Both the position numbers and the translations under genes were made by a program. Under the pieces are notes generated by a model. That model was not told where the DNA came from and did not search any database. It saw only the letters and a program-made list of their open reading frames with translations. From Comamonas sp. lk (GTDB taxonomy: Bacteria; Pseudomonadota; Gammaproteobacteria; Burkholderiales; Burkholderiaceae_C), in assembly GCA_945865675.1 (NCBI GenBank), contig CAMBFO010000001.1, forward strand, positions 27,379-91,378: a DNA stretch of 64,000 nt. The letters run 5' to 3'. Position 1 is the stretch's first letter, and each line of letters starts with the position of its first letter. Shown here piece after piece: positions 1 to 64,000 of this stretch.

Positions 1-157
1 GGTAGCTCTGATAAGTTGCCGTTAAAGCCTTCGCTTAGACCTTTTCGATCTCAGTAAAGTTCGCGGAATTTCGCTGAGCTACAGCTTTGAGATGGTTAAA
101 GGCAGTAACACAGGGGTGCAGTACACCACGAACCCCATGATACGCGTGCGCGAACCC

Positions 158-535
158 TCAACGAAGGTGGTTTGGAACGATGCCAAAGAACGTGTAGAGC
201 GGGTTACGCTTCCAGTGCCGCCAAGCCATTTGCTTGGAGCGCTTTTCCCTGCCACCGGCATCTAACCAGGCCCCGAGCCCCGCCAGAGCCTTTTCCTTGC
301 CTCCTGAGGCCATACGGTGCCTAGTAGCCTGGGAGATGGCATTGCGGCCTTCTAGCGTCTTTGGGCCGGTGCTCAAACCACCATGGTTGCGGCAACGGCC
401 ATTGGGGAGCGCCTTGGCCCGACAAGGCTCACCTGTGCTGCGGGCATGGGCACCGCACCTTGGCGCGTCTGGATTGGCCCCATTCAGCAACCAGGGCAAG
501 TGCAAATTGTCTTGACGATGGTCAGTTTGGCTCAT
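158..535 (-). CDS. HGGxSTG-motif small protein (mobile-element-associated type)
   Basis: 125 aa ORF with CGAHARSTGEPCRAKALPNGRCRNHGGLSTGPKT, the HGGxSTGxKT motif family often seen in phage/island contexts; start not verified. Confidence 0.6.
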   Translation of the reverse strand: MSQTDHRQDNLHLPWLLNGANPDAPRCGAHARSTGEPCRAKALPNGRCRNHGGLSTGPKTLEGRNAISQATRHRMASGGKEKALAGLGAWLDAGGREKRSKQMAWRHWKRNPLYTFFGIVPNHLR

Positions 536-569
536 GAAATTGGGCTAATAAAGCCTCAATGTTACCGAA

Positions 570-620
570 ATACCCCCAACATTTTTCACGTTACCCCCAA
601 AAATACCCCCACCTTTCACG
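570..620. repeat. Short direct repeats TACCCCCA x3 and TTTCACG x2
   Basis: TACCCCCA at 571-578, 592-599, 604-611; TTTCACG at 584-590 and 614-620; lies just 3' of tRNA-Thr. Confidence 0.75.
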
Positions 621-693
621 AGATAAAGCTAAACTTAATTTGACGTTCAAAGACGCTAATCAAGAATTTCCCCAATGAAAGCAAGGCTAGAAA

Positions 694-728
694 AGAAAAA
701 ACCAGCCATCGCAAAGCGATGCTGGCTT
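694..728 (-). terminator. Rho-independent terminator downstream of tRNA-Thr
   Basis: Minus strand AAAGCCAGCATCGC-TTT-GCGATGGCTGGTTTTTTC: about 10 bp stem with one bulged G, then a T-run. Confidence 0.75.
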
Positions 729-734
729 TCAAAA

Positions 735-810
735 TGGTGCCGATTATCGGATTCGAACTGATGACCTACCGCTTACAAGGCGGTTGCTCTACCAACTGAG
801 CTAAATCGGC
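735..810 (-). tRNA. tRNA-Thr (anticodon TGT)
   Basis: Reverse complement GCCGATTTAGCTCAGTTGGTAGAGCAACCGCCTTGTAAGCGGTAGGTCATCAGTTCGAATCCGATAATCGGCACCA folds as a cloverleaf; CCA encoded. Confidence 0.95.
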
Positions 811-888
811 ATTGGGTGAATTCTAACGTAGGGACCGCAAGAAACATTGCACTTGAAGGTCTCGCACCAAGCCTTGCGCAAGCCCAGC

Positions 889-1398
889 TTATTTGATGCG
901 CGTCAGCGCCGGGCGCGGACTGCCGCCCGGGGGCTTGGGGTCTTGGCGCGCGTTCTCGCCCGACGGAGCCCGCTTGGATTTGGTGGCGCTAGGTTTTGCA
1001 GGTACACCACTCAAGATAGGCCCTGCTGCCACAGGCTGCGCGGGCGAGGACGCTTCGGGCTTGGCGGCTACGACCTCGATGGGGAAGGTCATGCCCTGCC
1101 CGTTTTCACGCGCATAGATGGCCGACACGCGCCCCATGGGCACGCTGATCTCACGCGCCACGCCGCCAAAGCGTGCTTTGAAATCAATATAGTCATTGCT
1201 CAGCGTCAGGCTGCTAGTCGCGCCCATGCTGATGTTGAGCACAATTTCACCATCGCGCACAAACTCCGTTGGAACGCGCACACTGGCATCTACGGCCACC
1301 ACGATAAACGGGGTAAGTTGGTTATCCACACACCAGTCGTACATGGCGCGCACCATGTACGGCCTCGTGGAACTGACAACGGGACTTTGCGACATCAC
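889..1398 (-). CDS. sspB: ClpXP protease specificity-enhancing factor SspB
   Basis: STRPYMVRAMYDWCVDNQLTPFIVVAVDA... with SMGATSSLTL...DYIDFKARFGG; next to sspA. Confidence 0.92.
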   Translation of the reverse strand: MMSQSPVVSSTRPYMVRAMYDWCVDNQLTPFIVVAVDASVRVPTEFVRDGEIVLNISMGATSSLTLSNDYIDFKARFGGVAREISVPMGRVSAIYARENGQGMTFPIEVVAAKPEASSPAQPVAAGPILSGVPAKPSATKSKRAPSGENARQDPKPPGGSPRPALTRIK

Positions 1399-1426
1399 TG
1401 GCGCTCTATGGCTAGGTCAGAGGGCC

Positions 1427-2038
1427 TTATTTACGCATGACCTTTTCGGAGGGCGTCAACGCTTCAATATAGGCGGGGCGCGAAAAAATGCGCTCGGCAT
1501 ATTTGAGCAAGGGCGCCGCGTTTTTGCTCAGATCGATGCCGTAGTACTCCAAGCGCCATAACAGCGGCGCGATCGCAACGTCGAGCATCGAGAAGTTCTC
1601 GCCCATCATGAATTTGTTTTTCAGGAATACCGGCGCTAATTGGGTCAAGCGGTCGCGAATGTGGGCGCGGGCTTTGTCCAAGGCCTTGTCATTGTTCTTG
1701 CTGCCACGCGACTCCAAGGTCGTCACATGCACAAACAATTCTTTCTCGAAATTGAGCAGGAACAAACGCACACGGGCGCGGTCCACCGGGTCACCGGGCA
1801 TCAGTTGGGGGTGCGGGAAGCGCTCATCGATGTACTCATTAATGATGTTCGATTCGTACAAAATCAGGTCGCGCTCAACCAAAATCGGAACCTGCCCGTA
1901 GGGGTTCATGACGTTGATATCTTCGGGCTTGTTGTACAAGTCCACGTCGCGGATTTCAAAGTCCATGCCTTTTTCAAAAAGCACAAAACGGCAGCGGTGA
2001 GAAAAAGGGCAGGTTGTTCCTGAATACAGCACCATCAT
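1427..2038 (-). CDS. sspA: Stringent starvation protein A / GST-fold protein
   Basis: MVLYSGTTCPFSHRCRFVLFEKGMDFEI; sspA-sspB pair downstream of petABC. Confidence 0.92.
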   Translation of the reverse strand: MMVLYSGTTCPFSHRCRFVLFEKGMDFEIRDVDLYNKPEDINVMNPYGQVPILVERDLILYESNIINEYIDERFPHPQLMPGDPVDRARVRLFLLNFEKELFVHVTTLESRGSKNNDKALDKARAHIRDRLTQLAPVFLKNKFMMGENFSMLDVAIAPLLWRLEYYGIDLSKNAAPLLKYAERIFSRPAYIEALTPSEKVMRK

Positions 2039-2143
2039 GGCGGGGGACTCCTAAAAATTAAAAAGAGTGGGTGCGCTTTGCAGACCCACTCTGACACTTG
2101 GCACCGGTCTGACTAGCAAACCGGCGCACATTGCACCTTTGAA

Positions 2144-2899
2144 TTACTTCACGTCTTTCCAGAAGGCAGCATTGAGGCGCCAGGTGAATACGGTCATCAC
2201 GGTCAGGAAGATCAAGACCCAGACGCCTACCTGCACGCGCTTGCTTTGCGACGGCTCGGACATCCACTGCAGATAGCCCACCAGGTCGCCCACCATGTGG
2301 TCGTATTCCAGCGGGGTCATCTTGCCGGGGCTCACTTGCTCCCAACCCTTAAAGATTTCCGTCTCATGGCCGTGGACGACTTCTTTGCCATAGACCGGCA
2401 CGCGCTTGCCCTGCAATTCCCACAACACATGGGGCATGCCCACGTTAGGAAATGCCAGGTTGTTCCAGCCCGTCGCCTTGGTGTCGTCCGGGTAGTAGCT
2501 GCGTAAATAGGTATAGAGGTAATCAGCACCGCTACCCTGGCCCGAAGAGCGCGAGCGCGCTATCACCGTCAGGTCCGGTGGATTGCCGCCAAACCATTCT
2601 TTAGCCTGGCGCGGGTCCATAGAGACCTTCATGGTCTCACCCACTTTATCGGTCGTGAACAAGAGGTTGTCTTTAATCTGTTGCTCGGTCAGGCCAATGT
2701 CCGTCAAGCGGTTAAAGCGCATAAAAGCCGCTGCATGGCAGTTGAGACAGTAGTTGACAAACACTTTGGCGCCGTTTTGCAAGGAGCCCATGTCGTTCAG
2801 GTTGTTGGGCGCTTTGTCCCACGTGATGCCGCCGGTGCCAGCCTGTGCGCCCGAAACCAGGGCGAACACAGTCAAAAAGCTGAGTACAAATTTTTTCAT
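2144..2899 (-). CDS. petC: Ubiquinol-cytochrome c reductase, cytochrome c1
   Basis: Signal peptide, CLNCH heme motif, C-terminal TM anchor; downstream of cytochrome b. Confidence 0.93.
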   Translation of the reverse strand: MKKFVLSFLTVFALVSGAQAGTGGITWDKAPNNLNDMGSLQNGAKVFVNYCLNCHAAAFMRFNRLTDIGLTEQQIKDNLLFTTDKVGETMKVSMDPRQAKEWFGGNPPDLTVIARSRSSGQGSGADYLYTYLRSYYPDDTKATGWNNLAFPNVGMPHVLWELQGKRVPVYGKEVVHGHETEIFKGWEQVSPGKMTPLEYDHMVGDLVGYLQWMSEPSQSKRVQVGVWVLIFLTVMTVFTWRLNAAFWKDVK

Positions 2900-2915
2900 T
2901 TTCAATATCTCCCGC

Positions 2916-4328
2916 TTAGTGCGCAGCAAAAACAACACGGCTTGGCACCGGTTTGGATTGGCCGATTTGGCTCCACCAGGGCATTAGCAGGAAAAATCCG
3001 AAATAGAACAGGGTTCCCACTTGCGACACCCGCTCGCCAATTTGCGAAGGTGGTTGCACGCCCAGGTAAGCAAGAATGACGAAGTTGATGACAAAAACAC
3101 CGTACATGTACTTATGCCAATCGGGGCGGTAGCGGATGGACTTGACGTCGCAATTGTCCAGCCAGGGCAAGAAAAACAAAATCACCACCGCGCCACCCAT
3201 AACCACCACACCCCAGAACTTGGCGTCGGTGTTGAGCATCATGACGGTGACAGCCGCCGCCGCACCGAGCGCGACCACTTTGAACAAAGCGGCGAATTTG
3301 CCACGGGTTACGGCCAGTAGCGCAGCAAGCCAGATACAGCCGATCAGCACATAGACCATTTCAGCAGTGATGGCGCGCAGCATCGAGTAATAAGGCGTGA
3401 AGTACCAGACCGGCGCAATATGCAAAGGGGTTTTGAGCGGGTCGGCCGGTATGAAATTGTTGTACTCCAAGAAGTAGCCGCCAAATTCAGGCGCAAAAAA
3501 GATGATGGCAGTGAACACCATCAGAAACATGCTGACTGCAAAAATGTCGTGCACTGTGTAGTAGGGGTGAAAAGGGATACCGTCTAAAGGTTTGCCTTTG
3601 GCGTCCTTGGGGGCGTTGGGGCCCTTGATTTCAACGCCATCGGGGTTGTTGGAACCCACGTCGTGCAGAGCGAGCAAATGCGCCACCACCAATCCCAGCA
3701 AAACCAAAGGCACGGCGATCACGTGGAAAGCGAAGAAACGGTTGAGCGTGGCGTCGCCCACCACGTAGTCACCACGGATCAGCAGCGCCAGGTCGGGACC
3801 AACGAAAGGCACGGCGGCGAACAAGTTCACGATCACTTGCGCACCCCAGTAGCTCATCTGGCCCCAGGGCAGCAGGTAGCCCATAAAGGCTTCGGCCATC
3901 AGGCACAAAAAGATGGCGCAACCAAACAACCAGACCAGTTCGCGCGGCTTGCGGTAGCTGCCGTAGATCAGGCCGCGAAACATATGCAGGTACACCACGA
4001 CAAAGAAGGCCGAGGCGCCGGTGGAGTGCATATAGCGTATCAGCCAACCCCAGGGCACATCACGCATGATGTATTCGACGGAGCCGAAGGCCAGAGCGGC
4101 ATCAGGCTTGTAATGCATGACCAGGAAGATACCGGTCACGATCTGGATCACCAGCACCAGTATCGACAAGCCGCCAAAAATATAAAAAAAGTTGAAGTTT
4201 TTGGGCGCGTAGTATTCAGACAGATGAACGCGATAGGCGTCAAAGGCCGAAGGAAAACGGTTTTCTAGCCAGTTGCCCAGCTTGGCGCCGGCAGGCGCAT
4301 TGGGGGAGATTTCTTTGAATTCAGCCAT
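2916..4328 (-). CDS. petB: Ubiquinol-cytochrome c reductase, cytochrome b
   Basis: 470 aa multi-TM protein with GYLLPWGQMSYWGAQV and PFHPYYT motifs. Confidence 0.95.
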   Translation of the reverse strand: MAEFKEISPNAPAGAKLGNWLENRFPSAFDAYRVHLSEYYAPKNFNFFYIFGGLSILVLVIQIVTGIFLVMHYKPDAALAFGSVEYIMRDVPWGWLIRYMHSTGASAFFVVVYLHMFRGLIYGSYRKPRELVWLFGCAIFLCLMAEAFMGYLLPWGQMSYWGAQVIVNLFAAVPFVGPDLALLIRGDYVVGDATLNRFFAFHVIAVPLVLLGLVVAHLLALHDVGSNNPDGVEIKGPNAPKDAKGKPLDGIPFHPYYTVHDIFAVSMFLMVFTAIIFFAPEFGGYFLEYNNFIPADPLKTPLHIAPVWYFTPYYSMLRAITAEMVYVLIGCIWLAALLAVTRGKFAALFKVVALGAAAAVTVMMLNTDAKFWGVVVMGGAVVILFFLPWLDNCDVKSIRYRPDWHKYMYGVFVINFVILAYLGVQPPSQIGERVSQVGTLFYFGFFLLMPWWSQIGQSKPVPSRVVFAAH

Positions 4329-4350
4329 GGTGTGCTCCGAAGGCGTAGGG

Positions 4351-4965
4351 TCAAGCTTGTTTGTCTTCGCCGATCAGCAACTTGCTGTCGGAGATGTACA
4401 TATGCGGCGGCACCTCAAGATTGTCCGGCGCAGGCTTGTTTTTAAAGACGCGGCCGGCCATGTCAAAGGTCGAGCCGTGGCAAGGGCACAAAAAGCCGCC
4501 ATTCCAGTCATCGGGTAGCGACGGTTGTGCGCCAATTTGAAACTTGTCCGAAGGCGAACAGCCCAGGTGGCTGCAAATACCGACCACTACCAGAAACTCT
4601 GGTTTGATGGAGCGCGCCGGGTTGCGGGCGTATTTGGGAGTGAGTTCGTTAGGATTGCGCTGCGATTGAGGATCGGCCAATGCACCATCGAGCGATTCCA
4701 GTGACGCCAACTGTTCTGGCGTGCGTCGCACGATCCACACCGGCTTGCCACGCCATTCAACCGTCAGCTTTTCACCGGGCTTGACCGCCGAAATATCGAC
4801 TTCAACCGCTGCGCCGGCGGCTTTGGCACGCTCGGAAGGTTGGAAAGAACTGACAAAGGGCACTACGGCAGTCAAAGCACCGGCTGCGCCTACGCAGGAA
4901 GAGGCGATGAGCCAGGTCCGTTTGCTCGAGTCGTGGGATGGGGTACTGGCGAGGGTGTCGCTCAT
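4351..4965 (-). CDS. petA: Ubiquinol-cytochrome c reductase, Rieske iron-sulfur subunit
   Basis: CSHLGCSP and CPCHGSTFD Rieske cluster motifs; start set at MSDTLAS. Confidence 0.95.
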   Translation of the reverse strand: MSDTLASTPSHDSSKRTWLIASSCVGAAGALTAVVPFVSSFQPSERAKAAGAAVEVDISAVKPGEKLTVEWRGKPVWIVRRTPEQLASLESLDGALADPQSQRNPNELTPKYARNPARSIKPEFLVVVGICSHLGCSPSDKFQIGAQPSLPDDWNGGFLCPCHGSTFDMAGRVFKNKPAPDNLEVPPHMYISDSKLLIGEDKQA

Positions 4966-5078
4966 GAGAATCCTCAGCAAAAATCACAAAAAGGTAACCG
5001 CTCATTGTAGCTGAGCATCAGTTGCCCGATTTGCCCCGCTCGAGCGCAGCAAACCCGTCGGCGCGGTCGCAAAAGCCC

Positions 5079-6149
5079 TCAGCCCTGGGCTGCGCTGGCC
5101 CACTGGCGCGCCATCCGCACCGCGGCCAGCAGGCTGGAGGCATCGGCCTGTCCCTGGCCGGCAATGTCAAAAGCCGTGCCGTGGTCCGGGCTGGTGCGCA
5201 CAAAGGGCAGACCCAGCGTCAGGTTCACGCCCTGCTCCACCCCCATATATTTCACCGGAATCAATCCCTGATCGTGGTACATGGCAATCACGACGTCAAA
5301 GCGTACCTGCGCGCCGGTGGCACGCGCTTGCATAAAAACCGTGTCCGGCGGCCAGGGGCCACTGGCGTCGCAGCCTTCCTCCCGCGCAGCGGCAATTGCC
5401 GGGCCGATGATGCTGCGCTCCTCATCGCCGAATAAACCGCCCTCGCCCGCATGGGGGTTGAGCCCGGCCACGGCGATGCGCGGCGCCCGGCCCAACACCG
5501 GACGCAAGGCGGCGTCGGTAATGCGAATAGTCTCCAGCACCGCCAATTGCGTCACGGCCTCGATAGCCTGGCGCAAGGACAGGTGGATACTGACCAGTAC
5601 CGTACGCAAGTCCTCGTTGGCCAGCATCATGCGCACCGGCAGACGCGCCACCGGCAGACCCGCGTGCCGGGCGGCCAGCGCCTGCAAGATTTCGGTATGG
5701 CCGGGAAAATTATCAAACGGCGGCCCCGCAGCCGACAGACTTTGCTTATTCAGCGGCGCGGTCACCACGGCGGCGATTGCGCCATCGAGCGCCTGCTGCG
5801 CGGCCCATCGCACACAGCGGCCGGCAAACTCACCAGCCACCGCACTGACCTGGCCGTAGGGTACCGGCTGCATGGGCGCGCCCACTTGCAAAACGGCAAT
5901 ACAGCGAGGCGGCAGATGCAGGGCCTCTTGCGGATCGCTGATTTGCACTACCGGCCAGGCCAGCCCTTGGGCCCCCTGGGCCACCAGGGCGCTGGCGCGG
6001 CGCATGGCCTGGACGTCACCAGCTACAAAACTAGCGCGCATCTGCGCGGGCTGCGCGGCATAGGCTTTGGCAATAATTTCCGGGCCAATGCCTGCCGCAT
6101 CGCCCATGGTAATGGCCAAGGGTTTGGCCGGAAAAATCGATTGCGCCAT
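5079..6149 (-). CDS. pdxA: 4-hydroxythreonine-4-phosphate dehydrogenase
   Basis: MAQSIFPAKPLAITMGDAAGIGPEIIAKAYA...MYHDQGLIPVKYMG...VNLTLGLPFVRTSPDHGTAFDIAG. Confidence 0.94.
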   Translation of the reverse strand: MAQSIFPAKPLAITMGDAAGIGPEIIAKAYAAQPAQMRASFVAGDVQAMRRASALVAQGAQGLAWPVVQISDPQEALHLPPRCIAVLQVGAPMQPVPYGQVSAVAGEFAGRCVRWAAQQALDGAIAAVVTAPLNKQSLSAAGPPFDNFPGHTEILQALAARHAGLPVARLPVRMMLANEDLRTVLVSIHLSLRQAIEAVTQLAVLETIRITDAALRPVLGRAPRIAVAGLNPHAGEGGLFGDEERSIIGPAIAAAREEGCDASGPWPPDTVFMQARATGAQVRFDVVIAMYHDQGLIPVKYMGVEQGVNLTLGLPFVRTSPDHGTAFDIAGQGQADASSLLAAVRMARQWASAAQG

Positions 6150-6160
6150 GCTGCGAGCCT

Positions 6161-6916
6161 TCAGGCCGGGTTGTCCACGTCGATGAAAGCGTGCGCAATG
6201 CCTACTTGCTGCGCCACCTGCCCCGCCACGGCAGGCGCGCCATAGCGCTCGCTGGCGTGGTGGCCACAGGCTATAAAAGTCACGCCGCACTCGCGGGCAT
6301 AGTGCGCCTGGGGCTCGGATATTTCGCCCGTGATAAACGCCTCGGCCCCGGCCGCAATCGCCGCCTCGAAATAGCCTTGGGCTCCGCCGGTACACCAGGC
6401 GATGCGTTGCACAGGCCCAGCCTTGCCCGCCACCATCACCACCGGGCGGCCCAGCACGGACTGCACATGGTCGGCCAACGCCTGCGAATGGGCCAAAGCA
6501 CCGGCCTGGGGTACACCCAGCCAGCCCAAGTCCTGCTCGCCAAAACGCGATTGGGCTTGCAAACCCAAACGCTGACCCAACTGCGCGTTATTGCCCCATT
6601 GCGGATGGGCGTCCAGGGGCAGGTGGTAGGCAAACAAGTGGATGTCATGGGCCAGCAACAAGGCCAAGCGCTGGCGCAGCCAGCCGGTCACCCGCCCGTC
6701 GTGGCCGCGCCAAAACAGACCATGGTGGACAAAAATCGCATCTGCATCCTGTGCGATGGCGGCCTCGATCAGCGCCAGGCTGGCGGTGACGCCGGAGACC
6801 AGTTTGCGCACCGGGCGGCGCCCCTCTACCTGCAAGCCGTTTGGCCCGTAGTCTTTGAAACGCTGGGGCTCCAACAGGGCGTCAAAAGCGGCAAGCAGTG
6901 TAAGGTGGTCGGTCAT
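6161..6916 (-). CDS. Nif3-like dinuclear metal center protein
   Basis: NGLQVEGRRPVRKLVSGVTAS...DADAIFVHHGLFW...TGEISEPQAHYARECGVTFIACGHHASERYG. Confidence 0.9.
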   Translation of the reverse strand: MTDHLTLLAAFDALLEPQRFKDYGPNGLQVEGRRPVRKLVSGVTASLALIEAAIAQDADAIFVHHGLFWRGHDGRVTGWLRQRLALLLAHDIHLFAYHLPLDAHPQWGNNAQLGQRLGLQAQSRFGEQDLGWLGVPQAGALAHSQALADHVQSVLGRPVVMVAGKAGPVQRIAWCTGGAQGYFEAAIAAGAEAFITGEISEPQAHYARECGVTFIACGHHASERYGAPAVAGQVAQQVGIAHAFIDVDNPA

Positions 6917-7108
6917 GGGCTGGCGCATAGGGTAGGTAGTTGTGCCGTAGGGGCGCTAGGGGCGGATTATCTGCGCCACGGACTCACACCGGAGGCGCAT
7001 GAGCCAGCCAAGGCTGGCACACAGCGACGTGACGAAGGCTCATGCATTGCCAAGCCTACAATTTGCCGCTTGTGCGCCGCCTTCCGGCGCAAGCCTTTGG
7101 GTAAGTTC

Positions 7109-8248
7109 ATGAAGCGTTACTGGTTACTTTTTGCCCAAAGCATCACCGTGCTGCTGGCAGCATATTTTGTGGTGCTGACCCTTAAGCCTGCCTGGCTGGC
7201 GCCGCAGGGCGCAGGCGTCATGGGCTTGGTGCAGGCACCGACCCTGGTCAAGGGCGAAGTACCGTTGGGCAGCTTTCGCACGGCCGCGCACAACGCAGCG
7301 CAGGCGGTGGTCAGCATCAGCGTCAGCAAAGGACAAACTGGCGATAAAAATACGCTGCCCCCCTGGGAACGCTTTTTCAACGACCCCGACGCCGACCCCG
7401 ATGAGCCGTCCTCGGGCATAGGCAGCGGCGTGATCGTCAGTAGCACAGGCTACCTGTTGACCAATAACCATGTGGTGGAAGGGGCGCAGCAGATTGAAGT
7501 CGTGCTCAACGACCGGCGCCGCACCCGCGCCAAAGTTATAGGCACCGATCCCGATAGCGATTTGGCGGTGCTCAAAATCGAGCTGGACAAACTACCGGTC
7601 ATGGTCTTGGGAGACTCGGAAAACGCCCAGGTGGGTGACCTGGTGCTGGCCATTGGAAACCCCTTCGGTGTGGGCCAAACGGTCACCAGCGGCATCATCA
7701 GTGCGCTGGGGCGTAACCAGCGCATCAACACATTTGAAAATTTCATCCAAACCGACGCCGCTATCAACCCCGGCAATTCGGGTGGCGCTTTGGTCGATAG
7801 CCAAGGGCGTTTGCTGGGCATAAATACCGCCATCTACTCGCGCTCGGGCGGCAGCTTGGGCATTGGCTTTGCCATTCCGATTTCCACCGCCAAGCAGGTG
7901 TTGGAAAGCATTGTGCGAGACGGTCAGGTCACGCGCGGCTGGATCGGCATCGAGCCCAATGAGCTGGCACCTGAAGTCGCCGAAGCCTTTGGCATCGTGG
8001 CCGAGCGTGGCGTCGCCGTCACGGGGGTGCTGCAAGGCGGCCCGGCGGGTAAAGCGGGCATGGCGCCGGGCGATGTGGTGTTGTCGATTGGCGGAACACC
8101 GGTAGAGGATGTAGCACATTTGCTATCGGCCGTGGCAGTGCTCAAACCCGGTGTACCCGCCACGGTTGAGATTCAACGCAAGAAAACCGTGCTGGCCCTG
8201 AGCATCACCCCTGGTGTTCGACCCAGACCGGGCAAGCTGCCGCGTTAA
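7109..8248 (+). CDS. HtrA/DegS-type trypsin-like serine protease with PDZ domain
   Basis: Start MKRYWLLFAQSITV; TNNHVVEGA, DSDLAVLK, GNSGGALVD motifs plus C-terminal PDZ; upstream part of the provided 685 aa ORF is antisense to nif3. Confidence 0.92.
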   Translation: MKRYWLLFAQSITVLLAAYFVVLTLKPAWLAPQGAGVMGLVQAPTLVKGEVPLGSFRTAAHNAAQAVVSISVSKGQTGDKNTLPPWERFFNDPDADPDEPSSGIGSGVIVSSTGYLLTNNHVVEGAQQIEVVLNDRRRTRAKVIGTDPDSDLAVLKIELDKLPVMVLGDSENAQVGDLVLAIGNPFGVGQTVTSGIISALGRNQRINTFENFIQTDAAINPGNSGGALVDSQGRLLGINTAIYSRSGGSLGIGFAIPISTAKQVLESIVRDGQVTRGWIGIEPNELAPEVAEAFGIVAERGVAVTGVLQGGPAGKAGMAPGDVVLSIGGTPVEDVAHLLSAVAVLKPGVPATVEIQRKKTVLALSITPGVRPRPGKLPR

Positions 8249-9054
8249 CTGCCGGTGTTGGATGCGCCTTCGGGCGCTGGCGGCTCTTCGGGTGCCTGGG
8301 TATGGCGGATGAAGATTTGGGCCGCAATAATGCCCAACTCGTAGAGCAGGCACATGGGGACCAGCAAGGCGATCATGGAGACCGGATCGGGCGGCGTCAC
8401 CAGGCCAGCCACCGCGGCCGCTGCAACAATGAAATAGCTGCGGAAATTACGCAGCTGCACGACCGTGACCACGCCCATACGCGCCAGAATCACCACCACA
8501 ATCGGCACCTCGAAGGCCACGCCAAAGGCGATGAACATGGTCACCACAAAGTCCAGGTAGGCCTCGATATCCGGGCTCACGGCGACCGACATAGGCGCCA
8601 TTTTTTGAATCGCCGGAAAGGCCTGGCCGAACACAAAAAAGTAGCAAAACGCAGCGCCGGTGTAAAAGAGCAAGGTGCTGGCGGCCACCAGCGGCATGAC
8701 CAGCTTTTTTTCATGCTTGTACAAACCCGGCGCCACAAAGGCCCACATCTGGTAAAAGATCCAGGGCAGCGCCAACGCGATCGAGGCCAGCACGGTCACT
8801 TTAATGGGCACCAAAAATGGCGACACCACACCCACCGCAATCATCTTGGAGCCTTCGGGCAAGGCCTTGACTAAGGGCATGGCCAAGTAGTCGTACAACT
8901 TGGACGGGCCGGGGAAAAAGGCCAGCACGGCAAATATCGCGGCGATGCCATAGACCGCGCGCAGCAAGCGATCGCGCAGCTCGAACAAATGCTGCACGAA
9001 AGGCTGCTCGGTGCCGGCCAGCTCGTCGTCAGGAGGCTTGTTATCGCTCATCAA
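8245..9054 (-). CDS. tatC: Sec-independent translocase TatC
   Basis: FVQHLFELRDRLLRAVYGI, multi-TM; adjacent tatB and tatA. Confidence 0.95.
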   Translation of the reverse strand: MMSDNKPPDDELAGTEQPFVQHLFELRDRLLRAVYGIAAIFAVLAFFPGPSKLYDYLAMPLVKALPEGSKMIAVGVVSPFLVPIKVTVLASIALALPWIFYQMWAFVAPGLYKHEKKLVMPLVAASTLLFYTGAAFCYFFVFGQAFPAIQKMAPMSVAVSPDIEAYLDFVVTMFIAFGVAFEVPIVVVILARMGVVTVVQLRNFRSYFIVAAAAVAGLVTPPDPVSMIALLVPMCLLYELGIIAAQIFIRHTQAPEEPPAPEGASNTGS

Positions 9055-9506
9055 AGGGCTTTAGGTGGCCGAAAGCGGGCCACACGCGCAGCACCGGAAA
9101 GCGCCCGTGTGCGCACACCGTTGCGCGCCTTGTACCAATTGGGGGTGGCGCCGATCTTGGCACGCCAGCGTTTTTTCACCGGACGGTAAAAGGAGTAATA
9201 AGGTACGGGTTCGCTATCGGCGTCCAGGGCAGTGGCCTGGGCAATGGTATTTTCGATAGCGGCAGTACTTTGGTCTAGGGAGCTTTGCACGGCCTGGGCT
9301 GCGTCTTGCAAGCTGGCCTGCGCCTTGCGCAACTCGTCCAGGTCCATGGAGCGGTTGACCTCCTCTTTGACATCGGCCACGTAGCGCCGCGCGCGACCCA
9401 GCATAGTTCCAAAGGTACGCGCCAGGCCGGGAAGTTTTTCCGGGCCAATGACGATCAAGGCAATGCCGCCGATGATGGCGATCTTGGTGACGCCAATATC
9501 AAACAC
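9051..9506 (-). CDS. tatB: Sec-independent translocase TatB
   Basis: MFDIGVTKIAIIGGIALIVIGPEKLPGLARTFG. Confidence 0.94.
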   Translation of the reverse strand: MFDIGVTKIAIIGGIALIVIGPEKLPGLARTFGTMLGRARRYVADVKEEVNRSMDLDELRKAQASLQDAAQAVQSSLDQSTAAIENTIAQATALDADSEPVPYYSFYRPVKKRWRAKIGATPNWYKARNGVRTRALSGAARVARFRPPKAL

Positions 9507-9550
9507 TTAAATAAATCTCACACACAGGCGGCAGACCCACAGACCGGGGC

Positions 9551-9796
9551 TTAGTGCTTGGCCTTGGCTTCGACGTCGATCGCGTCTTTGTTGGCGGAGG
9601 GCGGGTTAGCAGCGACTTGCTGCGCTGGGGCAGCGGGCGCAGCTTCAGCCGGCTTGTCGCCGCTGTTACCCATGCCGTCTTTAAAACCTTTGACTGCGCC
9701 ACCCAGGTCCGAGCCTATGTTGCGCAGTTTTTTGGTACCGAAGATCACCACAATGATGACCAGAAAAATGATCAAGTGCGTTGTTGACAAACCCAT
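9551..9796 (-). CDS. tatA: Sec-independent translocase TatA
   Basis: [38 protein letters not shown]. Confidence 0.95.
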
Positions 9797-9860
9797 ACGG
9801 TTCTCCTAAGTGAGGGGGAATTCTAGTCGCGCAGGATATGCCCGCGCCGTTTGCGTGTTT

Positions 9861-10238
9861 TCAGCCCCGCAGCCAGGGCCTGGGGCCACCCATGACGTGG
9901 AAATGCAGGTGGCGCACCTCCTGCCCGCCCTGGGCGCCGGTATTGGTTACCAGGCGAAAGCCCCCGTCCGGATAAGGGTTGCAGCCTTCCTGTGAGGCCA
10001 GCACCGGCACCAGGGCCATCATACGGCCCATCAGCGCCGCGTCACCCGGCCCGACCTGCGCCATAGACGGGATATGCAGCTTGGGAATGATCAGAAAGTG
10101 CACCGGCGCCCAGGGGGCTATGTCGTGAAAGGCATAAAAATCATCGTCCTCATACACGGCGCGCGAGGGAATCTGCTTGGCGACGATTTTGCAAAACAGG
10201 CAGTTGGGGTCGTGGGCGGTGTGCGAATGGGTGGCCAT
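9861..10238 (-). CDS. hinT: HIT-family histidine triad protein
   Basis: CLFCKIVAKQIPSRAVYEDD...HLHFHVMGG histidine triad. Confidence 0.9.
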   Translation of the reverse strand: MATHSHTAHDPNCLFCKIVAKQIPSRAVYEDDDFYAFHDIAPWAPVHFLIIPKLHIPSMAQVGPGDAALMGRMMALVPVLASQEGCNPYPDGGFRLVTNTGAQGGQEVRHLHFHVMGGPRPWLRG

Positions 10239-10297
10239 GGCGGGGATGCAAAACAATGCGGTTGTTGGACCGCACTATATTAAATCAGGGCTTTAAG

Positions 10298-10684
10298 TCA
10301 GGGCTCTTGGGCTTCGCGTTGCAGGGCTTTGCGCAGGGCTTTTTCTTCGATACCGCTAATGCCTTCGCGCCGGCGCAGCTCGGCGATCACGTCCGACGGG
10401 TGTAAACCGTAATGGGCTAGCGCCACCAGGCAGTGGAACCACAGATCCGCCACCTCGCCCACCAGCTTGGTTTTGTCACCGCCGTGGTCCACGTCTTTGG
10501 CGGCCATCACTACTTCGGTGGCCTCCTCGCCAATTTTTTTCAAAAAAGCGTCTGGACCCTTATGAAAAAGGCGGGCGACGTAGCTGGTCTGCGGGTCGCC
10601 ACCGTGTGCGACTTTGCGGCTTTCGATGATGGCGGCTAATTGGGCCAGCGCGTCTTGTGAAATTTCTTTGTCCGAACTGTCCAT
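10298..10684 (-). CDS. hisE: Phosphoribosyl-ATP diphosphatase
   Basis: [12 protein letters not shown]...[18 protein letters not shown]. Confidence 0.93.
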
Positions 10685-11083
10685 TTAATTGCCTTTGGGG
10701 TAAATCGTTGCAGGATCTTTGAGCACCGGTTCCACCGGCTGCCATTGCCCGTTTTGCAGCATGCTAAAAAAACAACTGTGGCGCCCGGTGTGGCAGGCAA
10801 TGCCAGGATCGTGGCCTTGTTGGGTGACAGTCAGCAGCACCACGTCAGCATCGCAATCTATACGAATCTCGTGCACCAACTGCACATGGCCGGATTCTTC
10901 GCCCTTGTGCCACAACTTGTTGCGCGAGCGGCTGAAATACACCGCACGGCCCAGCTCCACCGTTTTTTGCAGCGCCTGCCGGTTCATCCAGGCAAACATC
11001 AGAACGTCCTTGCTCCCCTGCTCCTGGGCAATAACAGGCACCAGGCCCTGGGCGTCCCATGTGATAGCGTCTAAATAAGTCAT
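10685..11083 (-). CDS. hisI: Phosphoribosyl-AMP cyclohydrolase
   Basis: [26 protein letters not shown]...[17 protein letters not shown]...[10 protein letters not shown]. Confidence 0.95.
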
Positions 11084-11281
11084 AAGGGGGGATGTTAAGG
11101 GCTGTTGTTCATCGGCTGCAGGCCTAGGCCATGGCCCGCTTCACCGCATCAAGGTCTGGCAATCGAACCTGTAATGCCACACCAATCGGGCAGCATCGCA
11201 TTTGATTAGGCAGGTGGGAAATAGATGGGTTAAGCCCATTCATTGGCGCCTCGTACAGCAGCGCTAATTATTTCATTCGCG

Positions 11282-11734
11282 CTATTTCGACCTGCGCGAC
11301 GACCAGTGAATTGAACGGATAACCCAGCCAGTAGGGTTTCTTGTGAGGACCATTAGCTCGGCACCAACCAGATTTACCGCCTTGGACTCGTAGGTGCCTT
11401 GCGTTACGCTCGTTGAAATTGCCCAGGCAACATCTCCACTCAGGGTCACGTCAATTTTGCTCTGGCGGGTGGGCACGGCCTGCGCAAACTTGATATCCGC
11501 CTGGAGGTGGTGTTCAAGGTATTCTTTTCTGGATTCACGATCGCCGCTCTCGAGGATCACCGCATCCGGCGCAAGGAGCCTAGAAACCGCCTGCGTGTCT
11601 GCCGCCAAAAGCGCAGCATGGTAGTTGCGAACTACCGCCGCAACTGCTGTAGCCTCGGAATCCCCACTCTGCGCTTGCGCCAGACATGTTGATGTCAGAA
11701 AGAGAAGGGCCACGATGCGGGGGATGTGAATCAT
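11282..11734 (-). CDS. NTF2-like / DUF4440 family secreted protein (putative cassette gene)
   Basis: Signal peptide then AVVRNYHAALLAADTQAVSRLLAPDAVILESGDRESRKEYLEHH, SnoaL/DUF4440-like. Confidence 0.75.
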   Translation of the reverse strand: MIHIPRIVALLFLTSTCLAQAQSGDSEATAVAAVVRNYHAALLAADTQAVSRLLAPDAVILESGDRESRKEYLEHHLQADIKFAQAVPTRQSKIDVTLSGDVAWAISTSVTQGTYESKAVNLVGAELMVLTRNPTGWVIRSIHWSSRRSK

Positions 11735-11827
11735 TGACGTACTTCTAAAGGAATAGATCTCCGCAGCCTAATGTGGGACCTGGGAGGACTGGTTAATCCA
11801 CATTATGGGGTGGCACTGCAACGCGCT

Positions 11828-11895
11828 GACTAAAGCTGGAAGTGAGACGTGCCTGGTGACCTGCCCTTGGGCCTCTCCTCGACAAGGGGTTAGGC
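11828..11895 (-). repeat. Candidate attC-like site 4 (degenerate)
   Basis: Minus strand GCCTAACCCCTTGTCGAGGAG...CACTTCCAGCTTTAGTC; GCCTAAC contains the stop codon of the GNAT gene; 3' box TTTAGTC is degenerate. Confidence 0.45.
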
Positions 11896-12423
11896 CGCAT
11901 TCGCCGCAGCCAGGGCTGGCTTGACCAGAACCAGTTCGTCAGGCTCGTCTCGATGCTGGGCTGCCTGTTCGTTGCTGGCTGGGACAAAGCCCAGCTTGCG
12001 CAACAGAGCCTCCGAACGATAGTTACGTGCCTTCAGAACCGCGATGAAGGTTGCGACACCGTACTGATCGCGAAGCTCTTGGAGCACCGCCCGAACGGCG
12101 CTGCTTCCGATGCCTTGGCGCCAGTATTGACTATGGAGTTCGTACGCGACGTAAGCAGAACCGTCTTGAAATACCGTGGCTTGCACGTAGCCGGCCAGCT
12201 TACCGACTGGAAGACGAATGACCCAGTTGAGCCACTGTTGCGTCCCGTCGCTTGAGCCCCGACTTTCAAGGCCTGCGAAGCGCTTCCTCAGCCACTCTTC
12301 GTCGATCGGTGGTGCGTTCTCGAACTCGTAGATGGCCGGATCGCTCAGCACGGTGAACATCTCCTGCGCGTGCGCAGCGAGTTGGGGTTCTAGGACAAAG
12401 GGCGGTGCGGCTAGGGTTCGCAT
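11890..12423 (-). CDS. GNAT-family N-acetyltransferase (putative cassette gene)
   Basis: MRTLAAPPFVLEPQLAAHA...YELHSQYWRQGIGSSAVRAVLQELRDQYG...ARNYRSEALLRKLGFV. Confidence 0.85.
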   Translation of the reverse strand: MRTLAAPPFVLEPQLAAHAQEMFTVLSDPAIYEFENAPPIDEEWLRKRFAGLESRGSSDGTQQWLNWVIRLPVGKLAGYVQATVFQDGSAYVAYELHSQYWRQGIGSSAVRAVLQELRDQYGVATFIAVLKARNYRSEALLRKLGFVPASNEQAAQHRDEPDELVLVKPALAAANAA

Positions 12424-12426
12424 AGG

Positions 12427-12537
12427 GCCTAAGTTTGAAGGTGAGGCGCCGAAGCCAGTTGGCCGCTCGGAGCTGAAAATATACAGGCAGCGTAGCGCGG
12501 CCAGTTGACGGCGGACCACTCAAGCGACCGGTCAGAC
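12427..12537 (-). repeat. Candidate attC-like site 3 (degenerate core)
   Basis: Minus strand GTCTGACCGGTCGCTTGAGTGG...GGCGCCTCACCTTCAAACTTAGGC; internal GGCCGC/GCGGCC inverted repeat; next ATG 4 nt after the 3' box. Confidence 0.55.
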
Positions 12538-12567
12538 CGCGGCCTGGATTGGCTTCTGTTTCGCAAA

Positions 12568-12780
12568 CTAGGAACTCGCCCTAAGCAAGCGGCGGTAAAC
12601 CGCAGGAGCAAGCCACCACGAGACGGGGCCAAGAAACCCGGCGGAGACCACTGCGGCGGCAATGAACGAATGGTTGAGGATGCCCGCAAGAACTATCAAG
12701 ATCAGGCCCTCGACGGCGGCACATACGCACACCGTTTGAAGCGCTGCAGTGAAGCGGGGATTTTGTTCAAAGTAAGTCAT
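12568..12780 (-). CDS. Small membrane protein, 70 aa (putative cassette gene)
   Basis: MTYFEQNPRFTAALQTVCVCAAVEGLILIVLAGILNHSFIAAAVVSAGFLGPVSWWLAPAVYRRLLRASS, two hydrophobic spans, ATG directly after attC-like site 2. Confidence 0.6.
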   Translation of the reverse strand: MTYFEQNPRFTAALQTVCVCAAVEGLILIVLAGILNHSFIAAAVVSAGFLGPVSWWLAPAVYRRLLRASS

Positions 12781-12782
12781 AG

Positions 12783-12898
12783 GCGGCATAACGTCGTAGT
12801 TCCGACACGAGTGGCGACTGGGCGCGGAAGGCAAGAATGAAATGAAGGCTTGGAGCGGCCAGCCGTTGCAAGCCGGATCGAACGCGAGGTTATGCCGC
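12783..12898 (-). repeat. Putative integron attC site 2 (best example)
   Basis: Perfect 10 bp inverted ends GCGGCATAAC / GTTATGCCGC; adjacent partly complementary L-box-like CTCGCGTTCGATCCGG vs GTCGTAGTTCCGACACGAG; about 116 bp. Confidence 0.75.
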
Positions 12899-12949
12899 AC
12901 GAGCGTAGTTCCAAGCTAAGAAGTCAAAACTAGCGGCAAGATACGCATA

Positions 12950-13120
12950 TCAGGCTCGGAACAGCGTACCAAAGACCGCAATGCCGATCGCTGTGACCCA
13001 GAACACAAGTTCGACGATCGATAGCTTCCAAATCGCCCGCAGTGACAAGAGGCGATTTGCAATCCTCTCTCTATGGGAGGCCTCGGGCTTGCAGGGCATG
13101 TCTGGCTCTTTGCTTTGCAT
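12950..13120 (-). CDS. Tiny membrane protein, 56 aa (putative cassette gene)
   Basis: MQSKEPDMPCKPEASHRERIANRLLSLRAIWKLSIVELVFWVTAIGIAVFGTLFRA with AAAGGAG upstream; one TM. Confidence 0.55.
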   Translation of the reverse strand: MQSKEPDMPCKPEASHRERIANRLLSLRAIWKLSIVELVFWVTAIGIAVFGTLFRA

Positions 13121-13158
13121 CAAAACTCCTTTGCCGAACCCGTACTTATTCTTTCTTG

Positions 13159-13313
13159 CCGCATAACGTTGAAACACGTGAATGATCTGCATTTTTTTCA
13201 GGCACAAATGCTCCACAAAACTCGGCACCCCTTATTTGCAGTCCACTCGTCCGTCTAACCAAGAGCGCGCTGCTTGATCGAGTGCTTAAGGTCACTGGGG
13301 AGCGCTTATGCGG
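13159..13313 (-). repeat. Candidate attC-like site 1 (long)
   Basis: Inverted ends CCGCATAA (13159-13166) / TTATGCGG (13306-13313); minus-strand TTTCAACGTTATGCGG end resembles L'/R' boxes; extra GTTAGAC inside (13253-13259). Confidence 0.5.
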
Positions 13314-13374
13314 TGGCAGGGTGGTACTGCTCCGCTGTAGGGCGTTTGCAAACAGGCTCATCGGAGAAATATCC

Positions 13375-13743
13375 TCATGGAATAGTGCTGCTTGTGCTGT
13401 GCAGCATCTTTAAACCAACGATTCCTGCAACGATGGCGAAGATACAAACAATACGACCTGCGGAAGCGGGCTCATTGAAAAAAACTATACCTAAAATGGC
13501 TGCGCCTACAGCACCGATTCCTGTCCACACCGCGTAAGCAGTGCCAAGCGGAAGCGACTGCATCGCCATTCCGAGTAGCCAGAAGCTCAACCATGCGGCA
13601 ATGAAGGTAATGCCAGTGTATAGATGTTTGGTATAGCCGTCCGAGGCCTTCATGCTACAGGACCAAACGACCTCCAATACTCCCGCTATAAGCAGAAGGA
13701 TCCAAGCGGTGGTTGCGGTAGAAATTGACAGCATGGCAATCAC
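13375..13743 (-). CDS. SMR-family small multidrug/guanidinium exporter (SugE/Gdx-like)
   Basis: WILLLIAGVLEVVWSCSMKASDGYTKH...SLPLGTAYAVWTGIGAVGAAILGIVFFNEPAS. Confidence 0.9.
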   Translation of the reverse strand: MIAMLSISTATTAWILLLIAGVLEVVWSCSMKASDGYTKHLYTGITFIAAWLSFWLLGMAMQSLPLGTAYAVWTGIGAVGAAILGIVFFNEPASAGRIVCIFAIVAGIVGLKMLHSTSSTIP

Positions 13744-13800
13744 ATCCTTTCGTTGAGGAGAAGAAAAAGCTTTGCAGGGAGGCCCTATGCATAAATAAGG

Positions 13801-14358
13801 TCACGCGACGGGCCGTTGCCAAGGGGCACGCTCTTTGAACCCTGCCAAACGGAAAGCACTGACCATGGGGTGATTGTTCGTACCGGTATCGCAGAACAGC
13901 CTCCAGCAGTTTGCAAGTTGGCTGGTGCGGACGGCCTCTTCCAGTAGTTCTTGGCCGTAACCGCGGCCTCGATAGGCTGGTAGCAAGCCCATGTAGAAGA
14001 TCGTCGCTTCCGGACGTCCGTCCTTCCAGGTCTCGTCTCCCTTGAATAGTACCGACAGTACAAATCCAACCCTGTTACTTTCTGCGTCCTTGGCTACTTG
14101 CCACCAGCCAGGCGGCATGTCGAAATATTGCGGCGCCATGGTGATGAGTTCGCTTGCCGCTTGATTTTGCCCGTTTTGTGAAACCGCGTAAATATCTGAC
14201 TCATCCAAGGAACTTGCCATCGTCTGCGCCACGGCAAACGTCAGCCACTCGCCATCAGCTACCCCATAGCTCAGACGTGAGCTAGCCTTGGGCGCCGGAC
14301 ACCCCTCTTCCCAGACAAAGGGAGTTTTCCAGTAGTGACCAGACCGAAGATCTTCCAT
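13801..14358 (-). CDS. GNAT-family N-acetyltransferase
   Basis: GLLPAYRGRGYGQELLEEAVRTSQLANCWRLFCDTGTNNHPMVSAFRLAGFKERAPW; acetyl-CoA binding R-G-x-G-Y-G. Confidence 0.85.
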   Translation of the reverse strand: MEDLRSGHYWKTPFVWEEGCPAPKASSRLSYGVADGEWLTFAVAQTMASSLDESDIYAVSQNGQNQAASELITMAPQYFDMPPGWWQVAKDAESNRVGFVLSVLFKGDETWKDGRPEATIFYMGLLPAYRGRGYGQELLEEAVRTSQLANCWRLFCDTGTNNHPMVSAFRLAGFKERAPWQRPVA

Positions 14359-14661
14359 GTGAGCCTTACATCAATATTTTTATAAAATGTACTATATACT
14401 GAAAATTAATAATAGTTTCTAATTAACTTTGCCCGGCGTATTGAAGCAGGCTGCTTGTGAGGCTTTTTTTCATCCCGGAAGTTCGCCCAGGTTGTGTCCC
14501 GCGTATGTTCACCTTGGTGACGCGAGCCACGTACATCGCGTGATGTTTTCGGCCTAGTTGCTTGAGTATGCTTACTTGAGCGGTTGATTTTTTAATCTTC
14601 GAACGTTTCGCAGCCCTGCCGCTTTAGGATTCGTTCGAACATAGGGCGAAAAGTTCGTTGA

Positions 14662-15462
14662 TTACAACCTAACCGGAATCCCCCGCTCCCGCATCCTCGC
14701 CTTCGCCTGCCCTACGGTGTACTCACCGTAGTGGAAGATGCTGGCGGCCAGGACGGCATCAGCACCGCCTTGTTGGATGCCGTCGGCCAGGTGGTCCAGG
14801 TTGCCCACACCGCCCGATGCGATGACGGGCACGGGTACAGCGTCGCTGACTGCGCGGGTCAGCGCCAGATCAAAGCCGCTTTTGGTGCCGTCGCGGTCCA
14901 TGCTGGTGAGCAATATTTCTCCCGCGCCGTAGTCCGCCATTTGCGTGGCCCAAGCCACCGCGTCCAGGCCCACGTTTTTGCGGCCGCCGTGGCTGTACAC
15001 GTCCCAGCCCGGGCCAATAGGTAAACCATTCGCGCCGATGCGTTGCTCGTCTTCTGCGCTGCGGCGTTTGGCGTCGATAGCCACCACGATGCATTGCGCG
15101 CCGTACTTGGCCGAGGCGTCGCGGATGACTTGCGGGTTGGCAATGGCCGCCGAGTTAAAGCTGGTTTTGTCGGCCCCGGCGTTGAGCAATCTGCGCACGT
15201 CTTCGACGGTGCGCACACCGCCGCCCACGGTGAGCGGGATGAACACCTGGCTGGCCACGGCTTCGATGATGTGCAAGATCACATCGCGCCCGTCGCTGGT
15301 GGCGGTGATGTCCAAGAAAGTCAGCTCATCCGCGCCTTGCTCGTTGTAGCGGGCCGCGATTTCTACCGGGTCTCCCGCGTCGCGCAGTTCGACAAAGTTC
15401 ACGCCCTTGACCACGCGGCCACCGGTCACATCCAGGCAAGGGATGATGCGTTTAGCCAGCAT
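14662..15462 (-). CDS. hisF: Imidazole glycerol phosphate synthase subunit HisF
   Basis: [34 protein letters not shown]. Confidence 0.96.
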
Positions 15463-15465
15463 GCT

Positions 15466-16344
15466 TCAAACCCCTAAAACGCGCAAACGCTGGCTGCCGC
15501 TCCAGTGACCGCCTGCCGCCACGGTAATAGGCTCGAACACTTGTGCCGCCTCCACGCACAGCATGCGTTCAAACGCGTCGGGCGTCATGTCAGGCATAAG
15601 AGCGCAGCCCGCTGCGCCAGGGTTCCACACCACGCAGTCTGCCCAGCCCGCGCTGTTGCTAATCTCCAAAGCACCAAGTGGGTCGTGTAAATGCATGGGC
15701 GCGGGCGGGGCGCTGTAGACCCGGTCAAACGGGCCCACGCATTGCAAACTGTCGGCAGCGCGCTGGTGCACGTCTGCGCGCGAATCCCATTCTTTTTGTC
15801 CGCCCAAACCGGATAGGCGCACTTGCGCAATATCGCTCACGGCCAGGTAGGAATGCAGCGCGCCGGTAAAGCGCAAAGCTTGCGTGCCCAGATTGCGCAC
15901 CTCCAGGGTTACGCAAAGTTGTTCTGGCAGCAAGTCCACGCGCAAGCGGGTTTCAAACTCGGCGGGCCAAATGGCGCGGGTGTTGTCATCTGCATTGAAG
16001 CCAAAGCACAAGCTGGCTGGTGACTCGCCCGCCTCTGCGTCCAGCAAGGCCCAGGGCAGATTGCGCACAAAACCATGTTTGGGTAAATCGCCGCGCTGGT
16101 TGAACTGCGGAAAGCAAATGGGGATGCCACCGCGAATCGCGGTGTGCCCGTCCCACACGGAATGGGGGCTGACGAACAGGCGCTCGCGCCCACCCTGGAG
16201 CCAAGAAATGACATGCGCGCCTTGCAGCGCCACCAGCACGCTGTCTCCATCGGCCAGCGTCAGGCGGTGGCAGGGCTGGCCTTGGAAAAGTTCTTCGCTG
16301 CGCGTGGCTAGGGCCGCGCCGGGCTCAGCCATTGCATTAGCCAT
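15466..16344 (-). CDS. D-hexose-6-phosphate mutarotase (aldose 1-epimerase family)
   Basis: [40 protein letters not shown]; inside his operon. Confidence 0.88.
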
Positions 16345-17077
16345 TGAGTTCGTCAGCGCGGGCTTGGCCGGCGGCAAAGTCCAGGTCGCCGGTGTAAATC
16401 GCGCGCCCGCAGATCACGCCCTCCACGCCTTCGTCTTCCACTTCGCACAGGGCTTCGATGTCGGCCATATTGGAGAGGCCCCCCGAGGCGATAACCGGAA
16501 TCGAGAGTGCTTGCGCCAGCGCCACGGTGGCCGGGATGTTGATGCCGGTGAGCATGCCGTCGCGGCCTATGTCGGTGTAGATGATGGATTCGACGCCGTA
16601 GTCTTCAAACTTTTTACCCAGATCGACTACATCGTGGCGGGTGAGTTTGCTCCAGCCGTCGGTGGCGACTTTGCCTTCTTTAGCGTCTAGGCCGACGATG
16701 ATGTGGCCGCCAAATGCGGTACAAGCATCTTGCAAAAAGCCGGGGTTTTTGACCGCGGCGGTGCCGATGATGACGTAGCGCAGGCCGGCGTCGAGATAGC
16801 GCTCAATCGTGTCCAGGTCGCGGATGCCGCCGCCGAGTTGCACATCGACTTCGCTACCGACTTCTTTGAGGATGCGACGAATGGCTGCCTCGTTTTTCGG
16901 GTGCCCGGCAAAGGCGCCGTTCAGGTCCACCAGATGCAAGCGCCTGGCGCCCTTGTCCACCCAGCTGCGCGCTATGGCGACCGGGTCTTCCCCGAAAGTG
17001 GTGGATTGATCCATATCGCCTTGTTGCAGGCGAACGCAGTGGCCGTCTTTGAGGTCAATAGCGGGGATAAGCAGCAT
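16337..17077 (-). CDS. hisA: ProFAR isomerase HisA
   Basis: [36 protein letters not shown]. Confidence 0.96.
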
Positions 17078-17165
17078 GGTGCAGTGGCGGTGGGTAGTAA
17101 AAATGAAAGGAAGGGATAAGAAAAACTAGGCGAACCATACACGCAAGCGGGCCAAATAGGGCCTT

Positions 17166-17822
17166 TCAAGGCTCCCAGCGCAGAAAATTGCGGTACAAGG
17201 CCAGGCCCTGGGCGGCGCTTTTTTCCGGGTGGAACTGCGTGGCGAAAATATTATCGCGGGCCAGTGCCGAGCAAAAACGCCCGCCGTAATCCGTCTGGCC
17301 AGCACAGTGCGCGGCGGTCTGCGGATCGGCGTAATAGCTGTGCACAAAATAAAAGTAACTGCCGTCGGGTACGCCCGCCCACACCGGGTGCGCGCCCTTT
17401 CCGTGATCGGCCTGCCAGACTTGGTTCCAACCCATTTGCGGTACTTTATAGCGACTGCCGTCGTCCTGCAAGCGCCCTTCTAGAAAAAATTTGCGCACCG
17501 TCCCGGGCATCAAGCCCAGGCCGGGCGTGTCCAATTCCTCGCTGTGGTCCAGCAGCATTTGCATACCCACGCACACACCCATGAGCGGTTTGTGCGCCGC
17601 AGCATGCAGCACCGCGGCCAGCATACCGCTGGCGCGCAGTTCGGCCATGCAGTCGCGCATACCTCCCTGGCCGGGCAGCACCACACGCTCGGCGTCCATG
17701 ACTTCTTGCGGGCTGCGTGCCCATATGGCTTGCACGCCTTCCTGCGCGGCGGCGTGCATGACCGCCTGGGTGACCGAGCGCAAATTACCCATGCCGTAAT
17801 CGACGATAGCAACGGATTTCAT
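17166..17822 (-). CDS. hisH: Imidazole glycerol phosphate synthase subunit HisH
   Basis: [17 protein letters not shown]...[10 protein letters not shown]...QFHPEKS. Confidence 0.96.
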
Positions 17823-17858
17823 GGCGGGGTGGCGCAAGCCTCCGGGCGGGGTGTCACG

Positions 17859-18506
17859 TCAGAGCGAACCTTTGGTGGACGGGATGGTGCCAGCGGCGCG
17901 CGGGTCGCGCTCCACCGCCATGCGCAAAGCGCGGGCAAAGGCTTTGAACACGGTTTCGCACTGGTGGTGCGCGTTCTCGCCTTTGAGGTTGTCTATGTGC
18001 AGGGTGGCACCGGCATGGTTGACAAAGCCTTGGAAAAATTCGTGCGCCAACTGGCTGTCAAAGCCGCCGATCATGCCGCTCTTGAAAGGCACGTCCATTT
18101 CCAAACCGGGGCGGCCTGAGAGGTCGATGACCACGCGCGAGAGGGCTTCGTCCAGCGGTACATAGGCGTGGCCGTAGCGGCGTATGCCTTTTTTCTCGCC
18201 CAGCGCCTTGGCAAAAGCCTGGCCGAGGGTGATGCCTACATCTTCCACGGTATGGTGGCCGTCGATATGCAAATCGCCTTGGGCTTGGATGTCCAGGTCG
18301 ATCAAGCCGTGGCGGGCGATCTGGTCGAGCATATGGTCAAAAAAGCCGATACCCGTGGACAACTGGGCCTGGCCGCTACCGTCCAAATTCAGGGCGACCC
18401 GGATGCGGGTTTCGGCGGTGTTGCGTGTCACTTCGGCGCTGCGGGCGCTGCCCTCACCCGTAGGCTGGGGCAGCACGCTTACCAGGCTGGAAGCTGTGTC
18501 AGTCAT
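17859..18506 (-). CDS. hisB: Imidazoleglycerol-phosphate dehydratase
   Basis: [21 protein letters not shown]...[16 protein letters not shown]. Confidence 0.96.
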
Positions 18507-19609
18507 AAAGAGGCCTCGAGCGCTGCAAGGAGCAGCGTGTTTTCAGGGGCTGTGCCCACCGTCAGTCGCAGACAGTTGGCCAGCAGCGGATGCATTGTAG
18601 AAACGTTCTTCACCAAAATCTGACGCTTTTTCAGCGCCTCATGCAGACGCGCCGCCGCGCCGGGCTCGCCCGACACGCGCAGCAGAATCATATTCGCCTG
18701 GCTGGGAAAGGGCTGCAGGCCGGGCAGCGTGCCCAGGGCGGCCAGCAGGCGCTCGCGTTCGCTGCAGATTAATTGCGCCTGCGCGGCAAACACAGCCGCA
18801 TGCGCCAGGGCGAAGAGCGCGCATTCGGCATTGAGCACGCTGACGTTATAGGGCGGGCGCACTTTGTCCATCTGCGCCAGCAGGGCCGCCGGGGCTAACG
18901 CATAGCCCAGACGCACACCGGCCAGGCCGAATTTGGACAGGGTGCGCATGAGCACGACTTGCTTATTAGCAGCCGGATCGGCGCGGATTTCGTCCAGCCA
19001 GGTGCTGTCCGCAAAGGGCTGGTAGGCCTCGTCCACCACCACCAGCGCGCCGTAGGCGCTGGCTTGGGAAATAAGACGACGCAGCACTGCGGCGTCCCAC
19101 AAATTGGCGGTGGGGTTGTTGGGGTAAGCCAAGTACACGATGGCCGGTTGGTGCTGCGCGATGGCGGCGGACATGGCCGCTTCGTCCAGCGAAAAATCCG
19201 CCTTTAGGGGCACGCCTACAAAGCCCAAGCCCTGCAATTGCGCAGACATGGCGTACATCACAAAGCCAGGCTCGGGCGCAAGAATGCAAGTGCCGGGCCG
19301 GGCACAAGCCATGGCCAGCATGGAAATGAGCTCGTCCGAGCCATTGCCCAGCGTCAGCCCATAGCCTGCAGGCAGGTCCACATAGCGCGCCAAGGCGGCG
19401 TGCAAATCTTGGATGCGCGCGCCCGGGTAGCGATTCAGAGCGACCCGGCCCAAACGCTCGCCCAATTGCGCTTGCAAGTCTGGCGGTAAGGCGTAGGGGT
19501 TTTCCATGGCGTCGAGCTTGACCATGCCCGCGGCATCTTGCACCGCATACGCGTGCATGGCTTGCACATCGTCGCGGATAAAGCGCAAATCGGGTGTTAG
19601 CACTTTCAT
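18503..19609 (-). CDS. hisC: Histidinol-phosphate aminotransferase
   Basis: LGNGSDELI...[14 protein letters not shown]...[15 protein letters not shown]. Confidence 0.95.
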
Positions 19610-20997
19610 GCTTGGTTCCCGTGCATACGCATTTCTGCCGCGCGCGCATGGGCTTGTAAGCCTTCGCCATGCGCCAACACCGAAGCCGTCTGGCCCAGTG
19701 TTTGCGCACCCGCCTCGGACACCTCAATCAAGCTGCTGCGCTTTTGAAAATCGTAGACCCCCAAGGGCGAAGAAAACCGCGCCGTGCCGGAGGTGGGCAA
19801 CACATGGTTGGGGCCAGCGCAATAGTCGCCTAGGCTTTCGCTGGTGAAGGCGCCCAGAAAAATCGCGCCTGCGTGAATCAGCAAAGGCTCCCACTGGTGC
19901 GGGTCGCGGCTGCTCACTTCCAGATGTTCGGGTGCGATGCGGTTGCTGATGGCGCAGGCCTCTTGCATGCTGCGCGTGTGTATCAGGGCGCCACGCCCGT
20001 TGAGCGAGGCGGCGATGATATCGCGCCGGGGCATCTCGGGCAGCAGTTTGTCGATGGACGCTTGCACCGCATCCATATAGTCCGCATCTGGGCACAGCAA
20101 TATGCTTTGCGCCAGTTCATCATGCTCGGCCTGGCTGAACAAATCCATGGCTACCCAGTCGGGCGGCGTGCTGCCGTCAGCCAGCACGAGTATTTCTGAG
20201 GGTCCCGCAATCATGTCGATGCCCACCGTGCCGAACACGCGGCGCTTGGCCGCTGCCACATAGGCGTTGCCCGGCCCGGTGATTTTGTCGACGCGGGGCA
20301 CTGTGGCCGTGCCGTAGGCCATGGCGGCTATCGCTTGCGCGCCGCCGATGGTGAAGGCGCGGCTGACTCCGGCGACAAAGGCCGCAGCCAGCACCAACTC
20401 GTTGCGCTCGCCGCGCGCGGCTGTCTTACCGCTGCCCGCCGCGCCGCCGGTGGCTACGCTGCCGCGCACCGGGGTGGGCACCACCATGATGATTTCGCCC
20501 ACGCCGGCTACGTGCGCGGGAATGGCGTTCATGAGCAAGCTCGACGGGTAGGCCGCTTTGCCGCCGGGCACGTAAATACCGGCACGGTCCAGCGGTGTGA
20601 CTTTCTGGCCAAGCAAACTGCCGTCGGCGTCGCGGTACTGCCAGCTTTCGCCGCAGGCTTTCTTTTGTGCCTCGTGGTAGCTGCGTATGCGTGCAGCGGC
20701 GTCTTGCAAGGCGCGTTTTTGGGCTTCGGGTAGGCCATCGAAAGCGGCTTTGAAATCGGCTTGGTGCAACTCCAGCTCGGCCACAGCAGCGGCCTGCAAG
20801 CCGTCAAAGCGTGCGGTGTAGTCCAACACCGCAGCATCGCCACGCGCTTTCACATCGGCCAGGATGTCGGCCACGCGCTGCTCGATGGCCGCATCGGTAT
20901 CGGCCGACCAATGCAGGCGCTGTTGAAACAAGGTTTCGAAATCTGCCTGGGCAGTGGACAGGCGTAAGGGTCGGGCGTTCATGCTGGAGAGCACCAT
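19606..20997 (-). CDS. hisD: Histidinol dehydrogenase
   Basis: [23 protein letters not shown]...[18 protein letters not shown]...[10 protein letters not shown]. Confidence 0.96.
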
Positions 20998-21002
20998 GCT
21001 GT

Positions 21003-21677
21003 TTATGCGCCGCTGGGTCCGCTTGCGCCCACGACCACGCCAAAGGCGTCGATGATGCGGCGTATGGGTTCGCGCTTGAGCTTTAAAGCTGCCTGGTTGA
21101 CGATCAGGCGCGAACTGATGTCCATGATGCGCTCGACCTCGATCAAATTATTGGCACGCAAAGTGTTACCGGTGGACACCAAATCGACGATGGCATCGGA
21201 CAGGCCCACCAGGGGCGCTAGCTCCATACTGCCGTACAGCTTGATCAAGTCCACATGCACGCCTTTGCTGGCAAAAAACTCGCGCGCAATCGCCACGTAT
21301 TTGGTAGCCACGCGCAGGCGCGCACCCTGGCGCACGGCGTAGGCGTAATCAAAATCCGCGCGCACCGCCACGCTGATGCGGCACTTGGCAATTTGCAAAT
21401 CCAGCGGTTGAAATAAACCGGCGCTGCCGCCACCCCAATCGCCGCCATGCTCCAGCAAAGTATCTTTGCCAGTGATGCCCATATCGGCGCCGCCGAACTG
21501 CACATAAGTGGGTACATCAGTGGCACGCACCACCAGCACACGCACATCGGGCTGGTTGGTATCGAGAATGAGCTTGCGCGAACTTTCCGGATCGTCGAGC
21601 ACGCGGATGCCCGCCGACGCCAACAAGGGCACGGTCTCTTCAAAAATGCGGCCTTTGGACAAGGCGATGGTGATCAT
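21003..21677 (-). CDS. hisG: ATP phosphoribosyltransferase catalytic subunit (short form)
   Basis: [19 protein letters not shown]...[16 protein letters not shown]; 224 aa. Confidence 0.95.
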
Positions 21678-21707
21678 GAATGGGCTTCTTTAAGTGGGCC
21701 AAACCAT

Positions 21708-22973
21708 TTAACGGATGCGCTCAATATCGGCGCCCAGGCCGCGCAGCTTGCTTTCCATGCGGTCGTAGCCACGGTCCAGATGGTAAATGCGGTCCACCAC
21801 GGTCTCGCCTTCGGCTACCAGCCCGGCAATGACCAAGCTGGCCGAGGCGCGCAAATCGGTCGCCATCACGGTGGCGCCAGACAAGCGTTGCACACCCTGC
21901 ACCACCGCCACTTTGCCTTCAATCTGGATATTGGCGCCCAGGCGCAGCAATTCATTGACATGCATAAAGCGGTTTTCAAAAATCGTCTCGGTGCTGCGCG
22001 AGGCACCTTCGGAAATACAGTTCAGGGCCATGAACTGCGCTTGCATATCGGTAGGAAAACCGGGGTACTCGGTGGTGCGAAAACTCTGCGCTTGCAAACG
22101 GCCCTGCGCCTGGATGCGGATACCGCCTTCCACCGCCTGTACCTGGGCACCGGCAGCTAGTAGCTTCTCGATCACCGCGTCCAAATGGTCGGCGCGCCCG
22201 TCTTTGAGAAACACCTCGCCACCGGTTGCGGCAACGGCGCATAAAAAAGTGCCCGCTTCGATACGGTCCGCCACCACCTGGTGGGTGCAGCCTTGCAAAG
22301 CCTCCACGCCCTGGATACGGATACGGCGGCTGCCGTGGCCTTCGATGCGCGCGCCCATGGCAATCAGCATTTCAGCCAGATCGGGAATCTCAGGCTCTTG
22401 TGCGGCGTTTTCCAAAATGGTCTCGCCTTCGGCCAGGGCTGCAGCCATCAAAAAGTTTTCGGTGCCCGTGACGGTAACCATGTCGGTAGTGATGCGCGCG
22501 CCTTTGAGGCGCTTGCGCCCGCCACCAATGCGCGCGATCATATAGCCATGTTCCACGGCAATCTCAGCGCCCATGGCCGTCAGGCCTTTGAGGTGCTGGT
22601 CCACCGGACGCGAACCAATCGCACAACCTCCGGGCAGGGAGACCTTGGCATGGCCGAAACGCGCGAGCAAGGGACCTAGCGCCAGCACCGAAGCGCGCAT
22701 GGTTTTGACCAACTCATAAGGGGCTTCGGGCGTGTGCAAGGTGCCGGCATTGATGCGTAGTTCGCTGCCAACCTGCTCACTCACCTGCACGCCCATGTTG
22801 AGCAAAAGCTTGCGCATAGTGGAGACGTCCTGCAAGCGCGGGACGTTGCGCAGGTGTACCGGCTCAGACGTCAACAGCGCGGCGCACAGCTCGGGAAGGG
22901 TGGCGTTTTTGGCGCCGGAAATCTGCACTTCGCCCTGCAGGCTGCGGCCACCGCGAATCAATAGCTTGTCCAT
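21708..22973 (-). CDS. murA: UDP-N-acetylglucosamine 1-carboxyvinyltransferase
   Basis: [31 protein letters not shown]...[19 protein letters not shown]. Confidence 0.97.
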
Positions 22974-22983
22974 CGCCTCGGCC

Positions 22984-23226
22984 TTAAGAATTCTGGGCTG
23001 CCCACTCGGCAGGGGTGAAAGTTTTCATGGACAAGGCATGCACCTCATCGGTCTGCATGCGGGTGCCTAAGGTGGCATAAACCTGCTGGTGGCGCGCGAT
23101 CAGGCGTTTGCCTTCAAAGGCGCCCGACACGATCGTGGCATACCAATGGCGTCCGTCACCTTCGAGCGCAATATGGGTGCAAGGCAGGCCAGCGGTTATG
23201 AGGGCTTGGAGTTGTTCTGCGGTCAT
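22984..23226 (-). CDS. BolA/IbaG family protein
   Basis: [54 protein letters not shown]; upstream of murA. Confidence 0.9.
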
Positions 23227-23239
23227 AAAGAAAAAAGTT

Positions 23240-23995
23240 TTAGCTGCGGATTCTGTAACCGGTGCGCAGCAAATACAGCGCATTGGCGAAAACCAGCAGC
23301 GTAGAGCCGCCCACTACTGCCAGGCTTAACCAGGGCGATACATCGCTGACGCCAAAAAAGCCGTAGCGCAAACCATCAATCATGTAAAAGAAGGGATTGC
23401 AATGGCTGACGACTTGCCAGAACGGCGGCAGCGAGTGGATGGAATAAAACACGCCGCTCAAAAAAGTCATAGGCATGATCACGAAGTTTTGAAATGCCGC
23501 CAACTGGTCAAACTTCTCAGCCCACAGGCCGGCAATCAGCCCCAGTGTGCCCATCATGGCCGCGCCCATGACCGCAAACAGGAAAATAAACAGCGGCTGG
23601 GCAAAGCTGATCTGCGTGAAAAACGAAGCAATCGCATATACCCCCAAGCCCACCACCAGACCGCGCACCACGGCAGCGCCGACGTAGGCTACGAACCAGT
23701 GCCAGTACGACAAAGGCGTGAGCAGAATAAAGACCAGGTTACCCATCACTTTGCTCATGATGAGCGAAGACGAGCTATTGGCAAAGGCGTTTTGCAAGAG
23801 GCTCATCATCGCCAGGCCGGGCACCAAAAAGGCGGTGTAACTCACCTGGTCATACACTTTCACATGGTCTTCCAAGGCGTGGCCGAAGATCAGCAAATAC
23901 AGCATGGCGGTGAGCACCGGACCGGCGATGGTTTGGAAAGCGACTTTCCAAAAACGCAGCACTTCTTTGTAGAGCAAGGTTTGCCAGCCGTTCAT
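23240..23995 (-). CDS. ABC-2 type transporter permease
   Basis: WQTLLYKEVLRFWKVAFQTIAGPVLTAMLYLLIFGHAL; follows ATPase. Confidence 0.9.
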   Translation of the reverse strand: MNGWQTLLYKEVLRFWKVAFQTIAGPVLTAMLYLLIFGHALEDHVKVYDQVSYTAFLVPGLAMMSLLQNAFANSSSSLIMSKVMGNLVFILLTPLSYWHWFVAYVGAAVVRGLVVGLGVYAIASFFTQISFAQPLFIFLFAVMGAAMMGTLGLIAGLWAEKFDQLAAFQNFVIMPMTFLSGVFYSIHSLPPFWQVVSHCNPFFYMIDGLRYGFFGVSDVSPWLSLAVVGGSTLLVFANALYLLRTGYRIRS

Positions 23996-24954
23996 GCTAC
24001 TGCCCCTGCGGTGGCTGTCACCGACTGGCCGGCTTTGCCCGAATGCTTTTGCATCACGTCCAAAAACACGTCTTCCAAATCGGCTTTGCGGATTTCCACA
24101 TCCTCGGCGTGCAGGCCGGCTTCGCGTACCGCTGCCAGATAACGCTCGATCTCCAGTGCATCATGCGCCGGGAACTGCACGATGCGCCCGGTGACACGCG
24201 CCTGCGCGCGCAAGGCCTCGGGCAGCACGCCCTCGACTTTGAAGCGCAGCACATTGCTGGAGGCTGCTTTGAGCAGTTCGCTGGTATGGTCCAGAGCCAC
24301 AATGCGCCCAGACTTGAGCATGGCGATACGGCCACACAGGGCTTCAGCCTCTTCCAGGTAATGGGTGGTGAGCAAGACGGTATGGCCTTGCTTATTGAGT
24401 TTGGCAATAAATTGCCACAAGGTTTGGCGCAATTCCACATCCACCCCAGCCGTCGGCTCGTCCAGCACAATGACCGGCGGCTTGTGCACCAGGGCTTGCG
24501 CCACCAGAAAACGCCGCTTCATGCCACCCGACAACTGGCGCATATTGGCCTGGGCTTTGTCGGCCAGGCCCAGGCTCTCCAGCAATTCGTCAATCCAGGC
24601 GTCGTTATTGCGCACGCCGAAATACCCCGACTGGATACGCAAGGCTTCGCGAATATTGAAAAAAGGGTCAAACACCAGCTCTTGCGGCACCACGCCGAGT
24701 TTGCGCCGGGCCTGTGCATAGTCGCGCTGTACATCGCTGCCCAGGACGCTGACGCTACCGGCGCTGGGTCGGGTCAGACCAGCGAGCATGCTGATCATGG
24801 TGGTTTTACCAGCGCCGTTGGGGCCGAGCAAACCGAAAAACTCACCTTGCTCAATATCCAGACTCACCTGGTCAACGGCTAGGAATGTGCTGCCTGGCGG
24901 GCCTTTGGGCGAGGCATACGCCTTGGAAATCGACTGGAAGGAAATGGCAAGCAT
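23992..24954 (-). CDS. ABC transporter ATP-binding protein
   Basis: GLLGPNGAGKTTMISMLAG...LSGGMKRRFLVAQALVHKPPVIVLDEPTAGVD. Confidence 0.92.
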   Translation of the reverse strand: MLAISFQSISKAYASPKGPPGSTFLAVDQVSLDIEQGEFFGLLGPNGAGKTTMISMLAGLTRPSAGSVSVLGSDVQRDYAQARRKLGVVPQELVFDPFFNIREALRIQSGYFGVRNNDAWIDELLESLGLADKAQANMRQLSGGMKRRFLVAQALVHKPPVIVLDEPTAGVDVELRQTLWQFIAKLNKQGHTVLLTTHYLEEAEALCGRIAMLKSGRIVALDHTSELLKAASSNVLRFKVEGVLPEALRAQARVTGRIVQFPAHDALEIERYLAAVREAGLHAEDVEIRKADLEDVFLDVMQKHSGKAGQSVTATAGAVA

Positions 24955-25010
24955 AAACGCCCGATTTTACGCCCGCAAGCCCAGCAGCCCTTTGTCGCCA
25001 GGCGAAAGGC

Positions 25011-25316
25011 CTAAAGCGGCGTGGGTTCCAAGCTTGTAGCGCTTGCTGGATCGCCGCTTTCGAGCAAAGCCCGCACGCCGTACAGTGCGGCCAAATGCAT
25101 CAGTCGCTCAGGCGCGCCTTGGATGTGCAGTTGCTTACCCCGGCGCAGGCAAGCGCGACGCAGCTCCAGCAAAACGGCCAGTGCCGACGAGTCGAAATCC
25201 TGTAGGGGCTGCGCATCGAGTACCACCTGCTTGGGGCCGGTTGAAATGCCGGCAGCCAACTGCTCCAGGCAGGGGCCGGCCTGGGCATGGGTCAGAACGG
25301 CGGGTAGGGCGAGCAC
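25011..25316 (-). CDS. mlaB: STAS-domain protein, MlaB-like
   Basis: VVLDAQPLQDFDSSALAVLLELRRACLRRGKQLHIQGAPERLMHLAALYGV; mla operon. Confidence 0.82.
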   Translation of the reverse strand: MLALPAVLTHAQAGPCLEQLAAGISTGPKQVVLDAQPLQDFDSSALAVLLELRRACLRRGKQLHIQGAPERLMHLAALYGVRALLESGDPASATSLEPTPL

Positions 25317-25317
25317 C

Positions 25318-25983
25318 TCAATTCTTTTTCGTATTGGATTTATTGCGCGCTGCCAGCGATTCGATCAGGCCGTCCACGCCCTTGGCATTGATTTCCTGGG
25401 CGAACTGGCTTTTGTAAGTTTCGACCAACCAAACGCCCATCACGTTGATATTAAAAATCCGCCAGCCAGAGCCCTGGCCGGGCGTTTTTTCCAGGCGGTA
25501 ATCCAGCTGGATCGGCTCACCACTGCCGCGCACTTCGCTGCGCACCACCACTTCTTTGTCCTCGGGCGCAGCGCGCAAAGGCTTTAATGCGATGACCTGG
25601 TCGCTGATTTGGGACAGGGCCCCGGCGTAGGTGCGCACCAGCAAAATTTTGAACTCCTCTTGCAAGCGTTTTTGCTGCTCAGGCGTCGCCTGGCGCCAAC
25701 CCGGGCCTGTGGCCGAAGCCGTCATGCGCTGAAAATCCACATGCGGCATGATGCGCGTGTCCACCAGTGCAACCACTTTGGCGATGTCGCCGCTACGCAT
25801 GGACTTGTCCGCTTTGATAACGTCCAACACCTCGGTGGACATGCGCTTGATAAAGACATCAGCGGCCTCATCCTGCGCCCATGCGCTGCCAGCCGACAGC
25901 GCCCCCCAAAGAAGCATCAGTACTACGCCCAACTGCTTGAAATATCGAAAACTCACTATTTTTCTCCCTGCGAATGGCGCCAC
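25318..25983 (-). CDS. mlaC: Phospholipid-binding protein MlaC
   Basis: Signal peptide; EEFKILLVRTYAGALSQISDQVIALKPL...DYRLEKTPGQGSGWRIFNINVMGVWLVETYKSQFAQEI; start uncertain. Confidence 0.9.
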   Translation of the reverse strand: MAPFAGRKIVSFRYFKQLGVVLMLLWGALSAGSAWAQDEAADVFIKRMSTEVLDVIKADKSMRSGDIAKVVALVDTRIMPHVDFQRMTASATGPGWRQATPEQQKRLQEEFKILLVRTYAGALSQISDQVIALKPLRAAPEDKEVVVRSEVRGSGEPIQLDYRLEKTPGQGSGWRIFNINVMGVWLVETYKSQFAQEINAKGVDGLIESLAARNKSNTKKN

Positions 25984-26021
25984 TCAGGTTGACCCTTGCT
26001 TGTGCCGCATTTAGATGGATT

Positions 26022-26756
26022 CTACGGTCGATCTTCCATGCTACCTGCGCTTTCCCCGTCGTTTTGCAGATAGACCCTACGCTGCAAATAGGAATCCCGC
26101 TTAAAGGAATACTGATCCAGGGCCACCGCATTGACGACATCGTCAGCCTGCAGGTAGCTAGCCCGCAAATCGGTAAAGCTGACAGCCATCATCAGGTCGC
26201 GCAGCACCACATCGTCCACATGGTTGGCCAGGTTGCCCTTCCAGTCCAGGGGATAGACCACAACCTCGATCAAAGTACGCGGGCCCAGCAAGGGCACCAT
26301 GACAAAAGGCCCGGAGGGCACGCCCCAGCGGTTGAGCATCAGGCCGAAATCGGCCGGGTGCTTGTCGATGTCCAGCTTGCTAGCCACATCCACCAAGCCC
26401 AGCAAACCCACGGTGCTGTTGACTGCCACGCGCTTGATGCTGTCCACCGTGGCCTTGGGCCGCAAAGACAATGCATTGTTCGGTATCGACCAGACATCGG
26501 CCAGATTGCCAAAAAAATGGCTCACGCTATTGCGCATCCAGCGCGGCAGCAACTCGGTGTAAGCAATGGCTACAGGGCGCATCACCGCATGATCGAGCAC
26601 TTCATTGAAAGCGTAGATGCCGCGATTGATGCCTTCAAAAGGATCTACCAGATTGGCCGGCTTGGCCGTTTGCGCCCAAGCGCCGGATGCAGCACAAGCG
26701 ATGGCCCCGATACAGGCCCAGGACCGTAAGCGGCCAAGGAAATAAACACTAGGCAT
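26022..26756 (-). CDS. mlaA: MlaA/VacJ lipoprotein
   Basis: LVDPFEGINRGIYAFNEVLDHAVMRPVAIAYTELLPRWMRNSVSHFFGNLADV. Confidence 0.92.
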   Translation of the reverse strand: MPSVYFLGRLRSWACIGAIACAASGAWAQTAKPANLVDPFEGINRGIYAFNEVLDHAVMRPVAIAYTELLPRWMRNSVSHFFGNLADVWSIPNNALSLRPKATVDSIKRVAVNSTVGLLGLVDVASKLDIDKHPADFGLMLNRWGVPSGPFVMVPLLGPRTLIEVVVYPLDWKGNLANHVDDVVLRDLMMAVSFTDLRASYLQADDVVNAVALDQYSFKRDSYLQRRVYLQNDGESAGSMEDRP

Positions 26757-27235
26757 TAGTCTGCTTCTTTGGGCCCGGCGCTGGCTGCGGCTTTGCTATA
26801 CAAAAACTGGCTGATCAGGCTCTCCAGTACGACCGCCGATTGGGTGGTGGTGATCATGGCGCCAGCGGCCAAAATCGCCTCCTCGGCGCCCGCCTCAATA
26901 CCGAGGTATTGCTCTCCGAGCAAGCCGCTGGTCAAAATTTTGAGTGAGCTGTCTTTGGGGAAACGGTAACGACTTTCCATCGCAATATGCACCTGGGCCT
27001 GGAAACTTTTATCGTCGAACACAATTTTTTCCACCCGCCCCACGACCACACCCGCACTGCGCACCGCCGCTTTGGCTTTAAGGCCGCCCACATTATCGAA
27101 CTTGGCCGTCACTTTGTAGGTGGACTGGAAATTGAGACTGAGCAAATTGGCCGACTGCAAGGCCAGAAACAAAATGGCGACTGCGCCAATGAGCACAAAC
27201 AGGCCAACCCACAGATCATTTTTTGAGCGTTGCAT
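26756..27235 (-). CDS. mlaD: MCE-domain protein MlaD
   Basis: NDLWVGLFVLIGAVAILFLALQSANL...GGLKAKAAVRSAGVVVGRV...GLLGEQYLGIEAG. Confidence 0.93.
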   Translation of the reverse strand: MQRSKNDLWVGLFVLIGAVAILFLALQSANLLSLNFQSTYKVTAKFDNVGGLKAKAAVRSAGVVVGRVEKIVFDDKSFQAQVHIAMESRYRFPKDSSLKILTSGLLGEQYLGIEAGAEEAILAAGAMITTTQSAVVLESLISQFLYSKAAASAGPKEAD

Positions 27236-27261
27236 GCGAATTCTTTCTGGATAAGCGGTCG

Positions 27262-28044
27262 CTAAATCGTAAACATCATGGCGGTGAGGACAAAGTCCAT
27301 GACCAACACCGACAAAGAGGCCATCACCACGGTGCGGGTGGTGGCGCTGGCCACCCCTTCGGGGGTTGCTTGCGCGACATAGCCTTGCAATAGTGCGACG
27401 TAGGTAACGGCAAAACCAAAAATGATGCTCTTGATGATGCCATTGCCCACATCACGCCAAACGTCCACGCCGCCCTGAATCTGGCTCCAAAAGGAGCCGG
27501 AATCCACACCTATCATCACCACGCCGACCACCCAGCCGCCCACAATACCCATGGCGCTGAACACTGCGGCAAGCAAGGGCATGGCAATCACACCGCCCCA
27601 AAAGCGTGGCGCCAGTACCCGTAGCACGGGATCCACTGCCATCATTTCCATGACGCTGATTTGTTCGCCGGCTTTCATTAAGCCGATTTCTGCGGTCAGC
27701 GAGGTGCCGGCACGCCCGGCGAAAAGCAAAGCCGTGACCACCGGCCCCAACTCGCGCACCAGGCTGAGCGCCACCAGCAGGCCAAGGGCCTCGGAGGAGC
27801 CATAGCGCTGCAAGGTGTAGTAACCCTGTAAGCCAAACACAAAGCCCACAAACAAACCGGAAAACGCAATGATGACCAGCGAATAATTGCCCAAAAAATG
27901 AATCTGGTCGCGGATCAGTCCAAAGCGCTGCAAACTAGAGCGCAAGGTAAGCAGCAAACGCACAAACAAGCGCGCGCCGTAGCCGATGTGCGCCAACTTT
28001 TCGCGCACTGCAAAACCTAGATTGCGCAGGGCTTGGGCCATCAT
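27262..28044 (-). CDS. mlaE: MlaE permease
   Basis: ELGPVVTALLFAGRAGTSLTAEIGLMKAGEQISVMEMMAVDP. Confidence 0.94.
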   Translation of the reverse strand: MMAQALRNLGFAVREKLAHIGYGARLFVRLLLTLRSSLQRFGLIRDQIHFLGNYSLVIIAFSGLFVGFVFGLQGYYTLQRYGSSEALGLLVALSLVRELGPVVTALLFAGRAGTSLTAEIGLMKAGEQISVMEMMAVDPVLRVLAPRFWGGVIAMPLLAAVFSAMGIVGGWVVGVVMIGVDSGSFWSQIQGGVDVWRDVGNGIIKSIIFGFAVTYVALLQGYVAQATPEGVASATTRTVVMASLSVLVMDFVLTAMMFTI

Positions 28045-28856
28045 GGCGCTGTCTCCACGCCAAAGTCTTGCGCCATCTCGAGCGCGGGGTAGTGAAAGCG
28101 CACCGGGCCATCGGTCCGTGCATGTACGTACTGGTATACCAAGGGATCGGTGCTTTCGCGCACATGCTGGGGCGTACCTTCGGTGGCGACACGGCCATTG
28201 GCCAAAATTACCACATGGTCGGCAATACCAAAGGTTTGTTCCAACTCGTGGGACACAAAAATACTGGTCAGGCCCATGGTGTCATTAAGCTGGCGAATTA
28301 AATGCGCTGAGGTACCCAGGGAAATCGGATCCAGGCCGGAAAAGGGTTCGTCATACATCACCAGTTCCGGGTCGAGCGCTATCGCGCGCGCCAAGGCAAT
28401 GCGCCTGGCCATACCGCCAGAGACTTCGCTGGGCATCAGATCGCGCGCACCGCGCAGGCCCACGGCCTGCAACTTCATCAACACGATGTCCCGAATGAGC
28501 GGCTCGGGCAGCGCAGTGTGTTCGCGCAGGGGGAAAGCTACATTGTCAAAAACCGAAAGGTCTGCAAACAAGGCACCAAACTGAAAAAGCATACCCATGC
28601 GCCGGCGCGCTTCGTACAAAGCACTTTGCTCCATAGCGCAGATGTCCTGGCCATCAAAAAGTACCCGGCCGCTTTGGGCCCGGATTTGTCCGCCGATCAG
28701 GCGCAACAAGGTAGTTTTTCCGCCGCCGCTGGCACCCATCAGCGCCGTCACTTTACCGCGCGGCACGCTAAAACTAGTGCCATCCAAAATCAGGCGTTCG
28801 TGGTAGGCGAAGCTCAGATTGTCAATGCGTACAAGGGGGTCGGAGGCAGCAGGCAT
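28041..28856 (-). CDS. mlaF: MlaF ATP-binding protein
   Basis: ALMGASGGGKTTLLRLIGGQ...EVSGGMARRIALARAIALDPELVMYDEPFSGLDP. Confidence 0.94.
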   Translation of the reverse strand: MPAASDPLVRIDNLSFAYHERLILDGTSFSVPRGKVTALMGASGGGKTTLLRLIGGQIRAQSGRVLFDGQDICAMEQSALYEARRRMGMLFQFGALFADLSVFDNVAFPLREHTALPEPLIRDIVLMKLQAVGLRGARDLMPSEVSGGMARRIALARAIALDPELVMYDEPFSGLDPISLGTSAHLIRQLNDTMGLTSIFVSHELEQTFGIADHVVILANGRVATEGTPQHVRESTDPLVYQYVHARTDGPVRFHYPALEMAQDFGVETAP

Positions 28857-28974
28857 GGTGCGATAGGGTAGGCTCGCATCATAAGGGCTAGGCCGACCTC
28901 TAACCCGCGCTTTGGCAGTCTTGGCGAAAAGTTAGGCCGGACATTTACTAAGATTTACACGCGCGGGCATGCGC

Positions 28975-30441
28975 CTAGCGCGGCAGCTCGCTCGTGCCCA
29001 TCAAAAATTCATCGATCGCGCGTGCCGCCTGGCGCCCCTCGCGGATCGCCCAAACCACCAAGGACTGACCGCGCCGCATATCGCCCGCGGCAAACACCCT
29101 GGGCAGGTTGGTGGCATAGGCGCTAGCGCCTTCGGTGGACGCTTTGGCGTTAGAGCGACCGTCCTTGACCACACCAAAAGCGTCCAGCACGCTGGCCACC
29201 GGATGCACAAAGCCCATTGCTAGCAGCACCAAATCCGCCTGGTAGGTTTTCTCCGTGCCAGGCACTTCCACCAACTTGCCGGCTTTCATTTCCACGTGCA
29301 CCGTGGTCAGGGTTTTGACCTTGCCTTTTTCACCGGAAAAGGACTTGGTGGACACCGCAAATTCGCGCCCGCAGCCTTCTTCGTGGCTGGAACTGGTGCG
29401 CAATTTCAGAGGCCAGTAAGGCCAGGTAAGAGGCCGGTCTTCCACTTCGGGCGGCTGCGGCATCACTTCAAACTGGGTGACACTGGCCGCGCCATGGCGG
29501 TTGCTAGTGCCTACGCAGTCCGAGCCGGTATCGCCGCCGCCAATAACGATGACATGCTTGCCGTCGGCACGCAATTGGCCGGGAAATTTATCGCCGGCGT
29601 TGACTTTGTTTTGCTGGGGCAAAAACTCCATGGCGAAATGGATTCCATCGAGCTCGCGGCCCGGCACCGGTAAGTCACGCGACTGCTCCGAACCACCGGC
29701 GAGCAATACCGCATCAAAGTCTTTTTGCAATTGTGCTGCGGACACCGTTTCTTGGGCCCAGTTGGTAACTTTGGAATCCTTGGGCAACTCGCCCACCAGC
29801 ACGCCAGTGCGCACGCTTACCCCTTCGGCCTGCAACTGCGCCATGCGCCGGTCGATATGGCCCTTGTCCATTTTGAAGTCCGGAATGCCGTAGCGCAGCA
29901 GGCCGCCGACGCGGTCATTTTTTTCAAACACCGTGACTGCATGGCCGACGCGCGCCAGTTGCTGCGCTGCTGCCAGACCGGCAGGGCCGGAGCCAATGAC
30001 AGCTACTTTTTTACCCGTCTGCTGCGCTGCGGGCTGGGCCTGCACCCAGCCCTCAGTCCAGGCGCGGTCGATGATGGCGTGCTCAATGGACTTGATCCCC
30101 ACCGCGTCGTCATTCACATTTAAGGTACACGCCGCCTCGCAGGGCGCGGGGCAGATCCGGCCAGTGAACTCGGGAAAATTATTGGTGCTGTGTAAGACCT
30201 CGATAGCCGCTTTCCAGTCGTCGCGGAACACCAGGTCATTGAAGTCCGGAATGATGTTGTTGACTGGGCAGCCGTTATTGCAAAACGGCGTGCCGCAATC
30301 CATGCAGCGCGCGCTTTGGGTCTTGGCCTGTCGGTCATTCAGACCGATCACAAATTCTTTGTAATTTTTGAGTCGCTCGGGCACAGGCGCATAGCCCTCT
30401 TGGACGCGTGCAAACTCCATGAATCCGGTAATTTTTCCCAT
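28975..30441 (-). CDS. gltD: Glutamate synthase small subunit
   Basis: [20 protein letters not shown]...[26 protein letters not shown]. Confidence 0.96.
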
Positions 30442-30473
30442 GATGCTGATCCTGTGTAATCGGTAATGCGCGC

Positions 30474-33400
30474 TTATACCGCTGCGCTGCGCTTGGCCTT
30501 GGCCGCGGTTGGAGTCTTAGCCACTGCGGATTTTTTGGCATGAATTTCGACCAGCGCACGCTTGTATTCCAGAGGGAATACCTTCACGAATTTTGCGCGC
30601 GCGCTGTCCCACTGGTCCAGCAATTCGCGGGCGCGCTTGCTGCCGGTCCAGCGGTTGTGGTCCTCCAGCAATTTACGCAATTGCGCTTCATCGGATTGAA
30701 CCCCGTGCCACACGGCTTTGTCGATCTGCGCTTCTTGCTCCTTGGCACTTAGCACCGGCTCCATGCTGACCATGGCGGTATTGCAGCGGCTGGCGAATTG
30801 ACCGTCCTCGTCATAGACATAAGCGATGCCCCCGCTCATACCGGCGGCAAAGTTACGCCCGGTTCTTCCCAAGACCAGCACGGTGCCGCCCGTCATGTAT
30901 TCGCAGCCATGGTCGCCGGTGCCTTCAACGACCGCCGTCGCACCCGATAGGCGGACCGCAAAGCGCTCACCGGCCACGCCGCTGAAAAAGGCTTCGCCGC
31001 TGGTGGCGCCGTACAGCACGGTATTGCCCACAATGGTATTGCGGATGGCTTCGCCCCGGAAATCAATGCTCGGGCGTACCACCACGCGCCCGCCGGACAA
31101 GCCCTTGCCGGTGTAGTCATTGGCGTCGCCTATCAGGTACAGCGTTACGCCCTTGCATAAAAAGGCGCCAAAGGACTGGCCGCCCGTGCCTTCGAGCTGG
31201 ATACGGATACTGTCATCAGGCAGGCCTTCAGGGTGCACCTTGGTAATCGCGCCCGACAGCATGGCTCCCACGGAGCGGTTCACATTGCGCGCCGCTTCCA
31301 TGAACTGTATTTTTTCGCCTTTGTCGATAGCGGCGCGGCTTTTTTCTATCAGACGCACGTCCAGCGCATTTTCCAGGCCATGGTCCTGCGCTTGATTTTG
31401 AAAACGGGACACGCTGGCAGGCACTTGCGGCTGCGCAAACAAGCGGCTGAAATCCAGGCCGCTGGACTTCCAATGGTCGATGCCCTTGCGCATGTCCAGC
31501 AGATCGGCCCGGCCAATCAAATCGTCGAACTTACGTATGCCCAGCTGCGCCATGATGTGGCGCACTTCTTCAGCCACGAAGAAAAAGTAGTTCACGACAT
31601 GCTCGGGCTTGCCGGAGAATTTTTTGCGCAGCACCGGGTCTTGCGTTGCCACGCCGACTGGGCAGGTGTTGAGATGGCATTTGCGCATCATGATGCAGCC
31701 TTCAACCACCAGCGGCGCAGTGGCAAAGCCGAACTCATCGGCGCCGAGCAAGGCGCCAATGGCCACGTCGCGGCCGGTTTTCATCTGGCCGTCTACCTGC
31801 ACCCGGATGCGGCTGCGCAAACGGTTAAGTACCAGCACTTGCTGCGTCTCGGCCAAGCCGATTTCCCAGGGGCTGCCCGCGTGTTTGATCGAGGACCAGG
31901 GCGAGGCACCGGTGCCGCCGTCATGCCCAGCAATCACCACATGGTCAGCCTTGCATTTGGCCACACCGGCCGCCACCGTGCCCACGCCGATCTCGGAGAC
32001 CAGCTTGACACTGATGTCGGAATGGGGAGCGACGTTTTTGAGGTCGTGAATCAATTGCGCCAGGTCTTCAATGGAATAAATATCGTGGTGGGGGGGCGGC
32101 GAGATCAGGCCGACACCGGGCACCGAGTAGCGCAGTTTGCCGATGTATTCGGACACTTTGCCACCAGGCAACTGCCCGCCTTCGCCGGGCTTAGCGCCTT
32201 GGGCCATCTTGATCTGAATCTGGTCGGCGCTGACCAGGTATTCCGCTGTCACACCAAAGCGGCCCGAAGCCACCTGCTTGATTTTGGAGCGCATCGAGTC
32301 GCCTGCTTGCAATTCGTAGTCGACCTCGAAAATTTCCTTGCCCAAGAGGTCGGACATGGTCTGTCCTTGCTGGATGGGAATGCCTTTGAGCTCATTGCGG
32401 TAGCGCAGCGGGTCTTCACCGCCTTCGCCGGTATTGCTCTTGCCGCCAATGCGGTTCATGGCCACTGCCAGCGTGCTGTGCGCCTCAGTAGAAATAGAGC
32501 CCAGCGACATCGCGCCAGTAGCAAAACGTTTGACAATTTCGGCCGCTGGCTCTACCTCGTCGATGGAGATAGCTTTGGCCGGGTCGATGCGAAATTCAAA
32601 CAGGCCGCGCAAAGTGAGTTGGCGGCGCGTCTGGTCATTAATGATTTGGGAGTACTCTTTATAGGTGCCCCAGTTGTTGGCGCGCGTACTGTGTTGCAGC
32701 TTGGCAATCGCGTCGGGCGTCCACATATGCTCTTCGCCACGCACGCGCCAGGCGTATTCGCCACCGGCATCCAGGGCCTGGGCCAGCACCGGGTCTTTGC
32801 CAAAGGCCAGTTTATGGGTGCGTATGGCTTCTTCAGCGATTTCAAAAACGCCTATGCCTTCAACGCGGCTGGGGGTGCCTGTGAAGTATTTGCGTGCAGT
32901 TTCGCTGGACAGGCCGATCGCCTCGAACAACTGCGCGCCGCAGTAGCTCATATAGGTGCTGACGCCCATCTTGGACATGATTTTGGACAGCCCTTTGCCC
33001 ACGGCTTTGACGTAGTTGTAGATCGCTTTGTCGGCACTGAGCGCACCGGGCAGGCCCTCGCTCATCTGCACCAGTGTTTCCATCGCCAAGTAAGGATGCA
33101 CCGCTTCGGCGCCGTAGCCGGCGAGCACCGCGAAATGGTGCACCTCGCGCGCGCTGCCGGTTTCCACCACCAGCCCGGCGGTGGTGCGCAAGCCTTCGAG
33201 CACCAGGTGCTGGTGGATGGCGGACAAAGCCAGCAAAGCAGGTATGGCGACCTGGGTAGCGCCCATGGCGCGGTCACTGACGATGAGAATATTGTTGCCG
33301 CTCTTGATGGCATCGACTGCCTCGGCGCACAGCGAAGCGAGTTTGGCCTCCACGCCTTCGCGGCCCCAGGCCAGCGGGTAGGTGATATCCAGGGTGTAGC

Positions 33401-35198
33401 TGCGAAATTTGCCCTGGGTGTGGCGCTCTATGTCGCGCAACTTGGCCATGTCGGTGAAGTCGAGCACAGGCTGGGAGACTTCCAGGCGCATCGGCGGGTT
33501 AACTTGGTTGATGTCCAACAAATTGGGCTTGGGGCCCACAAAAGACACCAAGGACATCACGATGGCTTCGCGAATTGGGTCAATCGGCGGATTAGTGACT
33601 TGGGCAAACAGCTGTTTGAAGTAGCTATACAGCGGCTTATTCTTGTCGCTCAGAACGGCCAAGGGGCTGTCGTTGCCCATCGAGCCCAAGGCCTCTTCAC
33701 CCAGACTGGCCATGGGGGCAATCAGGAACTTCAAGTCTTCCTGGGTGTAGCCAAAAGCTTGTTGGCGGTCGAGCAAGCTGGCCGCATGGGGCGCTACAGC
33801 CGGTGCGGCTTCTTCGCTCGCCACATGGTCGATCTTGATGCGCAGGTTTTCAATCCACTGCTTGTAGGGACGGCTATTGGCCAAACCCGATTTGAGTTCT
33901 TCGTCATCGATCATGCGGCCCTGTTCCAGGTCGATCAGGAACATCTTGCCTGGCTGCAAGCGCCATTTGCGCACGATTTTGTTTTCCGGCACCGGTAGTA
34001 CGCCGGATTCCGAGCCCATGATCACCAAATCATCGTCGGTAATGCAATAGCGCGAGGGGCGCAGGCCATTGCGGTCCAGCGTAGCGCCGATCTGGCGACC
34101 ATCGGTAAAAACGATAGAAGCCGGGCCATCCCAAGGTTCGAGCATGGCGGCGTGGTATTCGTAAAAAGCACGGCGGCGCTCGTCCATAGTGCCGTGGTTT
34201 TCCCAGGGCTCGGGGATCATCATCATCATGGCCTGGCTGATGGGGTAGCCGGCCATGGTCAGCAGTTCCAGACAGTTGTCAAAAGTGGCCGTGTCGGACT
34301 GACCGGCAAAGCTGATGGGATACAGCTTTTTCAGGTCGGCGGCGAGCACGGGCGAGGACATCACGCCCTCGCGGGCTTTCATCCAGTTGTAATTGCCTTT
34401 GACGGTGTTGATTTCGCCGTTATGCGCCACGTAGCGGTAAGGGTGGGCCAGCGGCCATTCCGGAAAGGTGTTGGTGGAAAAACGCTGGTGCACCAGGCCC
34501 AGTGCGGAAATGCAGCGCGCGTCTTCCAAGTCTTTGAAGTAGGTGCCCACCTGGTCAGCCAGCAGCAAACCTTTGTAGATCACCGTGCGGCTGGACATGC
34601 TGGGAACATAGTATTCCTTGCTGTGCTTGAGGTTGAGGTGCTGGATAGCGGCGCTGGCGGTTTTTCGGATCACATAGAGCTTGCGCTCGAGCGCGTCCTG
34701 CACAATCACATCGTTACCGCGTCCGATAAACACCTGGCGTATCACCGGCTCTTTATCCCGCACCGTGGGGGACATGGGCATCTCGGCATTGAGCGGCACA
34801 TCGCGCCAGCCCAAAAGCACCTGGCCTTCGGCCTTGATAGCGCGTTCCATTTCCTGCTCACAGGCCAGACGTGAGGCATGCTCTTTGGGCAGGAATATCA
34901 TGCCAACGCCGTATTCGCCAGCGGCGGGTAATTGCACCCCCTGGGCCGCCATTTCTTCGCGGTAGAGCGCATCGGGCAATTGAATCAATATGCCGGCGCC
35001 ATCGCCCATGAGTTTGTCTGCGCCCACCGCACCGCGATGGTCCAGGTTTTCCAGAATCTTGAGTGCGTTGCTGACAATGCTATGGCTCTTCTCGCCCCGG
35101 ATGTGCGCCACAAAGCCCACGCCACAAGCGTCATGCTCCTGCTCCCCCGCATACAAACCAAATTGCTGCAAATGCTCCCTCTCGGCCGCCGTGGTCAT
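30474..35198 (-). CDS. gltB: Glutamate synthase large subunit
   Basis: 1574 aa; [22 protein letters not shown]...; class II amidotransferase, FMN and GXGXG domains. Confidence 0.97.
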
Positions 35199-35264
35199 AA
35201 CCCGCTCCTGGAAAATTACAAAGGACGATAAGCATACTGCAATGCAGCATCTTTCATTGAAAAA

Positions 35265-35337
35265 TAATTGGGGTCAGATCCCAATTAAATCAAAAGGGAA
35301 CGGAATTCTGATTAATTGGGGACAGATTAAATTCACC
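35265..35337. repeat. RAYT-associated palindromic/tandem repeat element
   Basis: TAATTGGG-GTCAGAT-CCCAATTA (8 bp perfect stem, 35265-35287), then related unit ATTAATTGGGGACAGATTAAATT at about 35311-35333. Confidence 0.65.
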
Positions 35338-35441
35338 GTTCAGTTCGCTGCCCGCAAATACCTAACTAAATAGGTGGGGCGGGCATCTCGGGCGGAGCAT
35401 GCATCATCCGCCGCCCCACAGAAAATCGAGTGGGCAGGCAA

Positions 35442-36143
35442 TTACGGAATTTCGGGCCGCGCCGCAGCAGGCCTGCCGGCCTTGGACTTGCTGATGCGGC
35501 GGTCGGTTCGTTTTTGCAAATCTGCAACAAAATCCGGCTCACCCAGCGCCCAACCGCTGAGGGTTGCGTCGGTCAGGGCTTGCTGTGCGGCGCCATCCAC
35601 CCCGGATTGCACCCAGGCCTGGTAAGCAGCCTCGCGGGCGAAGGGGGTGTTGCCCATTTCCCAATACAGAGGGTGCGGGTTGACCAAGGGGTCGGCGCGC
35701 ACCCCGGTGTAATGCGCATACGAGGACCAGGGATAGTCTTGCGGCCCTGCCACCATGCCCGCGCGCACCGGGTTCAAGTCGATATAGGCCATGCACTGCA
35801 ATAAATAGCGCTCCGTTTGCAGCACGGTGGAGCGGTAACGCCCTTCCCATAAGGTGCCGGTACGCGCTTGTTTGCGGTTGAAATACTGCACATAGCTGCG
35901 GCCCACAGCTTGCATCATGCGCGGCAGGCCTTCGGATTCCTCGGGGGTGAGTAACAGATGGAAATGGTTGCTCATCAGCACATAGGAATGCACCGCCACC
36001 TGGCATTCACGGGCCTGCGTGCGCAGCAAGTCCAGCAAATAGCGGTAATCGGCGGCGCTGGTAAATATCGCCTGCCGGTTGTTGCCCCGCTGAATAATGT
36101 GGTGCGGGTAGCCGGACAGACTGAGGCGGGGTAGGCGGGCCAT
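35442..36143 (-). mobile_element. REP-associated tyrosine transposase (RAYT, Y1_Tnp family)
   Basis: MARLPRLSLSGYPHHIIQRGNNRQAIFTSAADYRYLLDLL...VHSYVLMSNHFHLLLTPEE (HUH motif HFHLL), YFNRKQARTGTLWEGRYRSTVL. Confidence 0.93.
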
Positions 36144-36147
36144 AGGC

Positions 36148-36169
36148 GATGGGGTGGGTTTGCCCCATC
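36148..36169. repeat. Hairpin next to RAYT start codon
   Basis: GATGGGG-TGGGTTTG-CCCCATC, perfect 7 bp stem, 4 nt from RAYT ATG. Confidence 0.6.
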
Positions 36170-36217
36170 TTATCCCTAACCCGTCCCTAATTTACCGTGT
36201 CGGCCCGCGCCATCTCG

Positions 36218-36685
36218 TTAGCGTGGAGCCCGGGTCACGCGCACCTTGCCGCCGGAAGTCACGATGATGACAGCGTCACCCGCCAAAAGGGTTTCATTGC
36301 CCTTAGCCTGTACGATGGCACGGCGATCGCCATTGCGCAATTGGACGATGATTTCAACGGCCTCTTCCTTGGTTCCCATGCGCTCGATCGCATTGCCGAC
36401 TATTGCGCCGGCCACGCCGGCCAAGATACCAAGGCTGGTTTTTTCACGCTCAATGCTGCTGCCACCACTGCCGACCATGGCGCCAACCACACCGCCTGCG
36501 GCTGCACCCATACCGGACTGGCTACCGTCAACGGTAACGGGCCGGATGGTAATAATCACGCCGTCCTGCACCAGGGCGGCCACTTGGGCGTCTTGGCGGC
36601 TGATCACATCCGGACTGCTGGTAGCGCAGGCGCTCAGGATGGCCACCAAGGCCACCATACCAACACTTTGAACTATGTTTTTCAT
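36218..36685 (-). CDS. Glycine-zipper outer membrane lipoprotein (SlyB-like)
   Basis: MKNIVQSVGMVALVAILSACATSS lipobox; GMGAAAGGVVGAMVGSGGSS...ILAGVAGAIVGNAIE. Confidence 0.85.
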   Translation of the reverse strand: MKNIVQSVGMVALVAILSACATSSPDVISRQDAQVAALVQDGVIITIRPVTVDGSQSGMGAAAGGVVGAMVGSGGSSIEREKTSLGILAGVAGAIVGNAIERMGTKEEAVEIIVQLRNGDRRAIVQAKGNETLLAGDAVIIVTSGGKVRVTRAPR

Positions 36686-36799
36686 AAGAATGCCTTTAGA
36701 TTTACAAAAATTCAATGACTGACTTTCGCCATTGCACCGGTCCATGGTGCGATGGCGAAAGCATACGGATTAAACGCGCCAGCCCGGGCTGGCGTTGTC

Positions 36800-37756
36800 C
36801 TAAGTATTTTCCGCCCGCCATGTAAAGCGCGTGTCAACCAGGGCTTTGAGGCCGAACTGCGTGCCGATTTCCTGTATGCGCTGCGCCGAGGCGTGCTTTT
36901 TCTGGCCGGTATACCGAGCCAAAATGAGTTCATTTTTCATGCTGTGTTCCCAGCCCACCAATTCGGTAACGGTGATCTGGTAGCCATTGGCCTCCAAATA
37001 GAGGCAGCGCAGCACATTGGTAATTTGGCTGCCTAGTTCGCGCGTGTGCAAAGGGTGGCGCCACAACTCGGCCAAAGGTGTGCGCGACAGCATCAGCGCT
37101 TTGCTACTGCCCAAATGGCGCGCCGCTTCGGCCTGGCAGCAAGGCACTAGCGCAAAAGCGCGCGCCTGCTTAGCTAAGCCAAAGGCAATGGCGTCGTCGG
37201 TCGCGCTATCGCAAGCATGCAAGGCGGTAACCAGATCGATGCGCGGCGGCAACAAAGCCGAATGCGCCGATTCGGCCACTGTTAGATCCAAAAAATGCAT
37301 ACGCGTAAACCCCAGCTGCGCGGCCAGCGCGCGCGACTTGTCCACCAGGTCACTGCGGCTCTCGATGCCATAGACATGCCCGCTGTCCAGATTTTTGAAA
37401 AACAAGTCGTAAAGAATAAATCCCAAATAGGACTTGCCTGCGCCATGGTCAGCCACGCTCAAGCCCGGCGCAACTTGCGCGCCCTCAGCAAGCCTGGACT
37501 GCGCCAATTCGCGCAACAGGGTTTCGATGAACTGGTACAGGTGATAAACCTGCTTGAGCTTGCGCCGCGAATCTTGGTTGAGCTGGCCTTCGCGGGTGAG
37601 TATGTGCAAATGCTGCAGCAAGGCAATGGACTGGCCGGGGCGCAGCAGTTCGGCGACTTGCTGATCGCGTGCCGCCTGACGCCTGCCTGGCGATACGGCT
37701 TGCACGGCTTGGCCCGCGCGCACTGCTTTGCCTGCAACCTTAGCGCTTGGCTTCAT
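36800..37756 (-). CDS. SAM-dependent class I methyltransferase
   Basis: SVADHGAGKSYLGFILYDLFF...DLVTALHACDSATDDAIAFGLAKQARAFALVPCCQAEAA. Confidence 0.82.
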   Translation of the reverse strand: MKPSAKVAGKAVRAGQAVQAVSPGRRQAARDQQVAELLRPGQSIALLQHLHILTREGQLNQDSRRKLKQVYHLYQFIETLLRELAQSRLAEGAQVAPGLSVADHGAGKSYLGFILYDLFFKNLDSGHVYGIESRSDLVDKSRALAAQLGFTRMHFLDLTVAESAHSALLPPRIDLVTALHACDSATDDAIAFGLAKQARAFALVPCCQAEAARHLGSSKALMLSRTPLAELWRHPLHTRELGSQITNVLRCLYLEANGYQITVTELVGWEHSMKNELILARYTGQKKHASAQRIQEIGTQFGLKALVDTRFTWRAENT

Positions 37757-38337
37757 GGTCTGCGCTCTTCTCTATTTGCAGGCGCGGCCACGTCTAGCGC
37801 AATCCAGCCGGCCGCACCCAAGTCGCGCAAGCGAGCGATATTGCGCTCATAAATCAAGGCGGCGTCGGGATAGGCCGCCACCGCGCGGTCCATGCTGTCT
37901 TCGCGCAGCAGATGCAAGATCGGGTAGGGCGCGCGGTTGGTGTAATGCGCCATGTCGCCCGCAGGTGTTTGCGCAAATTCGTACTGCGGATGAAAGCTGG
38001 CGATCTGCAAAGCCGAGTCCAGGCGCAGCGAACGCAGCAACTTGTCCGCCCTACCCACAAAGCCGTGGAAGTCCCAAAATTCGGGAAAAGCATGGGGTGC
38101 AATCAGCAGGGTCGTGTCACGCTGCTGCGGGTCTTTCGCTAGCAGCTCGTGCAAAGCGATGGCCAGATCGTCCAGCACATCCGCGGTGTCCTGTGACCAA
38201 GTCAGCGCGTAATGAATTTGCCCCTTGACATGCACCGCTTTGGCAAAAGGGCAAAGGTTGAGCCCGATGACCGCGCGCTCCAGCCAGCGTTCGGTGGTCT
38301 GCAGCACTTCGCCTGCGCGATCCTTTGGGGACTTCAT
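37753..38337 (-). CDS. DUF1415 family protein
   Basis: TERWLERAVIGLNLCPFAKAVHVKGQIHY...FPEFWDFHGFV. Confidence 0.85.
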   Translation of the reverse strand: MKSPKDRAGEVLQTTERWLERAVIGLNLCPFAKAVHVKGQIHYALTWSQDTADVLDDLAIALHELLAKDPQQRDTTLLIAPHAFPEFWDFHGFVGRADKLLRSLRLDSALQIASFHPQYEFAQTPAGDMAHYTNRAPYPILHLLREDSMDRAVAAYPDAALIYERNIARLRDLGAAGWIALDVAAPANREERRP

Positions 38338-39509
38338 GCCAATAGCACGCGGCCCGTCAGGCGTTGGTGCTCGCGCGATGCAAAACGGTCGGTCATGCCG
38401 GCAATATAGTCGGCCACGCGCCGGTAAATCTGCGCTTGCGGCAAAGCGGCATCGGCGCCTGCTTGCATGGACGCCGGGTCGTTGACATAAGCCGCGAACA
38501 AATCACTGACCACCTGACGCGCTCTGTCCATGGTCTCTTGCACCCGAGGATGGCGGTACAGAGCCGCGAACAAAAAGGCTTTGAGCTGCGCAGTGTCCTG
38601 CTGCATTGCGGGGCTAAATTGCACCAGAGGCGGGCAAGCGCGCACGGCCTGCACATCCGCGGGCGCGGCCTGGGAGATCGCCGCCTGCGTACTGTCTATC
38701 AAATCGTAAATTTGGCTGCTGAGCATCAGGCGCACCGTTTCATACAACCAGCGCCGCGGTGTGTGTGCTAGGCGAGGATGGGCCTGCGCGGCCTGCTCGC
38801 TAAAGCGCGCAAACAAGGGCACTTGCTGCACTTGTTCCAGCGCTATCAAGCCCGAGCGCACGCCGTCGTCAATGTCGTGCGCGTTATAGGCAATCTCATC
38901 GGCCAGGTTGCATAACTGCGCCTCCAAACCGGGCTGCGCACGTCGTAAAAAACGCAGGCCCACGCCGCCCTGCCCATCGACGTAGGCGGGCTCTTGGGCT
39001 TCGATCAAGTCGGCATGGTGGCGAGAGCAATGTTTCAAGATGCCCTCACGGGTTTCAAAGCACAGGTTCAGGCCGTCAAACTCGGGGTAGCGTTCTTCCA
39101 AATGGTCCACCACGCGCAGGCTTTGCAAATTGTGCTCAAAGCCGCCATGCATGGCCATGCAGGCATCCAGCGCATCCTGCCCGGCATGGCCAAAGGGCGT
39201 GTGGCCCAGGTCATGCGCCAGGGCGATGGCCTCGACCAAATCTTCATCCAGTTCCAGGGTGCGCGCCATCGAACGGCCCAGTTGCGCCACCTCCAGGGAG
39301 TGCGTCAGGCGGGTGCGGAATAAATCGCCTTCGTGGTTAAGAAATACCTGGGTTTTATAAACCAGCCGGCGAAAGGCAGTGGAATGCACGATGCGGTCAC
39401 GGTCGCGCTGGAACTCGCTGCGCGTGGGCGCCGGGCTTTGCGGGTGGCGCCGCCCACGGCTGCGCGCCGGATCACTGGCGTAGGGCGCGCGCATCAAGCC
39501 GCGCAGCAA
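38334..39509 (-). CDS. dgt: Deoxyguanosinetriphosphate triphosphohydrolase-like protein
   Basis: [44 protein letters not shown]...[17 protein letters not shown]. Confidence 0.94.
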
Positions 39510-40603
39510 CGGTCGATGACCGCGCGCACCAGGGCGTCCTCAGCGCCGCGCACGCAGGCGCGGCCCGGCCCGTCAACCAATACAAACCGGATGGCACCGG
39601 CTTCGGCTTTTTTATCGACACGCATCAGGGCCAGGTAGCGGCCAGCGTTATCTGCCGCATTCAACACCGGGCCGCGCACTGGCAGACCGGCAGCGGCGAT
39701 CAAGCGCGTCAAGCGCTGCACAAAGGCCTGGTCCACCAAGCCCATAGCCTGCGAAAGCTGCGCCGCCATCACCATGCCGCAGCCCACGGCTTCGCCGTGT
39801 AACCAATCGCCATAGCCCAGACCCGCTTCGATGGCGTGACCAAAGGTGTGGCCGAAGTTGAGAATGGCGCGCAAACCGCCTTCGCGCTCGTCTTGGGACA
39901 CCACCTGCGCCTTGATCTCGCAACTGCGCCGCACTGCATGGGCCAGGGCGTGGACATCGCGCGCCACCAGTTCGGTTATGTGGGCTTCGATCCAGTCCAA
40001 AAACCCGATATCCGCAATCGGGCCGTATTTGATGACCTCGGCCAACCCCGCGCTGATTTCGCGCGCGGGCAGGGTTTGCAGGGTGCCCAAATCGCACAGT
40101 ACGCGCTGCGGTTGGTAAAACGCGCCCACCATGTTTTTGCCCAGAGGATGGTTGATGCCCGTCTTGCCGCCCACCGAGGAATCCACCTGTGCCAGCAGCG
40201 TCGTCGGGACCTGCACAAAGGGCACGCCGCGCATGTAGCTGGCGGCGGCAAAACCGGTCATGTCGCCCACCACGCCCCCGCCCAGGGCAAATAGTACGGT
40301 TTTACGGTCACATCCGTTTTGCAGCAGCGCGTCGAAAATCAAATGTAAGGTTTGCCAGTCTTTATGCGCTTCTCCGTCGGGCAACACAAGCAAATACACC
40401 TGGGCATAGTGGTGCCGCAAAGCGCCTTGCAGTGCTTGGGCGTAGAGCGGGGCGACCGTGCTATTGCTCACGATCAGCGCCGCGGTCGCAGTCGGCAGGC
40501 CGGCAAAGCTAGCGGCATGCGATAGCAAGCCCATGCCGATTTGGATGGGATAACTGCGCTCGTCCAGCGCAATGGTGAGGGAGTGCAAAAGCGGGGACGT
40601 CAT
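39494..40603 (-). CDS. aroB: 3-dehydroquinate synthase
   Basis: [13 protein letters not shown]...[60 protein letters not shown]. Confidence 0.96.
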
Positions 40604-40609
40604 AGCCTC

Positions 40610-41131
40610 TTAGTTTAGGCGCCTGGGCGCTGTGATGTGCAGTTGGCTCAGAATCGATTGCACCAGGCTGGACACCGAGGGGCGCCCGGTCTCGACGGTA
40701 TGGTGCGCCGTCTCGCGGTAAAGCGGATCGCGCTGTGCGAACAAATCACGCAAGCGCGCGACCGGATCAGCCACTTGCAATAAGGGGCGCTTATGGTCGT
40801 AGCGCAAACGGCGCATTAAGTCTTCGGGCTGCGACTGCAAGTACACCACGGTACCGGCAGCGCGCAAAGCATCGCGGTTGGCGGGTCGCAAAACAGCGCC
40901 GCCGCCGGTGGCCAGCACGCCCGGCGCCTGGGCGCAGAGTTGGGCGATCACTTCCTGCTCAATATCGCGAAATCGCGCCTCACCTTCGCGCTCAAAGAAT
41001 TCACGGATAGAGCAACCCAGGCGCGCCTCGATGACCTGGTCTGAATCGAGAAAAGGCTGCTGCAGGCGCCGGGCCAAATGCCGGCCTACGGTGGATTTTC
41101 CAGAACCTGGGAGGCCGACAAGGATGATCAA
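40610..41131 (-). CDS. aroK: Shikimate kinase
   Basis: MIILVGLPGSGKSTVGRHLARRLQQPFLDSDQVIEARLGCSIREFFEREGEARFRDIE. Confidence 0.95.
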   Translation of the reverse strand: MIILVGLPGSGKSTVGRHLARRLQQPFLDSDQVIEARLGCSIREFFEREGEARFRDIEQEVIAQLCAQAPGVLATGGGAVLRPANRDALRAAGTVVYLQSQPEDLMRRLRYDHKRPLLQVADPVARLRDLFAQRDPLYRETAHHTVETGRPSVSSLVQSILSQLHITAPRRLN

Positions 41132-41340
41132 AATAGTGTGTGCCGTAAAAATGCTGGAAATGCGGCCAAGCGGATGCGCGAGTTTGCTAATAGGGCAAGA
41201 TTCAAGCGCTGCGGGCGCATTTTAGAATCATTCACGACCAGAAAATGCCTTGCAACTCGGCGGATTAAATATCGGCGATTGCAATTTTCCTCAGGTAGCT
41301 TATTTGAAGATCTCCTGTGCGCGTCATCGCCAGACCAACA

Positions 41341-43527
41341 TTAGCGGGTGCCTACCAGGTCACTAACTAATTTGGGCGTAATAAATACCAAGGTCTCGCT
41401 TTTCTTCGTTACTTTGGATTTGTTTTGAAACAATCGGCCCAAGCCGGGTAAATCGCCGAAGAAGGGAACTTTATTGTCCCTGTCTTGTTGCTCTTCGGTA
41501 TAGATCCCTCCGATCACTACGGTGCCTCCGTTGTCCACCAGCACCTGCGTTTTTATATGTTTGGTATCGATAGAGGGGCCGTATGCGGTGAGGGCGCCCA
41601 CACTGTCTTTGGAAACATCCAGTTCTAAGCTGATATTACCGTCTGGGGTAATTTGCGGCACGACGTCGAGCTTGAGTACGGCTTTGCGAAAGCTGACGGC
41701 CGTGGCACCGCTGCTGGTAGCCATTTGGTAAGGAATTTCAGTGCCTTGTTCAATGATGGCCTTGGTTTTGTCATAAGCGATGACGCGGGGACTGGAGATA
41801 ATTTTGCCGCGTCCGTCAGATTCCAGGGCCGACAATTCCAATGCCAGTACCCGGTTGGATGCCGCACTGAACAAGCTCACAGCAAATGTGGCCGCCGATG
41901 CGCCTGCGTAGGCGCCGGCAGGCAGGTTGACAAAGTTGCTACTGGCATCCATGGTCGTGGTAGCGCCCGAGGAGCCCAAAACATTGGCATAGTTGGTACC
42001 AAAAGCCACGCGGTTTTCACCCCCTAATTGAAAACCACCTTCGCCCCCCTTGACCGCGCGCATGTCCAATCCCCCCAATTTGACGCCCAGGTTTTTGGCA
42101 AAGTCGCTGCTCGCTTCCACTATCCGTGCTTCGATCAGCACCTGGCGCACTGGCACATCTACCTTGGCGATCAGCTGCGCCGCCTGGTCGAGCTTGATCG
42201 CCACGTCAGTAATGAACAGCTGGTTGGTCCGCGGCTCGGCAATCACACTGCCACGCGAACTCAGGATACGGCCTGCGGCGCCTTCGCCGCCGCCACCGCC
42301 AGCCATCAATTGCGGCGCGACCTCGGAGGCCTTGGCATAGTTCAGTTGAAAGGACTGCGTACGTGTGGGTTCAATTTTTTCATTGCTGATTTGCGACTCA
42401 AACTCCAGCTTTTCTTTGGCAGCGATTTCCTCCTTGGGTGCTACCCACAACACATTGCCGTTTTTGCGCATCGCCAGGCCTTTGCTGCGCATGATGATGT
42501 CCAGCACCTGGTCCCAAGGCACGTTTTGCACCCGTAAGGTCAGGGCTCCAGTGACCGAATCGGAAGCGACCACGTTGAAGTTGGTGAAATCCGCAATCAC
42601 TTGGAGTACCTGGCGCACATCAATGTTCTGGAAGTTCAGCGACAGCTTCTCACCGGTAAAAGCGTCCTTTTGCGAGGTCTTTTTTGGGTCTTGGTTCAGC
42701 GGGCGAATTTCAAGTACCAACTCGGTGTCGGTCTGGTAAGCGGTGTGCTCCCACGCGCCCAGCGCTGTGATTTGCATACGCACGCGCCCCGCGTTCTGGT
42801 CGGTGGTGATGGATTGGACGGGCGTGGCGAAGTCGGTCACATCGAGCCTTTTACGCAAACGATCGGGCAAGCTGACTTGGCCCAAGTCGACCACCAAATT
42901 GCTGCCCACCTGGCGCACATCAGCGCTGACGTGTTTACCCGGCAAACTTACCAGCACCCGTCCCGCCCCGTCGCTGCCTCGGCGAAATTCAATATCGCCC
43001 ATGGGCGCAGGCACGGCAAGGGCTGGGGCAGCAGCTTCTGCCGGGGGCACCGTACTGGATGGAGCGCTGAACGCTGCACTGACCGCTGGTGCGCCGGCGG
43101 TGGGCATCTGCGCTGGCGTTGCGCCACCCATCGGCTCCAAAGCCACCATCAGGCTTTTACCCACCACGTCCAGCCGGTAGGTGGCCGCTTGGCGCAGATG
43201 AATAACCACGCGGCTGCGCGCATCGGACTGGGCCACGATGGCGGAGTCCACCAAGGTTTGGGGCAGCGCGATGCGGCCCATGCCCACAGCACTGCCAAGA
43301 CCAGGGAAGTCCAGGACTATGCGCGCCGGGTTGCGGGTGGCAAAGGCCTTGGGCAAGGCTGTCAGTTCCTGGGCAAAGTCGATGCGCACTTGCTCAGAGT
43401 TGCTGGTGCGCTGGGCAGTGATGGCCATTACCGAGTTTTCAGCAAGGGCTAGCCTGGCCCCAAGAAGGCAGGTCCATAGGCAGGCCGTGCAAGCGGCAGC
43501 CCGTTTTAAGCGGCTCTTTATTGTCAT
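41341..43527 (-). CDS. pilQ: Type IV pilus secretin PilQ
   Basis: AMIN domain, SLNFQNIDVRQVLQVIADFTNFNVVASDSVTGALTLRVQNVPWDQVLDIIMRSKGL, secretin C-terminus. Confidence 0.96.
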   Translation of the reverse strand: MTIKSRLKRAAACTACLWTCLLGARLALAENSVMAITAQRTSNSEQVRIDFAQELTALPKAFATRNPARIVLDFPGLGSAVGMGRIALPQTLVDSAIVAQSDARSRVVIHLRQAATYRLDVVGKSLMVALEPMGGATPAQMPTAGAPAVSAAFSAPSSTVPPAEAAAPALAVPAPMGDIEFRRGSDGAGRVLVSLPGKHVSADVRQVGSNLVVDLGQVSLPDRLRKRLDVTDFATPVQSITTDQNAGRVRMQITALGAWEHTAYQTDTELVLEIRPLNQDPKKTSQKDAFTGEKLSLNFQNIDVRQVLQVIADFTNFNVVASDSVTGALTLRVQNVPWDQVLDIIMRSKGLAMRKNGNVLWVAPKEEIAAKEKLEFESQISNEKIEPTRTQSFQLNYAKASEVAPQLMAGGGGGEGAAGRILSSRGSVIAEPRTNQLFITDVAIKLDQAAQLIAKVDVPVRQVLIEARIVEASSDFAKNLGVKLGGLDMRAVKGGEGGFQLGGENRVAFGTNYANVLGSSGATTTMDASSNFVNLPAGAYAGASAATFAVSLFSAASNRVLALELSALESDGRGKIISSPRVIAYDKTKAIIEQGTEIPYQMATSSGATAVSFRKAVLKLDVVPQITPDGNISLELDVSKDSVGALTAYGPSIDTKHIKTQVLVDNGGTVVIGGIYTEEQQDRDNKVPFFGDLPGLGRLFQNKSKVTKKSETLVFITPKLVSDLVGTR

Positions 43528-44060
43528 CAATTGCCCCCTTGAAGCCGCAAATATGCATCGCGCTCCAACCACCTGCCATCGGCATCTTGCGCAACTTCCC
43601 GCAACGCAATGCCCGATTCATCCACGCGCCATACTTTGCCAAGATTTTTTCCAATGTACTGGCCGGGAAGCACCTGGTGCAAGATGCCATTGGCGCGTAC
43701 CAGTGCGACGTAACGCCCTTGCTTTTCCAGCATGCCCACCAAATGCATGGACTCCAAGGCGATGTCTTCCAAGGGCTGGCGTGCACGCGACTTATGCGAC
43801 AGGCTTGGGTGGGGGGTTGCCGGTTCGGCTTGCGCATTGGCCAGCGCGGGCAAGGAGTGCTTGGTGAACGGGTCCTTGCGCTCGCTTTGCGCATAGGGCA
43901 AGTGTTTGAACACTTGTGGCGCAACGAGGCTGCTAGCACCGGGTAGGCTGGCCTTGCGCTGCTCTTGCATCCATTGGTGCAAGTCATCCTGGCGCGAGGG
44001 CCCGCAAGCTATCAACCAGGAGCAGGCCACCAGTAAGCCAGCGCGCGACAGCCATCTCAT
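43527..44060 (-). CDS. pilP: Type IV pilus lipoprotein PilP
   Basis: Signal/lipobox LIACGPS; QPLEDIALESMHLVGMLEKQGRYVALVRANGILHQVLPGQYIGKNLGKV. Confidence 0.92.
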   Translation of the reverse strand: MRWLSRAGLLVACSWLIACGPSRQDDLHQWMQEQRKASLPGASSLVAPQVFKHLPYAQSERKDPFTKHSLPALANAQAEPATPHPSLSHKSRARQPLEDIALESMHLVGMLEKQGRYVALVRANGILHQVLPGQYIGKNLGKVWRVDESGIALREVAQDADGRWLERDAYLRLQGGN

Positions 44061-44722
44061 TTACCCACCTCTGCTCCCCTGGCCTGCGCCGCCAGCTCAT
44101 CCGGATCCAAATGGCGATAGGTTCGCACCGTGGCCTCCAACGTCAAAGCACCTTCCGACCTGGACCAGATAGCCATATTGCTCAGGGTGACGATACGCGC
44201 TAGGTTTGCAAGCTCTGCGGCAAAGCGGGCGAGGTCGTGGTAGCTGCCATGGGCCCGAAAGGTGACCGGGATGATGGCGTAGTACGGTTTATAAATCGGT
44301 GCTTCGGGCTTGAACAACTCTTGCTGCAGTTGCTGGTCACGCCCCATCTGGCTGATACTAAAAAGCAAACTAGACATTTCTGTGCTGTTGGGTAACTGCT
44401 TTTCCAAAGCTTCCACGGTAAGCGCAATTTCGTCACGCTGGTCTTTCAAAACCTTGAGATGCGCGGCTTTGCCCAACTTATCCGTAAATTCAACGCGCAA
44501 GTTTTTTTCTTTGTCAACCAGTTGGTGTAATTCTTCCGCGTGATTGTTTAAAGGGTACAAGCACAATAAGCCTACGGTCAGGCAATACAAGCCCATCAAC
44601 AAAAAAACGCGAGGCACCAGCGGCCATGCGTACGGATTGCCAAAATCTAAGCCGCGAAACGGTGCCCAAATTTTTGCGCCTAGTGGAGTCAAAAGGTTTT
44701 TGTTCATGGATAGTTCCGCCAT
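44057..44722 (-). CDS. pilO: Type IV pilus assembly protein PilO
   Basis: ELHQLVDKEKNLRVEFTDKLGKAAHLKVLKDQ...ITFRAHGSYHDLARFAAELANLARIVTL-like; operon position. Confidence 0.92.
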   Translation of the reverse strand: MAELSMNKNLLTPLGAKIWAPFRGLDFGNPYAWPLVPRVFLLMGLYCLTVGLLCLYPLNNHAEELHQLVDKEKNLRVEFTDKLGKAAHLKVLKDQRDEIALTVEALEKQLPNSTEMSSLLFSISQMGRDQQLQQELFKPEAPIYKPYYAIIPVTFRAHGSYHDLARFAAELANLARIVTLSNMAIWSRSEGALTLEATVRTYRHLDPDELAAQARGAEVGK

Positions 44723-44735
44723 CAATGCACAGCAC

Positions 44736-45368
44736 TCAGACTTTGGGCGCGCCTGAAGGGGCGGCTGCGGATGCTGCAATCGAAGGAAGCGCTGCGGCGA
44801 ACGCCGCCCTGTCACGCATGAAAGTGGCCTTCACGGTAAACTTAACCGCTTGGACAGGCAATTTACCGCCAGGGTTGATGTGCAGGGCTTCACTGACCAG
44901 AAGTTCAGGTTTAGAAAACCAAGCGCCAGCCTGTCCCAGTTTGTCCAGGAACTGTGACAAGTTCTCATTGGTTTGTGCCGTACCCTCAAGCGTAATTTCT
45001 TGGCCCTTTTGCGCTAGTTTGCTCAGGGCCACACCCGGGGGCAGGAGCTTGGCCAGCTCGGAGAGCAAGCGTACCGGTGAATTGCGATCGGCCTGAATAT
45101 CTTCCAACGCTTTTTGACGCGCGAGCAGCGCATCCAATTGCGTTTTCACACCCTGAATTTCAATCATCTGCGCTTCGTAACGCTTAATTTCTTGCTCCAA
45201 CACCGAAATATTGGCTTGTTGTGCGTCGATGGAGTAACGCAGTGAACCATACATCGCAAGCGCGGTAACTCCACCCAAAAAAAGGGTCAAGACCACAGCT
45301 GCATTGAACTGGTCTTGCTTGAATTTGCGTATGGCCTCGCGGCGCGGCAAGAGGTTGAACTGAATCAC
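44736..45368 (-). CDS. pilN: Type IV pilus assembly protein PilN
   Basis: MIQFNLLPRREAIRKFKQDQFNAAVVL...; operon position. Confidence 0.92.
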   Translation of the reverse strand: MIQFNLLPRREAIRKFKQDQFNAAVVLTLFLGGVTALAMYGSLRYSIDAQQANISVLEQEIKRYEAQMIEIQGVKTQLDALLARQKALEDIQADRNSPVRLLSELAKLLPPGVALSKLAQKGQEITLEGTAQTNENLSQFLDKLGQAGAWFSKPELLVSEALHINPGGKLPVQAVKFTVKATFMRDRAAFAAALPSIAASAAAPSGAPKV

Positions 45369-46438
45369 AGGCTAAACCTCCGCAAGGCCAAGCCACAAGC
45401 ACCGATAAAAAGTGGCGCGTTTTGCAGACTAGGGCTATTTCGCACTTGGGGCGCCAATCGCATGCCCTCAAAGGGGTTAATCAAAGTACAAGGCGACTGC
45501 ATTGCCGTAGAAATGGCAGCGGCCAAACCCGCAGGCATGGCACCGCCGCCGCTTAGAAAAATCCGACTCACTTTGCTATAGGGCGTACTGTTGAAAATGA
45601 ACTGTATGCCGCGCTGCAGTAGCTGTACGGTCGCGCAAACATAAGGCAGCAGTACCGATGATTCAAAATCGCGCGCCCATGCGCCCGCGATTTTTTTAGT
45701 TTCCGCCTCTTCATCGGACAAGCGGTAGTGCGCGGCAATGCGCTGAGTCAACTGATCACCTCCAAAGGCGAGCTCATGTTCATACACGATCGCTTCGCCT
45801 ACAGTCACCAGCATCAGCGTACGGCTTGCGCCTACTTTTAGCAAAAGCACCACCGCGCCTTGCTGCGCCGGCAAATGGATATCGGCCAGTCGCCTGGTCG
45901 CCAGACGCAAAGCATAGGATTGCACATCGACCACACTGGCTTCTAGTTCGGCCAATTCAACCAGTTCTTCTAGGCTTTCAACGCGGTCACGGCGGGCTGC
46001 GGCGATCAGCACATCCACCATTTCGGGGCGCTGTAGGTTGGGACCCAGAGTGCAAAAATCTAGGCTGACCTCGTCCAAAGGGAAGGGAATAGAGTGACGC
46101 GCCTCGTCCTCTACCTGCGCCTGCAAACCATCGGGGGGCAAATCCGCTTGCACCACGATTTTTTTGGTAATCACCGCAGACGATGGCAAAGCCAAAGCGA
46201 CTTTGTGGGCTCTTATCCGGTTTTCTTGCAACAAGGAACGCAGCGCCTGTGCTACCTGTTGCATCTTGACTATATGGCCGTCAACAATATGGCCGCTGGG
46301 CAGCCCGATACTGGCCAGTTGCTCCAAAACAGGCTGTTTCATGGATCCGCTGAGGCCAACAACTTTGATGCCCCAGGCGCTGATGTCCACTCCGAGAATG
46401 GCGTCCTGACGTCGGCCAAACAGTGCCTTCAAATCCAT
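45365..46438 (-). CDS. pilM: Type IV pilus assembly ATPase-like protein PilM
   Basis: MDLKALFGRRQDAILGVDISAWGIKVVGLSGS..., actin-like fold. Confidence 0.94.
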   Translation of the reverse strand: MDLKALFGRRQDAILGVDISAWGIKVVGLSGSMKQPVLEQLASIGLPSGHIVDGHIVKMQQVAQALRSLLQENRIRAHKVALALPSSAVITKKIVVQADLPPDGLQAQVEDEARHSIPFPLDEVSLDFCTLGPNLQRPEMVDVLIAAARRDRVESLEELVELAELEASVVDVQSYALRLATRRLADIHLPAQQGAVVLLLKVGASRTLMLVTVGEAIVYEHELAFGGDQLTQRIAAHYRLSDEEAETKKIAGAWARDFESSVLLPYVCATVQLLQRGIQFIFNSTPYSKVSRIFLSGGGAMPAGLAAAISTAMQSPCTLINPFEGMRLAPQVRNSPSLQNAPLFIGACGLALRRFSL

Positions 46439-46678
46439 GACTTCAACCTCAATTGATGAAACTGTAGTTTTCTTCTCGTTAATATTTATTAATAGTATAT
46501 TTAAACTCGGAAAATCTTGCATGCATCGCTGCGGATTTCCCCCTTCGCGGCTGCGCTACCATAGGGTTCCCGCTGTTTGCCGCGCTGTTTACAGCCCAGT
46601 GGTGGGAGTTTTCTGGCCATGGCCTTGCGCGCATCGCGAAAGAAGCTTTTGGTTTTTACTCTTTAGACCTTGGTATTC

Positions 46679-49072
46679 ATGGCCGAATCGCCCCCTCCTC
46701 CATCTGCTAAGCCGGCAAAGAAAAAAGCGTCCGACACGCGCACCATTTGGGGCTGGATGGGCTATGTGCTTCTGTCGCTGGCAGGGCTGGCGGCAGCCGG
46801 TGTGGCCTCGATTCTGTTGGTGGTCGCCATCGTAATGGCGCTGGCCTACCCTAATTTGCCCGATATTTCGGATTTGGAGGACTACCACCCCAAGCTTCCA
46901 TTGCGGGTGTTTTCATCTGAAGGGGACTTGATCGGGGAATTCGGCGAAGAGCACCGAACGCTCACGCCGATTAATGAAATCCCGCTGGTCATGAAAAACG
47001 CGATATTGGCGATCGAGGATGCGCGATTTTTTCAGCATGGTGGGGTGGATTATGTGGGCATGGTGCGCGCGGCGGCAGCCAATGTGGGGCGCTCGAAAAG
47101 CCAGGGCGCCTCGACCATCACCATGCAGGTGGCGCGCAATGTGTACCTATCATCCGAAAAAACCTTTACCCGCAAAATTTACGAGATATTGCTGACTTTT
47201 AAACTCGAACATAACCTCAGCAAAGACCAGATTCTGGAAATCTATATGAACCAAATTTTTCTGGGAAATCGTGCCTACGGATTTGCCGCTGCCTGCGAAA
47301 CCTATTTCGGCAAGCCCCTGAAAAATATCAGCATTGCCGAGGCCGCGATGCTCGCCGGTTTGCCCAAGGCACCGTCGGCGTACAACCCGATTAAGAACCC
47401 GCGCCGGGCGCGCATTCGCCAGCAATACATTATTGAACGCATGCTGGAAAACGGTTTTATTACGGCCGAGGAAGCCATAAGCGCTAAGGCCGAGGTCTTG
47501 CATGTGCAAACCGCCGCCAGCCGCCCGCAGGTGCATGCAGAGTTCTTGGCCGAGATGGTGCGCCAACTGATGTATGACCAATATGGCGATCAAACCTACA
47601 CCCGTGGTTTGGATGTAGTCACCACGGTCAGCAGTGCGCAGCAGGAGGCCGCTTACAAAGCGCTGCGCCGGGGCATCATGGACTTTGAACGGCGCCAAGT
47701 CTATCGCGGGCCAGAGAAATTCATCAAGCTGCCCAGCGATGCGCAGGAGTTGGAAGATGCGATTGACGAGGCGCTGGACGAGCATGCTGACAATGGCGAC
47801 GTGCTAGCTGCCGTAGTCTTGCAAGCCGATGGCAAGCGCGTACTGGCCCAAAGACAGGCCGGCGAGGTGGTAGAAATTAGCGGCGAAGGCCTGAAACCGG
47901 CCCAGTCAGGCCTGTCGGACAAGGCGGCGCCCAATATCAAAATCCGTCCGGGTGCCATCATCCGCGTGTCCAAGTCAGTCAAAGGCGCCTGGGAAATTAC
48001 CCAATTACCGGAAGTCGAGGGCGCTTTTTTTGCGATGGACCCGCGCGACGGCGCTATCAAGGCGCTGGTGGGTGGCTTCGATTACGGAAAGAACAAATTC
48101 AACCACGTGACCCAGGCCTGGCGCCAACCGGGCTCCAGTTTCAAGCCTTTCATCTATTCGGCGGCTTTGGAAAAAGGATTTACCCCCACCACGGTGATCA
48201 ACGACATGCCTTTGTTTTTTGATGCCGGCACCACCGGCGGGCAACCCTGGGAGCCGAAAAATTATGACGGAACGTTTGAAGGCCCCATGCCGCTACGCAA
48301 GGCACTAGCCAAGTCCAAGAACATGATTTCCATCCAAATTTTGCAGTCCATTGACACGCACTATGCGCAGGAATGGATAAGCCGCTTTGGTTTTGACGCT
48401 GAGAAGCATCCGCCCTATCTCACCATGGCCCTGGGCGCCGGCTCGGTCACCCCCATGCAACTGGCTACCGGCTACTCGGTGTTCGCCAACGGCGGTTATC
48501 GGGTCAGCCCCTGGCTTATTTCACGGGTCAGCGAACAGCGCGGCAAGATATTGCTGGAAACGGCTAGGCCCGTGTTGGGCGAAGCCAATGTCGCCATCGA
48601 GCCGCGCAATGCGTTTTTGATGTCCAGTCTCTTGCAAGAGGTCACGCGCTCAGGCACCGCGGCCAAGGCCCAGGCTACGCTAAAGCGCCCGGATGTTTAC
48701 GGCAAAACCGGTACTACCAACGACTCCATGGATGCCTGGTTTGCGGGTTACCACCCCACGCTAACCGCGGTCACCTGGATAGGTTACGACACGCCGCGCA
48801 AGCTCGGTGATAAAGAAACCGGTGGCGGTCTAAGCCTGCCAGTCTGGATCAGCTTTATGGAAACCGCTTTGAGAAACGTTCCCATAATGGAATCCGAGGC
48901 GCCCGAAGGCATTGTGCGTGTCAACAACGAGTGGTATTACGAGGAGTTTTCCAAGGGTACCGGCATAGGCGCTGTAGGCACTGGTGACAAAGCCCCTGCC
49001 GGGGCCCCGGCCTCCAGGCCGATGACGCCGGCCGAAGAACAGCGCAGTATTTTGGATTTGTTCAGAAACTGA
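46679..49072 (+). CDS. Penicillin-binding protein 1A
   Basis: EDARFFQHGGVDYVGMVRA...QGASTITMQVARN glycosyltransferase motifs; RQPGSSFKPFIYSAAL, KSKNMIS, YGKTGTTNDSMDAWFAGY transpeptidase motifs. Confidence 0.96.
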   Translation: MAESPPPPSAKPAKKKASDTRTIWGWMGYVLLSLAGLAAAGVASILLVVAIVMALAYPNLPDISDLEDYHPKLPLRVFSSEGDLIGEFGEEHRTLTPINEIPLVMKNAILAIEDARFFQHGGVDYVGMVRAAAANVGRSKSQGASTITMQVARNVYLSSEKTFTRKIYEILLTFKLEHNLSKDQILEIYMNQIFLGNRAYGFAAACETYFGKPLKNISIAEAAMLAGLPKAPSAYNPIKNPRRARIRQQYIIERMLENGFITAEEAISAKAEVLHVQTAASRPQVHAEFLAEMVRQLMYDQYGDQTYTRGLDVVTTVSSAQQEAAYKALRRGIMDFERRQVYRGPEKFIKLPSDAQELEDAIDEALDEHADNGDVLAAVVLQADGKRVLAQRQAGEVVEISGEGLKPAQSGLSDKAAPNIKIRPGAIIRVSKSVKGAWEITQLPEVEGAFFAMDPRDGAIKALVGGFDYGKNKFNHVTQAWRQPGSSFKPFIYSAALEKGFTPTTVINDMPLFFDAGTTGGQPWEPKNYDGTFEGPMPLRKALAKSKNMISIQILQSIDTHYAQEWISRFGFDAEKHPPYLTMALGAGSVTPMQLATGYSVFANGGYRVSPWLISRVSEQRGKILLETARPVLGEANVAIEPRNAFLMSSLLQEVTRSGTAAKAQATLKRPDVYGKTGTTNDSMDAWFAGYHPTLTAVTWIGYDTPRKLGDKETGGGLSLPVWISFMETALRNVPIMESEAPEGIVRVNNEWYYEEFSKGTGIGAVGTGDKAPAGAPASRPMTPAEEQRSILDLFRN

Positions 49073-49402
49073 TTAGGGTGCAAACTGCAAGTGCACGCCC
49101 GCCTGCGCGCTGGCATCACTGGCTAACAGTGTAAAAAAATCACCCTGCCCTTTGGTATCCTGCCAGCGGCCTTCGCGCCATGAAAAATGGTATCCGCCCG
49201 AGCGCGAGGCCATCCAAACCTCGTGCAAAGGTTTTTGCAGATTGATGATGATCTGGCTGCGGTTGGCAAATACCAAAGTCACCATGGCGCCTACGCGTTG
49301 GTTGTCAATGTCGGCCGTGCCCTCATCATTGATCGCATCGCAGACGGTTTCAACGCTGCGCAAGAGGGATTCGGCCAGGTCCATGAACTCGGGGTCGGTC
49401 AT
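49073..49402 (-). CDS. cyaY: Iron donor protein CyaY (frataxin-like)
   Basis: [73 protein letters not shown]. Confidence 0.93.
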
Positions 49403-49414
49403 TACAATTTCACC

Positions 49415-49600
49415 ATGTCAAAAACAAAAAAATTAAGAAGTACCTGGTGCTTGTGCCTAGCGGCCACTGTGCTACTGAGCGCCTGCGGGCAAAAAGGGCC
49501 CTTATTTCTGCCGCCTAAAGCAGCCAGCTTCAACAGCTCTTGCCAAACTCCTACAAGCCACACCATAACGGATCGGCAGCCTAGCTGCCGCGCAGCATGA
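49415..49600 (+). CDS. LptM-like small lipoprotein (YifL family)
   Basis: [36 protein letters not shown]; lipobox plus CGQKGPLxxP; directly upstream of lysA. Confidence 0.88.
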
Positions 49601-50877
49601 ACAATACCTTGCCCGGAGCTCCCTATTTCCACTATGGCCACAAAGGCCTGATGGTGGAGGATCTCGCCCTTAACGCACTCGCCCGAGAACATGGAACGCC
49701 TTTGTATGTCTATTCCAAAGCGTCTATGGTGGGCGCGCTGGCCGCTTACCAGGCCGGGTTTGCTGGGCGCAAAGCGCAGATTTGCTATGCCATGAAGGCC
49801 AACTCCTCGCTGGGGGTATTGCAAGTTTTTGCGCGCGCCGGTTGCGGTTTTGACATTGTGTCGGGCGGCGAGTTGGCGCGGGTACGTGCGGCCGGTGGCG
49901 ACCCGGCCAAAGTCATTTTCTCGGGCGTCGGTAAAACCCGCCCTGAAATGCGCGAGGCGCTGACCGCGGGCATTGGCTGCTTCAATGTCGAAAGTGAAGC
50001 AGAGATCGAGGTCCTGAACGCCGTTGCCGTGTCTATGGGCGTGCGCGCGCCCATCAGCATCCGCGTCAACCCCAATGTAGACCCCAAAACCCATCCCTAC
50101 ATTTCCACCGGCCTCAAAGGCAGCAAATTCGGGATCGCCCACGATCGCACCCTGGCGACTTACCAACATGCAGCCACGCTACCGGGCTTGCGTATCGTGG
50201 GGATTGACTGCCATATTGGCTCGCAAATCACGGAAGAGGCGCCCTACTTGGACGCGGTAGACCGTATGCTTGATCTGGTGCAGGCGATTGAAGCGGCAGA
50301 CATTGCCTTAGAGCATATTGATTTCGGCGGTGGCTTGGGTATTCAATACCAAGACGAGGCGCCACCAACGGCCGATGCGCTGTGGGCCAAATTACTGCAA
50401 AAAATCGATGCGCGCGGCTTGGGCGACCACACCTTGATGATCGAGCCGGGTCGCTCCCTGGTGGGTAATGCTGGGGTGTGCCTTACTGAAGTGCTCTACC
50501 TCAAGCCCGGCGAGCAGAAAAACTTCTGCATCGTGGATGCCGCCATGAACGACTTGCCGCGCCCCGCGATGTACCAGGCCTACCACGCGATTGTTCCTTT
50601 GGAGCCGGCAAAAAACCCGGCCCAGACGAGCGTGTATGACGTGGTCGGACCGGTATGCGAAAGCGGCGATTGGATTGGCCGAGACCGGGCATTGGCGGTA
50701 CAGCCCGGCGAGCGGCTGGCGGTGATGTCCGCCGGGGCTTATTGCATGAGCATGGCCAGTAATTACAACACCCGCACCCGCGCCGCCGAGGTCTTGGTCG
50801 ATGGCGACCGGGCGACCGTCATCCGCCAGCGGGAGTCGCTTACGGACTTGTTCCGGGGCGAGCAGCTGTGCGCATGA
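49597..50877 (+). CDS. lysA: Diaminopimelate decarboxylase
   Basis: CYAMKANSSLGVLQVFARAGCGFDIVSGGEL...IDCHIGSQI...EPGRSLVGNAG...GPVCESGDW. Confidence 0.96.
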   Translation: MNNTLPGAPYFHYGHKGLMVEDLALNALAREHGTPLYVYSKASMVGALAAYQAGFAGRKAQICYAMKANSSLGVLQVFARAGCGFDIVSGGELARVRAAGGDPAKVIFSGVGKTRPEMREALTAGIGCFNVESEAEIEVLNAVAVSMGVRAPISIRVNPNVDPKTHPYISTGLKGSKFGIAHDRTLATYQHAATLPGLRIVGIDCHIGSQITEEAPYLDAVDRMLDLVQAIEAADIALEHIDFGGGLGIQYQDEAPPTADALWAKLLQKIDARGLGDHTLMIEPGRSLVGNAGVCLTEVLYLKPGEQKNFCIVDAAMNDLPRPAMYQAYHAIVPLEPAKNPAQTSVYDVVGPVCESGDWIGRDRALAVQPGERLAVMSAGAYCMSMASNYNTRTRAAEVLVDGDRATVIRQRESLTDLFRGEQLCA

Positions 50878-51478
50878 ATCGGCGACGCAAGCGCCAGGCC
50901 AGCAATACCCCGATGATGGCGGCGTAAAGTGCCACCTCGTCAAAGTTGCGTTTGCCCGCGCGCATCCAGAAAAAATGCAAGATGGCCAGCAGAGCGATCA
51001 AATACACCGCCCGGTGCAGACTACGCCAGCGCGCCGCGCCCAACCATCGGATAGCGGCGTTAAAAGACGTCAGCGCCAAGGGCAGCAAGAGCAGCAAGGC
51101 CAGCAACCCGACAAGAATAAAAGGGCGCTTGGGAATATCGTGCAGGATGTCTTGCCATTGCCCGCTCTGGTCCAGCCAGGCATAGGCGAGAAAATGCAAG
51201 ATCGCATAGAAAAATACGAACAGGCCCAGCATGCGGCGAAAACGGGCCAAGCCCACCCAGCCCATAGCCTCGCGCAAAGGAGTCACCAGCAAAAGCACAC
51301 AGAGCATGCGCAGTGTCCACAGGCCCGTGCCGCGCAATAACGCTTCAGCCGGATTGGCCCCCAGGCCATCGTGCAACAAGGCAAACCACAAATAGGCCAA
51401 GGGCAGCAAGCCCAGCACAAAAACACAGGGTTTGGCATAGCGCCAAGCAAGGGCGCGCTGCATCATCAAGGCGGACAA
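50840..51478 (-). CDS. msrQ: Heme-binding subunit MsrQ (YedZ)
   Basis: RMLCVLLLVTPLREAMGWVGLARFRRMLGLFVFFYAILHFLAYAWLDQ; follows msrP. Confidence 0.93.
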   Translation of the reverse strand: MSALMMQRALAWRYAKPCVFVLGLLPLAYLWFALLHDGLGANPAEALLRGTGLWTLRMLCVLLLVTPLREAMGWVGLARFRRMLGLFVFFYAILHFLAYAWLDQSGQWQDILHDIPKRPFILVGLLALLLLLPLALTSFNAAIRWLGAARWRSLHRAVYLIALLAILHFFWMRAGKRNFDEVALYAAIIGVLLAWRLRRRFMRTAARPGTSP

Positions 51479-51487
51479 GAGCGGGGC

Positions 51488-52477
51488 TCAGTAGAACTTT
51501 TTCAAATCCAGGCCGGCGTACAACTGGCCTACCTGCGCTTGGTAGCCGTTAAACATCAGCGTCTTGCGCTTTTTGCCAAAAATGCCATCCTCGCCGAGCC
51601 GCCGCTCGCTGGCCTGGCTCCAGCGCGGGTGGTCCACTTCAGGGTTGACGTTGGAGTAAAAGCCATACTCTTGCGGCGCGGCCTTGTTCCAGGCGGTAGC
51701 CGGTTGGCGCTCGCTAAAACGGATTTTGACAATGCTCTTGGCACTCTTAAATCCATATTTCCAGGGCACCACCAAACGCACTGGGGCACCATTTTGGTTG
51801 GGCAATATTTCGCCATACATACCAAAGGCCAACAAGGTCAGCGGATGCATGGCCTCGTCCAAACGCAAGCCCTCGGTATAGGGCCAGTCCAGCGTGCGGC
51901 TACCCACAAAAGGCATGGTTTTGGGGTCCGCCAGGGTCACAAACTCCACATATTTAGCGCTACCCATTGGCTCAAGCCGCTTGATCAGCTCAGCCAGCGA
52001 GTAGCCTACCCAGGGGATGACCATGGACCAGCCTTCGACACAGCGGAGCCGGTAAATGCGCTCTTCCATGGGGCTTAGAGCCAGCAAGTCCTCCAAAGCC
52101 CAACGGCCGGGCTTTTTTACCAAACCCTCTATATCCACCGTCCAGGGCGTGGTTTTCAGGGTATGGGCATTGGCGGCCGGGTCGGACTTGTCGGTGCCGA
52201 ACTCGTAAAAATTGTTGTAGCCGGACGCGTCTTTGTAAGCCGTCGGTTTGTCCATGGCCTGCGCACCGGGCAGCGCGCTAGGCTTGGCAGGCAGCGGAGC
52301 CAATTTGCCAGGCCTTTGCGTCGGCGCCAGCGCTTGGGCTGCCCCGACGGACGGCATGGTGCCCAGGGCTAGGGCGCTGCTACTGGCGAGCAAATGGCGT
52401 AGCGCGCCACGGCGGCCTTGCACCAATTCGCGAGGGGTGATATCAGAACTTTGAAGTTTCACAGGGGCTCCAGGCAA
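51488..52477 (-). CDS. msrP: Methionine sulfoxide reductase catalytic subunit MsrP (YedY)
   Basis: Tat-like N-terminus; [26 protein letters not shown] molybdopterin site. Confidence 0.94.
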
Positions 52478-52532
52478 AAAAACTATGCCGCCGCAAGCAC
52501 CCTATGGCCGGTATGCACCAGGGAAGGCACGC

Positions 52533-53165
52533 TTAACGCAGACCGGCCACGTAATCCGCTAGGGCTTTGATTTCGCGGTCATTGAGCTTGGCCGCAACCT
52601 GGCTCATTTGCAAGTTGTTTTTGCGCACGCCATCACGGAACGCGGTCAATTGGGCCGCCGCATATTCGGCATGCTGGCCACCGATGCGAGGGTACTGCGC
52701 AGGGATGCCAGCGCCATTGGGGCTGTGGCAACCGGCACAGGCCGGCACTTGGCGGTCAGCGATGCCGCCCCGGTAAATTTTTTCGCCTAAAGCCACATTT
52801 TCTCTGTCCTTGGCAAAACCGGTCTTCGCGGCTTTGCTTTCCAGCCAGAAAGAGATATTGCGCATATCGTCTTCGGACAAGGCGCTGGCAAAACCGAGCA
52901 TGATCGGGTTGGCACGCTTGCCAGATTTGTATTCCTGAAGTTGTTTCACCAAATATTGGGGGTGCTGCTGCGCCAGTTTGGGGAAAGTCGGCGTGCCCGA
53001 ATTACCGTCCGCCCCATGGCAGGCCGCGCATACTGCGGTGAAGCTGGCTTCGCCTTTTGCCAGATCGGGTTTGGCAGCTTTGGCAGACTCAGCGCTATGG
53101 GCCGGGGCAAAAAATGCGCCAGCGAGCATGGCTGCGACGAGAAACAAGGGGGCAAACAACTTCAT
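52533..53165 (-). CDS. Diheme cytochrome c4
   Basis: Signal peptide, CAACHGADGNSG and CAGCHSPNGAGIPAQYPRIGGQH. Confidence 0.93.
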   Translation of the reverse strand: MKLFAPLFLVAAMLAGAFFAPAHSAESAKAAKPDLAKGEASFTAVCAACHGADGNSGTPTFPKLAQQHPQYLVKQLQEYKSGKRANPIMLGFASALSEDDMRNISFWLESKAAKTGFAKDRENVALGEKIYRGGIADRQVPACAGCHSPNGAGIPAQYPRIGGQHAEYAAAQLTAFRDGVRKNNLQMSQVAAKLNDREIKALADYVAGLR

Positions 53166-53249
53166 GGTGCTAGGGCTCTTTGGTAGGGCGAAAACCCCAC
53201 CATTCTACAATGCCACCTTGGGCCTGCCCGCCATCACAACCACAAGCCC

Positions 53250-53969
53250 ATGACCACTCCAAGCCCGCCCGCTCCTGCCCAGCCAGCCATCGCCACCGCC
53301 GCGCCCAAGAGCGCGGCCCTGCAAGCGCTGGGCTGGTTACACACGGCGCGCTTTTTGACCACCGCGCCGCAATTGCATTTTTTGCCGGAGTTGGACGTGC
53401 CGGAAATTGCTTTTGTCGGGCGCTCCAATGCCGGTAAATCCACCTGCATCAACACCTTAACCCAGCAAAAGCAACTGGCTTTTGCCTCCAAGCGCCCCGG
53501 GCGCACCCAGCACATCAACCTGTTTGCGTTGGGTAAACAAGGCGTGATGGACGCAGTGCTCACCGATTTACCCGGCTATGGCTACGCGGCCGTGCCCAAG
53601 CAGGACAAGATCCGCTGGCAACAGGTCATGGCCAATTACCTGGTCAGCCGCAAAAACCTGCAGGCCATTGTGCTGATGTGCGACCCGCGCCACGGGATGA
53701 CCGAATTGGACGAAATATTGCTCGACGTCATCCGCCCCCGGGTGGAAGAAGGGTTGAAGTTTCTGGTGGTACTGACCAAGGCTGACAAACTCACCCGCAG
53801 CGAGGGCGCGAAAGTCTTGTCGATTACCAAGTTACAAGCTGGCGGTGGCGAAGTACGGCTTTTTTCCGCCACCAAGCGCACCGGCTTGGAGGACGTGGCC
53901 ACGCTTTTGTGGGCTTGGGCCCACCCCGCTAGCGCAGTGGCACTGGCAGTCGAGCCGACAGCCGGTTAG
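53250..53969 (+). CDS. engB: Ribosome biogenesis GTP-binding protein YihA/EngB
   Basis: EIAFVGRSNAGKSTCINTLTQQKQLAFASKRPGRTQHINLFAL...DLPGYGYA. Confidence 0.96.
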   Translation: MTTPSPPAPAQPAIATAAPKSAALQALGWLHTARFLTTAPQLHFLPELDVPEIAFVGRSNAGKSTCINTLTQQKQLAFASKRPGRTQHINLFALGKQGVMDAVLTDLPGYGYAAVPKQDKIRWQQVMANYLVSRKNLQAIVLMCDPRHGMTELDEILLDVIRPRVEEGLKFLVVLTKADKLTRSEGAKVLSITKLQAGGGEVRLFSATKRTGLEDVATLLWAWAHPASAVALAVEPTAG

Positions 53970-54009
53970 CAGCAAGGCGGGCAAGCCCGCTTCACAGCCT
54001 GGCCTAGCC

Positions 54010-54873
54010 TCAAGCGTAGAGGCTGGGCGCACCCGGCGGGCGTGTCTTAAAGCGCTTGTGTACCCAGTAATACTGGGCCGGGTCCTGGTCAATCCAATGT
54101 TCAATGCATTGGTTCATGCGCAAGGTATCGGCGTGCAAGTCCTCGCTGGGGAAATCCGCCCAGGCATCGCTCAAACGGACCTCATAACCACCGGGAACCA
54201 GGCGGCTGACCAAGGCGCAGACACGCGCCCGCCCAAGCTTGGCAAAACGCGCCAACGCCGGCACGGTAGCGGCAGGTACGCCGTAAAACGGAACCCATAG
54301 CGCCCCCTCGGCACCGAAGTCCATATCCGGCGACAAGTGCAGACGGATGCCTTTGCGCAGTCCGCGCAGCACCGGCTGGGGGCCGTCTTTGCGGGCAATC
54401 GAGTGCACGTTCCCGGACCGATTACGACCCTGCACCATCCATTCTTCGGCCCACACATTGCTCAAAGGCACGTAAATACATGCAGTGATGATTTGCTGCA
54501 ACTCGGTGAGTACCACGCCGCCAACATCCAGGCCCACCATGTGCGGGGCCAAAAATACCAAGGGCTCGGGGTTTTCCAGTTCAAGCAGCGCGCCCTCGAA
54601 TTGGATGCGTTGGCGCAGCAAGGCCGCCGGCGCGTGCCATAACCAGGCGCGGTCTAGCAAAGCTTGGGCAAAAAGACGGAAATGTCTGCGCGCAATAGCC
54701 CGGCGCTGCGCCAGGTCCAAGTGCCCAAAGCAGGCCGCAAGATTGGCCTGCACGACCGCGCGGCGGCGGCGGGCAAAGACATACAAGAGCATTCCCAAAG
54801 CGCTGCCTATGGCGCGCAAAATCGGCAGCGGCACATAAGCCAGCAACTGCATGACCCGGATCAAGGGGTTCAC
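54010..54873 (-). CDS. LpxL/HtrB-family lysophospholipid/lipid A acyltransferase
   Basis: ARRHFRLFAQALLDRAWLW...PLVFLAPHMVGLDVGGV; HxxxxD; start uncertain (GTG 54873 or ATG 54852). Confidence 0.88.
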   Translation of the reverse strand: MNPLIRVMQLLAYVPLPILRAIGSALGMLLYVFARRRRAVVQANLAACFGHLDLAQRRAIARRHFRLFAQALLDRAWLWHAPAALLRQRIQFEGALLELENPEPLVFLAPHMVGLDVGGVVLTELQQIITACIYVPLSNVWAEEWMVQGRNRSGNVHSIARKDGPQPVLRGLRKGIRLHLSPDMDFGAEGALWVPFYGVPAATVPALARFAKLGRARVCALVSRLVPGGYEVRLSDAWADFPSEDLHADTLRMNQCIEHWIDQDPAQYYWVHKRFKTRPPGAPSLYA

Positions 54874-55706
54874 GCAAAAGACTCCTGCCGGGGTTGCTTG
54901 TAGCGTTCGTAGCCCCACAAGTACTGGGTCGGGCATTGGCGTACCAAGCCCTCCATGGCGCTATTGACCTGGGCCACCATGGCATCGAGATCTGCTTGCA
55001 AGTCCACCTCCAGCTTGCGGGCATGGATGCGATAGCCCTGTCCCCAGGGCAAGCGCTGGCCCCAGGCCACAACCACATCGGCGCCGGTTTGCAAGACCAG
55101 TTTGGCCGCCAGGGTCATGGTGTAAGCCGGGCGGCCCCAGACCGGTGACCAAATGCCCATGCCCAAGGGCGGCACCTGGTCGGGCAAGAGGCCAACGGCT
55201 TCGCCTTTACGCAAAGCCTTGAGCAATTTACGCACGCCCTGCAAATTGGTCGGCACGGTCAGCAGGCCCTGGCGGCTGCGCGAGGCCTGCAGCATGGCAG
55301 CCAACCAAGCTTGACGCGCCGGACGGTACAGCACCGTCATCGGTCCATAGCGCTCACCAAACAATGCCGCCGCACAGGGCGCTGTCACTTCAAAACAACC
55401 TAAGTGCGGGGTCAAAAAAATCACGCCGCGCCCGCTGGCGTAGGCGGCCTGAACCACCTCTTGCCCATCCCACTGCACCGGAACCGGCGCGCCAAACCAC
55501 AAGCGGGGCGATTCCAATACGCTGCAGCCGGCCTGCCCGATAGCGCCAAGGGCCTCGCGCCAGCCATAACCGGCCTGCCGCAATTGGGTGTGAAAACGAT
55601 GGCGGTAATCCTGCGAAAACCCATAGCTCAAATAACCCAACAGCCAACCGGCGCCATGCAATAGCCACAGAGGGCAGCGCGAGAGCAGTCGGATCAAAAA
55701 TGGCAT
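54870..55706 (-). CDS. LpxL/HtrB-family lysophospholipid/lipid A acyltransferase
   Basis: GRGVIFLTPHLGCFEVTAPCAAALFGERYGPMTVLYRPARQAWLAAMLQASRSRQGLLTVPTNLQGVRKLLKALRKGEAVGLLPDQVP. Confidence 0.9.
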   Translation of the reverse strand: MPFLIRLLSRCPLWLLHGAGWLLGYLSYGFSQDYRHRFHTQLRQAGYGWREALGAIGQAGCSVLESPRLWFGAPVPVQWDGQEVVQAAYASGRGVIFLTPHLGCFEVTAPCAAALFGERYGPMTVLYRPARQAWLAAMLQASRSRQGLLTVPTNLQGVRKLLKALRKGEAVGLLPDQVPPLGMGIWSPVWGRPAYTMTLAAKLVLQTGADVVVAWGQRLPWGQGYRIHARKLEVDLQADLDAMVAQVNSAMEGLVRQCPTQYLWGYERYKQPRQESFA

Positions 55707-55716
55707 AGGGCTTTGC

Positions 55717-55884
55717 TAGAATGAAAGGGTCGCCGAGTTAAACGAGCAACTTGCAGGGCGACGACACGATCGACCAGCCTTGCCGGCCAATTGTGCCTTG
55801 TCCTTGGGGACAAATCTGCTAAAGCGTTCGCCAGCTCCCGGGATTGGCAACGCATGTCAACCTCACATTTTTTGGAGAGCAACC
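55717..55884 (+). promoter_or_regulatory. Putative structured 5' leader of metK
   Basis: Possible -10 TAGAAT (55717-55722); hairpin GTCGCC-GAGTT-aaacgagc-AACTT-gcag-GGCGAC (55729-55762); hairpin TTGTCC-TTGG-GGACAA (55798-55813). Confidence 0.5.
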
Positions 55885-57063
55885 ATGGCGAACGATTTTC
55901 TTTTTACCTCCGAGTCGGTGTCCGAAGGACATCCCGACAAAGTATCCGACCAGATTTCGGATGCGATTTTGGACGCGATTTTCAAGCAAGACCCCAAGTC
56001 CCGCGTCGCCGCGGAAACCCTGTGCAACACCGGTCTGGTGGTGCTAGCCGGCGAAATCACTACCAACGCGCATGTGGATTACATCCAGGTGGCACGCGAC
56101 ACCATCAAGCGCATCGGCTACGACAACACTGAATACGGTATTGACTACAAGGGCTGCGCCGTGCTGGTTGCCTACGACAAGCAATCCAATGACATCGCCC
56201 AAGGCGTGGACCACGCCAGTGACGACCACCTCAACACCGGCGCCGGTGACCAGGGCCTGATGTTTGGCTACGCCTGCAATGAAACACCCGAGCTGATGCC
56301 CGCGCCGATTTACTATGCTCACCGCCTGGTCGAACGCCAGGCCCAGTTGCGCAAAGACGGACGCCTGCCCTTTTTGCGCCCGGATGCCAAAAGCCAGGTG
56401 ACCATGCGCTATGTCAACGGCAAGCCCCATAGCATTGACACCGTCGTACTGTCCAGCCAGCACAGCCCTGAGATGAGTAATGGCACGACCATGAAGCAAG
56501 AATTCATCGACGCGGTGATCGAAGAAATCATCAAACCGGTCTTGCCCAAAGAATGGCTGAAAGACACCCGCTACCTGGTCAACCCCACCGGCCGCTTTGT
56601 GGTCGGCGGGCCGCAAGGCGACTGTGGCCTCACCGGACGCAAAATCATTGTGGACACCTACGGCGGCGCCTGCCCGCACGGCGGCGGTGCGTTCTCCGGC
56701 AAAGATCCCACCAAGGTGGACCGCTCCGCAGCCTACGCCGCGCGCTATGTGGCCAAGAACATTGTGGCGGCCGGTCTGGCCACGCAATGCCAGATTCAGG
56801 TGGCCTATGCCATTGGCGTGGCCAAGCCCATGAACGTTACCGTCTACACCGAAGGCACCGGTGTGATTTCTGACGAAAAAATCGCCGCCTTGGTCAGTGA
56901 ACATTTTGACCTGCGCCCCAAAGGCATCATCCAGATGCTAGACCTGCTACGCCCGATTTACGAGAAGACCGCGTCCTACGGCCACTTCGGCCGTGAAGAA
57001 CCCGAATTCACCTGGGAACGTACGGACAAAGCGAGCGCGCTGCGTGCAGCGGCAGGCTTGTAA
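55885..57063 (+). CDS. metK: S-adenosylmethionine synthetase
   Basis: [32 protein letters not shown]...[12 protein letters not shown]...[23 protein letters not shown]. Confidence 0.97.
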
Positions 57064-57075
57064 AACAAGAGCTGC

Positions 57076-58326
57076 ATGAAGCTACAGACACAACGCCTGA
57101 TAGACCGCTGGCTGGGCCAGTTGCTATGTAGCTTGGTGTCGGGCTGGGTGGGGCTTAGCAGTTTATGGCGCAAGCCTGCGGTGATGCCGCAGGATGCGCG
57201 CCATATTCTGGTCATCCTCTTGTCGGAAATGGGCAGCATCGTGTTAGCTGGGCCGATGTTTGCCGCGCTGCGCCAGCGCTACCCGCAAGCGGCCATCCAC
57301 ATACTGCAACTGAAAAAAAACCAAGAAGTTACCCGCTTGCTCTCGCTCACCGAAGCGGCGCAGATGCATTCGATTGACGACAGCGGCGGCCTTTCGCTGG
57401 CGGGCGACATCCTGCGCGTGAGTGCAAAACTGCGCGCTTTGGGTATTGATGCGGTGATCGACTGCGAATTGTTTTCCCGCGTTAGCGCGCTGCTGTCTTT
57501 TGCCTGCGGCGCGCCGGTGCGCAGCGGTTTTACCCCGCATACACAGGAAGGCCTGTACCGGGGCAGCTTTATTACGCACGCGATTCCCTACAACCCTTAC
57601 CAGCACATCAGCTTGCAATTTTTATCGCTGGTCGATGCCCTGCAGGCCGGCAGCATGCCGCGCAATAAAGTAGCGCCAATCCGATCCGTGCCCCAAGACA
57701 GTGCTTTGTCCGTTGCGTTGACACCCGCAGAACTTTGCGCATACCGGGACACCTTAGGGCAGGACCATCCGGCCACCCAATCCAGACGCCTGGTGCTCTT
57801 GTATGCCGGTGGCGGCATCCTGCCCGAGCGCGCCTGGCCGCAAGCACACTATGCGCGCGTGGCCCAAGGCCTGTGCCACAAGGGCTATGCGGTCGGCTTG
57901 ATTGGCCTCAAAGACGATGCCGCTTTAGCGCAGCAGCTCAAGACCCAGGTCGGCAGTGATTTATGCATTGACCTGACCGGCTATACCGGTAGCATCCGCG
58001 AGCTCTTGATGTTGTTTTATGCCGCCGATTTGCTCATTACCAACGACGGCGGTCCTGGCCACTTCGCCACTTTGACACCGATCCAAACCATGGTCTTTTT
58101 CGGGCCCGAAACCGGCAAGCTGTATGGTCCGCTAGGTAAGCGCAATGTAGTGCTTGAATCAGGTATCGCCTGCTCGCCCTGCCTGAGCGCCTACAACCAT
58201 CGTCTGACGTTTTGCGATGGCGACAACCAGTGCCTCAAGCGCATTGCGCCGGACCCGGTGCTGGACCAGGCGCTGGCGTTTTTGCAAGCGCCAACCGGCG
58301 CTGTCGCTGCGGCGCCCGGCGCATGA
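57076..58326 (+). CDS. Glycosyltransferase family 9 (heptosyltransferase-like)
   Basis: ILVILLSEMGSIVLAGPMFAALRQRYPQAAIHILQ...LLITNDGGPGHFATLTPIQTMVFFGPETG. Confidence 0.9.
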   Translation: MKLQTQRLIDRWLGQLLCSLVSGWVGLSSLWRKPAVMPQDARHILVILLSEMGSIVLAGPMFAALRQRYPQAAIHILQLKKNQEVTRLLSLTEAAQMHSIDDSGGLSLAGDILRVSAKLRALGIDAVIDCELFSRVSALLSFACGAPVRSGFTPHTQEGLYRGSFITHAIPYNPYQHISLQFLSLVDALQAGSMPRNKVAPIRSVPQDSALSVALTPAELCAYRDTLGQDHPATQSRRLVLLYAGGGILPERAWPQAHYARVAQGLCHKGYAVGLIGLKDDAALAQQLKTQVGSDLCIDLTGYTGSIRELLMLFYAADLLITNDGGPGHFATLTPIQTMVFFGPETGKLYGPLGKRNVVLESGIACSPCLSAYNHRLTFCDGDNQCLKRIAPDPVLDQALAFLQAPTGAVAAAPGA

Positions 58327-58811
58327 ACGCGCAAGCCCTCTGGCGCGACCGCGCGCTGGCGCTGTTGCGCTGGCTGCTGGCTATCCGTTACATCAAATTC
58401 GGCATGGTCGGGGCCAGCGGCACCGTGGTCAATATCGCCGTGCTTTATCTGGGCCACGAATATCTGTTTCAAAGCCTGGAGGGACCGCAGGGCAAGCCTT
58501 ATGCCTCACTGGCACTGGCGATTGCGGTGGCCACCGTCAACAACTTCACCTGGAACCGCCTTTGGACTTGGGCCGACCGCATGCAGCAGATGCCCAGCCA
58601 AGCGGGCATAGACCCCCTGCCCCACGTCGGTTTGGGCGTCCAGTTGTTCCAATATGCACTGGCATCTTGGTTTGGCATCGGCCTGCAATACGTGCTCACC
58701 CTGTGGCTGGCGCACAGCATGCATTACATGCTGGCCAATGTGATTGCCATCGTCATCGCCAGCGTTAGTAATTTTTTAGCCAACGACCGCTGGACCTTTC
58801 GTAAACGCTAG
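58323..58811 (+). CDS. GtrA-family membrane protein
   Basis: IRYIKFGMVGASGTVVNIAVLYLGHEYLF...ATVNNFTWNRLWTW...SNFLANDRWTFRKR. Confidence 0.9.
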   Translation: MNAQALWRDRALALLRWLLAIRYIKFGMVGASGTVVNIAVLYLGHEYLFQSLEGPQGKPYASLALAIAVATVNNFTWNRLWTWADRMQQMPSQAGIDPLPHVGLGVQLFQYALASWFGIGLQYVLTLWLAHSMHYMLANVIAIVIASVSNFLANDRWTFRKR

Positions 58812-58812
58812 A

Positions 58813-60615
58813 GTGCTCCGCATGGTGTCCATCACGCAGCCCCGCACATCCGCTACACAAGGCGCACTCTGGCCCTGGTGGGTCTTGCTTTTTTGCGCAG
58901 TGGCTCTGTATTTTTTCGGACTCGGCAGCCCTTATGCGCCGACCAATGGCGACGAAATGGTCTATATCCATATCGCCCGCCTCACAGCCGCTTCGGGGCA
59001 TTGGCTGCCGCTGGTATCGGACCTGGAGAATATGCGCAACACCAAACCACCCTTGCTGTTCTGGCAAGCCATCGCCAGCGGCGATTGGAGCGCACAAGGT
59101 AGTTTGTTTTCTCTGCGCTGGCCCAGCGTGGCCTACACCTTGCTAACCACCGCCGCTTTGGGCTCGATAGCACTGCGCATCAGTGGCCAATGGCGTACCG
59201 CGCTGCTGGCAGCGGTCATTTTTTTGGCCTTTTTTTCCACCTACCGCTATAGCCGGGTGTACCTGACCAGCGCGCCCGAAACTTTTTGGCTGGCCTTGCC
59301 TATGTGGTATTTGTTATGGCAACAAACTGCGCCTACCCCCAGTGCACAGCCAACGGCCGCCTTCGCTTCGCCGCCGGGCCCGTGGTCCGCTGCGGCCTAC
59401 CTGCTGACGGGCCTGGTCATGGGCGTGGGGCTTTTGTACAAGTCCTTCGCCCTCATCGCGCCAGCAGCAGCCACGCTGGGCTGCGCCTTGTGGCTGAGCC
59501 AAGGAAGTCCTCGCTTCAAACCCTTGGTACGCACGGCAGCGGGCGTGGGTTTGAGCGTGGTTGTCGCACTGGGCGTTTTCGCACTCTGGTTTGTGCTGGA
59601 CCCCGATCCGCGAGCGGTATGGCAGGAGTTCGTGATCGGCGAAAACGCCGGCAAGCTGCAAACCGGCGGCTATTGGCAAGCGGCCTTGAACGGGGACTAT
59701 CCTGTTTGGCAGCAAGCCTTGGCCTACCCGGAAAACGCCGGACTGCTGCTGCCCGTGGCACTGGGCCTGTGCTGGTACGCACTGCGCTGCGCTTGGCTTG
59801 GCCATTGGCGGGCCTGGGTCGGTCAACCCCAGGGCACGCTTTTGATCTGGCTGCTGGTGTGGCTGCTGGTCTTTAGTATCCCCAGCCAACGCTCAGCGCG
59901 CTACGTCATTGCGGCCATGCCGGCCTTTGCCATCCTGCTGGCGATGTACTGGGAGCGCCTGGCGCGCGGCTGGTTTTTTGCCGTTTTGCTGGTTGGCGCA
60001 ATCGCTTTGACACTGTTAGCCCGCATTGGCTGGGTCATGCACGCAATGGGCATAGGCACAGACCTGGAGGTAAGCATCACCTTGATGTGCGCAACGCTGG
60101 GTCTGGCCGCCTGCCTTGGCGGCATGCTGTATGCGCGCTGGACGCGCAACAGCGCCTTGGCCGCTACGCTCGCGCTATACGCCTGTTTCAGCGCCATGAC
60201 CGCACCACTTGCGAGCACGCAAGCGGGCTATAGCGCAGCGGTTGTGGCGCGCATGCAAAAGCTGCGCATCGCAGTGCCCAATGGCTTTAACGGGCAATAC
60301 GAGCGCTTTGCCTTTCTGCTGCCGGGCAGTACCTTGGTTCCCTATGACATCCAAGGCCGCAACACCGCAAGCCTGCGCCCGGATCTGCCTGCCGCAGAGC
60401 GTCTTGACTATTTGCTGGAACGCTTTGACGCGGTGGTGTGGATCGACGCCCAGACAGCGCAGACGCCCTTGACTTGCCTGCCGCACTGCGAGCTGATAGC
60501 GCAGCGCTGGCATGTGAAAAGCCGCCACCGCGCGGGGGAAGTGAGCTTATCCAATGTGTGGCAGCCCCAGGAGTGGTTGTTTGGCAAAGAGCTCTTAATC
60601 ATCAGCAAGCCCTGA
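58813..60615 (+). CDS. ArnT/PMT-like (GT39-type) membrane glycosyltransferase
   Basis: FFGLGSPYAPTNGDEMVYIHIARLTAASGHWLPLVSDLENMRNTKPPLLFWQ, many TM; start could be 58822. Confidence 0.88.
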   Translation: MLRMVSITQPRTSATQGALWPWWVLLFCAVALYFFGLGSPYAPTNGDEMVYIHIARLTAASGHWLPLVSDLENMRNTKPPLLFWQAIASGDWSAQGSLFSLRWPSVAYTLLTTAALGSIALRISGQWRTALLAAVIFLAFFSTYRYSRVYLTSAPETFWLALPMWYLLWQQTAPTPSAQPTAAFASPPGPWSAAAYLLTGLVMGVGLLYKSFALIAPAAATLGCALWLSQGSPRFKPLVRTAAGVGLSVVVALGVFALWFVLDPDPRAVWQEFVIGENAGKLQTGGYWQAALNGDYPVWQQALAYPENAGLLLPVALGLCWYALRCAWLGHWRAWVGQPQGTLLIWLLVWLLVFSIPSQRSARYVIAAMPAFAILLAMYWERLARGWFFAVLLVGAIALTLLARIGWVMHAMGIGTDLEVSITLMCATLGLAACLGGMLYARWTRNSALAATLALYACFSAMTAPLASTQAGYSAAVVARMQKLRIAVPNGFNGQYERFAFLLPGSTLVPYDIQGRNTASLRPDLPAAERLDYLLERFDAVVWIDAQTAQTPLTCLPHCELIAQRWHVKSRHRAGEVSLSNVWQPQEWLFGKELLIISKP

Positions 60616-60623
60616 AACGCCTG

Positions 60624-61337
60624 TCAGCTGCCCTGGCGTTTGCGGTAGCGTGCCAGTAGGTAGCCATGCAGGCCGACGAACAACCAGGGATCGAGCACCG
60701 CGTCCCACAAATTGCCGGTGGGCCAACGGGACACCCAAAACAAGGCCAGTACCGGCAGCAGCACTTTGGATGGTGCTTGCATCAGCGTCGCTGCGCGGCC
60801 ACTTGCGATCCAGGGCCACAGCGCCACCAGCAAAACCAAGCCAAAAGCCAGAGGATGAAAACCCCAGGCATACAGGCTCCAGGGTAAATAAGCAAAGACA
60901 TCGAGCAGCAGCAACCAGCCCATGGCGATGCCCACAAGCGCATAGCGGTCTTGCCATGCAAAGCTGCGCTGTCTGGAACTAGCAGGGTCAGGGTATTGCG
61001 CGCTTTGGGGCCATCGGCGCTGCACCAGACTGCGCCATAGGTAGCTTAGGGCCAAGCCAATGGCCATGAGACTGGGCGTCTGAAATGCCAGCCCCAACCA
61101 ATAACTCAGGCCCCAGGGGCCGGGAATGCAGGCCGCCAAGGCACACACCAGCGCCAGCAGGCGGGCCTTGTCGCGCACCCAGCGCGCATCAAAGCATTGC
61201 AGCAGGGCCATGACGAGCGCCCCCAACACCAAGGCCCAACCGGCATGTCTGAGCAGGGGCAACAAAGACGGCTGCGGCAACAGGGGTGCGGCATCCTGCA
61301 CCAGACGCATCCAATCAGGCCCACCCACCCAGTTCAT
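60624..61337 (-). CDS. Polytopic membrane protein, unknown function
   Basis: 237 aa hydrophobic; ATGA overlap with the upstream sialidase-like gene. Confidence 0.75.
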   Translation of the reverse strand: MNWVGGPDWMRLVQDAAPLLPQPSLLPLLRHAGWALVLGALVMALLQCFDARWVRDKARLLALVCALAACIPGPWGLSYWLGLAFQTPSLMAIGLALSYLWRSLVQRRWPQSAQYPDPASSRQRSFAWQDRYALVGIAMGWLLLLDVFAYLPWSLYAWGFHPLAFGLVLLVALWPWIASGRAATLMQAPSKVLLPVLALFWVSRWPTGNLWDAVLDPWLFVGLHGYLLARYRKRQGS

Positions 61338-62545
61338 GGGCGACCTTTGTCAGGCGCTGCCCCGGGCTGCGGCACCCAGGCAAATCGCTGCCAGGCAATC
61401 GACTGGCGCTGGTCGGTATAGCTGACCCAGACCTGGCCATCGACCATGGCCATGGCCGGGTAGGAGTATTCGTGTCCGGGTGGCCCATTTTCTAAATCGA
61501 CCATGCTGCTCCATCGGCCTGCGTCCGCCGAGGACGCCATGCGCAGGCGGTCACGGCCGCTTTTTTGCGGGTTGTACACCAGCAGGTGCTGCCCGCCTGC
61601 CGTCAGCGTGGCGACGCTGGCATTGGGGTTATCCAGGGGCAAGTCTTGGGCGTCCGACCACTGCACGCCGCCATCGCGGGTCCGGGCCACGCGGATGCGA
61701 CCTGCGGGCCCGCTATCGCGCATCAAGGCGAGCCACTCGCGCCGGTCCAGTGCCAGCAAAGCCGGTTGCAGCATCTGGCCTTGGGTTGACATCGGCACCA
61801 TAGCGCGCAGCGCACCTTGCGCATCCAGGCGCAGGGCCACCGGGTATTTGCGCGCCAGTTCAAAGTAGGCTGGCAACACCAGACCGCCGTCGGCCAAGAG
61901 CAAAGGGGCGGTGCGCACCAGGTAGCTGGTATTCCAAAGCCAGGACAATGGCAACACCGCTACAGCGTCCCAGGCCCATGGCGCATCGGGCGTGGGTGCA
62001 GCCTGACGCAAATGCACCACCCGCCCTGCCGCCCAGCCACCTAAACCGGTGGCCACGACAAACAAATGCACTTGCCCCTGTCCATCCAGCCAGGCTACCG
62101 GATTGCCAAGCCGGCGGATGCCAAAGCCTAGCTGCGCGCCCATTTCCCAGCGGTCCACCACCATACGGGCGGGGGACCAGCTGCCGCTGGCACGGTCCAG
62201 CGCCGACATCGCGATCTGGACATTGGGCGCACTCTCGCGGTCGCCAGCAAACCAAAAAGCCAGCAGCGCCGAGGGATGCGCGGCCGGCATTGCGAGCAAG
62301 GCGCTGGCATGCGCGGCGGGCACGCCCTGGGGCATGGGGATATGGCCCTGCCCCGTACGCTCCCAACGTCCGCCCGCCAGCGCGGCTTGCCCTGGGCTTG
62401 GAGAAGCGTCCACCCCGTGCGCTGGGGCCATCTGGACGGCCTGCGCAGGCACCAGCTGCGCTCGCCGTCCGGCATCGACCAGACACAGCAGCGCGGCGAT
62501 GGCCAGCGCCAAAGCGGCGCGCAACAAGCGGGGGGGGAAACGCAT
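61334..62545 (-). CDS. Exo-alpha-sialidase-like (BNR/Asp-box) protein
   Basis: Signal peptide; Asp-box-like RTRDGGVQWSD and SSADAGRWSS; RDSGPAGRIRVARTRDGG, YSYPAMAMVDGQVWVSYTDQRQSIAW. Confidence 0.8.
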   Translation of the reverse strand: MRFPPRLLRAALALAIAALLCLVDAGRRAQLVPAQAVQMAPAHGVDASPSPGQAALAGGRWERTGQGHIPMPQGVPAAHASALLAMPAAHPSALLAFWFAGDRESAPNVQIAMSALDRASGSWSPARMVVDRWEMGAQLGFGIRRLGNPVAWLDGQGQVHLFVVATGLGGWAAGRVVHLRQAAPTPDAPWAWDAVAVLPLSWLWNTSYLVRTAPLLLADGGLVLPAYFELARKYPVALRLDAQGALRAMVPMSTQGQMLQPALLALDRREWLALMRDSGPAGRIRVARTRDGGVQWSDAQDLPLDNPNASVATLTAGGQHLLVYNPQKSGRDRLRMASSADAGRWSSMVDLENGPPGHEYSYPAMAMVDGQVWVSYTDQRQSIAWQRFAWVPQPGAAPDKGRP

Positions 62546-62729
62546 TGGTGCATCTTAGCGGTCACGCCTACGACCACCCATCGCTTGCGGCCAAGCGCTG
62601 CATACAGATAGCGCGGCAGGCCCTGCCAATGCGCGACCTGAAAGATCTGCCGCTATGGAGCCGCCCGGCCACTAAACTGCGTGCTGCACGCGAGGTAGCG
62701 TGCCCCTGTGCAAACGAGACTATTTATCT

Positions 62730-63749
62730 ATGGCAAACCACAGTATTCTTGCAATCGCGCCTTTGGGATTTCCCTGGCAAACCATAGACCCGTTTTTGTT
62801 CTGCGTCCACCACGACGATGCCTATCCACCCGGCAACGCGCAGATGGGGCCCAAGGCCGATCTGGGTGGGCGCAATATAGGTCAGGACTTTGAGGGCAAA
62901 GACGGCTGGCGCATGTACCACGGCACCACGGTGCCAGGCTTTCCGGCCCATCCACACCGGGGTTTTGAAACCGTCACCATCGTGCGCCAGGGCTTTATCG
63001 ACCACTGCGACTCGCTCGGAGCCACTGCCCGCTTCGGGCCGGGCGATGTGCAATGGCTCACTGCGGGCAAAGGCATTGTGCACTGTGAGATGTTTCCGCT
63101 GCGCCAAAGCGAGGCCGCCAACCCGGCCGAGTTATTCCAAATTTGGCTCAATCTGCCGGCCCGTAAAAAAATGGCCGAGCCGCACTTCACCATGCTCTGG
63201 GCCGACAGTGTCCCATTGCTTGAGCTTGCCGACGCGAACGGGCGCAAGACTTCGGTCCAAGTGGTAGCCGGAACACTGGAGCAGTCGCGCGGCGCAGCGC
63301 CTCCGCCGGACTCCTGGGCCGCTGAGACGGACTCCGACCTGGCTATTTGGACTGTCCGCATGCAAGCCGGCGCGCAATGGACCATGCCGGGCGCCAGCCA
63401 CACGCAATCGCGGCGCAGGCTTTACTATTTTCGAGGTAGCGGGCTCACCGTCAATGGCCAGACGGTTGCATCGCAATCGGTAGTGGAAGTGCGGGCGCAA
63501 GATGCCCTCGCGCTGCAGGGCGGCGACGACGAGACGCAATTGCTGATGCTGCAAGGCCGCCCTATCGGCGAGCCGGTGGCACAGTACGGCCCCTTTGTCA
63601 TGAATACCCAGGCTGAAATCCACCAGGCCTTTGCCGATTACCGCCGCACCGAATTTGGCGGCTGGCCCTGGGGCCGCAGCGACCCGGTGCATCCGCGTGA
63701 CAAGGGACGCTTTGCCCAGCATGCCAACGGCCGCATCGAAGAGCGCTAG
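62730..63749 (+). CDS. Pirin-family protein
   Basis: PFLFCVHHDDAYP...HPHRGFETVTIVRQGFIDHCDSLGATARFGPGDVQWLTAGKGIVHCEMFP. Confidence 0.92.
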   Translation: MANHSILAIAPLGFPWQTIDPFLFCVHHDDAYPPGNAQMGPKADLGGRNIGQDFEGKDGWRMYHGTTVPGFPAHPHRGFETVTIVRQGFIDHCDSLGATARFGPGDVQWLTAGKGIVHCEMFPLRQSEAANPAELFQIWLNLPARKKMAEPHFTMLWADSVPLLELADANGRKTSVQVVAGTLEQSRGAAPPPDSWAAETDSDLAIWTVRMQAGAQWTMPGASHTQSRRRLYYFRGSGLTVNGQTVASQSVVEVRAQDALALQGGDDETQLLMLQGRPIGEPVAQYGPFVMNTQAEIHQAFADYRRTEFGGWPWGRSDPVHPRDKGRFAQHANGRIEER

Positions 63750-63803
63750 GGCGGCGGCGCTTGCTGCAAAATGCGCGACTTACCCGAAACGCTTGGATAC
63801 GCC

Positions 63804-64000
63804 ATGTCACTGATTCCCGCCACCATACTCACTGGATTTTTAGGTTCGGGTAAAACCACCTTGCTCAAACGCATACTGACCGAGGCGCACGGCCAAAAAA
63901 TCGCCGTCATCGAAAACGAATTCGGTGAGGAAAACATCGACAGCGATATTTTGGTCAGCGACACCCAGGAACAAATCATCCAGATGAGCAATGGCTGCGT
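63804..64000 (+). CDS. CobW/ZNG-family GTP-binding metallochaperone, 3' truncated by window edge
   Basis: MSLIPATILTGFLGSGKTTLLKRILTEAHGQKIAVIENEFGEENIDSDILVSDTQEQIIQMSNGC. Confidence 0.93.
   Translation, partial: MSLIPATILTGFLGSGKTTLLKRILTEAHGQKIAVIENEFGEENIDSDILVSDTQEQIIQMSNGC

Follow-up and report, generated by a model that had tools for sequence, protein, structure and literature searches.

A probable degraded sedentary integron between hisF and hisI in a freshwater Comamonadaceae genome

The closest published case to the locus described here is the ancestral sedentary integron beside ilvD in Xanthomonas, where deletions or stop codons have mostly inactivated intI, lineages differ in their cassettes, and CALINs are found at further conserved loci (PMC12444791). 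The hisF-hisI locus likewise occupies a fixed site by an amino-acid biosynthesis gene, but the host family is Comamonadaceae, the platform is embedded in a gene series, with hisF ahead of it and hisI and hisE behind the array, and extra loci often retain attI and an intI stub and not attCs alone. A CALIN is defined for working purposes as at least two attC sites with no neighbouring intact intI (IntegronFinder, PMC9024848). Our locus resembles one in having two attCs and no intact integrase nearby, and differs from a plain CALIN in that a decayed intI stub is present, orthologous loci reveal the parent integron, and two of the four expected attCs are recognisable. Roughly one third of intI genes are pseudogenes, and more than one fifth of intI carriers have more than one intI, some through intragenomic duplication (Nemergut et al. 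2008, PMC2426708); unlike the pseudo-integrons of that study, several dead platforms per genome are found here, at orthologous sites across species. A literature search that covered few subscription journals returned no paper on integrons at hisF-hisI or in this lineage. The kind of element is already known; this case adds the lineage, the placement within the his series and how many dead platforms are conserved.

The window, by which we mean the whole 64-kb stretch of DNA analysed, lies on a 91-kb contig of a freshwater Comamonadaceae draft genome of 2.7 Mb that is 88.9% complete (G000). Its his genes are on the minus strand, with an aldose 1-epimerase gene between hisA and hisF, and hisE, hinT, tatB and tatC downstream of hisI, so the flanks of the insert are his and tat genes. 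A preliminary description had reported this gene order, with about 3.5 kb of unrelated short same-strand genes between hisF and hisI, and both points were confirmed by the ORFs and Pfam matches: the gap is 3578 bp and contains six ORFs on one strand which, in operon order, encode GNATb, SMR, a 56 aa protein, a 70 aa protein, GNATa and a DUF4440/SnoaL-like protein. Also inside the insert is an intI stub that the preliminary description had missed. Features are listed below in operon order; R1 is the attC model described after the list, and L088 is the locus of G126, the nearest relative with the full interval.

14662..15462, minus strand: hisF, left (5′ in the operon sense) border of the insert; Pfam His_biosynth, 281 bits
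13270..14661, minus strand: block of GNATb (13801-14358) and SugE-like SMR (13375-13743), absent from G126; no attC
13206..13269, plus strand: intI 5′ stub of about 20 codons, antisense to the his operon and convergent with hisF
13161..13167, minus strand: leading core GTTATGC of cassette 1, the end of a lost attI or attC, judged by sequence
12950..13120, minus strand: cassette 1 gene (ORF), 56 aa small hydrophobic protein, 89% in L088
12786..12895, minus strand: cassette 1 attC; R1 23.2 bits, E 9.5e-4 over 64 kb
12568..12780, minus strand: cassette 2 gene (ORF), 70 aa membrane-like protein
12427..12537, minus strand: cassette 2 degenerate attC candidate, found by eye, R′ box CTTAGGC; R1 partial match of 5.4 bits, E 1.7
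11890..12423, minus strand: cassette 3 gene, GNATa (GNAT acetyltransferase); Acetyltransf_3, E 1e-15
11766..11895, minus strand: cassette 3 attC; R1 18.4 bits, E 0.016 over 64 kb
11282..11734, minus strand: cassette 4 gene, DUF4440/SnoaL-like; DUF4440, E 5e-12; probable signal peptide by eye
11084..11281, minus strand: degenerate array end and hisI leader, delimited by a leader alignment; no R1 match
10685..11083, minus strand: hisI, right border of the insert; Pfam PRA-CH, 117 bits

Rfam 15 contained no relevant family in the region, and two home-made attC scanners were dropped, one because it was too strict and the other because it did not discriminate against shuffles. The attC sites were called with R1, a covariance model built with R″/R′ and L″/L′ pairing from an alignment of 18 attC sites of the same genus, to which the window contributed none; both pairings covary on the 18-site alignment. 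As a positive control, R1 recovered many attCs beside intact integrases, none of them used in training. Scanning both strands of the 64 kb with an E limit of 10 gave two matches only, at 12895-12786 and 11895-11766, 0.9 kb apart, both on the cassette strand and each just behind an ORF. Their scores of 18-23 bits compare with mostly 30-50 bits for attCs beside intact integrases; their orthologs in L088 reach 25.7 and 19.0 bits. With filters off, R1 found nothing convincing behind GNATb, SMR or the DUF4440 gene. The preliminary description had proposed four sites and had named the lack of a covariance-model hit at any of them as contrary evidence; the two matched by R1 stand, the site after the 70 aa gene is degenerate, and those at the GNATb/SMR end and after the DUF4440 gene were not recovered. 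The core at the start of a cassette is complementary to the R″ box in the attC of that same cassette, and for cassette 1 the GTTATGC at 13167-13161 is the exact complement of the R″ box GCATAAC at 12895-12889.

The 56 aa protein of cassette 1 could not be assigned to a family on searching, and searches of plasmids with both GNAT proteins gave remote homologs only. L088, L091 and L093 carry GNATa at the corresponding place, and the DUF4440 protein is 100% identical in L088 and 93% in L091. The dN/dS values between the window and its relatives are 0.25-0.31 for GNATa and 0-0.13 for DUF4440, with 0.04-0.10 for hisF and hisI, suggesting that the cassette genes have been retained; the 70 aa gene differs from that of L088 by seven synonymous and two nonsynonymous changes. 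Because synonymous divergence between G000 and G126 is far lower in GNATa and DUF4440 (about 0.05) than in hisF and hisI (about 0.30), we considered a recent transfer of the array between these two genomes, but the non-coding parts of the array diverge as much as the flanks. Across the clade the last ~27 nt ahead of hisI are kept in the leader alignment.

All six genes had been taken for cassettes in the preliminary description. This holds for the four that lie with the array, but GNATb and SMR gave no attC hit and are absent from G126, which otherwise aligns with the window at 95% across the 2190 nt that separate the stub and hisI. None of the 102 other genus genomes has a GNATb homolog at E 1e-15, making G000 the only one of 103 to carry it, while SMR, which is closest to SugE, has relatives in other genus genomes at 45-52% identity only. 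We read the two genes as a later block without attC, apparently particular to this genome, that occupies the place of most of the former intI and was either gained in G000 or lost in G126. As the block is seen in one draft genome an assembly artefact is possible, yet its first ~165 nt are common to G121 (L093). We consider it unlikely that GNATb and SMR are cassettes as well, with attCs decayed away, in a six-cassette array spread over both sides of the stub. Such a reading would suit their shared strand with the other genes and the strong decay of other attCs at the locus, and cassettes often carry GNAT and SMR genes; against it are the lack of an attC with filters off, a spacing of only 57 nt between GNATb and SMR, and the position of the block on the integrase side of the stub together with its absence from G126.

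The stub itself is recognised through its relatives. The DNA where intI begins at this locus in G036, G028 and G021 is 76-86% identical to it, and the ortholog of the stub in L088 (6865-6797) is recognised at the protein level with an E value of 5e-5; taken by itself, the window stub matches integrase weakly (E 0.56), so the call rests on this homology. More complete remnants are found in sister loci. The first ORF of the gap in G010 and G028 is 173 aa long and convergent with hisF, and its best match is the integron integrase NF011946, in two pieces (179.5 and 190.8 bits, respectively), the middle of the integrase being missing; G107 has the same truncated arrangement with one further break, and G021 holds a more decayed copy. 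The window, G126 and G036 retain homologous DNA only near the start of intI. G036 alone also has a further, displaced copy of the hisF 3′ end, which could be a trace of the original insertion event. Adjoining the sister intI remnants is an attI-like sequence homologous to that beside the intact intI of G074. An attI is recognisable at the locus in G010, G028, G107, G021 and G027 and not in the window, G126 or G036, and the cassettes that follow the sister attI carry attCs scoring up to 71.6 bits with R1.

These remnants bear on the claim in the preliminary description that the region is a CALIN that landed in the his operon. An attC array without an intact intI is indeed what we find, but "landed" does not agree with the intI and attI remnants in the same gap of sister genomes: truncated intI with attI in G010, G028 and G107, decayed intI with attI in G021, and stubs in the window, G126 and G036. 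We therefore regard as very improbable a history in which an integrase acting in trans placed cassettes at an attG-like site and no integron was ever resident. Such an insertion would account for an array in the window with no intact intI beside it, the sequence at the end of hisF, GGTTAGGTTG, resembles a core site by eye, and attG insertion of cassettes is known in E. coli, as cited in PMC12444791; the intI stub in the window and the intI remnants and attI in the same gap of its sisters speak against it.

No intact integrase was found that could serve the array. The G000 draft had no TIGR02249 match over the cut-off, its leftover matches being weak and Xer-like, which bears out for intact intI the earlier statement that there is no local integrase. 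Over the cut-off, integron integrases were found in 21 of 103 genus genomes and in none of the hisF-hisI clade. Searching 16 draft genomes of the clade and its relatives with the G074 protein likewise gave no intact intI, only Xer-type recombinases and fragments, one of the latter being 120 residues long and lying at the start of a contig in G021. Since the clade genomes are drafts, an intI gene could have been missed. At the locus, full-length intI is absent from the window, and every sister locus seen has it deleted or decayed.

A tree built from as many as ten his-tat region proteins joins the window and L087-L096 with support of 1.0, and these are joined by L145/L151 (G017/G027) at 0.99; a first tree of four his proteins had put G017 and G027 outside the clade, whereas the larger one makes them sister. 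All clade genomes are drafts. In every member with hisF and hisI on one contig the hisF ortholog adjoins the insert, and the distance between the two genes ranges from 0.4 to 6.9 kb with differing contents. Gene content differs even between sister species, and conservation of the six genes, which the preliminary description had named as contrary evidence, was not seen. G017 and G027, seen from the hisI side only as their contigs end before hisF, have attC sites upstream of hisI, and G027 also attI. The L089 contig (G108) stops 145 nt short of hisI and is thus uninformative on the interval. Little integron sequence can still be recognised at the site in G002, G106 and G121, so we infer decay for these three. 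Outgroups have short hisF-hisI gaps with no attC between the genes. The large gaps of Pseudacidovorax, Comamonas odontotermitis and Ottowia were considered as integrons and rejected for lack of attC. An ordinary insertion hotspot with chance palindromes taken for attC would fit the modest window scores, the failure of the home-made motif scans to discriminate against shuffles and the unrelated DNA that interrupts hisF-hisI in other Comamonadaceae too, but it is already refuted by the orthologous loci, with their intI remnants, attI and attCs of up to 71.6 bits, and R1 gave only two matches in 64 kb, both in the insert.

Taken together, the region is a CALIN by the working definition, its attCs having been called with the genus model R1 and not with IntegronFinder's own. 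From comparison of the sequences it also appears to be a degraded sedentary chromosomal integron, with an intI remnant by the array, a fixed site across species and variable cassettes; a complete functional integron would have full-length intI and attI, and in the window the first is absent and the second not recognisable. We are confident in the reading as a whole, namely that a resident integron was gained once at hisF-hisI in the clade ancestor, exchanged cassettes, lost intI and is now a degraded remnant, a single gain being what would best account for the tree and the occupied sites. The ancestor of this freshwater Comamonadaceae clade would have received, once and between hisF and hisI, a complete sedentary integron (intI, attI and cassettes), with intI and hisF convergent and the array pointing along the operon. 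While the integrase worked, cassettes would have been captured and exchanged, so that content now differs among species, and loss of intI by internal deletion and decay would then have frozen the arrays. The end state in the window would be an intI stub, no recognisable attI, four cassettes with two recognisable attCs, and a separate GNAT-SMR block on most of the former integrase region. The remaining cassettes are probably immobile. A sigma-70 consensus scan for a platform promoter (Pc) found no sigma-70-like site, though the consensus may not suit this organism. The cassettes are predicted to be co-transcribed with the his operon, and hisI-hisE would rely on read-through or an internal promoter.

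Remnants of this kind extend beyond the his genes. G000 carries another two platforms, C46 and C115, with three attCs apiece. Querying with the intI 5′ part and attI gave many other matches across the clade, and comparison of the flanks on the integrase side resolved these into eight further chromosomal positions, five of which are common to two to five genomes. Six of the eight positions are followed by attCs in the correct orientation. Genes nearby encode, among others, an ABC transporter ATPase, a UPF0176/rhodanese protein and an HI0933-like flavoprotein. It is possible, although we lean towards doubting it, that these form an archipelago in which the whole platform (intI 5′ part, attI and attC array) would have dispersed to about eight further sites, several shared across species and with all integrases found dead, and in which the his copy would be under a housekeeping promoter with hisI-hisE expression dependent on the array.

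If that broader reading is true, it raises how whole platforms multiplied within one genome. For the his locus, related species display steps from integron to CALIN at one site, from an internally deleted intI through a decayed intI and a stub to a scar, and an array of cassettes can be housed in a core biosynthetic gene series throughout the divergence of a clade. Conserved platforms with dead integrases would let one ask how platforms multiply and what retains frozen cassettes.

Synonymous divergence was compared between the window (11231-12310) and L088, the hisF-hisI locus of its nearest relative with the full interval, which belongs to a second species. The third and fourth cassette genes, GNATa and the DUF4440 gene, differ by about 0.05, as against about 0.30 for hisF and hisI, while the non-coding parts of the array diverge to the same degree as the flanks. 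The aldose 1-epimerase gene between hisA and hisF (window 15466-16377) is kept across the clade of freshwater Comamonadaceae sharing the occupied site, at 55-90% identity.

Comparison of loci L197-L215 (L197 and L198 lie on contigs C46 and C115 of Comamonas sp. lk, G000) placed attI-like sequence at eight additional chromosomal positions in the clade, often accompanied by an intI stub and attCs. Five of these positions are orthologous, each shared by two to five species. A search of 16 draft genomes of the clade and its relatives turned up no intact integrase.

Among other Comamonadaceae, in Comamonas odontotermitis, Pseudacidovorax and Ottowia, 2-8.5 kb separates hisF from hisI (loci L097, L149, L157, L162, L164, L119 and L129), and attC is absent from these gaps. 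Rhodoferax sp. BLA1 has one strong attC (L099 2864-2930, 38.6 bits) about 6 kb upstream of hisI.

Several clade members carry toxin-antitoxin-like gene pairs near hisI on the opposite strand, which by eye resemble ParDE, VapBC and HicAB:

L035 15605-16284, opposite strand, toxin-antitoxin-like pair
L041 1720-2435, opposite strand, toxin-antitoxin-like pair
L037 2989-3617, opposite strand, toxin-antitoxin-like pair

In genome G036 (locus L037), the last ~48 nt of hisF are present as a second copy immediately upstream of hisI (about 3644-3700; alignment score 34.8, shuffle maximum 13.2), adjoining a HicAB-like pair. This copy was seen in G036 only among the genomes compared; it resembles what a past integration of an element into the 3′ end of hisF would leave.
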